Source of the DNA: Dasypus novemcinctus
Taxonomy: Eukaryota > Chordata > Mammalia > Cingulata > Dasypodidae
Assembly: GCF_030445035.2 (NCBI RefSeq)
Contig: NC_080680.1
Span: 98,089,157-98,153,156 of the forward strand
DNA length: 64,000 nt
Direction: 5' to 3'
Shown in pieces: positions 1-64,000 of the stretch. The stretch's first letter is position 1. Every line of letters starts with the position of its first letter. The notes beneath the pieces were generated by a model. That model worked only from the letters and a program-made list of their open reading frames with translations. It searched no databases and was not told the origin of the DNA. Both the position numbers and the translations under genes were made by a program.

Positions 1-1320
1 GGGAACCCATTCCATCTTGGTGTTGTTGCTGAGTCTCTTTGTAGCATTTATCTTTGCATAGAGTCAGCCGAACCAAGATAAAAAATAAGTCACAAAAAGA
101 AAAATTGTGACATTCAGGGCTTCTTTGTGAGCTATATTTTGAACTACAATATAATCTATTAAGATGGATAAATGAATCATGAAAAACACACAGAAATATG
201 ACCCAGTCATGCAAAGATGGTGGCCTGGGAAACAATGGTGACTTCCTCTTTCTTGTTCTGCTCTCTTTTATATATATGATCCCCTAAATTGCAAGTTAAT
301 GAGACTACAAAACCACACATGTCACATGGCTTCAGCATTGCTAGGACACAGAGAATACCACACCTTCTTATGACGTACAAGTAGGTAAATAAATACCAAA
401 CTTTAACAGAGCTACAAATGTGTAGGTGAGAATAAGAAAGAGGAGGCTTAAAAGACTCTATGTAAAGGAGAAGAGAGGCAGGAAGGATTTAGACAAACCA
501 CAGACCATATTAGCCCCAGAAATAAAAAGTCCAACATATATTGATTGCTAAAATACTAAATACTAGTTGGGACCTTGCTACAAAAAGAAAGGGGCTTAAA
601 AGTTATTGGGACCAAAGTGATAGCCTTGAAAACATAATGTTTCTGGGGAGAATCGTATTAATAGAGAAATTGATAGTTCCCCTTGGAGATATGGCAGTGA
701 AGGAATAGAAAAAAATACGAGGGAGAAATTAAGGGTATTGTAAAAAAATAAGAGAAAAAAGACATGTGAACTCCTCTTTCCCATAAACATATAGTCCATC
801 TACCCTTCACTAAATTGATAGGAGAGGAAACTCCTCAACTAGGAGTTCATGGACACCTATCCACAAAATATCTCAAAGAAAAAAAAATTAAGCCATCTCC
901 ATTCCAAGCTACCATCAGAGAACAAAAAAGATACAATCACAGCAGAATTGGTGACAAGTGAGCCATTCATCATACTTTTCTTACATTTAGGTCTAATTCT
1001 CCCCCTTTACTGTCTCCTTTCCATTAACTGTAAACATTGAATTTTCTCATTTACTCATTGATTCATTCAATCTATATATTTACTGAGTACAACTATGTGC
1101 CATTGACTCTGACTCCTCCATGCAAAAAAAAAAAAGAAAATGTTTTCATAAAACTACCTCCACTTTAAGCTTACCTCCTCTTTAAGCTTATATGTAGCAT
1201 TTTGCATTCTTTTCCAGGAAGGGAATCTATACACTCACTGACTCCCTTTCCTTTCATGAGATGTTCTTAATGAAGTTAAGGAAGTTTCTTATATTCCTAT
1301 TTTTATGAGGCTCTATATCA
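1..1320. other. No gene recognised; AT-rich flank
   Basis: I see no convincing exon, RNA gene or recognisable repeat here. The stretch is AT-rich, with short A-runs and no long open frame. If the GT6 exon at 4390 belongs to a normally spliced gene, this is probably intron of that gene, but nothing in the sequence proves it. Confidence 0.4.
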
Positions 1321-1570
1321 TCAATGAGTATTTAATTTTATGAGATTTTTTTCTCCATCAATTAATATAATCATGTGCTTTTTCTTCTTTAGCCTTTTAA
1401 TATGTGGATTATATTGACTGATTTTTGAATATTGAACCAGCCTTGCATCCCTGGAATGAACCCCACTTGATCACTGTGTACAGTTCCTTTTATATGTGAC
1501 TGAATTCTATTTGCTAATAGTTCTGGTAAGGATTTTGCATCTATAGTCATGAGGGATATTGGTTTGTGTG
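1321..1570 (-). repeat. Antisense L1 ORF2 fragment
   Basis: Read on the minus strand, this encodes the diverged L1 reverse-transcriptase stretch around the GFIPGMQ motif and the following segment. It is an old fragment with stops. It overlaps in content with the sense fragment immediately downstream, so the two are separate copies and not one 5'-inverted element. Confidence 0.65.
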
Positions 1571-3655
1571 TGTGCCCCTGCTATAAGAGCCATATGTAGA
1601 ACACTCCACCCAAAGACAGTAGCACAAAATTCTTTTCAAGTGCACATAGAGTGTTCTCCAGGAAAGACCATATATTATACACAAAACAAGTCTCAATAAA
1701 ATGTTTAAAATTGATTGTATACAGAGTTTCTTTTCTGACCACAATAGAATGAAACTGGAAATCTGGAAAGTTTAATTTTTGGAATTCAATTTGTGGCAAT
1801 TACATAACACTCTTAAACATCCAATGACTCAAAGAAGAAATCACAAGGGAAATTAGAAAATACTTTAAGATGTATAAACAAAAACACAATATATCAAAAC
1901 TTGTGGTTTGCAGATAAAGCAGTGCTTAAAGGAAAATTTATAGCTGTAACTGCCAATATTGAAGAAGAAAAAAATCTAAAATCAATAACCTAATCTTATA
2001 CCTTGAGTAATGAACTAACTAAAAAAAAAAAAAGAAGAGCAAACTAAACCAAAGGCAGCAGAAAATTAAGAAATAATAAAGACTAATAATAAAAATTAGA
2101 ATGGAAGCAAATGAAAAGATATGCTTAATGAAACCAAAATTTGGTTCTTTGAAAAGATTAACATAACTGACAAATCTTTAGTTAGACTGAAAAAAAAGAG
2201 TAAAGAAGCAAAAATTAAATCAGAAAGGGGGGACATTATTCCTGACCTTACAGAAATTAAAAGAATTATAAGAAAATACTATCAATGATTGATATCAACA
2301 AATTACATAACCTACATGAAATGAACAAATTCCTAGAAACACATAAATTACCAAAAACTGGCTCAAGTAGAAATAGAAAATCTGAATAGATAAAATAAAT
2401 AAAGAGATTGAACCTGTAATAATTTAAAAAAAACCTCCCAACAAAGAAAAATTCAGGACCAAATGGCTTCACTGCTGAATTCCACCAAATGTTTAAAGAA
2501 AAATTAGAACCAATCCTTCTTTAACTCTTGCATAAAATCGGAGGAAAGATAGCATTAGCCTGATATCAAATCCAAACATAGATACCATAGGAAAAGAAAA
2601 CTACAAACCAATATTCCTTATGAATGTAAAAGCAAAAATTCTTGAAAACATTACTAGAAAACTGAATTCTGCAGCATATTAAAAAGTTTAAAAATCATGA
2701 CCAAAGGGGATTTATCCCAGGACTGCAAGGGAGATTCAACATATGAACATCTATCAATGTAATACACCACATTAATAGAATCAAGAGAAGAATCACATTT
2801 CAATTGATGCAGAAAAGGCATTTGACAACACCCAACATTCATGATAAAAACACTAAATAAACTAGGAATAAAAGGGAATTTCTCAACATGGTAAACAGTA
2901 TATATTTCTGTACTTACAATAAACAACCCAAAATTAATTTAAGAAAAACAATTCCATTTACTTTAGCAAAATTCTGAGATACTTAGGAAAACAAGGACTA
3001 TATCTTCATAACTTAGGAAATGGCTTCCTGATACAACACCGTAAGAACAAGCAACAAAAGAAAATATTAGATAAATTATATTTAATCAAAATTAAAAACA
3101 CTTTTTCAAAGGGCATCAAGTAAATGAGGTGACTACCCACAGACTGAGAGAAAATATTTGCAAATCATATATAATAGATAATTTCTGGCCAGTATATATA
3201 AAGAACTCTTAAAATAAAAAGATGAGTAACCCATTTAAAAATGAACAAAACAATTGAATAGTATTTCTCCAAAGAAGATACACAAATGGTCAACAGCACA
3301 TGAAAAGATGTTCACTATCATTAGCCATTGGAGAAATGCAAACTGAAACTACAATATCTCTCTACACATATGAGGATGGGTGTAATAAAAAAGATAAATA
3401 ACAAGTGTTGGTAAGGGTGTGGGGAAATTGGAATCCTCATACATGCCTTGTGCAGTTGTAAAATGGTAGAGCCACTTTGGAAAGATTTGGGCAGTTCTTC
3501 ACAATGTTAATCATAGCATTATCATATGACCCAGCACATCCATTCCTAGATATGTTTCCAAGAGCTATGAAAATATATATCCACACAAATCTTGTACATG
3601 AATGTTCATAGCAGCATCATTCATAATAGCCTAAAAGTGGAATAAATTGAACTTT
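1571..3655 (+). repeat. Sense L1 ORF2 fragment, old, internally deleted
   Basis: The + strand carries decayed L1 ORF2 in order: the end of the endonuclease domain (HGSWSKIDH-like and SDH-like region near 1640-1760), the linker, the start of the RT domain (PGPDGF-like near 2455, then the GFIPG region near 2710), and the C-terminal region from about 3000 on. Part of the RT core near 2930-2990 is missing. Many stops and frameshifts show it is long dead. Confidence 0.75.
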
Positions 3656-4369
3656 CCAGTAAATCTGTGAAAAGCATAGGAGATAAGAGAGTGAATAAAA
3701 AATTATAGGAAGTTCATTGTCCAGTATTAAGCATTGAGTGCTAATTTAGGAAAATGTAATAAATACCAAATAAAATAAAGAAAAGGGGATTAATTTAAAC
3801 TCATGGAAAAATATGCTATACTCATATTGAGCCAATATGTTATAAACAGGCAAATATTGTGATTTAATAGGAAAATATAGACCTGTGGACTTATTTTGTG
3901 GACTCATCCAAAGATCACAAGGAAAATTAAGGAAGACAGTGCAAACAGTGGAGTACTGATCTTGCCATCTTTGTCCTTTAATGCATAACTGACTACTAAT
4001 AAAGCAAAGCACAGACAGGAATAATGACTTTTGCAATGATGACCCAAGACCTTTATTGCCTACAACATCCAAGGCCAGTTCCCCTTGTTCTGATAACCTT
4101 AGAAACTCTGATTCTCACTTTAGTCCAGGCTCTGCTCAGTGTCCTGATTTTGCTACGTTTTATTTCCTCAAACTTCTTCTCTATCCTATGATCCATAAAA
4201 CCCCATCAGGGAGAGGGAAGGCAGGTAATTATACTTTCTTCTATACTACCAAACTACAACTCGAGAAGCATATCTAATATTTATTGCTTAGTGGCATTGT
4301 TGGATAAATTACAGTCAGCGTAATTTAATAGTATGTTTTCCACAAAAATATAAGAAGATGAACTTAATC
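3656..4369 (+). other. Presumed intron upstream of the GT6 terminal exon
   Basis: No exon or clear repeat is recognised. The stretch lies directly upstream of the splice acceptor of the GT6 exon, so intron is the simplest reading. I did not find the preceding GT6 exon here or elsewhere upstream in the window. Confidence 0.45.
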
Positions 4370-4389
4370 ATTTCTTGTTTACTTCACAG
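4370..4389 (+). other. Splice acceptor of GT6 exon
   Basis: A pyrimidine-rich stretch ends in CACAG at 4385-4389. Family homology starts exactly after it: the third base of an Arg codon, then Tyr-Leu-Glu. The intron is therefore phase 2. The junction argues for a real spliced exon and against a processed copy. Confidence 0.75.
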
Positions 4390-5089
4390 ATATCTTGAGT
4401 TCTATTTGAAGAAATTTATTGTATCTGCTGATAGATTTTTTATGGTTGGACAAAAAGTCATAATTTATATCATGGTAGATGACTTCTCCAAGATACCTTG
4501 GATACATCTGGGTCCCCTCCGTACATTTAAAGTTTTTGAAATTAAACGAGAGAATAGATGGCAAGATGTCAGCATGATGCGCATGAAGACCATTGGCGAA
4601 CACATTGTAAGTCATATCCAGTATGAAGTTGACTTCCTCTTCTGCATGGATGTGGATCAAAGTTTCCAAGAGACATTTGGATTGGAGACTCTGGGGGAGT
4701 CCGTAGCTCAGTTACATGCTCATTGGTATAAGAGAAATACTACTTATTTTCCTTATGAGAGAAGTCAATTATCAGAAGCATATATACCTATGGGTAAGGG
4801 AGATTTTTATTACCATGCTGCTCTGTTTGGTGGCACTCCCATTCAGGTTCTAAATATTACCAGGGAGTGCTTAAAAGGAATCATGAAGGACAAGAAAAAT
4901 AACTTTGAAGCAGTGTGGCATGATGAAAGTCACTTAAACAAGTATTTCTTTCTCCATAAACCCACTAAAATCTTATCACCAGAATACTGCTGGGATTACC
5001 GTTTAGGTAAGAATCGTGATATTAAAGCTGTCAAAATAGCTTGGGATGCTAAAGCTTATAACATCGTTAGGGTGACAATGTCACCCTAA
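4390..5089 (+). CDS. GGTA1: GT6-family alpha-1,3-galactosyltransferase (GGTA1-like), terminal coding exon
   Basis: This is the catalytic exon of a Golgi type II glycosyltransferase of family GT6, which transfers galactose or GalNAc from a UDP-sugar to a galactose-ended acceptor. About 233 codons are open to a TAA at 5087. An in-frame ATG at 4358 lies in the intron and is not the start. Visible landmarks are the [17 protein letters not shown] block, the metal/UDP-binding DVD (4649-4657), the HAA donor-site triplet at the bovine GGTA1 280-282 position, WHDES with the catalytic Glu (bovine 317 equivalent), SPEYCWDY, and Lys/Trp/Arg near the C terminus matching bovine 359, 356 and 365. The alignment to bovine GGTA1 in the acceptor region has no gaps. 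Two acceptor-site residues differ: His replaces Gln247 and His replaces Trp249. The C terminus ends VTMSP and not the usual short tail. HAA favours a GGTA1-type or iGb3-synthase-type enzyme, while FPYER recalls other GT6 paralogues, so a GGTA1 paralogue is possible. Family membership is firm; orthology and activity are not. Confidence 0.8.
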
Positions 5090-6299
5090 TTTAATAATTT
5101 TATAGTCCTTCCTTCAAGTTTCTAAATTTGAGTTTCTTTTTGTCATATTCCTTAGAACATTAGCAACTTGACAAATTTTAGAAAAAAAAATCACTAACAA
5201 AAAAGCAGGTCCACCAAAACAGCAAACTCGTACTTTTTCTAACCTTCATTTTGAATCTTATAGCCTGGAATGTAGTACTGCAGAATGAATTTATTAAAAT
5301 CAGACACAGACATATTGATTTCATATTTTGTGTGAATTTCGAGGAAATATAATTTGTTGGACCACATTGAACAAAACAGATTCTGTCACAAGGAAATGAA
5401 ACTAGTGTATTTTCATTAAGCCAAATAGATATGCATTTCTCATAGTGCCTAATGAAAGGGATTGACTAGAAGGGAAAGTCATAGCAACTACATTAATATG
5501 CCCTCTATATAAAACTTTGAGGATGTTAAAGCTGTCACTAGATAGGTAGTTACTTAGGAAATTTTGAATCATTAAAAAAGAAACGTATGTTTAAAACTAC
5601 AAAGTTTTGTTGCAAAAAGAAAAATCTATATGAACAGAAAGTACCTTTTATTCTCCCTTTGAAAACATTTGCTTCCACTTTCCTTTCACATACATTTATA
5701 TACTCACCCCATGAATACATATGCATCTACGCACATAAGCTTAGGTAATATTTTATGTAAATTGACATATTATACACACATACACATAAAAGGGCTGAGA
5801 AGCACACAAGGGAGGGGGAGGCAACCCATACATCATCCAAAAAATGAGGGCAATAACACCCTAGGGCTGGAGGAAAATGTTTTCCTAGAGCCCAGAAGTT
5901 GGGCTTGTCCAGAAACAGCCAGAATGTAGCAGGAGTTGTCTGATACGAGCTGGGCAACAGAGGGAGGAATTCCAGCCACTATTAGAAATGCCACCCAAAG
6001 AAGAGAGATGGGCATAAATATCCAGGCTGTCTGCTCCTCCTACCTTGCTCACTTCTGCCCTTGCTTTCCATTTCCTGATACTATGCCACAGCCAGAGTGC
6101 AAGGGAGTCTGGGAAATTTAGGTGCCTGCCACACTGAGCAGAGCATGGTAAAAGTGAGAGATCTGAGAATAAACAGGCAAATAGCTACCATTTTGCCATG
6201 CAGCACTGATTCTCACCTTTTTGCCTAACTCTCATAAAACAACTTTACATTTTCCAACTAGCAGAATTCAACTATCTTTTATACAAATTAATAATCTCA
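5090..6299 (+). other. Probable 3'UTR and flank of the GT6 exon
   Basis: AT-rich sequence follows the stop codon. No coding region is recognised. A purine/GC-richer stretch at about 5790-6130 is not assignable. A 3'UTR is expected here because the stop lies in the terminal exon, but I could not fix a cleavage site. Confidence 0.4.
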
Positions 6300-6725
6300 G
6301 GAAGTGGATGTGGCTCAGTGACTGGGCTTCCACCTACCACATGGGAGGTCACTGGTCAGATCCCAGTGCCTCCTAAAGAAGACAGTGAACCGGTGCAATG
6401 GGCAGGCATGGCAAGCTGACACAATGAGAGACACAACGAAGCAGGGAGCGGAGGTTCCTGATGCCTCCTAAAGAAGACAGCAAGATGATGCAACGGGCAG
6501 GCATGGCAAGCTGACTCAACAAGATGATGCAATAAGTTGAGAGATACAATAAAGCAGGTGGCTTAAGCAATTAGGCACCTCCCTTCCACATCAGAGGCCC
6601 CAGGTTTGGTTCCCGCTGCCTCCTAAAGAAATAAGAAACAAGGAAGACAGACACAGCAAGTGAAAAACAACAAGGGGGTGGGGAGAAATAAATAAATAAA
6701 TAAAATCAATCTTGAAAAGAAAAAA
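6300..6725 (+). mobile_element. DAS-type SINE, dimeric form
   Basis: Two tRNA-like heads lie in tandem. The first starts at 6300 (GTGGCTCAGTG box A, then a box-B-like CTGGTCAGATCCC) and the second at about 6555-6615 (GGCTTAAGCAATTAGG, then AGGTTTGGTTCCC). Both are followed by GCCTCCTAAAGAA body sequence and an AAATAAATAAAT tail. A weak duplication (AATCTCA and AATCTCT) flanks it. Confidence 0.8.
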
Positions 6726-6974
6726 GAATCTCTCACTTTCTTCCCCAAAAGGTAAAACACAAAGTACAATCTGATATGCCATCCATCACTATATCCAGGA
6801 ATTTCAGATGATCTAGGGTCCTTCACCAGGACTGTATGTGGCTCCTAACAGTTTGGTGAACTCTGAACTAAATTGTAAAGAAAAGAACTCACAGTTGGTA
6901 AACTCTAACCTAAATTATAAAGAACAACTAAAGCCAATAAAAAATAGTAGGTGAAGTTTATAATAGATCATATT

Positions 6975-7256
6975 TGTTTGTCTTTATTTTTTTTAATATT
7001 ACATTCAAAAAATATGAGATGCCCATATACACCCCACTTCCCTCACCCCACTCCTCCCCCCATAGCAACAACCTCCTCCATCATCATGGGACATTCATTG
7101 AGTTTGGTGAATACATCTCTGAGCACTGCTGCACCTCGTGGTCAAAGGTCCACATCATAGCCCACAGTCTTCCACGTTCCATCCAGTGGGCTATGGGAGG
7201 ACATACAATGTCCAGTAACTGTCCCTGCAGCATCACCCAGGACAACTCCAAGTCCC
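6975..7256 (-). mobile_element. 5'-truncated L1 3' end, antisense
   Basis: The minus strand carries the terminal roughly 260 bp of the local L1 3'UTR (matching 38500-38740 and 58600-58870) and a short tail. It is flanked by a perfect 11-bp duplication, TAGATCATATT, at 6964-6974 and 7257-7267. Confidence 0.85.
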
Positions 7257-7359
7257 TAGATCATATTAAATCTAACCTGGCCTCGCACTCTCATTTAAAA
7301 TTTGTAATTTCTTTCATTCTATTTTTCTATTTATTTTACAATAAAGGACTTTTTAACAG

Positions 7360-8530
7360 CTAAAAAAAGCCATTGATTATACACTTTGGATAGATCATAT
7401 GGTATATGAATATATCTCAATAAAACTGCTTAATAAACAAATAAATAATTGTGCAAGAGCAACCAGAAATAGCAGCCAAGTACAGCAGGGAAAATAGATT
7501 GAGAGGTGAGGAATTGTCTTCTTTGTTTGTTTGTCTGTTGTTTATTATTATTATTGAAATAATGAAAATGCTTTAATAATGATTGAAGTGATGAACACAC
7601 AACTATGTGATTATACCAAATACCATTGATTGTTCACTTTGGATAAATTGTATGCTTTATTAATTTGTATCAATAAAAAATGTAAAATGAGAATGTAAAG
7701 CATAGTAAAACTGCATGTAAAATATAAATAAGAGTAAAATTGCATATATAAGACCATTTTCTTTGAAACTGAATTAATATATGTTAATACCACAAGATGT
7801 TAATACCAGGCATATGGTATGATTCCATTTATATAAAATGTAAATATAAATCTATATATTAGATTATGTAAATTAGATTAGTGGTTATATAAGGCTGAAG
7901 AAGGATAAAGAGATTGAAGGGTGACTGCTAAGGGATGTGGGGTTTTTCTTTTTGGAATAATGAAATTGTTCTAAAATCTTTTGTGGTAAGGAATGCACAA
8001 GATTGTGATTATACTAAAAATCATTGATTTTATACTTTGGATAGATCATACGGTATGTGAATAAATCTCAATAAAACTGCTAAAAAATAAATAAATGTGT
8101 AAGAATTGCCAGAAATAGCAGCTATGTATGGTAGGGGAAGCATAGAGAGATTGAGACATGAAGAATTTTCTTGTTTGTTTTTTATTTTTATTTTTTTATA
8201 ATTCTTTTTTTGTCTTTATTTATTTTTTAATGTTACATTCAAAAAATATGAGGTCCCATATACCTCCCACCCTCCTCACCCCACTCCTCCCCTTGTAACA
8301 ATAACCTCCTCCATCATCATGAGACATTCATTGCATTTGCTGAATACATCTCTGAGCACCGCTGCACCTCATGGTCAATGGTCCACACCATAGCCCACTT
8401 TATTATTGAAATAATGAAAATGCTGCAATAACGATTGAAGGGATAAATGCACAACCATGTGATTATACCAAATACCACTGATTGTACACTTCGGATGAAT
8501 TGCATGTTTTATTAATACATATCAATGAAA
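7360..8530 (+). repeat. Old tandem duplication of an ancient L1 3'-end-like unit
   Basis: The block at about 7371-7690 recurs at about 8022-8530 in the same order. Each copy has a segment ending in CTCAATAAAACTGCT, then CCAGAAATAGCAGC, then TTATTATTGAAATAATGAAAATGC, then TGTGATTATACCAAATACCA. The offset is about 650 bp before the later L1 insertion in the second copy. The segment resembles ancient mammalian L1 3' ends. Confidence 0.6.
8185..8398 (-). mobile_element. 5'-truncated L1 3' end, antisense, in the second duplicate
   Basis: On the minus strand this is the last roughly 190 bp of the local L1 3'UTR plus a T/A-rich tail. It interrupts the duplicated unit, whose sequence resumes at about 8399, so it postdates the duplication. 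Confidence 0.75.
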
Positions 8531-9180
8531 CTGATTTGTTTGAAAAAATAGTAGGAGAAAGGAAAAGGGAAAACATGGTTTGGCTGGTTAACATATAAAG
8601 AAACATATTTTATATAACTACATATAAAATTTATTTTATTTATATTTACAGTCCTCATTTCTATAATGGTCACAAGGTTAAGTTCATTATCATTTCTTTC
8701 TTCCATCACCCATTCCACGGTCCTTATTTTCTGCTAGAAGCTCAACTGAATAGAATTCTTCACCTGGTAGGTGACATAAAACTTTTTCTTAGAGGATCTG
8801 AGCCTTTGGTGGGCCTTCATTTGATTGTTTATTTTTATTTCCTTAACAAGGGCTATTGGATAAGATGATATCGAGAGGCTCCCAGTGAACACATTGAGTT
8901 GTAAGTATAGTCCTCACTCTATCATTGTGTAACAGCAACCTACTTTTTTCTTGGTAATTATGATCCAGTTCCCCAATCCAGTACAGAAAGCCCCTTGTCT
9001 GTCTGTTGATTCAGCACAATGAGAATGCAATACAGCCCGAAGAAATCTCAGATTTCAATTAAATAGGATCATAACTGAATTTCCTAGTGGAAGGATTCCT
9101 TCCTTTTGCACTTGGACCTGCAAATCCACTGAGTTTGAGGTTGCAAGATGGAAGCAAAAATTATTCCAGTGGTCCTACGG
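8531..9180. other. No feature recognised
   Basis: No gene or confidently identified repeat. The sequence near 9090-9170 has an LTR-like look but I could not identify ends or a duplication. Confidence 0.3.
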
Positions 9181-9904
9181 TTAAACAAGATGGCAGCATA
9201 AAATGTTCCAGGGTCTATTTTCTCACAGACTCTTTAAACAACTAGCAAAAACTGGCAGAGACATCTTCCTCAAAACTACAGAAAACAGTTAAAGGGATTC
9301 AGTAACTAGGTGAATGATGACTCAAGACAATGCAGCTTTTAAAAGCAGTAGGACTTTCCATTCCCTCCTTCCCTCCCCAGTACAGCACAATGTGGAGTCA
9401 GCCTTCTATCCCACTGTAGACCCCTGACTCTGTTCCAGAGAAAGAAGAGTGACCCCTATGCACACTGGGGTGTACATATGCAAATGCTAATCAAACAGGA
9501 GGCAGCCAAAAGATCAAACTAGGAAACTTGTCTTGGGCTCACCTTCCCAGAACTTGCCCTGAAGGCAGAAGTACCTTACAAATAGCTAAAGCAGTATAAG
9601 GGACAGTGAATGAAAAATTGTATTTGACGTGGGTCAAAGGATTACCGGCTTTAAGTTATACAATAAAGCAGCCAGAAGAAGAAAGTCTGTTTTCTAGGGA
9701 GTGTCAGGGACATTTGAATTCCTATAAATCCATGACTACAAAGGCCATGATCCAGCATGAGCCCAAAGCAGAATATAAGCTCAGAAAAGACAGAGAGAAA
9801 GCTGCACTTTTTGTTTGCCTTGGGTTGAACTTGATAGGAGGGCTAACCTCTGAAGGAGTTTATATTGGGTATATAATATTACTGAGTTTGCATTTACTCA
9901 TGTA
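9181..9904 (+). repeat. Possible old L1 5'UTR-like sequence
   Basis: It begins AACAAGATGGCAGC, a wording typical of mammalian L1 5' ends, and is followed by GC-moderate, non-coding sequence. A 99-codon open frame at 9606-9905 has no family resemblance that I recognise. The assignment is tentative. Confidence 0.35.
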
Positions 9905-11109
9905 GTTACCTTTACTAAAGACCTTACTCCTTAATACTACTCCAAGCCACTTTCTCCTGTCCTTCCTTTTTCAACCTGAAGAACTCAAATATTTAGCATT
10001 TCTTGTAGGCAGTTCTTTGATGACACACTTTCACAGTTTTTGCTTATCTATTAATGTCTTAAACTCTCCATAATTTTTCAAAGATATTTCTGCCAGTTCT
10101 TAAAAAATTTAGGTAAATTTGTATTTTATTGATCATAATAGTATCTACATACATTGGGGAAATTGAGAAATTACTTGGTTAGGGGGTATGTGATTTTTTT
10201 GCCAAATTTTATTGAAACATATTCATAAGTCATACAATTCATCCAAAGTGTACAATCAATGGCATTTGATATAACCAGAGAGTGCATTCATCACTTCAGT
10301 CAATATTAGAGCATTTTCATTACTCCAAAAATAATAATATTAATATCTCTACCCTTTACTAGTCAACTCCCAATCTCTCTATCCTTCCCTTGCCATATGT
10401 AACTGGCTATTCCATTTCTGTCTTTCTAATTTATTTGTATTTTTATTTGTATATATGAAGTCAATCAATATGTAGTACATTTTGTCTAGTTTCTTTAACT
10501 TAGCATATTTCCTTTTTTACCATTGATGGAAGATTATTAATATTTTACTACATACTACTGTCCATATTTTGCTTTGGTTGTATTTTTGCCCAAATACCAC
10601 CTTGATATTAACTTCTTGTAACATTAATATATGTTTGTTCTGTTCCAGGAAAAAACATTCTTATTTATGCACTATTAACTGTATTCATTTTTCATGAAAA
10701 GATTTGCTATGCTATACAGTCCCATGGTTCATTTTTTAGCTTTCCCTCTAGTATTATACACATTCTTAGACTTTTCCTTTCAACCACTATCATTCCCATA
10801 TGTTAGTGCTACTAATTACAAAGCCTATAATGTGCTTTCATCACTTCTATTTGTTTCCAAACAACTTTTTTCTTTTAGCAGTTCTGCATAGATTAAACCT
10901 CAGCTTTCTATTCTCTGGTTACTTACTGTCTAACTATTAACTCCATGAGTTTGCTCTTTATATGTAGTTCATAAAGGCAAAATCATACAATATTTGTTCT
11001 TTTGTGCCTGGCTTGCTTCACTCAACATAATGTCCTCCAGGTTCATCCAAGTTGTCATATGCTGTATGGCTTCATTTCTTCTTACAGCTGAATAATATTC
11101 CATCATATA

Positions 11110-11143
<34 letters not shown>

Positions 11144-12190
11144 CACAATTTGTTTATCCATTCATCAGTTGATGGACACCTGGGTTGTTTCCATCTTTTG
11201 GTGATTGTGAACAAAATCACTGTGAACATTGGTGTGTAGATGTTTGTTCGTGTACCTGCTCTCAGTTCTTCTGGGTATATTACATGATTTTTTCCCTCTT
11301 TACCAGTATGTAATGACCATCTTTGTCCCTCATAATTGTTTTTGATTTACAGTATATTTTATCTGATATTAGTATAGCTACTCTTGCTCTCTTTTGGTTA
11401 CTATCATGGCATATTTTTTCCATCCTTTCACTTTTACCCTACTTATGTCTGTGAACTTAAGGTGAGTCTCCTATAAACAACATATCATTGGATCATGCTT
11501 TTTCATCCATTCTTTCAATCTCTGCCTTTTGACTGGAGGGTTTAATCCCTTTATATTTAAAGTGACTACTGGTAATGAAGTACCTTCTTCTGTTACTTTA
11601 TCATTTAGTCTTTGTAAATCTTATACTTTTTTGTCCCTCATTTCTTCCATTAATGCCTATGTTCATATTTATTTGGCTTTTGGTAATGTCCCTTATTAAG
11701 TAACTTCTCATATCTATCTGGATATATTTTTCATATATTTTCCTTGTGGTTACCATAGGGTTAAAATTTAACATCCTAAATATATAACAATCATATTTGG
11801 TGTGATACCAACTTGACTGTAGTAGCATACACCTACACATCTCCCCATCTTTTTTTGTACTTGTTACAAATTATATTTTTAAAATTATATGTCCAAAACC
11901 ATTGATTTATCAAAAATTTTTATGCAGTTGCTATTTAGCACTTAAAGGAAGAAGTAGAGTTACATACCAAAAAATTGCTATACAATAATACTGGCATTTA
12001 TAACTACCCAAGTGGTAGCCTTAATTGGAGGTCTTTGTTTCTTTATATTGCTTTGAGCCACAGTCTAGTGTCCTTTTCGTTCAGTCTGAAGAACTCACTT
12101 TAGCATTGTTTATAGGGCAAGTCTAGTGGTGATGAACTCACTCACCTTTTGTTTATCTGGGAATGTCTTAATCTCTCCTTCATTTTAAAA
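9905..12190 (-). repeat. Antisense L1 fragments (3'UTR, ORF2 C-terminus, ORF2 N-terminus, ORF1 C-terminus)
   Basis: Minus-strand L1 runs from the 3' end at about 10200 through 3'UTR and the ORF2 C-terminus (to about 11283). It then jumps to the ORF2 N-terminus at about 11290-11600 and the ORF1 C-terminus at about 11600-12190, so most of ORF2 is deleted. An AT microsatellite lies at 11105-11140. About 9905-10195 looks like a second ORF1 C-terminal fragment. Confidence 0.7.
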
Positions 12191-14225
12191 ATTCAAACTT
12201 TATTTCAAATTTAAAAAATCAAATAACAGACAAAAGGCAGCTTAACAAGTTATGGAAGCATTATTCCAAATAATTTGTCAGGTACTTTCATTTAATCAAA
12301 TCCTAAAAACAAATTCAACTGTTCCTCCAGAGTTCAGGAAGATATAAGATGAGTACAGATTGGTTAATGACATGCTCAAGGTCTCCTTGTTAATGAATAA
12401 AAGAAGAGAAAAAAATGCTTAATCATATTCATATCTCATAAAACCAAACTATTTTGACCTTTAGCATTTATATAGTGCCTTCGTTGCTTTTCCTACAAAA
12501 ATATTACACTCTTTTTCTTATCTACAGTCTGTTACATTAGTTCTATTTTTACCATGTGCCACCATATTCTTAACTCCTTTCAGCAGAACATTCCTGTGTT
12601 TATATTATTAACCACAATCTTCATGTACTACCAAAATGACTGTTATACATTCCCTGTATCCTCTAGCTGTCATCCAACCAACATTAACCCCCCTAAACTA
12701 CCTGTTTCAGCCACATCCCCATTTATAAACTAGCTGTTACTGTGTGTTACCATCCACGCTATACATTTCCACACTTTTACAGTAAAGCTAATTAAAACGT
12801 CTACATATATTAAACATCAGTAGTCCATCTCAGTCCTCCTCTTATCTCCGTTAAGAATTCACCACCTACCACCAGGTCTTAAAGGTATTTCCCTACAATT
12901 TCTTCTAGAAATTTTATGGTCTTGCATTTATTTTTAGGTTTTTGATCCACTTAGAGTTAATTTTTTTATAAGGTTCGAGGTAGGGGTCCTCTTTCCTTCT
13001 TTCAGCTATGGATATCCAATTCTTTCAGCACCATTTGTTGAATGGACTGTTCTGCCTGAGCTGTGTGGGTTTGACAGGCTAGTCAAAAATCTCTTGACCA
13101 CACATGTGAGGGTCTGTTTCTGAACCATAAATTTGGTTCCATTTGTCTATGTGTCTGTCTTTATGCCAGTACCATGCTGTTTTTACCACTATAGCTAGGT
13201 AATATGATTTAAAGTCCGGAGATGAGGGTCTGCTTTTCCTTTTTATGATGTTTCTGGCTACTCAGGACCCTAATCATATTAACTTTTCATGAGAAGGTTT
13301 GCTATGTTATACGGTCCTATGTTTGATTTTTTAGCTTTCCTTCTAGTGATAAACACATCCTTAGACTTTCCCTTCCAATAACTATCATCCCCATATGTTA
13401 ATGCTACTAATTACAAAGCCTATGATATGCTTTCATCATTTCTATTCATTTTCAAACAAACTTTTTTTAAAAACAATTCTGCATAAATTAAACCTCAGCT
13501 TTCTATTCTCTAACCACATTCTATTCTCTGGTGACTTACAGTCTATATAACAACTCCATGCAATTGCTCTTTATAATTAGTTCATAAAAGCAAAATCATA
13601 CAATATTTGTTCTTTTGTGCCTGGCTTGTTTCACTCAACATAACATCTTTCCAGTTCATCTATGTTGTCATATGTTTCATGATTTCATTTCTTCTTATAC
13701 AGCTGAATAATACTCCATAATGTGTATATACCACAGTTTGTTTCCCATTCCTCAGTTGTGAACACCTGGGTTGTTTTCATCTTTTTGCAATTGTGAGAAA
13801 TGGCACTATAAACGTTGGTGGGCAGATGTCTGTTCATGTCATTGCTCTCATTCTTCTGGTATATACGTAGTAATGGTATTGCAGGTTCTCATGGCAGTTC
13901 TATATTTAACTTCCTTATGAACTGCCTAACAGATTTTCACAGTAGCTGTACCATTCTACATTTCTACCAACAGTCAATAAGCATTCCAATCACTCCATAT
14001 CCTCTCCAACACTTGCAGTGTTCTGTTTTTTTTAATAAAATTTTATTGAGATACAGCATTCACACATGAACATACATAAACAGTAGGTGTATAGTAAAAA
14101 GTTTTACATTTACAAAACAAACATGCATATCATCATACAAGGTCCCCATACATTTCCCCACCACCAACAACTTGCATTGTTCTGAAACATTTGTTACAAA
14201 CTAAGAAAGAGCATCATATTACTAC
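12191..14225 (-). repeat. Antisense L1 fragments, second block
   Basis: The order on the minus strand is 3'UTR-like sequence (12191-12880), an ORF2 mid to C-terminal fragment (about 12890-13270), another 3'UTR and ORF2 C-terminus (13275-13990, including the TGTATATACCACA and AACACCTGGGTTGTTTTC landmarks) and an older L1 3' end (about 14025-14225). All are decayed. Confidence 0.65.
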
Positions 14226-14312
14226 TGCAGCAGGTGTAACTCAGTAGTCGAGTGCAGACTTCACATGTTTGAGGTCCTGTGTTCAATCTCTGGTGCCTCA
14301 TAAAAAATACAT
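14226..14312 (+). repeat. tRNA-derived SINE monomer
   Basis: A single head about 85 bp long has a box-A-like GTGTAACTCAGTAG, a box-B-like TGTTCAATCTCTGG and a short A-rich tail. It looks like a lone DAS-type head. It is not a tRNA gene, because the arms do not pair well. Confidence 0.6.
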
Positions 14313-14767
14313 ATATTAGTACTAACTATGGCCCATATCTTACATTTGGTGTATTTTTCCCTAAACTCACCTGATTATTAACATAATATATTAGTATTAT
14401 ATATTTGTTATTGTTCATGAGAAAACATTCTCATATTTGTCCTATGTACCACAGTCCATCTTCCACCACCGGATTCCCTGTGTTATATAGACCCATGCTT
14501 TGTACAAGCCATTCAAAGTGTAGACTCAGTGGCTCTCATTTTCATCAGAGTTGTGCTGTCATCACCTCAATTTTAGAGCATTTTCATTACTCCAAAAGGA
14601 AAAATTACATACCTCCTTGTAACTCCCTATTGTTGTCCCTTAGAAGTGAAATATCTTTCTGCCATTGCTGCAAAATATTACAATATTTCTTTAAATATTG
14701 TCCATAAGTTATATTAGTTGTAATTTTCCCATGTATCACCATATTCCTATTTGTAAAAGAGCATTCT
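14313..14767 (-). repeat. Antisense L1 3'UTR fragment
   Basis: The wording matches the L1 3'UTR seen at 10620-11000 and 15700-16500. It is interrupted at its left end by the SINE monomer and at its right end by the sense L1 3' end. Confidence 0.55.
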
Positions 14768-15050
14768 CAGCAGCTACCTAAATGATCTTGCAGGGACAGA
14801 TGATGGACATTATATATCCTGCCATAACCCTCTGAATGTACTGGGGGAGAGTGTAAACTGCAAAGTAAATTATTATCCATATGGAGGAGAAGTGCTCCAA
14901 AATGTATTCACCAAACACAATGAATATGCCACAATGATGAAAGAGGTTGTTGATAAGGGAGGAGTGGGGGGGGTATATGGAAACCTCATATTTTTTAATG
15001 TAACATTTTTTATGATCTATGATCTTCAAAAAATACAATTAAAATTTTTA
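14768..15050 (+). mobile_element. 5'-truncated L1 3' end, sense
   Basis: It carries the last roughly 250 bp of the local L1 3'UTR, including a G-rich run near 14965-14976. A perfect 13-bp duplication, AAAAGAGCATTCT, lies at 14755-14767 and 15051-15063. Confidence 0.88.
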
Positions 15051-15690
15051 AAAAGAGCATTCTTATGTTTATACTATCAACTACAATCTTCATCCACCAC
15101 TGAAATAACTGTTACTCATACCCTAGATTATTCTCTAGCTCCTTTTCAATTAACATGTATGTCCACAGACTGCCCCTTTTAGTCACAATCACATTTAAAA
15201 CCAGCCATATTTGTTATACTCATTATAATGTGTTACCATCAATTCTATTTCCACGTTTATAGTCAAGCTAATTAGAAATTTTACGTACATTAAGCATTGG
15301 TACCCCTTTTCAGTCCTCATTCTCTCTCCTAGTAACCTATAGTCTAGGTTTTAACTCCCTGCATTTATTCTTCACAATTAGTCCATATTACTGAGACCCT
15401 ACAATATTTGTCCTTTTGTGGCTGGCTTATTTCCATAGCATAATGTCCTCAAGGTTCATCCATGTTATCCAATGTGTCCCAATTTCATTTCTTCTTAAAG
15501 CAGCATGGTATTCCATAGTATGTGTATACCACATTTTGTTTCTCCATTCATTGGTTGATGGACACTTGGATTGTTTTTGGCAATTGTTATAATGCCACTG
15601 TGAACATTGGTGTGCAAATGTCTGTTCATGTCACTGGAATCATACAATATGTGGTACTTTGTGTCTGGTTTCATTCACTTAGCATAATGG
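15051..15690 (-). repeat. Antisense L1 3'UTR and ORF2 C-terminus fragment
   Basis: This continues the fragment interrupted by the element at 14768 and ends near 15640. The same landmarks recur further right at 16600-16820, so this is a separate copy from the long antisense L1 that follows. Confidence 0.6.
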
Positions 15691-15899
15691 GGTTTTTTTA
15701 ATGTCTTATATTAATATCCTGTAACAGTAACATACATTGCTCAGTTTCAAAGAAAAAAGTCTTATATATGCAATATTAACATATAAATATTTCACATGAA
15801 GTTTTACTATGCTACACAGTCCCATGTTACATTTTTTAGCTTTCTTTTTAGTAACATACACAACCTTAAACTTGCCCTTTCAACCACTGTCATACCCAT

Positions 15900-16385
15900 T
15901 GTATTAGTCAGCCAAAGGGGTGCTGATGCAAAATACCAGAAATTAGTTGGTTTTCATAAAGGGTATTTACTTGGGGTATGAGCTTACAGATACCAGGCCA
16001 TAAAGCATAAGTTACTTCCCTCACCAGAGTCTATTTGGAGCAAGATGGCTACTGATGTCTGTGAGGGTTCAGGCTTCCTAGATTCCTACGTTCCTGGGGC
16101 TTGCTTTTCTCTGGGTTCAAGATTCCTTTCTTCCTGAGGCTAGCTTCTCTTTCCTCTGTATGCTTACTTCCCAGGGTTCCAGGTTAAGTCTTCAGCATCA
16201 AACTCCAACATCAGAAAACTTTCAACTCTGTTTTTTTGCCATGCCTTTTATCTGTGAGTCCCCACCCACTAAGGGGTGGGGACTTGACACCCTAATCATA
16301 ACTCAGTCATGGCCAGGTACAGATCAGATTATAAATATAATCCAATATCTATTTTTGGAATTCATAACCATATCAAACTGCTATA
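15900..16385 (-). mobile_element. MaLR-like solo LTR, 5-bp duplication
   Basis: It begins TGTATTAGTC and ends CTGCTATA on the + strand (TG to a mutated CA). A perfect 5-bp duplication, CCCAT, lies at 15895-15899 and 16386-16390. The reverse complement is a second copy of the element at 62589-63076. The minus-strand end GACTAATACA is typical of MaLR/ERVL LTRs. Confidence 0.82.
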
Positions 16386-18034
16386 CCCATGAAATATTAC
16401 TACTAGTTACAAACATTATGTTGTGCTTTTACTTTTTCTATTCATTTCCAAAGATTAACACACACCCTTTATACCAATACTGCACAAGTTAACCCTCAGC
16501 TTTCCATTCCCTAACATTGTTCTATTTTCTGGTGACCCATATTCAAGTTATTAATTCCATGAGATTACACAATATATTTAGTTCATAGTAGCACAATCAT
16601 ACATTATTTGTCCTTTTATAAGGACTTGCTTCACTCAACACAATGTCCTGCAGTTTCATCGATGTTGTCATATGCTGCACTAATTCATTTCTTCATACAA
16701 TTGCATAATATTCTATTATATGTATATACCACAGTTTATCCATTCATCAGTTGATAGACACCTGGGTTGTTTCCATCTTTTGGAACTGTGAATAACACCA
16801 CTATAAACATCAGTGTGCAGATGTCTGTTCGTGTCATTGCTCTCAGTTCTTATGGGTATATACCTAGTATCGGTATTGCCGGATCACATGGAAAATCTAT
16901 ATTCAACTTCCTTAGGAACTGCCAAACAGTCCTTTACTGTGGTTGTACTATTCTACATTCCCACCAACAGTGATTAAGTGTTCCTACCTCTCCACATCCT
17001 CTACAACATTTGCAATTTTCCAGCTTCAATAGTGGCCAGTGTAATAGTTGTGAAATGATACCTCAGTGTTACTTGGATTTGCATTTCCCTAATCGCTAAT
17101 GGTGTTGAACATTTTTTCATGTGTTTCTTAGCCATTTGTATTTCTTCTTTAGACAATTGTCTTTTCAATTCTTTTGCCCATTTTTAAATTGGGTTGTTTG
17201 TCTTTTTATTGTTGAACTGTAATATTTCATATCATGGATATTAAGCTCTTATCAAATATGGGATTTCCAAATATTTTCTCCCATTGAGTTGGCTGCCTTT
17301 TCACCCTTTTGACAAAGTCCTTTGTGATGCAAAAGTGTTTAACTGTGAGGAGGTCCTGTTTATCCATTTTGTTGTTGTTATTGCTCATGCTTTGGGTGTA
17401 AGGTCCAAGAAACTACCACCTACCACAAGATCTTTAAGATGTTTCCCTCCATTTTCTTCTAGTAGTGTTACTGTCCTGGCTTTCATATGGTGGTCTTTGA
17501 TTCATTTTTACTTGATTCCTATATAGGATGTGAGAAAGGGGTCCTCTCTAAATATTTTGGTTATGGGTATCCAGTTCACCCAGCACCATTTGTTGAAGAG
17601 ACTATTTTGTCCAGTTAACATGACTTTGGTAGGTTTGTTGAAAAACAGTTGTCTCTAGAGGTGAGGGTTTATTTCTGGACTCTCAATTCAATTCCACTGA
17701 TCTATGTGTCTGTCTTTAAGCCATTAACATGCTGTTTTGACCACTGTAGCTTTGTAATATGTTTCAAGGTCAGGCAGTGAAATTCCTCCCACATTGTTCT
17801 CTTTTTAAGAATTCCTTTGGCTATTCAGGTGCACTTTCCCTTCCAAATGAATTTGGTAATTGCCATTTCTATTTCTGTAATGTAGGCTGTTGGAATTTTG
17901 ATTGGTAGTGTATTGAACTATAAATCACGTTGGGTAGGATAGACATCTTCACAATATTTAGCCTTCCAATCCATGAGCACAGAATGCCTTTCCATTTGTT
18001 TAGGTCTTCATTGATTTTGTTTAGCATTGTTTTT

Positions 18035-18473
18035 TTTTAAGAGAGTATTTATTTTATTTTCAAAGATTTATTTATTTATTTTATTTCTCTCCCCTCCCCC
18101 CCCACCCCAGTTGCCTGTTCTCTGTGTCTATTTACTGTGTGTTTTTCTTTGTCCGCTTCTGTTGTTGTCAGCGGCACAGGAATCTGTGTTTCTTTTTGTT
18201 GCATCATCTTGTTGTGTCAGCTCTCCATGTGTGCAGCACCATTCCTGGGAAGGCTGAACTTTCTTTTGCACTGAGTGGCTCTCCTTACGGGGCGCACTCC
18301 TTGTGCATGGGGCTCCCCTACATGGGGCCACCCCTGCGTGGCAGGGCACTCCTTGCATGCATCAGCACTGCTTGTGGGCCAGCTCCACACAGGTCAAGGA
18401 GACCCAGGGTTTGAATCATGGACATCCCATGTGGTAGACGGATGCCCTAACCACTGGGCCAAGTCCGCTTCCC
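18035..18473 (-). mobile_element. DAS SINE, antisense
   Basis: The reverse complement has the DAS head (GCGGACTTGGCCCAGTGG, then GGTTCAAACCC-like box B), the conserved body and an AAATAAAT tail. A 12-bp duplication, TAGCATTGTTTT, lies at 18022-18033 and 18474-18485. Minus- and plus-strand open frames across it are SINE artefacts. Confidence 0.92.
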
Positions 18474-18607
18474 TAGCATTGTTTTATAGTATTCTGCATA
18501 TAGGACTGTACTTCTTTGGTTAAATTGATTCCTAGGTATTTGAGTCTCTTTGTTGCTATTGCAAATGCAATATCCCCTCTGATTTCCTCCTCAGATTGTT
18601 CAGTACT

Positions 18608-19086
18608 TGTTGGGAGCGATAAAAAGAATGTATGTCGGACTCAGCGAGAATCAGTAGCACGGCTGCCAGAGAAGAGCCAACCCTCTCAATTAAGCAAACT
18701 ATAATTAGCCCCTCACAATATGTCAGGTCCCACAACATGGCAGAATCCAAATCTGCCTTGTCACTTCCTCATTCTTCTTCCCCTTCAGGTCTTTGTTCTC
18801 TGTCTTCCCGCCACTGCCCAGGCTGACAAGGCAGTGCGCAGGCACAAGGCAGGTAAACTGAAACCCACTCTACATATCAGTAGTGACCACAACCAATCCC
18901 TAACTTTCACCTCCACCCATTACCCCTCCTTTTCCCAAGAGTATATATCCTTTGTTCCCCTCAATAAAATTTGCAGCTTGATCCTCACCCTGTCTCGCTG
19001 TCATTCCTCGCATCTCCTGTCTCATCATTCTCCTCCACGCAAGCCACGAGCCCCAGTTCGCAGCCCCGCTGGCCGGGGCATTCACA
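18608..19086 (+). repeat. ERV class II LTR
   Basis: The 479-bp LTR starts TGTTGGGAGC and ends CA at 19085-19086. It has a TATA-like TATATA at 18942-18947 and AATAAA at 18963-18968. GC-richer sequence follows before the PBS. Confidence 0.8.
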
Positions 19087-19088
19087 GC

Positions 19089-19106
19089 TGGCGCCCAACG
19101 TGGGGC
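19089..19106 (+). promoter_or_regulatory. Retroviral primer-binding site, tRNA-Lys1,2 type
   Basis: TGGCGCCCAACGTGGGGC lies two bases after the LTR end. It corresponds to the 3' end of tRNA-Lys1,2, the primer of Mason-Pfizer-type betaretroviruses, and supports the class II assignment. Confidence 0.85.
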
Positions 19107-19362
19107 TATTGGCCATGCCTTGTGGTAAAACCTTCCATTGAAAACAGGGCATAGGGCCCTGAAAGTTGATCTGAGGAACACTGAAGGCAAAATGTTGTCT
19201 ATCGTCAGGGTGAAGAGGAATGGAAAAAAAACAATCCTTTAAGTCTATGACTATTTTGTGAAAGTTAGCAGGAATCGCAACTGGTGAAGGGAGGCCAGGT
19301 TGTAGGGCCCCCATAGGGATCATAGCCCTGTTAACGGCCCGCAAATCTTGCAGCAATCTCCA
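19107..19362 (-). pseudogene. ERV class II pol fragment (reverse transcriptase), inverted
   Basis: The minus strand encodes the fingers/palm part of a betaretrovirus-like RT: an LLQDLRAVN motif, a [13 protein letters not shown] stretch carrying the first catalytic Asp, and then the LPQGMANSP motif. The YxDD block is absent because the fragment stops at the PBS junction. It has no start codon and cannot act alone. Its orientation is opposite to the adjoining LTR. Confidence 0.85.
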
Positions 19363-21647
19363 AGTACTAATGTACAGAAACATTGTTGAGTTTTGCATGT
19401 TGATCCTGTATCCTGCTACATTGCTCAATTTGTTTATAAGCTCAAGTAGCTTTGTTGTAGACATTTCAGAATTTTCTCAATATAAGGTCATGTCATCTGC
19501 AAATAGTGAGAATTTTTTCTTCCTTTTTTCCTATTTGGATGCCTTTTTTTTTTTTTTTTTTTTTTGGTCTATTTGCTGAATCTAGAACTTCTAGCACAAT
19601 GTTAAAAGTGGTGACAGTGGACACTCTTGTCTTGTTCCTTAGGGGAAAACTTTCAGTCTTTCTCCATAGAGTACAATGTTGGCTGTGGGTTTTTCATATA
19701 TGCACTTTATTATTTTTGAGGGGTTTTCCTTCTACTCCTATTTTTATAGTGTTTTTACCAAGAAAGGATGCTGAATTTTGTCTAATGCCTTTTCAATATG
19801 AATTGAGATGATCATGTGATTTTTCCCTTTAATTTGTTAACAAGGAGTATTATGTTAACTGATTTTCTTATTGTAAACCACCCTTGCATATCAGGAATAA
19901 ATCCCACTTGGTCATGTATAATTTTTTTGATACGCTGTTGGATTCTATTTGCTAGTAATAAGTTGACAATTTTTGCATCTATGTTCATTAGAAAGATTGG
20001 TCTGTAATTTTCTTGTAGCATCTTTATCTGGCTTTGGTATTAGGTAATATTAGCTTCATAAATGTGTTGGATAATTTTCCCTCCTTTTCAATTTTTTATT
20101 GGAAGAATTTAAATAAAATTGTGTTACTTGTTCTCAAAACGCTTGTTAGAATTCACCTGTGAAGCCATCTGGTACTAGATTTTCTTGCTGGTATTCTACT
20201 ATAGACTTATTTTTGGGAGATTTTTGATAACTGATTCAATCTCTTTAAATGTGAATGATTTGCTAGGTTCTTATATTTCTTGTAGCATCAATGTAGGTTG
20301 TTTGTGCAATGTAGGTTGTTAGTCCATTTCATCCAGGTTGTCTAATTTGTTGGCATACAGTTTCTCATTATATCCTCTTAGGATACTTTTTATTTCTACA
20401 GGGTAACTCATAACTTCCCCTCTTTAATTACTGATTTTATTTATTTGCATCTTCTCTCTTTTCTCAATTTCATTTATTTCTGCTCTAGTCTTTATTACTT
20501 ATTTCCTTCTTTTTGCTTAGGAATGGTTGGTTGTTTTTTTCCTAGTTTCTCCAGTTGTTCAGTTAAATCTTTGATTTTAGCTCTTTCTTCTTTCTTAATA
20601 AAGGCATTTAGGGCTATATAGTTCCCTCTCAGTACTGCCATCACTGTATCCAGAAGTTTTGATAAGTTGTGTTCTCATTTTTGTTTGTCTTAATATACTT
20701 AAAAATTTCATTTATAATTTCTTTTTTGACCCACTGATTGTTTACGAGTGTGTTGTTCAGACTCAATATATTTGCGGATTTTCCTATTTCACATCTATTA
20801 TTGATTTCCAGTTTCATTCCATTATGATCTGAGAAGGTGCTTTGCATAATTTCAATCTTTTTATGGTTATTGAGACCTGCCTTGTAACCTAACATGTCAT
20901 CTTTCCTGGAAAAAGATCCATGAGCACTTGAGAGAACGTATAACCTATTTATTTGGGCTGCAAAGTTCTGTATATGTCTCTTAGGTCTAGCTCACTTACC
21001 ATATTGTACAAATTCTGTTTCCTTGTTAATCTTCTGTCAAGTTGTTCTACCCAATTGTATGAGTGAGGTATTGAGGTCTCCAACTATTGTAGAGATGTTT
21101 GTTTCTCCCTTCGGTCTTGCCAGAGTTTGCCTCATGTATTTTGGAGCACCTTGGTTAGATGCATAGATATTTATAACTGTTATTTATTCTTGGTGGACTG
21201 TCCTTTTTATTAATATATAATGACTTTCTGAAATCTTATGATTTTTTGCATTTAAAGTCTTTTCACCCCAATATTAGTACAGCTACTCCTGCTCTTTTTT
21301 GGTTTGCATGGAGTATCTTTTTCCAACCTTTCACTTTAAGTCAGTTCATATCCCTGGATCTAAGGTGAGTCTCCTATAGGCACTATATAGATGGCTTGTG
21401 TGTGTTTTTTTTTTAATCCATTCTGTCTGCCTATATCTTTTAATTGGGGGGTTTAATCCACTCACATTCAATGATATTACTGTACATATATTTACTAATT
21501 TCACTTACGAGTGTCAATTTTTTCCATTCTTTTCTCTTTGTTCTCTCTTCAATTTTAGTCATTCTATCTTTGGTATCACTTATTCTTTCTTCTATCATTT
21601 CAAGTTTGCTGTTGAATGCCACTAATATGTTTGTTTCAATTATTATT

Positions 21648-21735
21648 TTTTTAAGGAGGCCCCAGAGTTTGAACCTGGGATCTTGTACATGGGAAGCAGG
21701 TACCCAACCAACTGAGATATACCCACTCCCTAGAT
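21648..21735 (-). repeat. tRNA-derived SINE monomer, antisense
   Basis: The reverse complement has a TATATCTCAGTTGG box-A-like element and a CAGGTTCAAACTCTGG box-B-like element, about 85 bp in all, with no body or dimer partner. It interrupts antisense L1 ORF1. Confidence 0.7.
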
Positions 21736-22503
21736 AATGTTTTTTTTTTTCATCTCACCTATTGTGTCTTTCATTCCCATGAACTTTGTAACCTTTCTAT
21801 TCAGGTTTTTGTGCTTGCTCAATGTTTTCTTGATGTCATTTATTTCTTTGGTCATATTGTCTTTCAACTCATTAATTTGATTGATTTGATTTTGGAAATT
21901 CATATGAATCTTATTGATTAGTTGTCTCAAGTCCTTGTGTCTCTTCTGAGGCTTTGATATATTCTTATTTGGGCCATTTCTTCCATTTTCTTAGTATGGC
22001 TTCTAATTTTTTGCTGATGTCTAGGCTTTGATTATGGTTGTGAGTTTACTTTGATGTTCAATTTCTCTCACTTTCATAGGGATTTAGTGGTGGGAGCCAG
22101 TGTGTTACCGCTATTCTTTGGTTCTTGCTTCAACCTGTTCTGCGTCTTTAGGATTGTCTTAGTTGCTCAAATATGGACCCTGGACCCATAATGGGTTGCA
22201 GATCCACTTTCAAGGGCCTTGTAGAGGGAAGCTGTAAAGCAGGAAAACGCCTCTCTTATTTTTAATATCCTCACATGCACTTCTTTGGACAGCCAGAAGA
22301 TGATGCTCTTTGGCAGCCCTCTCAGTTCAAAGCCTGGATGGAGTGTGTTTGCTGCAACACAGACCAGATCAATGTGATAGAGGACCCTGCCTGGAGGCTA
22401 AGAAACTCATAATTCAAACTTTATCAGAGGTTGTTCTCCAATTTTTGCTGACAGCCCTCTCTCTTTTCACAGGCAAAAATAATTCCTCTCCCCTCTGTGT
22501 CCT

Positions 22504-22959
22504 TGTAATGGTTAGGCTATGGTGTCAACTTGACCAGGTAATTGTGCCCAGTTGTTTGGTCAAAGAAGCACTGGGCTAACTATGATACAAGGCCATTTAT
22601 GGACTTTAGTCACCATTGACTTTACTGCAGTGGCAAATCATAGATAGCTGGTTATTATTACATCAATCAGGGAGATTGCCATAAGCAATGAGAGACGTTT
22701 AACCCAATCAGTTGAATCCCTTAAAAGAGGAAGTGATTCAAGCATTGAAAGAGAATTTCCCAGCTCATATTTGGACAGCCAACATCTCCCAGAATGCATC
22801 AAGAATCTTCGTTGGACTTTCATCGGCGCTCCTGGTTGCCTAGCTGTGGAACCTGAACTTGTGCATTCCCAAAGCTGCATGAGAGACTCTTATAAATCTC
22901 TCAGTATCGACAGATATCCCTTGTTGATTCTGTTTCCTTAGAGAACCGTGACTAATACA
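22504..22959 (+). mobile_element. MaLR/ERVL-like solo LTR
   Basis: It runs from TGTAATGGTTAG to GTGACTAATACA (TG to CA), with a near-perfect 5-bp duplication (GTCCT at 22499-22503, GTCCA at 22960-22964). The shared GACTAATACA end relates it to the LTRs at 15900 and 62589, though the bodies differ. Orientation is inferred from that end. Confidence 0.7.
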
Positions 22960-23639
22960 GTCCACAACAACCAGTCCTTGTCAGTAGGGAGAATGATAGA
23001 GGGTAGGATCTCTTTAATCCCATGCCACCTCTTATTTTAATCCAACTTCTTAAATTGAGTACTTACCAGGTTTGTGTTTAATTTTTTTCTTATTTCAGGA
23101 TACATGTAGATAATGAATAATTTTTCTTCTAACTACTACTTTAGCTGAGTTTCCCAAGTATGGAAATATAGTGTTTGCCATTCAGTTCTAAATATTTCTT
23201 AATTTGTTTATAATTTCTTTTTTAATGCAAGGGGTTTTAGTAATATATAATTTAGTATGTATTTATGATTACTATAGTACTGTTTACAATAGTACCAGAA
23301 AAATGAAGTATGTAAATTTAAGTCCAGGAGATATAGGCTGAAAACTATAAAACATTGATGAAAGAAATCAAAGATCATCTAATTAAATGGTAATATATAC
23401 TACATTCATGAATTGGAAAACTTAATATTATTAAGATGCCAAATTTAATCTATAGATTAAATATTATATTATTCAACATCCCAGAAAGATTTTTTTGTAC
23501 ATACTGTTAAGATGATTTCTAAAATGTATATGGAAAGGTGAAAGCACTGGAATAGCCAGAACAATTCTTAAAAAAAAAAAAATGGGAGTGACTTCCATTT
23601 TCCTGACATCACTCCCATCCTCACAATAGAAAAGATGCT
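22960..23639. repeat. Old L1-derived sequence
   Basis: About 23330-23640 on the + strand looks like decayed L1 ORF2 downstream of the RT core. The part at 22960-23330 has antisense L1-like wording but cannot be placed with confidence. Confidence 0.4.
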
Positions 23640-23683
23640 GAAAAAAAACTGAAAAGAGCAACTCTGTTAAAATTGATAAACTT

Positions 23684-24054
23684 TGGAAACGGACTTTGGC
23701 CCAGTGGTTAGGGCGTCCGTCTACCACATGGGAGGTCCGCGGTTCAAGCCCCGGGCCTCCTTGACCCGTGTGGAGCTGGCCCATGGGCAGTGCTGATGCG
23801 CGCAAGGAGTGCCGTGCTACACAGGGGTGTCCCCCGCGTAGGGGAGCCCCATGCGCAAGGAGTGCACCCATAAGGAGAGCCGCCCAGTGCGAAGGAGGGA
23901 GCAGCCTGCCGAGGAATGGCGCCACCCACACTTCCCGTGCCGCTGACGACAACAGAAGCGGACAAAGAAACAAGACGCAGCAAAAAGACACAGAAAACAG
24001 ACAACCGGGGGTGGGGAGGGGAATTAAATAAATAAAAATAAATCTTAAAAAAAA
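23684..24054 (+). mobile_element. DAS SINE
   Basis: Complete head (GGCCCAGTGGTTAGGGCG, box B GGTTCAAGCCC), body and AAATAAATAAAA tail. A perfect 15-bp duplication, AAAATTGATAAACTT, lies at 23669-23683 and 24055-24069. Confidence 0.95.
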
Positions 24055-24173
24055 AAAATTGATAAACTTCTAGCCAGAAAAAAAAAGAGTAAAAGAGAAG
24101 ACATAAATTATTAATAACAGAAGTGAGAGACTATCACTACTAAATCCATGGACATTAAAAATAATATTATGTA

Positions 24174-24948
24174 GAGAAGCAGATGTGGCTCAAGTGATAA
24201 GGCCTTCGCCTACCATATGGGAGGACCCAGGTTCAATCCCTGGGGACTCCTGGTTAAAAAGAAGAAGAGAAAGCATGCCTGCGAGGTGAGCCAGTGCCTG
24301 CATGGTGAGCTGTATGCCCATGTGGTGAGCCAGGTGCCCATATGGCAACCTGGGTGCCTGCGTGGCAAGCTGAGTGCCCATGTGGGTGCCCACATGGCAA
24401 GCCAAGTGCCCACATGGTGAGCTGAGTGCCCACATGAGTGCCCACGTGGTGAGCCAAGTGCCTGCATGGTGAGCCAAGTGCCCATGCAGTGAGCCGAGTG
24501 TCCACACGGCAAGCCGAGTACCTGCAGGGTGAGCCAAGTGCCTGCATGAGTGCCTGCATGGTGAACCAGTGCCAGTGCGGTGAGCCAGTGCCTGTATGGT
24601 AAGCCGAGTGTCTGTGCAGCAAGCCAAGTGCCCACACAGTGAGCCAGTGCCCACACAACTCACACAACTGAGTCACACAGCAAAACGATGATGCAACAAA
24701 AGAGAGACAAAGGGGACAGTCAAGGTGAAGTGCAGCAGAGACCAGGAACTGAGGTGGTGCAATTGACAGGGAACCTCTCTCCACATCAGAGGTCCCCAGG
24801 ATCAAATCCCAGTGAATCCTAGAGAAGAAAGATGAGAAAAGAAGACAAAAAGAGAAATAGATGCAGAAGATCACACAGTGAATGGACACAGCAAAAACAA
24901 GCAGGGTGTGGAGGGTGGGGGAGAAATAAATAAATAAAATACAATTTA
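24174..24948 (+). mobile_element. DAS-type SINE, dimeric, expanded by an internal minisatellite
   Basis: The first tRNA-like head begins near 24176 (GTGGCTCAAGTGATAAGG, then CAGGTTCAATCCCTGG). A second head lies near 24745-24815. Between them a tandem repeat has grown to almost 400 bp. The tail is AAATAAATAAAA. Related AT-rich words (AATAATATTATGTA and AATAATAATTTTATGTA) flank the element as a probable duplication. Confidence 0.82.
24276..24655 (+). repeat. 20-bp minisatellite inside a SINE
   Basis: Roughly 17-19 imperfect copies of a 20-bp unit of the form GTGAGCCAAGTGCCCACATG are present. Occasional 12-bp partial units (GCCCACATGAGT) are inserted. Units vary mainly between CCCACATG and CCTGCATG and between GTGAGC and GCAAGC. 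Because 20 is not a multiple of 3, all frames stay open, giving spurious open frames of up to about 210 codons on the minus strand. Confidence 0.9.
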
Positions 24949-25495
24949 AAAAATAATAATTTTATGTACAACTCCATACTCACAAATTTGATAATTTAGA
25001 TGAAATGGACAAATTCCTTGTAAGACAATCTACCAGTAATAATTCTCAGGGAGGTGATCAGAAAAGTTGGTAAGATACCAAAATTCACAAGGAGAAATAG
25101 AAAATTTGAATAAAAGCTACATCTATTAAAGAAATTGAATCAATAATTAATAACTTCTCAAGACAAAAAGTATCAACCCCAGATAAATTCTACCAAACAT
25201 TTAAGAAAGACATGATACAAATCCTCTACCATCTCTTCCAGAAAACAGAAGCAGAGGAATGTTTCCTAATTCATTCTAAGAGGCCAACATTACTCCATAC
25301 TAAAACCAGTTAAAGACATTACAAAAGAGGAAACTACAGACCAAAATTTCTCATTAACATAGATGCAAAAATCCTCAACAAAACATTAGCAAATCAGCTC
25401 CAACAATGTATAAAAAGAATTATACATCCCAAGCAAGTAGGATTTATTCTAGGTATGCAAGGCTGGTTCAACATTCAAAAATTAGCTGATGTAAC

Positions 25496-25690
25496 AGCGT
25501 GGTATGGAAAAAACACGCCAAATGTATGCTATGGACCATAATTAGTGGTAATAGTCTTATGATATTATCTCATAATCTGTAACAAATATTCCACAACAGT
25601 GTGGTGCATTGGTGAAGGGGTATTGTATGGGAATTCCACACATGTGCATGATTGTTTTGTAAGTTTACAACTTTTGCAATAAAAATGTAC
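25496..25690 (+). repeat. L1 3'-end segment without poly(A), abutting FYTTD1
   Basis: This matches the last roughly 190 bp of the L1-B 3'UTR (40080-40260): CAAATGTATGCTAT, then ATGATATTATCTCAT, then GCATGATTGTTTTGTAA. It ends at ATAAAAATGTAC with no poly(A), directly followed by the FYTTD1 5'UTR-like sequence. Confidence 0.65.
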
Positions 25691-26178
25691 TAGGAGAGCA
25701 GCAGGTGGGAAGTCAGAACGCAGCCAGCAGGCGTGCATGCTCCTTCAGTGCAGCTAGCCTGAGAAGCAAGTGGGAGGGAGGTGGCAGGCCTTCCCTATTT
25801 ACTGTTCTAGCGCGATGTCTTCAGTCATGAACCAGTGTGTACAGGGTTGGTGGGAGCCACAGAAGGTCTGAAGCTGCTGAGGAAAACCCGCAGCAGTGAA
25901 AACCTGGACAAAATCATTGTCTTTGGATGATATAATCAAATCAAATCGAAAGGAAGGAAAGAAGCAGAATTTTCCAAGACTAAATAAAAGACTCTAAAAA
26001 TGTGGTGCCTGGCAATTCAGGATGAGAATATGATGGGGAATCCAACAGAATTCTAGTTTTGGTGAGAATAGTTTGGGCAGTAGAGGAAAAATAATGCCTG
26101 GAGAGAGACTTCCTTACAGGGTTATCACTGGCCTTGCAGCTAGGAAAGCAATTAGAATTCAAAAAGGAATTAGTCCTT

Positions 26179-26593
26179 GCTGCGGACTTGGCCCAGTGGT
26201 TAGGCTGTCCGTCTGCCACATGGGAGGTCCATGGTTCAAACCCCGGGCCTCCTTGACCCGTGTGGAGCTGGCCCATGTGCAGTGCTGATGTGTGCAAGGA
26301 GTGCCACATCACGCAGGGGTGTCTCCATGTAGGGGAGCCCCATGTGCAAGGAGTGCCTCTCATAAGGAGAGCCGCCCAGCGCGAAAGAAAGTGCAGCCTG
26401 CCCAGGAATGGCGCCGCACACACGGAGAGCTGACACAACAAGATGACGCAACCAAAAGAAACACAGATTCCCATGCCTCTGACAACAACAGAAGCGGACA
26501 AAGACGCAGCAAATAGAAACAGAGAACAGACAACTGGGGCGGGCGGGGGCGGGAAAGGGAAGAGAAATAAATAAATAAATCTTAAAAAAAAAA
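26179..26593 (+). mobile_element. DAS SINE inside the FYTTD1 pseudogene
   Basis: Full-length head, body and AAATAAATAAAT tail. GGAATTAGTCCT (26166-26177) and GGAGTAGTCCT (26594-26604) form an imperfect duplication that splits the KGISP codons of the pseudogene. Long open frames on both strands across it are SINE artefacts. Confidence 0.92.
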
Positions 26594-26669
26594 GGAGTAG
26601 TCCTATGACTCGACCATCTCTCAGTGACAAGAATATAGAGCAGTATTTTCCTGTGTTAAAAAGGAAGGC

Positions 26670-27234
26670 ACTTATTTTTCCCTCTCCCTCCCTTCAGAAC
26701 CTCGGGTGGCCAGTGCCTCCGATGATAAAGAGTTCTTCCATTGCTAGAATCACAACAGGCCTATAGTAGAATAAGGGCAAGTCTACGCTGGTCCATCACT
26801 TATTCCCAATTCTGAGGATTCTGGGATGGTGATGACCTCTCCACCTCTAGTAGAGGGGAGCTCAGTGTAATTCCCCCATATTAATGTAATTTGGGGGACT
26901 TGGGAATTGTCCTCAATGACATTGCAATGACAGATAGAAGCCATTATATATCTTGTCATAATTTACAAAACTGTGCAGGAGAGAGTGTAAACTACAATTT
27001 AAACCATAATCCGTGCCTACTGGCAATGCTCCAAAATGTTTTCATCAATTTTAACAAATCTATCACACTAATGAAGGATGCTGTTAATGTGGGAACGTGG
27101 GAGGTGTAGGGAGCAGGGCATATGGGAATTCCCTATACTTTTTATGTAACATTTATGTAACCTAAGTATCTAAAAAACAAAAATAAAAAAGTATATAAGA
27201 ATTTTTTTTCGAAAAGAAGTAACAATGGAGAAAG
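26670..27234 (+). mobile_element. L1 3'-end insertion inside the FYTTD1 pseudogene
   Basis: It interrupts the codons after VLKRK. A near-perfect 12-bp duplication flanks it (AAAAAGGAAGGC at 26658-26669, AAAAAAGAAGGC at 27235-27246). The internal part from about 26900 parallels the local L1 3' end (GGAGAGAGTGTAAACTACAA, then CTCCAAAATGT), but the sequence is more diverged than the other 3' ends here. Confidence 0.75.
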
Positions 27235-27790
27235 AAAAAAGAAGGCAAACCTTCTGAGACAAACCTTCTGATACAAAATAAAGTGCAAAAGAAATCAGTT
27301 GCAATTCTCAAAATATCTAACCAGATAAACAGAAAAAATAATATTCCAGTCAATTTTACCAGAAATGGAAATAAATTAAGCCATCAGAAAAAAACATCAG
27401 GCAATTTTTCTTTTCAGAAGAGGCCTGAAGGTTCAGGCCCAGTTGAACACAGAACAACCACTAGTCAATCTGGTAGCAAAGAAAGCTGGTCAATGGCAGA
27501 CTTCTACCACAAATGGAGGCATTTTAACTGTATCCGCAGACAATCCTGAAGCAGTGCAGTGCCCTGTAACTCAAACCAGGATTAACTCTTACTGCTGTAC
27601 CTTCATTCTTGGCAAAGCAGGAGCAATCTGATATAAAGAAAGTTCCTGACATAAATAGTGTTGAAAACAGATGGGGATGACTTTGAACGAGCAATTTGGG
27701 ATCCTGAAGAAACAAAGCCACTCTCAGTTCAACAAAGGAGGATGCAGCTTTGCAACTGTGGGATAGATCTCATTTCAAAGGGACTTTTTT

Positions 27791-28000
27791 TTTTTTTTTT
27801 TTTTTAATTTTTTTATTTTTTATTGACTTTGTAATAATATTACATTAAAAATATATATGTGAGGTCCCATTCAACCCCACCCCCCCACCCCCCCTCTCCC
27901 CCCCCCCAACAACACTCGTTCCCATCATCATGACACATCCATTGGATTTGGTAAGTACATCTTTGGGCACCTCTGCACCTCATATACATTGGTTCACATC
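27791..28000 (-). mobile_element. Antisense L1 3' end in the FYTTD1 3'UTR
   Basis: The minus strand matches the end of L1-D (58690-58870), including the G-rich run, seen here as C-runs at about 27878-27908. A perfect 12-bp duplication, AAGGGACTTTTT, lies at 27779-27790 and 28001-28012. High similarity to L1-D implies a recent insertion. Confidence 0.9.
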
Positions 28001-28125
28001 AAGGGACTTTTTAGTGATAACTCCATTTGAAAAGTTGAATTGCTTAAAGAGTTTATCATAGAAATTCAAGAAACTTTATTACAAGATATTCACAAAGCTA
28101 AGTAACTCTTTATTATTTCTTTTTT

Positions 28126-28493
28126 TTTTTTTAAGATTTATTTATTTATTTAATTCCCCCCCCTCTCCCGGTTGTCTGTTCTCTGTGTCTATTTTGCTGC
28201 ATCTTGTTTCTTTGTCCGCTTCTGTTGTCTTCAGCAGCACGGAAAGTATGGGCCGTGCCATTCCTGGGCAGGCTGCACTTTCTTTCACACTGGGCAGCGA
28301 CCCTTACAGGCGCACTCCTTGCACGTGGGGCTCCCCTACGCGGGGGACACCCCTGCCGTGGCACGGCACTCCTTGCGTGCATCAGCACTGCGCATGGGCC
28401 AGCTGCACACGGGTCAAGGAGGCCCGGGCTTTGAACCGCGGACCTCCCATGTGGTAGACGGACACCCTAACCACTGAGCCAAGTCCGTTTCCC
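28126..28493 (-). mobile_element. DAS SINE, antisense, in the FYTTD1 3'UTR
   Basis: The reverse complement carries the DAS head and body with an AAATAAATAAAT tail. A perfect 12-bp duplication, TATTTCTTTTTT, lies at 28114-28125 and 28494-28505. Confidence 0.92.
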
Positions 28494-29195
28494 TATTTCT
28501 TTTTTGAAATTTAAAAAAAAAAAAAAAACAGGTATAAAATAATGCCCTGAAAGATTAACAGAATCTTATACTTATCTGTCCTTAAAGTTTTCTTGGTTGG
28601 CTCAGCATAACAATACTCTATTTGACTTCTTTGCTTCCTTATGCAGCAGAGGAAAGACAAAGACAGAAATTGGTTATTTTTATGATAGTGGTATTTAGTA
28701 TCTCATCTCCTATTTCTTAGACATTGCCATGGTAAATCTTGGTCTTTGGAAATAGGAGTAGTTCCCTTTGTTGCTGCCACTTATACTTTAATGATATTGA
28801 TGTAATAAGTGCAGTTGGCTTTCCTTTAGTAGAAATGCTTTTTAAAAATTCATTAGAATTCCAGTTTGGAGTCTGAAGATTTAAGGGAATATCTGGAACT
28901 CAGGTTTTTTTTCAGGTAGTATTAGGTTAATCCCCAAGATTGATAAATCTTTAATGAAAAACTTTTTTTAAAAAATGTAGCTCTAGGTATTAGTCTCAGT
29001 TTAAGATGTTGGTGTTAGAAGGCTGTAAATGCATCTTTACAAAGTTGTCTGATAGGGCCTTGGAGGAGAATGTGGTTTTCCAATATGAAAAATCTGAAGG
29101 TTTGTGTTTAGTAAATGAAGAAAGCATGAGAGGAAGTAGCAGGTTGAAGAACAGGTAAATGAGGTGAAAAATTTCAAAACCCAGGTTATAGGTAT

Positions 29196-29767
29196 TGTTG
29201 GAGAAAATATAGCACTTACTGGGACACAGAGACTGAAATGACTACAGACAAAGAAAGATTTATTGAGAAGCTCTCCCAATGGAGAGGGTCTGAAGAACAG
29301 ACTTCAGCACCCCCACCAGCGTGGTGGGGATCCGAAGAGAGACTTCAGCCCACTCCTGGAAGGGGGGACTTGAATTTATACAGAACTATCCTAGGTGGGG
29401 GAATGATAGTTGGTGGGAGGGGGTTGAAGGTCCAAGTGAAGTGCAGGAGCCAATAGGAAGCCCTGGAGATGAAAGCTTTCCCTGACAGTGACTAGAAAAT
29501 AGTGGGTTAGGGAGTTATGGTTTCCCGGAATGCTGCAGGAGCAGATGTTTCTTTGTTCTGTAGGAATCTTATCTCCCTCTGATACATAGGTAGGGAAGGT
29601 TTCCATTTCCCTTTACTCCCATCTCTACGTGGTTTCTTTATTTAACCTGTGAGGGAAGTGCCATGCCCTTGGACACGTAGGCTTATGGGGGCTGGGGTTA
29701 GCCTTTCCCTGGTGAATATCAGGGGAAACTGAGCCTACAGCTTGTTAATTATTGCAAACCTCTAACA
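29196..29767 (-). mobile_element. Solo LTR, antisense, family not identified
   Basis: It starts TGTTGGAGAAAA and ends CCTCTAACA (TG to CA), with a near 5-bp duplication (GGTAT at 29191-29195, GTTAT at 29768-29772). On the minus strand AATAAA occurs near 29258-29263, about 65 bp before the 3' end, as expected for an LTR. It interrupts the FYTTD1 3'UTR. Confidence 0.7.
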
Positions 29768-31841
29768 GTTATCTGTTTGGATATAGTGTAGTTTGGGGTC
29801 TGGTGTCCACAAAGAATTTTTCAAATGATTTTTAAAAGAACTATAATTATCAAAATGGATTGAGTCCCTTAGATATTTTGGTAGTAAAATTAATAGCCAT
29901 AAAGTCCTAGACTTTCTTCTTATTCAAAAAGTTAACATTTTACAAGCTTTAACCTTGCTAAATTAACCAGTATACAATCCAAAAGTAAAAATATATTTAT
30001 GTCACAGAGGGGAAAAAAATGCAAATGTGTTAAGAGAGTTACATTATAACCTTACTTTGTACCTCTCATTCTGATTTGTTTTATGGTATAAGTTCAGGTA
30101 TTGGGGAGAGAAAAAATTTGGTTGTGTCCCTCCTCCCAGGGTGGGGGTATGGAAGGAGTTAGCCACTTATGCCAAGATCTCAGAGTCCTCTGATGGTTGT
30201 ACACTGTACGTTTTTCGGTATAATGCCAAAATGCAGTAAAATATTCCAGCTACAAAGGTTATAATTTTGGTTTATTATGAAGCTTGACCTTTGGTTTGCT
30301 ATAACATTAAAACCTCTAAATAGGCCTTAGTTTCTCTAAAGTATAATAGGACTCTTGAATTTTCCTATTTAAAAACAAACAAACAGAAAACTATCACTCT
30401 TGCCTGCCTTGCATTGTATAGTACACTTTATGGTTACTCATACTCTTTTGGTTTCTTACTGATTTATTAAGAAGCTAGCCATGAAAAGCTATCAATAACA
30501 GTGTCATGCATAGAGCAAAGAATTAAATCTGATCCTAAATATCTGGTGTTTGGCCTGTAGTTCTACTGACAAGGGATTATCAGAAGTCAGTCACAGTATT
30601 TGAAACCAAACTCTAGTCTCTCCTTAGCTATTTTATGCTTTTTGTAGAGGCCAATGTACCATTGCAAAACGGTTTTGCAAGTATGAATCTTAGTATTTGG
30701 TTCAGGAACAATACATTTTAGGCTGCTTAGAATTACTGGCAGCTTATTTTAAAGCAAAGGGAAAAACAACTAACTGAACATGAGTTTGCTGTCTCCAGAA
30801 CAATTTGGGAAAATATGGTGTAAAGGTAATTTTCATTTTCCTGTTGAGTTATTTTAAATATTATACAGAGCTATTTTAAATGTTATTTTTGGAAAACCTT
30901 AAAAATCATCCCAAATATGTACATTAAGTGAATCAAACAACAGTGTCTCTGGTATATTAAAGTTTTGTTCTTTGTGCATCTGTAATTTAACTTTCTTTTT
31001 AAATATAAAATTTTGCCTTTGGTATAACTAAATTAAAACTGAGTGCTAATATGTTGTATATATACAGAAGACTATGCTTTGTTGGAGGAAAAATTTCCTT
31101 TCTTGGAAGTATAGCTGCTAATGTGATTATAGTTATCCTTTCTTAGTTCTAAAAGGTTGTTTGTTTGTTTTTAAGTAGTATGCAACTTAAAATTTCCTTT
31201 GCATCAAGGGGTATGCAAATTATTGATGCAGTACATCACAAAACAAACATTTGTATTTAATGAGGAGGTCCTTTACACTGTACTTTTGATGTGCTTTGGA
31301 AAAGTTACATTTAGATTTATTCTGAAGCTGATCATTCTAAAAAAATAAAATATTACAGGTTTCACATGATTTATTCTTAGCTATAAAGATTGAGTTGTGG
31401 TTTTTAGAGTGTCTTATAAGGAACTTTGTAGTGATTATTCAAAGTATAATTGTTACAAATATATATACTAAAAAATGTCCACATGTAAAGCCTATATCTC
31501 AGTATCCTGCTCAAATATATATATATATATCCATATTACATAATCTGCCAGAATTTGATAATAATTTGTATCAAGTCAATCCAATCTTCATAAATATCAG
31601 AAAATAATGGAAAACATGTTATGTCCCATTCCTAAGATAAACAAAAAATTAAACAACTTCAAACATAATTCAAATTTAAAATGTAAATACATGCAAATAT
31701 CAAAATAGCATTAAATGTTTCATGGTCAGTCATTAGAGAGCAAATACCTACATCAGTTTAAGTGATGCTTAACTTGAACTTTAAGACAAAAAAGTATAAA
31801 GAAGATGGAAACTTTAATGGTTATTGTTTAAAATATATAAA

Positions 31842-32262
31842 TGTGGGAAGCGGACTTGGCCCAATGGATAGGGCATTCACCTACCACATGGGAGGTCTGC
31901 GGTTCAAACCCGGGACCTCCTTGAACCGTGTGGAGCTGGCCCATGCGCAGTGCTGATGCGTGCAAGCAGTGCCGTGGCACGCAGGGGGGTCCCCCGTGTG
32001 GGGAGGGAACCCCATGCACAAGGAGTGCACCCCATAAGGAGAGCCACCCAGCGAGAAAGAAAGTGCAGCCTGCCCAAGAATGGCACCACACACATGGAGA
32101 GCTGACACAACAAGATGATGCAATAAAAAGAAACACAGATTTCCAGTGCCACTGATAAGGATAGAAGGGGTCACAGAAGAACACACAGCAAATGGACACA
32201 GAGGACAGACAACTGGGGGGGAGGGGGAAGGGAAGGGAGAGAAATAAACAAAAATAAATCTT
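31842..32262 (+). mobile_element. DAS SINE
   Basis: The DAS head begins at GGGAAGCGGACTTGGCCCAATGG, written here in part (31846 on), followed by body and tail. The flanking AAAATATATA words (31830-31839 and about 32264-32273) are a likely duplication, though the sequence is of low complexity. Confidence 0.9.
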
Positions 32263-35200
32263 AAAAATATATATATTACCACTAACCAAAGTATTTTTTT
32301 AAAAAATAAAAATAAAATATATAAGTGTCAAGGGGAAGAATGATAGTTTTAGATTTACTCTTAGTTAAAGCAAAAAAAGTCATGTATCATGGATAATCCA
32401 CAAGATACTGAGGAATAAACATTTGTAATGGCAATAATTTCTTTTCTATAAATATAATCTTAATTAATTTGTAGTTTAAAATATTTGTTTTAGCAAGGAT
32501 ATATATATTCTTTTTTAGAAAAATTTATAAAGGTTTTTTTTGTTTTTTAAAATGAAAGAATAATTAAAAGCAGATATTCTTAGATTAAAAAACTTAAAAA
32601 ACAACAAATTGATAGAATCCATCACATTAATAGGCTAAAGAAAAAAATCATATGAGCATATCAATAGATGCAGAAAAAGCATTTGGCAAAATCTGATACC
32701 CATTCAGAATAAAACTCTTAGCAAATGAGGGATAGAGAAGAATTTTCTTAGTTTGAAAAAAATGACATCTACAAAAAGCCTACATCTAATATCATACTTA
32801 ATGGTGAGAAACTAGAAGCTTTCCCCCTACGATTAGGAACAAGAAAAAGGTGTTACCTCTCACCTCTCCTCTTCAGCAATGTACTGGAAGTCTGAGCTAA
32901 CACCATAAGGAAAAGAAAAAAAGAAATAAAAGGTATATATTTGGGAAAGAAGAAATAAAACTGTCTTTGTTCACAGATAATATGACTGTTTATGTAAAAA
33001 ATTCCAAAGTATCAAAAATTTCTTGGAATAAGCAATTATAGTAAGGTGACAGGATACAAGGTTAATATACAAAAGTTAATTGCCTTCTTATATACTACCA
33101 ATGAACAAGTGGAATTTGAAATTAAAGAACACACCACCATTTACCTTAGCACCAAAACATGAAATATTAGGTACAAATCTAAAAAAATATATGTACACAA
33201 TCTATAATGAGGAAATTTACAGAATTCTCATGAAAGATATCAAAGAAGATCTAAATAAGTGGAGAGACTAGATACATTATTCATGGATAGGAAAACTGAA
33301 TACGGTTAAGATGTTAGTTCTACCCAACTTGATGTATAGAATCAACACAATCCCAGACAAAATCCCTGCAAGTTATTTTGTAGATATTGGCAAAGTGATT
33401 CTAAAGTTTATAGGGAAAGGTAAAAGACTCAAAATAGTCAACACAATGTTGAAGAAGATGAACAAAGAGAACTGACAGATACTACCTGACTTCAAGACTT
33501 ATTATAAAGCTACAGTAATCAAGACAGTGTAATATTGTGAAAGAATAGCTAAATATACCAATGAGACAGAACAGAGAGCTCACAAGTAGATACACACAAA
33601 TATAGTCAACTACTCTTTGACAAAGGAGCAAAAGCAGTTTATTAGAGGAAAAAATAGTCTTTTCAACAAACGATGGTAAAACAAATGGACATCTGCATCC
33701 AAAAAAAGATGAATCTAGTCACAGAGCGTACAGCTTTTCAAAAAATGAACTCAAAGTGAATCATAGATCTAAATATGAAATGCAAACCTAAAAAATGTCC
33801 AGAAGATAAATAGGAGAAATCTAGGTGACTTTGGGTTTGGCAAAGATTTTTAGATACAACAACAAAAGTGTGATCCATGAGATAAAAAAATTGTATACTG
33901 GACTTCATTAAAAAGGAAAATTCCATTATGCAAAAGACACTGTTAAGAGAATGAAAAGGCAAGCCAGAAACTGGGAGAAAATATTCACAGCCAATAAGGG
34001 AATTGTATCCCAAATATACAAAGAACTTTTAAAACTCAACAATAAGGGGGAATTCTGGGAAGATGGCATTGAAGTAGGCAGACAGGGCTCAACTTTTTCG
34101 TAAAAACAATGGAGACAGGGCCAAAAGCTGTCCAAGGGATCTGCTTTGGGAATCAGCAGGCCAGGACAGTGCTACACAACTCCAGGAAGGTGAGGGACAG
34201 AGAGACAAAGAACCCAAAACAACAAATGTGAGTTACCAAACCCCAGCAGCATCAGAGAAGGGTCCCACCCTCACACCCAAGATATTAAGCCAGAATAAAA
34301 CCCTTGGTTCACTGCAGCTGACTGAGAGAGGAACAGACGTCTTCCTCTCTGTCAGCTGTTATGAGGGAAAAGGGAGGGGGAGTTGGGTGGTTTCTCTTCT
34401 GTGAATTCAGCCAACAGAGCTTGCTTTGAATCTTGGCTCTGGCCAGACCAGAAACACAGGAAAACCAGGATTAAAAGAAACACCTCCCCCCATGGCAAGT
34501 GCCATCCACTGGTTGGTCTGAAAATTTCATGAGAGAAACTGCTTTTAGGGCCCTCTTAAGCCTCCTGGGAGAAAACCTGCACTCCATTAATAAGTCCCTG
34601 GCCTGATTTGAATAAATTAAGCTGGGACATTTTAAATATTTAAAATAAGTTGATTGAACCAAATATCAAAGAGCAGTGAAAACACTAGCTGAAAGATAGA
34701 AATTAACAATCAGAGTAAATTAACCAATATATTCAGATGCCTAGACACTAGCAAAAAATTACAAGCCATACTAGGAAACAGGAAGAAATGGCCAAACCAG
34801 GGGAACAAACCAAATATCCTGAAAATATACAGGATTTAAGACAAAATTAAACAATGATAATCACACAAATCTCTTAAACCAATTCAAAGAATTGAAAGAA
34901 AATATGAATAAAAAGATAAAGGACATTAAGAAGATACTGGGTGAGCATAAATAACAATTTGAAAGCCTGCAAAGAAAAGTAACAGCTTATGGGAATGAAA
35001 GACATGATGGATGAGATTAAAATACATTAGATGCACATAAGAGCAGATTTGAATTGCTCAAAGACAGAATTAGTGATTTTAAAGACAGAACATACAAACT
35101 GAAAAAGACAGGAGAACAGAAAGAGAAAAGACTGGAAAAAATGGAACAGGGTCTCAGGGAATTGAATGACAACACAAAATGCACAAACACTTGCATTTTC

Positions 35201-35583
35201 AGTGTCCCAGAAGAAGAGAATGGAAAAGGGGCAGGAAAAACATTTGAGGAAATAACAACTGAAAACTTCCCAATCCTTATGAAAGACATAAATATCAATA
35301 TCCAAGAAGGACAATGCACCCCAATCAGAATAAATCCAAATAGACCTAGCCCAAGACATATTCTATTCAGAATGACAAATACCAGAGATAAAGAGAGGAT
35401 TCTGAAAGCAGCAAGAGAAAAAGAAAGCAACACCTACAAGAGAAGCTCAATAAAATTAAGTGCCAACCAAACATCAGAGACCATGGAGGTAAGAAGAAAG
35501 TGATATGATATATCATATCACTGAAGAAAACTGGCAGCCAAGTATTCAGTATCTGGCAAAACTGTCCTTCAAAAATGAAAGTG

Positions 35584-35920
35584 AAGGAAGTGGATGTGGC
35601 TCAAGTGATTGAGTTCTTACCTACCACATGGAAGGTCCCAGTTTGGGTCCTGGTGCCTCCTAGAGAAGATGAGAAAGACAGCAAACTGCCACAATGGGCT
35701 GGCACAGCAAGATGATACAAGGAGACTCAAAGAGGAAACACAATGAGAGACACAACAAAGCAGGGAATGGAGGAGGCTCAAGTGATTGAGTGGCTCTCTC
35801 CCACGTGGGAAGTCCCAGGTTCGTTTTCTGGTGCCTCCTAAAGAGATGACAAGCAGACACAGAAAGCAGAGAGCAAGCACAAAACAACAAAGGGGATGGG
35901 AATAAATAAATATATCTTTT
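35584..35920 (+). mobile_element. DAS-type SINE, dimeric, in L1-A ORF1
   Basis: Two tRNA-like heads (about 35586 and 35770) each have GTGGCTCAAGTGATTGAG or a close variant and a box-B-like CCAGTTTGGGTCC or CCAGGTTCG. AAAAATGAAA words at about 35571-35580 and 35921-35930 form a probable duplication. Confidence 0.82.
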
Positions 35921-37870
35921 TTAAAAATGAAATAAAGGTGAGTTCAAAGTCTTCTCAGACAAACAAAAACTGACAGATTATGTTACCAAAAGACCAGATT
36001 TACAAGATATACTAAAAGGAGTGCTGCATCCTGAAAGGGAAAAACAAGGGTGACAATCAGCAAGATGGCAGTAAAGTAAGGAGCTCCTAGGGTCAGCTCA
36101 TGCTACAGGACACTTAGTAATCTCCCAAAGCCATCTATCGCACCTGTTTGGGGGCTCCAGGAGACCAGAAGAGGATCCTGCAACATCCTTGAAAGAATGG
36201 AAGGAGGTGCCTGCCCAACTGCAGAGAAGATTCATAAGGCTGGTGCCCACCCTCCACTGGCAGGACTGGCCCCCTTGGAAGCTATTCCATGGCTAGAATT
36301 GGAAACTTTGCTTCACAAAAATGGGAGAACAAAAGACAGCTGGCCACTGATTTGAGTTACTGAGTAGTAAATTCCATTGACTAAAGTATAATCCTAAGAG
36401 TAGCTAAAGTTTGAACCTGTCTAAGTTAGAAAGAGGCTGGTAGCTGCCATTTTTACTCTGCTCCCAGCATGAGGGGAAGCCTGGCTAACCAAAAAATCAC
36501 AGTGACTGTAGGGACTTGTTTCTTTCACCTAGATCAGACTAAAGCTCTAGCCTAGGTTTCAGCCCCACCTCTAGCAGGGAGGAAGCTGGTGGGCCCTGCA
36601 CCAGCCTCCCCGGGTAACTGAAGGTATATTCGGCAGTCACAGACTGAGTAGTCAGAAGTCTACTGGGGGCAAATGTAGTCATTTTGGACACACAGGGCAT
36701 AGACTGATGCCCACATTTGCAGCTCCCTCCCTGCCCTAGACAGGAGAGAAAGGGGCTCGAAGCTTCATCAGTTTCTCTGGGCATCTACAGTCTAGGTCTA
36801 CATGACTTGAATTATTACACACAGCTGTGGCTCTGTCCCAGTCCCTGGGAAAGGAGAAAGTTGGGAGAAACTTCATTGGTCCCTGAGGCAATGAGGGCAG
36901 CTTAAGCCTCCACAGCTTACAGCACCAACAACACCCTTGGCTCCTACTACACAACCAGAATGGAAGAAAGGGCAAAAAAAATTCCTAAATTAAAAAGAGA
37001 AATGGCATCCAGAATAAATACTCTAGTAAGCCAGATGCCAAGACACCAACAAAAAATTACAATCCACACCAAGAAACAGGAAGATATGGCCCAGTTAAAG
37101 GAACAAGATAAGCCTCCAGATGACATAAAGGAGTTGAGACAACTAATCATAGATGTTCAAACAAATCTCCTTAATAAATCCAATGAAATGGTGAAAGAGA
37201 TTAAGGATATTAAAAAGACATTGGTTGAGCACAAAGAAGAATTTGAAAGCATACATACAAAAATACCAGATCTTATGGGCATGAAAAGCACAATAAATGA
37301 AATACAAAATACATTGGAATCATAAAATAGCAGATTTTAGGAGGCAGAAGAAAGGATTGATGAGCTTGAAGAAATGGCCTCTGAAAGCAAACATACAAAA
37401 GAACAGATGAAGAAAAGAATGGAAAAATTTGAACACGGTCTCAGGGAACTTAAAGACAGCAAAAGACATGCAAACATATGTCATGGGTGTCCCAAAAGGA
37501 GAAGAGAAGGGAAAAGGGGCAGAATGAATAATTGCAGAAATAATAGTAGAAATTTCCCAATCCTATTAAAGGACATAGATATTGAGTCCAAGAAGCACAA
37601 TGAACTCTAATCAGAATAAATCCAAATAAATCAACTCCAAGACACATACTAATCAGGATGTCAAATGCCAAAGACAAAAAGAGAATTCTGAGAGCAGCAA
37701 GAAAAAAACAATGCATGACACACAAGGGATACCCAATAAGATTAAGTGCCAATTTCTCATCAGACACCATGGAGGCAAGACAGTGGTGTTACATATTAAA
37801 GATACTGCAAGAGAAAAACTTCCAGCCAAGAATCTTATAATAGCAAGACTGTCTTTCAGAAATGTGGGTG

Positions 37871-38745
37871 TCACAGGTTGTATGGTCATGGCAGATGACT
37901 CTGGAGTTCAGTGCCATGTCAGTGGGCCCTACTTTAGAGTTTGTGTTCCTGAGTGTGATGGAGTTGTACTCAGATGTGAACTTTCTACACATGCCTCTTC
38001 TGTCACTTTTATGGGACCTGTGGTCAACACTGGGGTTGTTGTATACTCAGAAGACCTGAATCTCTGGACTGTCCCTGTGACAGCCAGTCCTGAGCCTCAG
38101 CAGACTTGCAACTCCTACCCTCTGGTTTCTTGGACTTACCCGAGCCAGCTAACAGGGAGGTGAAGAAGGTCAACCACCACACCAGGGAGCCAAGAGTGCC
38201 TGCGACTGCAAGCAGGAAAATTGCACCCATCATCCATGTGGAATCTAAGCCCCCTCTTGATATAAGGTGGAGTGGACATAACCACTCCAGGGTCCACAGG
38301 ATGGAGGAATAGAATATGGACTAGAGTGGACTTACAGATATTGTACTATGGAACTATTGTGATTAGTAATTGAAGAAATTGTAGCACTAATGTGGAGAAA
38401 GTGGCCATGGCAGCTGCTGAGAGTAAGGATGGGAAGAAGAGATATGATGTGGGGGCATTTTCAGGACTTGGAGTTGTCCTGGGTAGTACTGCAGGGACAG
38501 ATGCTGGACATTGTATGTCCTGCCATGGCACACTGGATGGACTGGGGGAGAGTGTAAACTACAATGTAAACAATTATCCATGAGGTGCAGCAGTGCTCCA
38601 AAATGTATTCACCAAATGCAATGAATGTCTCACAATGATGAAAGAGGTTGTTGATATCGGAGGAGTGGGGTGAGGGGGGTGGGGGGTATATGGAGACTGC
38701 TTATATTTTTTGAATGTAACATTTTAAAAAAATAAAGAGAGAAAA
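37871..38745 (+). mobile_element. 5'-truncated L1 3' end inside L1-B ORF1
   Basis: About 875 bp is collinear with L1-D 3'UTR 58090-58868, including TGGACTTACC, the GGGGGAGAGTGTAAACTACA block and a G-rich run near 38667-38693. It ends in an A-rich tail. AAATGTGGGTG (about 37860-37870) and AAACATGGGTG (about 38749-38759) are a probable duplication. A 150-codon open frame at 37711-38163 crosses the junction and is not a gene. Confidence 0.8.
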
Positions 38746-40069
38746 AAAAAACATGGGTGAGTTTAGAATATTCACAGATAAACAGAAACTGAGAGTTTGT
38801 AACCAAGAAACCGGCTTTGCAGGAAATCCTAGGTGTATTACAGCCTGAAAAGAAAAGACAGGAAATAGAGGCCTGAAAGAAAGTCTAGAAATGAAGATTA
38901 TATCAGTAAGAGTAATTAAAAGTGTCAAAAGAGTGGTGAAAATAAAATATGATAGATAAAACCCAAATATTCAGGAATAAACTCAACCAGTGATGTAAAG
39001 CACTTGTATTCAACAAACTACAACTCATTGTTAAAAAACATTTAAAAAGTCCTAAATAAATGGAAGACCATTCCATACTCATGGACTGAAAGACTAAATA
39101 TCAATTTAGACTAAATGTCAATTCTACTCAAATTGATATATAGACTCAATGCAATCCCAATAAAAATTCCACCAGCATTTTAAAAATAAATGGAAAACAC
39201 AATTATCAAATTTATTTGGAAGGGTAAGGGATCTTGAGTAGCCAAAAACATCTTAAAAAGGAAAGGCAAAGTAGAAGGCTCTCATTTCTAGACTTTAAAT
39301 AATATTACCTTGCTATAGTGGTTAAAAAAAAAACAGCATGGTGCTGGCATAAAGACAAACACATAGACCAATGGAACTGAGTTGATGGTTCAGAAAAAAT
39401 CACTTGATTTTTTACTAGACTGTCAAACCCACCCAGCACAAGCAGAACAATCCATTCAACAAATGGTGCTGAGAGAACTGGATATCCATAGCCAAAAGAA
39501 GGAAAGAGGACCCCTATCTCACACCTTATATAAAAATTAATTCAAAATGGATCTAAAACCAAATGAAAAAGCAATAACCATAAAGCTTCTAGAAGAAAAG
39601 AAAATGTAGGAAAATATCTTCAAGACCTGGTGGTAGGTAGTGGATTATTAAAGAAGATAAGAGGAGGACTGAGATGGCCTACTGATGTTTAATGCATGTA
39701 GTTTTCATTAACTTTACTGTAAAAGTGTGGAAATGTACAGAGTTGATGGTAACACATTATAGTGAGTAACAGCTGGTTTATAAATGGGAATATGGTTGAA
39801 AATGATAGTCTAGGGATATAAATGCCAATTGACAGAAAGAGAATAATCTAGGGACTGAATAACACAATAAACCCAGAGATGGATAAGAATTGTGGTTGGT
39901 GGTACAGATGCAAGAGTGTCCTTTGTGAACTAGAGCAGATGTATGGCACTATTGCAGGGTGGTGGGAATGTGGTGAAACATGGGAAAAATACAAATGGAG
40001 TGACCTATGGCCTGTGGTTAACAGTAGTAATGTAATATGCATGCATCTATGCCAAAGATGTACTGTGTT

Positions 40070-40760
40070 GATAATAGGGGAGTATGGATAAAGTGTGTCA
40101 AATGTATGCTATAGAACTAGTAATAATCTGATGATATTATCTCATTACCTGTAATAAATGTTCCACCATGGTGTGGTGTGTTGATAGAGGGGCGTTGTTT
40201 GGGAATCCTGCACATAAGCATGATTGTTTTGTAATTTTACAACTTATCATAAAAATATATTTAAAAAATAATATTAGTGTGTGTGGGTGTGTGTGTGGGG
40301 GAATACACCAAATGTAACATAAGGAACAGAATTAGTAGTAAGATTTTGACAATATTCTTTCATAATTTGTCACAAATGTCTCACAATGCAAGGTGTGGTG
40401 GTGGGTTGATGTATGGGAACCCTGTATGATGTTATTCATGTTTGCTTTGTAAGACCACAACTTTTACTATACACTTATTGTTTATATATGTTCATATATA
40501 AATGCTATAATAATAATAATAGCAATAGGGTTGGTTGGGGGAAAAATACTTTGGTTAGTAATAATATTTTGAGGATGCTCTTTCATCATTAGTTAAAAAT
40601 GTTTCACAATAATGCAAGGTATTGGTGGTAGAGTGAGGTATGAAAGCCCTGTATGATGTTATGTAGTTTGTTTTGTAACTTCACAACTATTACTCTGTAC
40701 TTATCATTTATGTATGTTTATGTGTGACTAATATATGTCAATAAATTTTTTAAAAAATTA
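40070..40760 (+). repeat. Triplicated unit at the L1-B 3' end
   Basis: Three diverged tandem copies of about 200-230 bp lie at about 40070-40265, 40290-40500 and 40530-40750. Each has ATATTMTTTCAT-like, ACAAATGTYTCAC-like, GGTGTGGTG, TGGGAAYCCTG-like and TTTGTAA...CACAACTTTT words in the same order. A GT-rich run separates copies 1 and 2. Confidence 0.7.
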
Positions 40761-40927
40761 AAAAAAAACAAGTGTGAAAGACTTACAGAAGAATATAGAA
40801 AGGAAGATTATTAGCATGGGTAAATTAAAGAGTAAAAAGACAGACAATAGTAAGATATGACAACAGAAAGCCAAAGGACAAAATGGAAGAAGGAAGTAAT
40901 GCCTTTACATTAATAACATTGAATATT

Positions 40928-41345
40928 GGGCAGCGGACTTGGCCCTGTAGTTAGGGCATCCGTCTACCACATGGAAGGTCCGTGGTTCAAACCCCGGGCC
41001 TCCTTGACCCGTGTGCAGCTGGCCCATGCACAGTGCTGATGCGTGCAAGGAGTGCCCTGCCATGCAGGGGTGTCCCCCGCATAGGGGAGCCCCACGCACA
41101 AGGAGTGCACCCCATAAGGAGAGCCACCCAGTGCGAAAGAAAGTGCAGCCTGCCCAGGAATGGTGCCGCACACACGGAGAGCTGACACAACAAGATCACG
41201 TAACAAAAAAAATGAAACACAGATTCCCGTGCCACTGACAACAACAGAAGCGGACAAAGAAGACGCAGCAATAGACATAGAGAACAGACAAATGGGGGGG
41301 GGGGGAGAGAAATAAATAAATAAATAAATAAATCTTTTTTAAAAA
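40928..41345 (+). mobile_element. DAS SINE at the start of L1-A ORF2
   Basis: Complete element with an AAATAAATAAATAAAT tail. ATTGAATATT (40918-40927) and ATTGAATGTT (41346-41355) form a 10-bp duplication with one mismatch that splits the ITLNVN codons of ORF2. Confidence 0.93.
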
Positions 41346-42164
41346 ATTGAATGTTAATGACTTGAACTCCCCAATCGAAAGACACACAGACTGATCGAAT
41401 GGATAAAAAAAAAAAATACCAGCCATCTTTATGCTGTCTGCAAGAGGCTAACCTCAGACATAAGGACACAATCAGGTTGAAAATGAAAGGCTGGAAAAAG
41501 ATATGCCATTCAAATTGTAACCAAAAAAGAGCTGGAATAGCAATACCAATAACAGGCAAAATAGATTTTAAAGGCAAAACTGTTATAAGGAATGAAGGAG
41601 GTCATTATATATTAATAAAAGGGGCAATTCATGAAGAAGAAATAACTTTATTAAATATTTATGCACCTAACCTGGGTACCCAAAATACATGAGGCACAAA
41701 CTGACAAATATGAAGGGAGAAATAGATAGCTCTACAATAATATTTGGAGACTTCAATATACCACTCTCAGTATTGGATAGAACATCTGGACAGATGATAA
41801 ATAGACAGCTTGAATAATATGAGAAATGAAATAAACCTAGCAGACATTTATAGAGCATTGTACCCCAAAACAGCAGATACACATTCATTTCAAGTGCTCA
41901 TGGATCCTTCTCTAGGAGAGACCATATGTTGGGTCCCAAAATAGGACTCAAATTTTAAAAGATGGCAATTATACAAGATACTTTCTCTGATCATAATGGA
42001 ATAAAACTGGGATTCAATAATGGATGGAAAAAGGAAAATTCATAAATCTATGGGGCTTAAAGGACACACTCTTAAATAATCAGTGGGTCAAAGAATAAAC
42101 TGCAAGAGAATTCATCAAGCATATTGAGAGGAATGAAAATGAGAACACAGCATATCAAAACCTA

Positions 42165-42391
42165 GGAAGAGATGAGATGTGGAGGTGTTTTCGGGACTTG
42201 GAGTTGTCCTGGGTGGTGCTTCAGGGACAATTATGGGACATTGTAGATCCCCCCAGGGCCCACTGGATGGAACGTGGGAGAGTGTGGGCTATGATGTGGA
42301 CCATTGACCATGGGGTGCAGCGATGCCCAGAGATGTACTTACCAAATGCAATGGATGTGTCATGAAAACAAAACAAAACAAAAAAAACCAA
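42165..42391 (+). mobile_element. 5'-truncated L1 3' end in L1-A ORF2
   Basis: It is collinear with L1-D 58570-58760 (GATGAGATGTGGAGG, then GGGAGAGTGTGGGC, then CCAAATGCAATGGATGTGTCATGA) and ends in an AAACAAAACA-type tail. It lacks the final G-rich segment. A perfect 8-bp duplication, AAAACCTA, lies at 42157-42164 and 42392-42399. Confidence 0.85.
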
Positions 42392-45300
42392 AAAACCTAT
42401 GGGGCACCACAAAGGCAGTGCTGAGAGGGAAATGTATAGCCCTCAATGATTACATTTAAAAAGAAGAAAGAGCTAAAATTGAAGATCTAACTGCACACCT
42501 GGAGGAACTAGAAAAAGAATAGCAAGCATACCAAACCAAGTTGAATGAAACAGTAAAGATCAAAGTACAAATAAATGAAATTGGGAACAAAAATACAATA
42601 GAGAGAATTAAAAAAACAAAAGTTAGTTCTTTGAGAAGATAAAAAAATTGACAAATCCTTAGCTAGAGTGACAAAGAAAAAAATGAAGACACAAATAAAT
42701 AAAATTAGAAATGAGGGGGGTCATTACCACTGACCCCATAGAAATAAGAGAGATCATAAGAGGAAACTGAACAACTATGTGTCAAAAAACTAGACAAGAT
42801 AGATGAGATGGAAAAATTCCTAGAAACACATGCACCACCTACACTGACCCCAGATGAAAGAGAAGAGCTCAACAACCATTCACAAGTGAAAAGACTGAAC
42901 TGTCATTGAAAACATCCCAAAGATGAAAAGCCCAGGACCAGGTGGCTTCACAGGTAAATTTTACCAATCATTCAAAGATGATCTAATAACAATCTTGCTC
43001 AAGCTCTTCCAAAAAGTTGAACAGGGAAAAATGCTACCAAATTCATTCTATGGAGCCCACATCATCCTAACACCAAACACAGATAACTATACTAAAAAAT
43101 ATATATATATATATATATTACAGAACAATATTCCTAATGAATATTGTGTAAAAATCCTCAAAAGCGCATTAAAAGAATTATACATCATGATCGAGAGGGA
43201 TTTATCCCAGGTATGCAAAAGTGTTCACAAAATCAATTAGTGTAATAAACCCACATTGATAAATTGAAGAAGAAAAATCACATGATGCTCTCAATTGATG
43301 AGGAAAAGGCATCTGACAAAATACAGTACCCTTTCTTGATAAAACACTCCAAAAGATAGGAATAGAAGGAAGCTTTCTCAATATCATAAAGTGTGTATAT
43401 GAAAAACCTGCAACTAGATTGTACTCAATGGTGAAAGACTGAAAGCTTCTCACTGAGATCAGGAACAAGACAAGGATGTCCACTGTCACTATTGTTATTC
43501 AGTATTGTGCTAGAAGTGCTAGCTCATGTAATTAGGCTAGACAAAGAAATAAAGGGCACCCAAATAGAAAAAGAAGAAGTAAAACTTTCACTATTTGCTG
43601 ATGATTTGATCCTCTATCTAAAAAATCCACAACAAATCTACTAGAACTAATAGACAAGTTCAGCAAAATGGTGGGATACAAGATTAATATGCAAAAATCA
43701 ATAGCGTTTCAATAAAGTGCTGATATGCAATCTGAGGTGGAAATCAGAAAAATTCCATTTATAATAGCAATTAAAAGAATCAAATATTTAGGAATAAACT
43801 TAACTAAGGACATAAAGGACCTTTATTCAGAAAACTACAAAACTTTGCTAAAAGAAAAGCCAAAGAAGACTTAAATAAGTGGAAGAACATTCTGTGTTCA
43901 TGGATTTGAAGACTAAATATCATTAAGATGTCAATTCTAACCAAACTGATTTACAGATTCAACGCAATCCCAATAAAAATCCCAACAGCCTTTTATTGCA
44001 AAAATGGAAAAGTCAGTTTTTAAATTTATTTGGAAAGGTAAAGGGCCCTAAATAGCCAAAAAAATGTCTTTAAAAAGAACAGAGTTGGAGGGCTCTCACT
44101 TCCTGACTTTAAAGCACACTATTTAGCTACTATGGTAAAACAACATGGTACTGGCAAAAAGACAAAGAAATTGACCAATGGTACCAAATCAAGAACTCCA
44201 AAATAGACCCTCACTTCTACAGTCAAGTGATTCTTGACAAGGCTGTCCAGTTCTCCCAGTTGGGGCAGTACTCAAGCACTGGTTCTAGGAGATCTGGGTG
44301 TATATATCCAAAAGAAAGAAAGATGACCCCTATCTCACATCTTACATAAAAGTTAACTCAAAATGGATCAAAGACCTAAATACAAAAGTTATAGCCATAA
44401 AACTCCTAGAAGAAAATGTAGGAAAACATCTTCAAGATCTTGAGGTAGGCAGTAGTTCCTTAAACCTAGACCTGAAGCACTAGCAACAAAAGAAAAAAAT
44501 AGATAAATGGGATCTCCTCAAAATTAAACACTTTTGCACCTTAAAAGACTTTGTCAAAGGTGAAAAGGCAGCCGACTCAATATGAGAAAGTATTTGGAAA
44601 TTACATATACAATAAGGGTTTAATATCAATGATATATAAAGAGATACTATGACTCAACAATAAAAATACAAACTACCCCATTTAAAAATGGGCAAAAGAC
44701 TAGAAAAGACAATTGTCTGAAGAAATACAAATGGCAAAAAACACATGAAAAACATGTTCAACATGACTAGCAATTAGGGAAATGCAAATCAAAATAACAA
44801 CGAGATATTATTTCATACCTATTAGAATGGCCACTACTTAAAAGTTGGAAAAGTATATGTGTTGGAGAGGATGTGGAGCGATAAGAACATTAATTCACTA
44901 TTGGTGAAAATGTAGAATTGTACAGCTGCTGTGGAGGACTCTTTGGCAGTTCCTAAGAAGTTGAATATAGACTTGCCATGTGACCCAGTAATAACACTAC
45001 TGGGTGTATACCCAGAATAACTGAGAGCAGTGACACGAACGGACATATGCACACCAATGTTCATAGTGGCACTATTCACGATTGACAAAAGATGGAAATA
45101 ACCCAGGTGTCCATCAACTGATGAATGGATAAACCATGGTGTATACATACTCTGGAATGTTATTCAGCTGTAAGAAGAAATGAAGTCGTGAAGCATATAT
45201 CAACATGGATGAACCTGGAGGACATTATGTTGAGTGAAGCAAGCCAGTCAAAAAAGGACAAATAATATATGATTGGGCTATTATGAACTAAATATATTAT

Positions 45301-46042
45301 GTGAACTCATGGAGTTAATAATTAGAGTATAGGTCACCAGAAAATAGAAAGAGGGTAGAGAATAGAAAGCTGGGGTTTAATCTGTGCAGAATTGCAAAGA
45401 AAGCTGTTTGTAAATCTTTGGAAATGAATAAAAATGGTGAAAGCACATGATAGTGTGTGTAACTAGCCGAGCTATTATATGGGTATGACAGTGATTGAAA
45501 GGGTAAGTCTAAGGTCATGTGTATATCACTAGAAGGAAAGCTAAAAAATGTAACATGAAACTATAAAACATAGTGAAACTTCATGTAAAACAACAAAGAG
45601 ATATCACTACCCACCTTCTGAAATGGCTAAAATCCTAAACAATGACAAACACCAAATGCTGGCAAGGAAAGGATGTGTAGCAACAGGAACTCTCATTCAT
45701 TGCTGGTAGGAATGCAAAATGGTACAGCCACTTTGAAAGACATCTGGCAGTTTCTTACAAAACTAAACATAGACTTACCATACTGTCTGGCAGGTACACT
45801 CCTTGTTATTTAGGCAAATGTGTTGAAAACTATGTCTACACAAAATTTGCACACAAATGTTTACAGAAGCTTTATTCATAATTGCCTCAAAGTGGAAGCA
45901 ACTAAAATGACCTTCAACAGGTAAGTGGTTAAGCAAACTGCAGTATATCCATACGATGAACTATTATTTAGCAATAAAAAGAAATGAGCTATTAAACCAA
46001 AAAAGACATTAGATGCATATGGCTAAGTGAATGTTTTATTGC

Positions 46043-46405
46043 GAAGCGGGGAATTTTTGATTGCGGACACAAATAATAGCACTTCTGCCTAGAGCCCCGC
46101 CCCCCCCCAAGGCCGGCTGCCGATCTGAAGCAGCCTCAAATTGTTCACAATAAAGAGACATCACCAGGAGACTCTTTCAGGGCCTGCAGGGTGGGAGATG
46201 TCTGGAAGCCAATTAGAGGAATATTTTGCAAAGTGTGGGAATTTCGATTTTGGACTCTGTTATCGGCGTTTCTGACTGGAGCCCCACCCCTGGGCCTGGC
46301 TACTGATCTGTGTCATTAAATTGGCTGCAGTGTAGAGTTGCCCCCAGGTGACTGTTCCGGGGGCTTACAGGGTGGGAGGTGTCCTGAAGTCAAATTGGTG
46401 ATACA
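46043..46405 (+). promoter_or_regulatory. Tandem monomers in the L1-D 5'UTR (putative promoter)
   Basis: Two diverged units of about 188 bp start near 46043 and 46231. Both carry GGGAATTT...GATT, then a CTGACTGGAGCCCC or CTGCCTAGAGCCCC word, GGCCTGG or GGCCGG, GATCTG, CCAGGAGACT or CCAGGTGACT, and CAGGGTGGGAGRTGTC. They are GC-rich against their surroundings. By analogy with rodent L1 monomers they may be promoter units; that role is inferred. Confidence 0.65.
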
Positions 46406-46679
46406 GCCACAGAATAGACCCGAGTGAGTGAGTGAATTGCGGGGTTCAGACACATAGGTTAGAGTTTGCGGATGTGACCTCTCCCATAGGATCCCTGAAG
46501 GCTGTGTTGCACTGCGGTGCTCTCAGGCTCCCTGTTAACCAGATTTGAGGTTGCCAGGTCTGAGTCCCCTAAACCCTGGTGGCCCACACCCCAAAGACTC
46601 ACACCTCTTGAGTCTTCAATATCTTAGACTTTCCATCCCTGAATCCATCACGCCCTGAGGTCCATCTGAGGTCCTTGAA

Positions 46680-47290
46680 TGTCCTAGCCCTCAACGTTTG
46701 TGTTTTTTTTTCTTTTTTGTTTTGTTTTGTTTTGTTTTTATTTTTATTTTATTTTATTTTATTTTTTAATGTCCTGATTACTAACATTGCATTATCTCCT
46801 AGTCTTTTCTCCCAGCATATCCCCCAAAGTCTTTTTTTTTTTTTTCCAGTTATTTAGGGGTTTTTTTGTTGTTGCTGTTGTGGTTGTTCTATATCTTTTT
46901 TTTCTTTTCCTTACTGTTCCCCTCCCTTTATCCACCCCCTTTTTCTTTCTTTCTTTCTTCTTTTTTTTTCTCTCTCTCTTGTCCCTCATTTTCTTCTTAT
47001 TTTATTTTATCTTAATTATACAATAGGTGCTGCAGGGAACACCTCACATTTGCTGGGTTTCCTCATCCTCTGCTGCCTCATTTCTGTGTGAATTGATTTT
47101 GGCTACCTACACTATCCCCTTTCCCCTACATCTTGATATCCTCCATCGTCTACTGTCTCTCCTATATTCCACCTCCCTTTCTTTGATCCCCAAAGTGTCT
47201 AACTCTTAATTTCTAATACCTTTGTTTTGTTTTCTGTCTTTTATCCACTCTTGAAACTATTGCCTTTCTTTTCTCTTTCCCTCTCTCATG
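46680..47290 (+). repeat. Polypyrimidine tract of the L1-D 5'UTR
   Basis: About 600 bp of strongly C+T-biased sequence includes TTTTG and TTTTA simple repeats (46716-46770) and TTTC runs (46945-46970). A comparable tract precedes ORF1 in L1-E (61020-61560), so it appears to be a feature of this L1 5'UTR. The phenylalanine-rich open frames here are compositional. Confidence 0.7.
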
Positions 47291-47661
47291 AAAACACTAG
47301 CTTTTTTAATTCATACCATATTCCTCCCTTATTCAGTCTACTACTTCATCATAGGTACTCTACCTACTGCTATAACTCTACACAACTTACATGAATCTAA
47401 TACTCATCCTCCCAGATCTCATATTGTTGCTCTGTTAACATATATCACCAATACTACTTTACACTTTTTCCTTGCTTATACAATTGCCTTTCCCTGGCCC
47501 CAATACTTTCCTTTAGAGTGAACTCAACCAGCAATAAGAAATTAGAATAAGAAGAATAAAGTGACAAAGAGAAAATATAACACTTACACAAAAACAACAG
47601 CTAATTAATCCCCAAGACTAGACAAAGAAGCTAAGGAACTGATTAAACCCATCAAGATAAA

Positions 47662-48633
47662 ATGATGACCAGACAGCAACAAAAATCTACAAACCAAACC
47701 AGTAATCAGGAAAACATGGCTGAATCCAATGAACAAACTAAAAACCAGGAAGGAGAGCAGAACTTTGCACAAGTAATTAAAGATCTCAGAACATATAACA
47801 CTGACAAATTTAATGAAGTAAAGGAAGAGGTTAACAACATGAAGACAACACTTGGAGGGGAAATTGCAGACATACGCAAAAAGATAACAGATATGATGGG
47901 AATGAACACCACAGTTCAAGAAATCAAAAATACACTCACAGCAAATATCAACAGACTAGAAGAGGCAGAGCAGAAAATTAGTGATGTGGAAGACAGTACA
48001 TCGGAAATCAAACAGATAGTAGAATTAACCGATAAAAAGATAGAAAAAATCCAGCTAGGACTTACAGACCTGAACGACAATGCAAAATGCTCAAACATAC
48101 GTATTATAGGCATCCCAGAAGAAGAAGAGAAGGGAAAGGGGTCAGAAGGAGTGTTGCAGGAAATAATGGCTGAAAACTTCCCAAATCTACTGAAAGAGAC
48201 AGATGTACATATCCAAGAAGCACAGCACACACCAATCGTCATAAACCCCAAGAGGCCCACCCCAAGACATATACTTGTCAAATTATGCAATGCTCAAGAC
48301 AAAGAGAAAATTCTAAAAGCAGCAAGAGAAAAGAAAACCATCACATACAAGGGAAGCTCCATAAGATTAAGTGCTGATTTCTCATCTGAAACCATGGAGG
48401 CAAGAAGGCAGTGGTATGATATAGTCAAGGTACTAAAAGAAAAAAATTTCCAACCAAGAATACTCTATCCAGCTAAACTAGCATTCAAAAATGATGGAGA
48501 GTTCAAAATATTCACAGATAAACAGAAACTGAAAGAGTATGCCAACAAGAAACCTCCCCTTCAAGAAATTCTAAAGGGAGTTCTGCAGGAAGAAAGGAAA
48601 AAACAGGACAGGCAGAGTTGGAGGGGAGTGTAA
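47662..48633 (+). CDS. L1-D ORF1 protein, intact
   Basis: This 323-residue open frame is close to the usual mammalian L1 ORF1p length (about 340). ORF1p is a cytoplasmic trimeric RNA-binding chaperone that packages L1 RNA. A basic/polar N-terminus (1-40) is followed by a predicted coiled coil (about 41-135, with SEIKQIVELTDKKIEKI), the RRM from NIRIIGIPEEEE (145-) to RPTPRHILVKL (198-208), and the C-terminal domain with AREKKTITYKG (221-231), MEARRQWYDIVKVLKEKNFQPRILYPAKL (in part; about 245-273) and KEYANKKPPLQEILKGVLQ. A second Met at position 2 and others near 19 are alternative starts. ORF2 begins 76 bp after the stop. No frame damage is seen, in contrast to ORF2. Confidence 0.88.
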   Translation: MMTRQQQKSTNQTSNQENMAESNEQTKNQEGEQNFAQVIKDLRTYNTDKFNEVKEEVNNMKTTLGGEIADIRKKITDMMGMNTTVQEIKNTLTANINRLEEAEQKISDVEDSTSEIKQIVELTDKKIEKIQLGLTDLNDNAKCSNIRIIGIPEEEEKGKGSEGVLQEIMAENFPNLLKETDVHIQEAQHTPIVINPKRPTPRHILVKLCNAQDKEKILKAAREKKTITYKGSSIRLSADFSSETMEARRQWYDIVKVLKEKNFQPRILYPAKLAFKNDGEFKIFTDKQKLKEYANKKPPLQEILKGVLQEERKKQDRQSWRGV

Positions 48634-48708
48634 GAGTAACAAAAAAGACAAAAAGAGAAGGGGGAAAAAAAACAAACAAAATATGACAAACACAAGTCCA
48701 ATCAAAAT

Positions 48709-49785
48709 ATGGCTAATATAAATAATTCCTTGAAAGTAATAACACTGAATGTCAATGGATTAAACTCACCTATCAAAAGATTCAGACTGGTAAATTGGAT
48801 AAGGAAATATGATCCATCTATATGCTGTCTACAAGAGACACATCTTAGACCCAGGGACTCATGGAGGCTGAAAGAGAATGGTTGGAAAACAATCTTACAA
48901 GCAAACAATAACCAAAAAAAGGCAGGAGTAGCTATATTAATATCAGGCAAAGTAGACTTTAAATGTTAAACAATTGTGAGAGACAAAGAAGGATACTACA
49001 TATTAGTGAAAGGGACAATCTGTCAAGAAGAATAGACAATCATAAATATTTATGCTCCTAACAAGGGTGCCTCTAAATACATGAGGCAAACGCTGGAAAA
49101 ACTAAGTGAAAGAATAGATGCATCTACAATTATAGTGGGGGATTTTAATACACCACTATCAACTCTGGGCAGAACATCTCAAAAGAGAATCACTAAAGAA
49201 ACAAAATATTTGAACAGTATATTAGAGGAGCTGGATCTAATAGACATATACAGATCATTACACCCAAACACAGAAGGATATACATTTTTCTCAAGTGCCC
49301 ATGGAACATTCTCCAAGATAGACCATATGCTAGGCCACAAAGAAAGGCTCAGTGAATTCAGAAAGATTGAAATCATACAAAATAATATCTCTGACCACAG
49401 TGGAGTGAAGCTGGAAATTTGCAAGGGCCAGAGGCCCAGATTTCACACCAAGATTTGGAAATTAAACAGCACACTCTTAGAAAAACAGTGGGTCAAAGAG
49501 GAAATCTCAAAAGAAATCAATGACTACCTTGAAACAAATGATAACACAACATACCAAAATTTATGGGATGCAGCAAAAGCAGTACTTAGAGGGAAATTTA
49601 TAGCCATAAATTCATATATCAAAAAAGAAGAAAGAGCAAAAATTGAAGAACTAACTGCACATTTGGAGGAATTAGAAAAGAAACAACAAAGTAATCCAAC
49701 AGGAAGAAGAAGGAAGGAAATAACAAAGATAAGAGCAGAACTAAATGAAATAGAAAATAAGAAAGCACTTGAAAAGATAAACAAG
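48709..49785 (+). pseudogene. L1-D ORF2, 5' part (endonuclease), two in-frame stops
   Basis: It encodes the apurinic/apyrimidinic-type endonuclease of L1 ORF2p, which nicks target DNA. ATG 48709 opens a frame with LNVNGLNSP (catalytic Asn 14) and CCLQETHL (Glu 43). TAA at 48967 and a TAG near 49033 interrupt it in the same frame. The frame then runs open from 49081 with [13 protein letters not shown] and SDHS motifs to 49785, where WDR82 sequence begins. Full-length endonuclease cannot be made. Confidence 0.85.
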
Positions 49786-50700
49786 AGCTTCCGCGTCGCC
49801 AAGGTGTTCCGCGAGAACTCGGACAAGATTAACTGCTTCGACTTCAGCCCTAACGGCGAGACGGTCATTTCGAGCAGCGACGACGACTCCATCGTGCTCT
49901 ATGACTGCCAGGAGGGCAAACCAAAGAGAACCCTGTACAGTAAGAAATATGGTGTGGACCTCATCAGATACACACATGCAGCAAACACAGTGGTTTACAG
50001 CTCTAACAAAATAGACGATACTATTCGTTACCTGTCCTTGCATGACAACAAATACATCAGATACTTTCCTGGACATAGCAAAAGGGTGGTGGCCTTGTCC
50101 ATGTCACCTGTGGATGACACTTTCATTTCTGGGTCTCTTGATAAGACCATTCGACTCTGGGATCTCCGTTCTCCTAACTGCCAGGGCCTCATGCATCTAC
50201 AGGGCAAGCCAGTTTGTTCTTTTGATCCAGAAGGGTTAATTTTTGCTGCGGGTGTCAATTCTGAAATGGTCAAACTTTATGACCTTCGTTCTTTTGATAA
50301 GGGGCCATTTGCAACCTTTAAGATGCAATACGATCGGACTTGTGAGTGGACAGGATTGAAGTTCAGCAATGATGGCAAGCTCATTCTCATCTCCACCAAT
50401 GGCAGCTTCATCCGTCTCATCGATGCATTCAAGGGAGTGGTGATGCATACATTTGGGGGTTATGCCAACAGCAAAGCAGTCACACTGGAGGCCTCATTTA
50501 CTCCAGACTCCCAGTTCATCATGATTGGTTCAGAGGATGGCAAGATCCATGTTTGGAATGGAGAGAGTGGTATAAAAGTAGCAGTGTTGGATGGCAAACA
50601 CACAGGCCCCATCACCTGTTTGCAGTTCAACCCCAAGTTCATGACCTTTGCCAGTGCATGTTCCAACATGGCCTTCTGGCTGCCCACCATTGATGACTGA
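49081..50700 (+). CDS. Chimeric ORF: partial L1 endonuclease fused in frame to WDR82
   Basis: A 539-codon open frame is formed because the WDR82 copy landed in frame inside ORF2. Residues 1-235 are L1: GDFN at 20-23, SKIDHMLG at 78-85, SDH at 104-106, then a charged linker. The N-terminal endonuclease residues (ORF2 Asn 14 and Glu 43) lie upstream of the stops and are absent. Residues 236-539 equal WDR82 10-313. Between Met83 and the WDR82 part there is no Met, so WDR82 sequence would be reached only from Met1 or Met83, or from the internal WDR82 Met115. Whether it is transcribed or translated is unknown. The L1 antisense/sense promoters or a nearby promoter would be required. The frame itself is seen directly; a function is not claimed. 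Confidence 0.6.
49771..49785 (+). repeat. Target-site duplication, left copy, of the WDR82 retrocopy
   Basis: GAAAAGATAAACAAG precedes the WDR82 sequence directly. The right copy (53430-53444) follows the poly(A). Because the right copy's G could belong to the tail, the duplication is 14 or 15 bp. Its A-rich start fits L1 endonuclease cleavage. Confidence 0.93.
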
Positions 50701-51771
50701 CCCCAGTGCTGCTCAGCTGTGTCTGTACACCAAGGATGGCCAGCAGGAAACATTCAGAGGGGCTGAGATAATAGTGGGATTGAATCATTGGACTGAGCTA
50801 GAGAGCATCCTTTCACATAGCCTTCCCAAGGATATTGCTGTGCATCTGCTCAAAAAAAAATCCTTTGCTGTGCTTCTTCAAAAGGACTCTTGGTGCAGTA
50901 AACTACATTGGGACTCAGATTTTCCACTGTCACTGCACTGAGCTTCGGAGCGAGCAGGGTCCTGATTAGAGTATAGTGGGACCTTCACGATGCCTTCGAT
51001 TCCGAATGTATGTGCTGCTGAGGAGCCGGTGAAGTTGTTAATTCTGCACATCCCTTCTTCCACCCCCATAAATGCATGGGAAGCCGTAGTTCTGGTTTTG
51101 AGATGCTAGGGTAGCTCACTACCCCTTGCCCTCACCTTGCATGTCTTGTTACTGGGTCTCCCTGTGTCACTGTGGCATTATTCCACAACCATCATGTTTC
51201 TTAGGTGCCAAACATTTACGGAAATAAGTCTTCACGTATATATCTTGGGGTCGGAGAAAGGAACAGATACAGAAGTACCTTGCTTGCAAGGAAGTTGTGC
51301 AGTTAGTCATGTGGGGGTGGGAGGTCCGGGTAAGCCTGTGTCCCTGAATGTTGGGTGGAAAAAGGCCCAAGAACCTGAAAGGGGTAGCAGGTGAGTTCCC
51401 AGGGCTGGGAGGTTTAGAAGCAGCCTAGTGCAGTTCCCCATCATCACGAAAAGCCTGTGGTCCTCCTGGGTGCCCATCAAGCTTTTGATTGGGTACCAAA
51501 GTAAAGTGGGAGCCTATTTTTGTGCGTTAGATACTTCGCGCTTTCCAGTGGGCCAGTATTGTGCAGTGAGTCTGAGTTGTTTACACTGATGCCTTCCCTG
51601 CCCACAACAAATTGTGTACATAGTCTTCAGATAATAACACCTTTTTTTTCCCCAGCTCCCCAACCAAGAGCTGGATATAGGCCTGTGTTATATGTTATAT
51701 TTAGCCTTTTTATATATGACCTTTGATTTGTTTGTATTTTAGCAGAATGTGTGCACCGCCATTTAAATATC

Positions 51772-51812
51772 TGTATATGTGTGTATATATACATATAGAC
51801 ATGTATATATAC

Positions 51813-51845
<33 letters not shown>
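51772..51845. repeat. AT/GT microsatellite in the WDR82 3'UTR
   Basis: A run of alternating purine-pyrimidine, mainly TATATA with GTGTATATAC and ACATATAGAC interruptions. It is expected to be length-variable. Confidence 0.9.
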
Positions 51846-52877
51846 GTTTAAGGATGTTATGAAACCCGATTTCCTTATAATCATCTGCAGTTTCCCAGAT
51901 GTCAGCCAAAGGAGTCCTGGGGCCCAGGAGAAAGACTGCATCCTTGCTGATAGTGTTTGCCGCAAGTGTTAGTGGGTCTTTCCCATTGCCTTTTTCCCTT
52001 CAAAAGACTGAATGAAGCCAAGTGTCAAGTATTTGCTTTTTCTATGGCAGCTTAATGAGGGTCTTGGGATAATTCCCTTGTGTTTCTCAAGCTGCATTTT
52101 GAGGCCCTCTCTGCAGTATTAGCCCCTTTTGCCTGGCCATGCTTTGGCTGCACTTGTTTGTGTGTGACATTCACTCATGCATGCCTTTTGTGTCTGGCTT
52201 ATGGCATTTGGGGACAGGATACTGAAACTGGAGCATTTTCAGTTTGTCTTGAGGCTCCTCTTTGCCAATTACAGGTCATCCTTTTTATGTGGTGTGTCTG
52301 CTAGCATGCTGCTTTGCCGCCTTTTGGGGGAGGGAGGGGCTCTAGCCAGGCCTGGATTGACATGAGCTGAGACTGGTTCATGGCCTCTTCTTCCGCTTCA
52401 TGGCCTTAGAGCAGGGTGAGTAGCGTATTTTTTCATTCAGTTCCCACATATCTAAGCAGGCAACACACATTTCCCATAGATATCAAAGCTAAGACTTACA
52501 GCTCACTCAAGAGTACTTAGCTGCTTGCTGGTCAAACAAGCAGTCACTGCTTCCCTTCAGCTGCAGGAATAGAATGTGAATTGCTAGCAACTTTGACCTC
52601 TTGCTCATATGTAAAGGGCAAAGTGCGTCTGCCTTTCCCAAATGTTGATGGAGTCTGCAGCTGCCGAGATGCCACCCGCTATGTAGCTCTGCTTTCACAG
52701 AACGGAGGAACTTACAGAAACAAAATGATCTGAGCTGTTACTGCCCACCCCCAGCCTTTGGGGGGTGGGGGGTAGAAAATACATGGTAGGAGTAACTGTT
52801 CAGAGACTCTTAGAACTGTGTTAAAAAGAAAGGCAGCCTAACACCTGAAAGCTGCGCAGCCACTAAGCATCGCTCCT

Positions 52878-52896
52878 CCAGCAGCAGCAGCAGCAG
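52878..52896 (+). repeat. Short CAG repeat in the WDR82 3'UTR
   Basis: Six uninterrupted CAG units lie within the non-coding 3'UTR of the retrocopy. It probably derives from the parent mRNA. Confidence 0.85.
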
Positions 52897-53429
52897 GAAA
52901 GTGTTTTATTTGTGGGCCCTGTGGCTGTGAGCTGGCTCCTGAGTTGGGAAAGATAGGGAAAGATGGGGCTGGAAGCAATCAGAGATGTGGTAGGAATGAG
53001 GCGAAATAAAGGGAGAAAGGAGGCTGTGGTCCAGAGAGGCAAGGGCTGGGGCTTGAGTGGATGGTCTCAGAGGGAGCCAGGGGTGGTCAGGCTCTCTTCA
53101 GAGGGAAGGGGCCACTTGCTGCCCTCTCAAGAGTCCAGGCCAAGGCCACCTATTTGTATGTGACAGTGACATTGCACTGCTCAGCCACTAGCCAGTGATT
53201 TCCCATTGCAATCATAATGTTTATCAAGGAAAATTTGGGAATTTTAAAAAGAATCAGTTTTGCCACCAAATGCTATCACTGTTAATCTTTTGATGTTAAA
53301 TGTTCTAGACATTTCTGTGCATAGGTTTTTGGTGTGTTTACATAGATGTTATTCTGTATATACAATTTTATGTCCCTTTTTGTACTTAACATATAAACAT
53401 TTTTTCCCATGTTAAAAAAAAAAAAAAAA

Positions 53430-53444
53430 GAAAAGATAAACAAG
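53430..53444 (+). repeat. Target-site duplication, right copy, of the WDR82 retrocopy
   Basis: GAAAAGATAAACAAG after the poly(A) tail repeats 49771-49785. L1 ORF2 resumes immediately with ACCAAGAGCTGG (the [10 protein letters not shown] codons). Confidence 0.93.
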
Positions 53445-56184
53445 ACCAAGAGCTGGTTTTTTGAGAAGATCAATAAAAATGTCAAACCCTTAGCTAGACT
53501 AACAAAGAAAAAAAGAGAGAAGATGCAAATACACAAAACAAGAAATGAGAAAGGAGATATCACCACTGACCCCACAGAAATAAAGACTATCATAAGAGGA
53601 TACTTTGAAAAACAATATTCCAACAAAAATGACAATTCAGAGGAAATGGACAAATTCCTAGAAACACATAAGCAGCCTATATCAACAAAAGAAGAAATTG
53701 ATGATCTCAACAAACCAATCACAAGTAAAGAGATAGAATCAGTCATTAAAAACCTCCCAACTAAGAAGAGCCCAGGGCCAGATGGCTTCACAGGTGAATT
53801 CTACAAAACATTCCAGAAAGAACTAACACCAATTCTGCTGAAACTATTCCAAAAAATCAAAACAGATGGAACATTGCCTAACTCCTTCTATGATGCCAAA
53901 ATTACCCTAGTACCAAAGCCAAACAAAGACACCACAAGAAAGGAAAATTACAGACTAATTTCTCTAATGAACCTAGATGCAAAAATACTTAAGAAAATAC
54001 TTGCTAATCGTATTCAACGACACATTAAATGAATTATACACCACGACCAAGTGGCATTCATTCCAGGTATGCAAGGATGGTTCAACATAAGAAAATCAAT
54101 CAATGTATTACACCATATAAACAGATTGAAGGAAAAAAATCACATGATTATATCTATAGATGCAGAAAAAGCATTTGACAAAATACAGCACCCTTTCTTG
54201 ATAAAAACACTCCAAAACACCAGAATACAAGGAAATTTTTTGAACATGATAAAGAGTATATATGAAAAACCTACAGCCAACATTGTTTACAATGGAGAAT
54301 TCCTAAAATCCTTCCCTCTAAAATCAGGAACAAGACAAGGATGCCCACTGTTCTCCCTTCTATTTAACATTGTCTTAGAAGTACTTGCTCAAGCACTGAG
54401 GCAAGAACCAGATATAAAAGGCATTCAAATTGGAAAGGAAGAAGTCAACATTTCATTATTTGCAGATGACATGATCCTATACATAGAAAACCCTGAGAGG
54501 TCTACAACAAAGCTTCTAGAACTCATAAATGAGTTTAGTAAAGTCGCAGGTTATAAGATCAATGCACAAAAATCAGTAGCATTTCTGTATACCAATAATG
54601 AGCAAGCTCAGGAGGAAATCAAGAAACAAATACCATTCATAATAGTAAATTTAAAAATCAAGTATTTAGGAATAAATTTAACTAAAGATGTAAAAAACTT
54701 ATACACTGAGAACTATACAAGACTGTTCAAGGAAATCAAAGAAGACCTAAATAAATGGAAGAATATTCCCTGTTCATGGATAGGAAGACTAAATAGTATT
54801 AAGATGTCTATCCTACCAAAACTGATCTACACATTCAATGCAATCCCAATAAAAATCAACACAGCCTTCTTGAAGGAACTAGAAAAACTAACTATGAAAT
54901 TTATTTGGAAAGGAAAGAGGCCCCGAATAGCCAAAGACATATTGAAAAAGAAAAACGAAATTGGAGGAATCACACTACCTGACTTCAAAAGGTACTACAA
55001 AGCTACAGTAGTGAAAACAGCATGGTATTGGCATAAGGAGAGACACACAGACCAATGGAATCAAATTGAAAGTTCTGATATAGAACCTCATATATTTAGC
55101 CATATAATATTCGATAAAGCCACCAAACCCTCTCAACTGGGAGAGAATGGCCTATTCAACAAATGGTGCCTGTAGAACTGGATAGCCATATGTAGAAGAA
55201 TGAAAGAGGATTACCATCTCACACCTTATACAAAGATCAACTCAAGATGGATCAAAGACCTAAATATAAGAGCCAAGACCATAAAGACCTTGGAAAGCAG
55301 TGTAGGGAAACATCTACAAGACCTTGTAATAGGAAATGGCTTCATGAATAGCACACCAAAAGCACGAGCAGCAAAAGAACAAATAGATAAATGGGACTTC
55401 CTCAAAATTAAAGCTTTCTGCACCTCAAAGGAGTTTGTCAAGAAAGTAAAAAGGGAACCTACACAATGGGAGAAAATATTTGGCCACCATATATCTGATA
55501 AGAGATTTATAACTTGCATATATAAAGAACTCCTATATCTTGAAAATAAAAAGATAAACAACCCATTTAAAAAATGGGGAAAGGATTTAAACAGACACTT
55601 CTCCAAAGAAGAAATACAAATGACTAAAAAGCACATGAAAAAATGCTCCAAATCTTTAGCTATCAGGGAAATGCAAATCAAAACTACAATGAGATACCAT
55701 CTTACTCCCATAAGATTGGCAGCTATGAAAAAAAAAAACAGAAGAATACAAATGCTGGAGAGGATGTGAAGAAATGGGAACACTCATCCACTGCTGGTGG
55801 GAATGCAGAAGGATCCAACCATTCTGGAGGACAGTTTGGCGATTTCTCAAAAAACTAACCATAGATTTGCCATATGACCCAGCAATACCACTGCTGGGTA
55901 TATACCCAGCAGAACTGAAAACAAGGACACAAACCGATATATGCACACCAATGTTCATAGCAGCATTGTTCACTATCGCCAAAAGTTGGAATCAACCCAA
56001 ATGCCCATCAACAGATGAGTGGATCAATAAAATGTGGTATATACATACAATGGAATACTACTCGGCTTTAAGAACAAATACACTACAAACACACATGATA
56101 ACATGGATGAATCTTGAGAACCTTATGTTGAGTGAAGCAACCCAGGCATTGAAGGACAAATACTACATGACCTCAATGATATGA
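53445..56184 (+). pseudogene. L1-D ORF2, 3' part (reverse transcriptase and C-terminal domain), broken
   Basis: This is the RT and Cys-rich region of L1 ORF2p, which copies L1 RNA at the nicked target. Landmarks in order are [15 protein letters not shown] (near 53760), [21 protein letters not shown] (54051 on), [14 protein letters not shown] with the first catalytic Asp, [21 protein letters not shown] at 54459-54494 with the catalytic Asp pair, then the C-terminal domain to MISM-like codons at about 56184. TGA at 54030, TAG at 55173 and a frameshift at the A-run near 55729-55739 destroy the frame. Between these the segments of 374, 189 and 136 codons stay open, so decay is modest and the element is fairly young. 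Confidence 0.88.
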
Positions 56185-58868
56185 AATAAGCAAGCTGCCT
56201 CAGAGAGCTAGAGACTGGAAGATAGGCTTACAGGAAATCAGAGGGTAGAGGAAGGATGTAAGCTGACATCTACATGGGTGAAATCTATGATAAGCTGGCA
56301 GTAAGTATGTGCACAAGGAAGAGATAAAATGGGGGCATAGGGTTACCTTTGGGTGGGGCTTTGCGGGTTTGAGGGGAGCTAGGGATGGGCAGATGGGTAA
56401 TATTGCCCAAGAAATTGGGGGGATGGAGGGGCAACATATGAACATAGGAGATTCTCAGGTATTGGTTGAAAGTAAAATGCCGAGAAAACCTTTTCAAAAT
56501 ATAATTAGGAAAGTTACCTGTTTAAGATAATCAAAGGGGATAATCTGATGCAGGACAGACTCCTAGGGAATATCTGAATGCTCATTTTGCCAGAGTGGGT
56601 TATACCATTGGGTAGAGACCCATATAATGAGAGTGAAGGTAGACCCACATCCTGGGGAGGACTAATGCCATCAAAGAGAGGGAACTGTATCTCTCAAGAG
56701 AAAGGGTGGCTCCCAGGGCATTAGGGCAGTTGAGCAAGTCAAAGCCCTCAACACTGTTGCAAGTATCTCTGAACATGGCTCCTCAAGAAATGAAGATTGA
56801 CTGTCACTGTGGGCCCCAAGGGGAGGGGGAAATAGATATAGAATATATGGAACCAAAGTAAATGTGAGGGCAAAAGAAGTGTTTCACAAGAGTACACAGG
56901 ATAGATATAAAACATATAATATTACACCAAAAACATATGCCTAAAGTATAAACCACAATGTAAACACAAATGTCACCTTGTTTGAAAGCTGTTGTCTCAA
57001 TATCTGTACATCAGTTTCATAAATATGATATGAATAAGTTAAAAGATTATCGCTGTTGAAGGGAAAATGTTTTATAATGGATATGTGGGAGTACTGTATA
57101 TCGTATATATGAATTACTGTGATCTAAGGCTCTTGTGAAGAGAAGCTCAATAATTAGGAAAAAAGAAAAGAAAAAGATAGGATGTAGAATTTTTCCAAAT
57201 CAATATGTATTCTATATCTAACCTTTAAACTCATCACTATATTCCATTTTACTAGTGAGGGAACCTGACATTATATTAGGCTCCACTTTTCAGAAAGTTT
57301 TGGATCACAGAGTGGTTCAAAAATGGCAGCAGAGGAATACTGGTATGAGATGTAATTGACAGGTGATATATGGTTGACAGGGAGTTATACAGGGCATGTG
57401 TCCAGGGTGCATGGAAATGTTTGGATATACTCATAGTGGAAACAATTAAAAACAACAGCTGGGGGGGGTACTGGGTTCCTGGCCAGTGGTGCTCTGTCGT
57501 GGTCCCTAGGGGAGCAGCGACAGTCTCCCAGGTACAGTGGCGGGGACGGGGAGGGAGTGAGGGTTCAACAGTGAGCCCCTGATGCTAATGACTATGCTTG
57601 TGAGCTGATAAACCTAAAATAAGAACAAGGCCTAGAGCAACATTGTGCCTGGGAATTTCCTCCTGTCAGCCTTCATGTTACTCAAATGTGGCCAGTCTCG
57701 AAGCCAAACTCAGCATGTAAATGCAATGCCTTCCCCCCAGCGTGGGACATGACACCCGGGGATGAGCCTCCCTGGCAACGAGGGACCACTATCAACTACC
57801 AACTGATGATGCAACTGGAAAATCACCTTATACGGAAGGTTCAATGCAGATCAGCAGAATATCCATGTCTACATAAAATACCATGACTTTAAAATGCTGT
57901 TTGACCTAAAGTAAGGGGGAAATGGAAAGGAGAAATGAGTTTATATGGCTACGAGTTTCTAAAAAAGAGTCTGGAGGCTGGCAGAAGGATTGCCCTCATG
58001 CACAACTGAGCAGAGTCAGAGAGACAGATAAAGCAGATACAACCCCCAGATATTGGTTCCTTTGAGGGCTAAAGAGACCCATGGGAGTTATGGTCATGGC
58101 CGATGAGGTTAACTACCAGGGCAGATGGCCCCTCTTTGGAAATGGTGTTTATGTGTGATGAATCTGGACTCAGATGGGATCTCCCTTCATAAGACTTTCA
58201 TGCTAATGTGCTGGAGGTGCAGTTAATGTTGGGGTTTAAGATATATTTAGGGGATTTGAATCTCTGGACTGACAATGTGATAGCCAGGTCCTGAGCCTCA
58301 ACAGACTCCAGCACCTACAATCTGATCTATTGGACTTACCACACTCAGCTAAGATGGAGTTGAAGAAGGACAACCACCACACCATGGAGCCTAGAGTGAT
58401 TACAACTGAAAATGGGAGGATTGCATCCAGCATCCATGTGGAATCTGAGCCTCCTCTTGACATAGAGGTGCAATGGACACAACCAATCCAATGTCCACAT
58501 AGAAGAGGTGGCATTGGATTGGGAAAAGTGGACATGGTGGACGATGGGTATGGGGAAAGACAGGAAGAGATGAGAGGTGGAGGCGTCTTTGGGACATGGA
58601 GCTGCCCTGGATGGTGCTTCAGAGGTAATCACCGGACATTGTAAATCCTCACAGGGCCCACTGGATGGAATGGAGGAGAGTATGGGCCATGATGTGAACC
58701 ATTGTCTATGAGGTGCAGAGGTGCCCAAAGATGTACTTACCAAATCTAATGGATGTGTCATGATGATGGGAACGAGTGTTGTTGGGGGGGGGGAGGGGGG
58801 GTGGGGGGGGTGGGGTTGAATGGGACCTCACATATATATTTTTAATGTAATATTATTACAAAGTCAAT
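56185..58868 (+). repeat. Long 3'UTR of L1-D
   Basis: About 2.7 kb of non-coding sequence lies between the ORF2 end and the final AATAAA and A-rich tail (58867 on). The last roughly 780 bp is found again in the truncated L1 copies at 37871 and, in part, at 27791, 14768, 42165 and 6975, which proves that this end belongs to L1. For 56185-58080 I saw no second copy in the window, so it could include an unrelated insertion or transduced sequence. Confidence 0.6.
58784..58815 (+). other. G-quadruplex-type G-run near the L1-D 3' end
   Basis: Four or more G-tracts of at least 4 bases lie within 32 bp on the sense strand, about 50 bp upstream of the tail. Similar G-runs occur at the matching place in other L1 3' ends (14965-14976, 38667-38693, and as C-runs at 27878-27908). 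Confidence 0.8.
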
Positions 58869-58939
58869 AAAAAAAAACAAAAAAAAAACAACAACAACAA
58901 AAAAATAACTTCTATTTTGAAATAGTTTAATACTCATAC

Positions 58940-59386
58940 TGATGTGGGCTATGGGTGGGAGGCTCTTTGTCTGTTCCCAGATAACCTTAACCTAAGCTGT
59001 CTGTCCTGACTTGTGGGTGTGGGATGGTGAGAGGCTGCAGCCCTGCCCTTGGTAACCATGGCAACGACTCCAGTCCCAAGAAACAGTTTATCAATGCAAA
59101 CCAAATGTGCTAACAGCTTATCTAGAATGTATGAAGTCCATGCTAAAAGCTTACCTAGGATGTAGAAGATATATGTGCTAATTCAAACCTACTGAGCACT
59201 GAAACAAGGAATGATTTAGCTCTTCCTCTGAATAAAAGGAACACAAAATTCTTGTTCAGGGCTCAGGTTTGAAACAGAAAGCTCCCCAGTCCGGCCATCA
59301 ATAAACCATTTTTCCTCCTCAAAATCATTCCTGAGTCCTGGCCTTTCTATACGCGAATAACTGAACCTCTCTCAACTGCTACAACA
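58940..59386 (+). mobile_element. ERV1-like solo LTR
   Basis: The element starts TGATGTGGGC and ends CTGCTACAACA (TG to CA). A 4-bp duplication, ATAC, at 58936-58939 and 59387-59390 fits gammaretrovirus-like (class I) integration. AATAAAAG at about 59231 serves as a TATA-like box, and AATAAA at 59300-59305 is a poly(A) signal. No internal retroviral sequence adjoins it. Confidence 0.75.
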
Positions 59387-60261
59387 ATACAAAGTTATGA
59401 GACTATTACAGAGTTTCTGTGTACCCTTTCCCAGCTTCCTCCTACATTGTCAAAACCAGAAAATGGATGTTGATATACATTATAATTAATTCAGGTTGTA
59501 TGGTGATAAGAACATGGTGGATGGGTTAGGCAGATAAGGCTCACCTCTCACTAAAACAACGGGAGTAGGAGCCAGGGGCTGCCTTGGGGACTTGCTTTGG
59601 GGTACAACAAACCAGAACACTGCTTCACAACTCACAGGAGAGTGAGGGTCGGAAAGGTGGAGGCCAAAACAAGTGAGCAAGTTAGCAAATGGGTTATTAA
59701 ACCTCCCGGCTGTTGGGAAGGGCTCCCCTCCCCCACCCCGGAGATATTAAGTGAACAGAAAACTCCTGGTGAATTGTATCTGACAGAGAGGAGAGCAGAC
59801 CGCTTCCTCCCTGCCAGCTCCTTTGGATATATATAGAACAGGAAGGCACTCTGAGTCATCCTGGACTCCTGGGAAGATAGGGAAGCCAGTGGAAAGCCAG
59901 TGGCTGGAAGGGGCACACACACCCTGCCCTCAGGACAAAGACCCTAGGTGGAGCTGCTGGCTCCTGCTCCAAACTGGACTGTGACTGCAGATTCTCTGCA
60001 AGGAAGAGGGGTCTGGGAGGGTGGAGAGTGATTTCTTTGCAGTGAATTTGGCCAGCTGTGACCCCTTGAATATCAGAGGGGACCTCCTACTGGACTGGGA
60101 GCGAGGAGGGGGATTTCCTCAGGCAGGGTGTCACACCAAGCCGCCTAGGTAAAGAAAGGAATTACATCTGAGAGGAGAAGACACAGGCGGCTGATCAGTA
60201 GGATTCCTGAGGACTGCAGGAAATCTGACCTGACTGAGGGAAAAGCCTTTGGAAAGACTAG

Positions 60262-60355
60262 GTAACCTAGGGAGGTAGACTAGCTCAGTGGAAGAATTAC
60301 TGCCTAGCCTATGTGAGGTCCCTGGTTAGATTCCCAGCTCCTCTTTGAGAAGTGA
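60262..60355 (+). repeat. tRNA-like SINE head in the L1-E 5'UTR
   Basis: Box-A-like TAGCTCAGTGGAAGAATTAC and box-B-like GGTTAGATTCCC in tRNA spacing, preceding GCTCCT. No body or tail is obvious. It is probably a SINE monomer and not a tRNA gene, because the acceptor ends do not pair. Confidence 0.5.
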
Positions 60356-60415
60356 TCTACCAGGTTATCAGTCATCCAGCTGGAACTTTATGACAGGGAA
60401 CTTGTAGACAATCTT

Positions 60416-60829
60416 TTTTTTTAAGATTTATTTTTTATTTATTTCTCTTCCCTTCCCTGCTCCTGCCCACCCCCCAGTGTCCATCTGCTGTGTGTTCTTC
60501 TGTGTCTGCTTGTATTCTTGTCAGTGGCACAGGAAATCCATGTCTCTTTTTGTGGCATCCTCTTGCTGCCTCAGTTCTCAATGTGTGTGGTGCCATTCCT
60601 GGGCAGGCTGCACTTTTTTCACGCTGAGCGGCTCTCCTTACAGGGTGCATTCCTTGCACGTGGGGCTCCCCTACACGGGGGACACCCCTGCATGGCATGA
60701 CACTCTTTGGCATGCATCAGCACTGCGCATGGGCCAGCTCATCACACATATCAGAAGGCCCTGGGCTTGAACCCTGGACCTCCCATGTGGTAGGCAGACA
60801 CTCTATCCATTGAGTCAAATCCACGTCCT
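60416..60829 (-). mobile_element. DAS SINE, antisense, in the L1-E 5'UTR
   Basis: The reverse complement has the DAS head (diverged: GATTTGACTCAATGGATAG, box B GGTTCAAGCCC), body and A-rich tail. GACAATCTT (60407-60415) and GACATTCTCTT (60830-60840) form a probable duplication. It is more diverged than the other DAS copies. Confidence 0.88.
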
Positions 60830-62588
60830 GACATTCTCTTTATATTTCCTTTCCTTGGATCTCTTATTTTTTGGAAAAAAAAAAGTTTCTTTTTTATTTC
60901 CCTTATTTTACTCACTAAAACCTGGTTCAAAATGTGCAGAAGGCAGCCTGCAGGAGAGTGATTTAGGAACACCAGCAGCCTGAAAAGATCCTCAGGGGTC
61001 TAAGAGAGAAGGCTGTTTTTCCATGTTTATTTTTGGTTTTTAATTTTTTTTTTCTTCTGCCTCCTTTTTTTAAATGAGCAGCTACTGTCTTGTTTCTCAT
61101 TTGTTGTGTTTTCCCTTCCCTTGTTTCTCTGCTTGTTTGGTTTTTTGTTTGTTTGCTTGCTTACAGATTTATTCTAACTATGCTATTTTTTTTCTCTCCT
61201 TCATCTTTATATTTTCTGTTTTCTGTTGTTTTTCTTTCATTTCACCTCTTCTATTTGGTCTCCAATTTTTGTTTTTCTTTCACTCTTTCTCCTTTTTTCT
61301 CTGTTCACTTTCTTTTACTTTTTTCTTTCTCTCTTTTCTTTTCCCCTCTCCTCACTATTCCAGGCTTTTAATTAATTCAATATATTTTTCTCTATTCTGT
61401 GTCTTGTTCATTGTTTCTATTCCACTTTTGTAATCTTATTCCTCTGTGCTTTTACTCATGTTAATTTTTCAATTTCCTAGTTCTTGTACTGTTCCTTTCT
61501 TACCTTTTACTATTTTTTTTCTCTTCCTATATCTTTCTTTTTCTCTGGTTCCTAATTATTTTTCTTTCAAGGGAACATAGACAACAACAAGGAAATTGAA
61601 TAAGAAGAACAAAATGTCAAAGTGAAACCTTACACACACATAAAAACAACAAAATAAAACCATAGAATAGAGAGAGAAGCTAATCAACTGAATAAACCCA
61701 TCAAGATAAACAGATGCCTAGACACCAGTGAAAAATTACAAGCCATATTAAGAAACAGCAAGACATGGCCCAGTCCAATGAACAAACTAAAAACCAGGAG
61801 GAGAGGCAGAACATGGAAAAACTAATCAGAGATAATCCAAACAAATATCATGAATCAACTTAATGAACTGAAGGAAGAGATTGAGGATATTAAGAAGATA
61901 CTGGGAGAACATCATGAAGAAATCCTAAACACATATAAAAAGATAACATATGATGGTGAAGAATGGCACAATCCAAGAAATGAAAATACACTGGAAGCAC
62001 ATAATAGCAGATCTGAACAGGCAGAAGAAAGAATCGGCAATGTGGAAGACAGTACATCTGAAATCAAACAGATAGTAGAACAGATAGATAAAAGATAGAA
62101 AAAATTCAGCAGGGATGTAGGGATTTGAATGACAATACACAACAGACAAACATATGCATTACCGGCATCTCAGAGGAAGAAGAGAAGGGAAAGAGGACAA
62201 AGTGTGTTGGGCGAAATAATGGCTGAAAACTTCCCTACCCTATTGAGGGAGATGGACATATAGGTCCAGGAAGTGTAGCACACCCCATACAATATAAATC
62301 CTAATAGGCCTACTCCAAGATGTACACTTGACAAATTGTCCAAAGCTCAAGACAAAGAGAGAATACTGAAAGCAGCAAGACAAAAACAAATACATACAAG
62401 GGGAGTTCAATAAGATTAAGTGCAGATTTCTCATTGGAAACCATGGAGGCAAGAAGGCAGTGGTATGATATAGCTAAGGTGCTAAAAGAAAAAAAATTCC
62501 AGCCAAGAATTCTCTATCCAGCAAAGCTGGCATTCAAAATTGAGGAAGAGTTCAAAATATCCACAGATAAAAAGAAATTTAGAGTATG

Positions 62589-63076
62589 TGTAGCAGTTTT
62601 TGATATTATTGATGAATTCCAAAAGGAAATACTGGATTATGTTTGTAAACTGATCTTTTCCTCTGGGCATATTAGGTTATACTGGAGTCGTAGATTTACT
62701 TAACTAAGTAATTATGTAGACCTTTTGTTCCAGTAGGCATGGAAAAGGACAGAGTTGGGGGCTTTTAATGTTGGGGTTTTGATGTTGGAGTTTTGATGTT
62801 GAAGTTTGATGCTGAAGCCTTAAGCTGGAGCCCTAGGAAGTAAACACACAGAGGAAAGAGAAACAAGCCCCAGGAAGGGAGGAACCCAGGAAGCCTGAAC
62901 CACTGCAGATGTCAGCAACCATCTAGCTCCAACACGTGAAAACAGACTTTGGTGAGAGAAGTAACTTATGCTTTAAGGCCTGGTATCTGTAAGCTTCTAC
63001 CCCAAATAAATACCCTTTATAAAAACCAACCAATTTCTGGTATTTTGCATCAGCACCTCTTTGGCTGACTAATACA
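62589..63076 (+). mobile_element. MaLR-like solo LTR in L1-E ORF1
   Basis: Starts TGTAGCAGTTTT and ends GACTAATACA (TG to CA). A perfect 5-bp duplication, GTATG, lies at 62584-62588 and 63077-63081 and splits the ORF1 codons. AATAAA occurs at about 63005, some 70 bp before the end. It is the same family as 15900-16385, in the opposite orientation. Confidence 0.87.
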
Positions 63077-64000
63077 GTATGTCAATGAGAAACCTACTCT
63101 TCAAGAAATACTACAAGGAGTTTTGCAAGTTGAAAGGAAAAAACAGGAGACAGAGAGTTGGAGAAGAGTGTAAGAACAAATAAAAAGATAAAAAGAGAAA
63201 TAAAAACAACATATGGCATACAGAAGCCTAAAGAAAATATGGCTAATGTAAATAATTCCTTGACAATAATAACATTGAATGTTAATGGATTAAACTCACC
63301 AGTCAAGAGACACAGACTAACAGAATGGATAAAGAAATATGACCCATTTATATGTTATCACCCAGGTTGCAAGGAGGTTGAAAGTGAATGGTTGGAAAAC
63401 AATTTTACAAGCAAACAATAACCAAAAAATGGTGGGAGTAGCTATATGAATAGACAAAATAGACTTTAAATGCAAAACTATTGCAAGAGACAAAGAAGGA
63501 CACTGTATATTAATAAAAGGGGTAATCTATCAAGAAGAAAGAAAAATCATAAACATTTATGCACCTAACCAGGGCAACTCAAAATACATGAGGAAAACAC
63601 TGGAAAAACCAAATGGAGAAATAGATGCCTCTACAATTATAGTGGGGGACTTTAATACACCATTATCACCATTAGACAGAATATCTCAACAGAGAATCAA
63701 TAAAGAAAGACTTTGAAAAATACATTAAAGGATCTGTACCTAATGGACATATACAAAACATTAGACTCAAATACAGTGTGATATACATTCTTCTCAAGTG
63801 CACATGGATCATTCTCCAGAAGAGATCACATTGTAGGCCACAGAACAATTCACAACGAATTCAGAAAGACTGAATTATACAAAGTAATTTCTCTAACAAT
63901 GGAATGAAGCTGGAAATCAGTCAGGCACAGAGAATCAGAATAGGCACAAAGATATGGAATGTAAATAATACATTCTTAGAGAAACAGTGGATAGGGGAGA

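Follow-up and report, generated by a model that had tools for sequence, protein, structure and literature searches.

A young WDR82 retrocopy joined in frame to a defective L1 in the nine-banded armadillo is almost certainly a processed pseudogene

Introduction

Processed pseudogenes made by L1 in trans are intronless, 5'-truncated copies with a poly(A) tail, a target site duplication (TSD), a near-consensus endonuclease site and an unlinked, intron-bearing parent. The WDR82 copy described here from the nine-banded armadillo (Dasypus novemcinctus) has all of these features and differs only in its landing site, a sense-oriented L1 ORF2 with which it forms a chance in-frame join. Retrocopies inserted into another coding unit can also yield in-frame fusions, as described for TRIM5-CypA and jingwei in the available portion of PMC5408686, and the armadillo locus shares this arrangement; those fusions, however, are transcribed with the host gene, whereas the host unit in the armadillo is a broken L1 in which stops sever the fusion from ORF2's own start, and the locus has no known transcript. 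Chimeric L1-RNA insertions, as outlined in the available part of PMC13174262, likewise bring L1 and mRNA sequence together in the same orientation, but they arise in a single event and have the non-L1 sequence joined to the 5' end of the L1, while the armadillo case is sequential, with the TSD lying inside an older L1.

We analysed a stretch of 64,000 nt (C8:98089157-98153156), referred to throughout as the window, and searched the genome from which it comes (3.61 Gb, 546 contigs). An earlier note on this DNA had put forward an open frame joining L1 and WDR82 as a good candidate for a new gene, with a recent neutral retrocopy as the default explanation. The anatomy of the insertion and its ~0.2% divergence from the parent gene bear out the default: the locus is almost certainly an ordinary young processed WDR82 retrocopy, or pseudogene, nested in a dead L1, and not a new gene.

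Results

The fused frame and its insertion into an older L1

The L1 and WDR82 features of the fused locus all lie on the + strand of the window. The fused open frame runs from ATG to TGA at 49081-50700 (539 codons, delimited by the ORF list and homology) and consists of 235 codons of L1 ORF2 (49081-49785) followed in frame by 304 codons of WDR82 (49786-50697), the reading frame being continuous across the joint at 49785/49786. The earlier note had these coordinates, the composition and the continuity across the joint right; it made no reference to the in-frame ORF2 stops (48967, 49033), to the poly(A) tail and TSD copy that close the insert, or to the reach of the insertion as far as 53429. 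Fusion residues 2-237 align with residues 125-362 of a solved human L1 ORF2p (E 3e-74). Because endonuclease-only chains match fusion residues 2-113 alone and the Exo_endo_phos profile of Pfam is matched in its C-terminal part only, the L1 part is, on these matches, the C-terminal half of the endonuclease together with ~120 residues after it, which refines the proposed label of L1 endonuclease. Fusion residues 236-539 correspond to WDR82 residues 10-313 and are identical at 304/304 residues to two relatives with full cover (P0002, P0003) and, over the covered part, at 295/295 to two entries named mammalian WDR82 (P0004, P0005). WDR82 residues 1-9 are missing from the copy and are still encoded by the parent gene.

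A 5' TSD copy at 49771-49785 (15 bp, or 16 with the ambiguous next base counted) precedes the retrocopy at 49786-53413, which was matched exon by exon to the parent and comprises an intronless coding part (49786-50700), 5'-truncated at WDR82 codon 10, and about 2.7 kb of 3'UTR extending to 53413. A poly(A) tail of 16 A follows at 53414-53429, and the 3' TSD copy at 53430-53444 is a perfect repeat of 49771-49785, of a length (15-16 bp) typical of L1. Loss of introns is directly shown against the genomic parent at six exon joins, the others adjoining one unreadable exon. The TSD encloses the WDR82 part alone, inside L1 ORF2, and does not flank L1 and WDR82 jointly; the host L1 resumes in the same frame at the base right after the 3' TSD, and joining the two flanks (90 bases each) restores an uninterrupted stretch of L1 ORF2 in a single frame. 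The inferred bottom-strand nick, TTTTC/AAG, is a near-consensus variant of the L1 endonuclease site, for which the consensus is TTTT/AA. A 13-base core of the TSD has three exact occurrences in the window, the two insert ends and 55549 in the same L1, and A-rich L1 words are common, so the TSD call rests on position at both insert ends and not on rarity. Given the internal TSD, the poly(A) tail and the L1 frame resuming behind the 3' TSD, the insert is a target-primed copy of an mRNA in a pre-existing L1, a textbook processed retrocopy, and not a chimera formed in a single event.

We consider an assembly artefact unlikely, reasoning that a mis-join would not be expected to leave a poly(A) tail, a TSD free of mismatches and an L1 that picks up its frame again. 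The 915-base coding part has one full-length place at 100% in the genome (8/8 candidates scored), the parent exons matching piecewise, and the upstream flank, for which 40 of 60694 candidates were scored, likewise matches a single place at 100%; no alternative haplotype or empty allele was seen in the genome search with these two sequences.

The host element retains an open ORF1 at 47662-48633 (323 aa; Pfam Transposase_22 and Tnp_22_dsRBD). Its ORF2, recognised by homology, is divided into a 5' part of codons 1-359 (48709-49785), with stops ahead of the fused frame at 48967 (codon 87) and 49033 (codon 109), and a continuation in the same frame at 53445-55769, where stops occur again at codons 555 and 936, numbered on the empty-site frame. 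Of 7320 candidate copies, 40 were scored, the window included; the other 39 are only 95-96% identical to the host L1, at most 96%, which suggests that this element is many times older than the insert: it lies 4-5% from its nearest scored copies, as against ~0.2% between the WDR82 insert and its parent. The host was presumably already defective when the retrocopy arrived. Nineteen of these 39 copies were fetched as sisters for comparison. The codon-87 stop is absent in 19/19 of them; codon 109 is a stop in 6/19, where the triplet differs from the host's and the site is CpG-prone. The codon-109 stop thus appears to reflect recurrent decay and not a shared mutation. The host also lacks 6 bases near ORF2 codons 277-279 (about 49537-49546) that are present in 19/19 sister copies, and, to judge by the spacing of matches, about 70 bases at 56938/56939 that sister copies have; both losses count as further private damage.

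Divergence from the parent and age of the insertion

A genome search located the intron-bearing parent WDR82 at G000:C41:13395307-13409492, on the minus strand of a different contig from the copy. Seven parent coding exons are present letter for letter in the copy (0/786 differences, a count that includes one junction base shared with the TSD); one coding exon, partly N in the assembly, was left out of the comparison. Across the last exon (30 coding bases plus 3'UTR) 8/2738 aligned bases differ, in addition to indels of 3 bases and 2 bases, and all of these differences fall in the 3'UTR, which is 99.7% identical to that of the parent. The overall divergence is thus 8/3524, or 0.23%. When the eight substitutions were polarised with an older broken WDR82 retrocopy (L012), five proved private to the copy, two were on the parent side and one was unplaceable. 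Positions 50819, 50989, 51112, 51637 and 52225 are examples of 3'UTR bases specific to the copy. Taking 5 to 6 private changes and a rate of 2.2e-9 per site per year, which is not calibrated for armadillos, the insertion would be roughly 0.7 million years old, roughly under one million.

The difference between the coding exons (0/786) and the last exon (8/2738) leans, non-significantly, towards constraint (Fisher p = 0.21). The comparison of dN/dS between copy and parent that had been proposed as a check has no power here, since the 786 comparable coding bases hold not a single difference; very recent insertions give artificially low dN/dS, according to the available part of a retrocopy survey (PMC13251070). 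A divergence of ~0.2% shows that L1-driven retrocopying in the nine-banded armadillo continued until recently, while the same survey, in the part available, found that the retrocopies of this species have no peak at very young ages.

Chance, youth and the prospects of expression

The earlier note regarded a stop-free WDR82 part next to a stop-free L1 part as unusual, a view that comparison with sister elements and simulated insertions does not support. The L1 segment (ORF2 codons 125-354) is open in 8/19 sister L1s and broken in 11, and random in-frame insertion within the first 830 ORF2 codons of this element leaves 235 or more ATG-started L1 codons at 27% of positions and 100 or more at 60%. 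In simulations of neutral WDR82 copies of this age, 50-57% still had an open frame, and 8-14% had acquired neither an amino-acid change nor an indel. Multiplied by the one-third chance of keeping frame, these values put a fusion of this length at ~5% and a fusion retaining 100 or more L1 codons at ~11%, both being products of factors treated as independent. With 13,403 retrocopies counted in this armadillo (PMC13251070, available part), such odds mean that coincidental fusions of this kind are expected. Too little time has passed for stops to build up in the WDR82 part, and the length of the open frame matches what would be expected from chance and recent origin. As this case illustrates, open frames in young copies can be misleading.

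The position of the fused frame within the host is unfavourable to translation. Its first codon is an internal Met whose context is weak (TACATGA, with T at -3 and A at +4) and which lies downstream of 40 ATG triplets (counted from 46000) and the 323-codon ORF1. The ORF2 start codon cannot drive the fusion, as the stops at codons 87 and 109 intervene, and L1 ORF2 is itself poorly translated. With its start behind two ORF2 stops, in a weak context and far downstream in any L1 transcript, the fusion most likely makes no protein. A protein search in which the 7985 candidates sharing most words were scored found no protein joining L1 and WDR82 parts among the best 120 of 508 hits, none of which covers more than 63% of the fusion. 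Literature searches found nothing for WDR82 with retrocopy and, judged by title, nothing on topic for WDR82 with processed pseudogene. The available part of the armadillo survey reports 3615 retrocopies (27%) as expressed in three tissues, a figure obtained after excluding copies so similar to the parent that the two could not be distinguished (PMC13251070); it leaves room for transcription and says nothing on the WDR82/L1 copy.

Discussion

The origin that we favour is a routine one. L1 machinery acting in trans would have copied a spliced, polyadenylated WDR82 mRNA (trans-mobilisation is what we infer here), and target-primed reverse transcription would have placed the cDNA, which reaches back only to WDR82 codon 10, in the ORF2 of an older L1 copy. 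The sense-oriented join would have kept frame by a one-in-three chance, and the event would be recent enough for the WDR82 part to carry no stop yet.

If the locus were a new gene, its birth would have been caught very early; the evidence points instead to a routine nested retrocopy. That an L1-derived N-terminus and a WDR82 propeller are expressed as one functional protein and kept by selection is very improbable: the 539-codon open frame and a WDR82 part unchanged at every comparable coding base are what such a gene would display, but youth explains both the openness and the lack of change, and the severed ORF2 start, the weak ATG context, the upstream ATGs and ORF1, and the lack of any protein so shaped among the best hits all weigh against it. 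The two stops that sever the frame from the ORF2 start, together with an openness expected from youth, leave the fusion without support as a good new-gene candidate. Native WDR82 has partners in the SET1, PNUTS and ZC3H4 complexes, and it is extremely doubtful that germline or embryonic transcription from the L1 promoter, followed by translation through re-initiation, yields a WDR82 variant with an L1-derived N-terminus that competes with WDR82 in these complexes. Scarcely any probability attaches to a non-coding regulatory role, for example as a decoy for factors binding the WDR82 3'UTR, produced by read-through from the L1 promoter; the 3'UTR is indeed kept almost in full identity, but nothing seen distinguishes this copy from other young retrocopies. 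Insertion of L1 and WDR82 together, as one chimeric cDNA formed by template switching, has a negligible probability: L1-mRNA chimeras do exist (PMC13174262, available part), but this origin is refuted by the TSD inside ORF2, directly after which L1 continues without a shift of frame, and by the difference in age between an L1 part 4-5% from its nearest scored copies and a WDR82 part 0.2% from its parent. Nothing set against the neutral reading, neither the zero changes at comparable coding bases nor the rate used for dating, lifts the fusion above a young retrocopy.

The same genome holds a stronger contender for new-gene status, an older intact WDR82 retrogene on another contig (L011:2090-3031 = G000:C42:6472089-6473030). 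It is full-length, with 313 intact codons, and its protein is identical at 313/313 residues to an nr entry named 'WD repeat-containing protein 82-like [Dasypus novemcinctus]'; by eye, its upstream flank is GC-rich. Compared with the WDR82 sequence of the window, which took the parent's place in this calculation, it gave dN 0.075, dS 0.72 and omega 0.10, with 45/304 amino-acid changes. When the same 142 substitutions were placed randomly (300 simulations), the mean was 94 amino-acid changes and the minimum 82, and only 2% of simulated copies were stop-free. These simulations load every change on the copy, and silent changes on the parent side would, we reason, lower the neutral omega to ~0.5, still well above 0.10. 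This retrogene looks to be under constraint. Among the 38 hits listed for it, no relative was closer than 86% (over 83% of length). The older broken retrocopy used for polarising (L012, G000:C41:29042500-29049500) is about 79% identical over 2.5 kb, much of the 3'UTR included, and its protein match to WDR82 splits into three pieces.

Elsewhere in the 64,000-nt window, where an Rfam search found nothing, an open 243-codon frame at 4358-5089 matches glycosyltransferase family 6 (PF03414, E 2.4e-111) and is perhaps a terminal coding exon or a gene copy of that family, which we take to be possibly GGTA1-like. At 61580-64000, what looks by eye like another L1, oriented as the first and more decayed, is apparently interrupted by a further insertion near 62600-63070.
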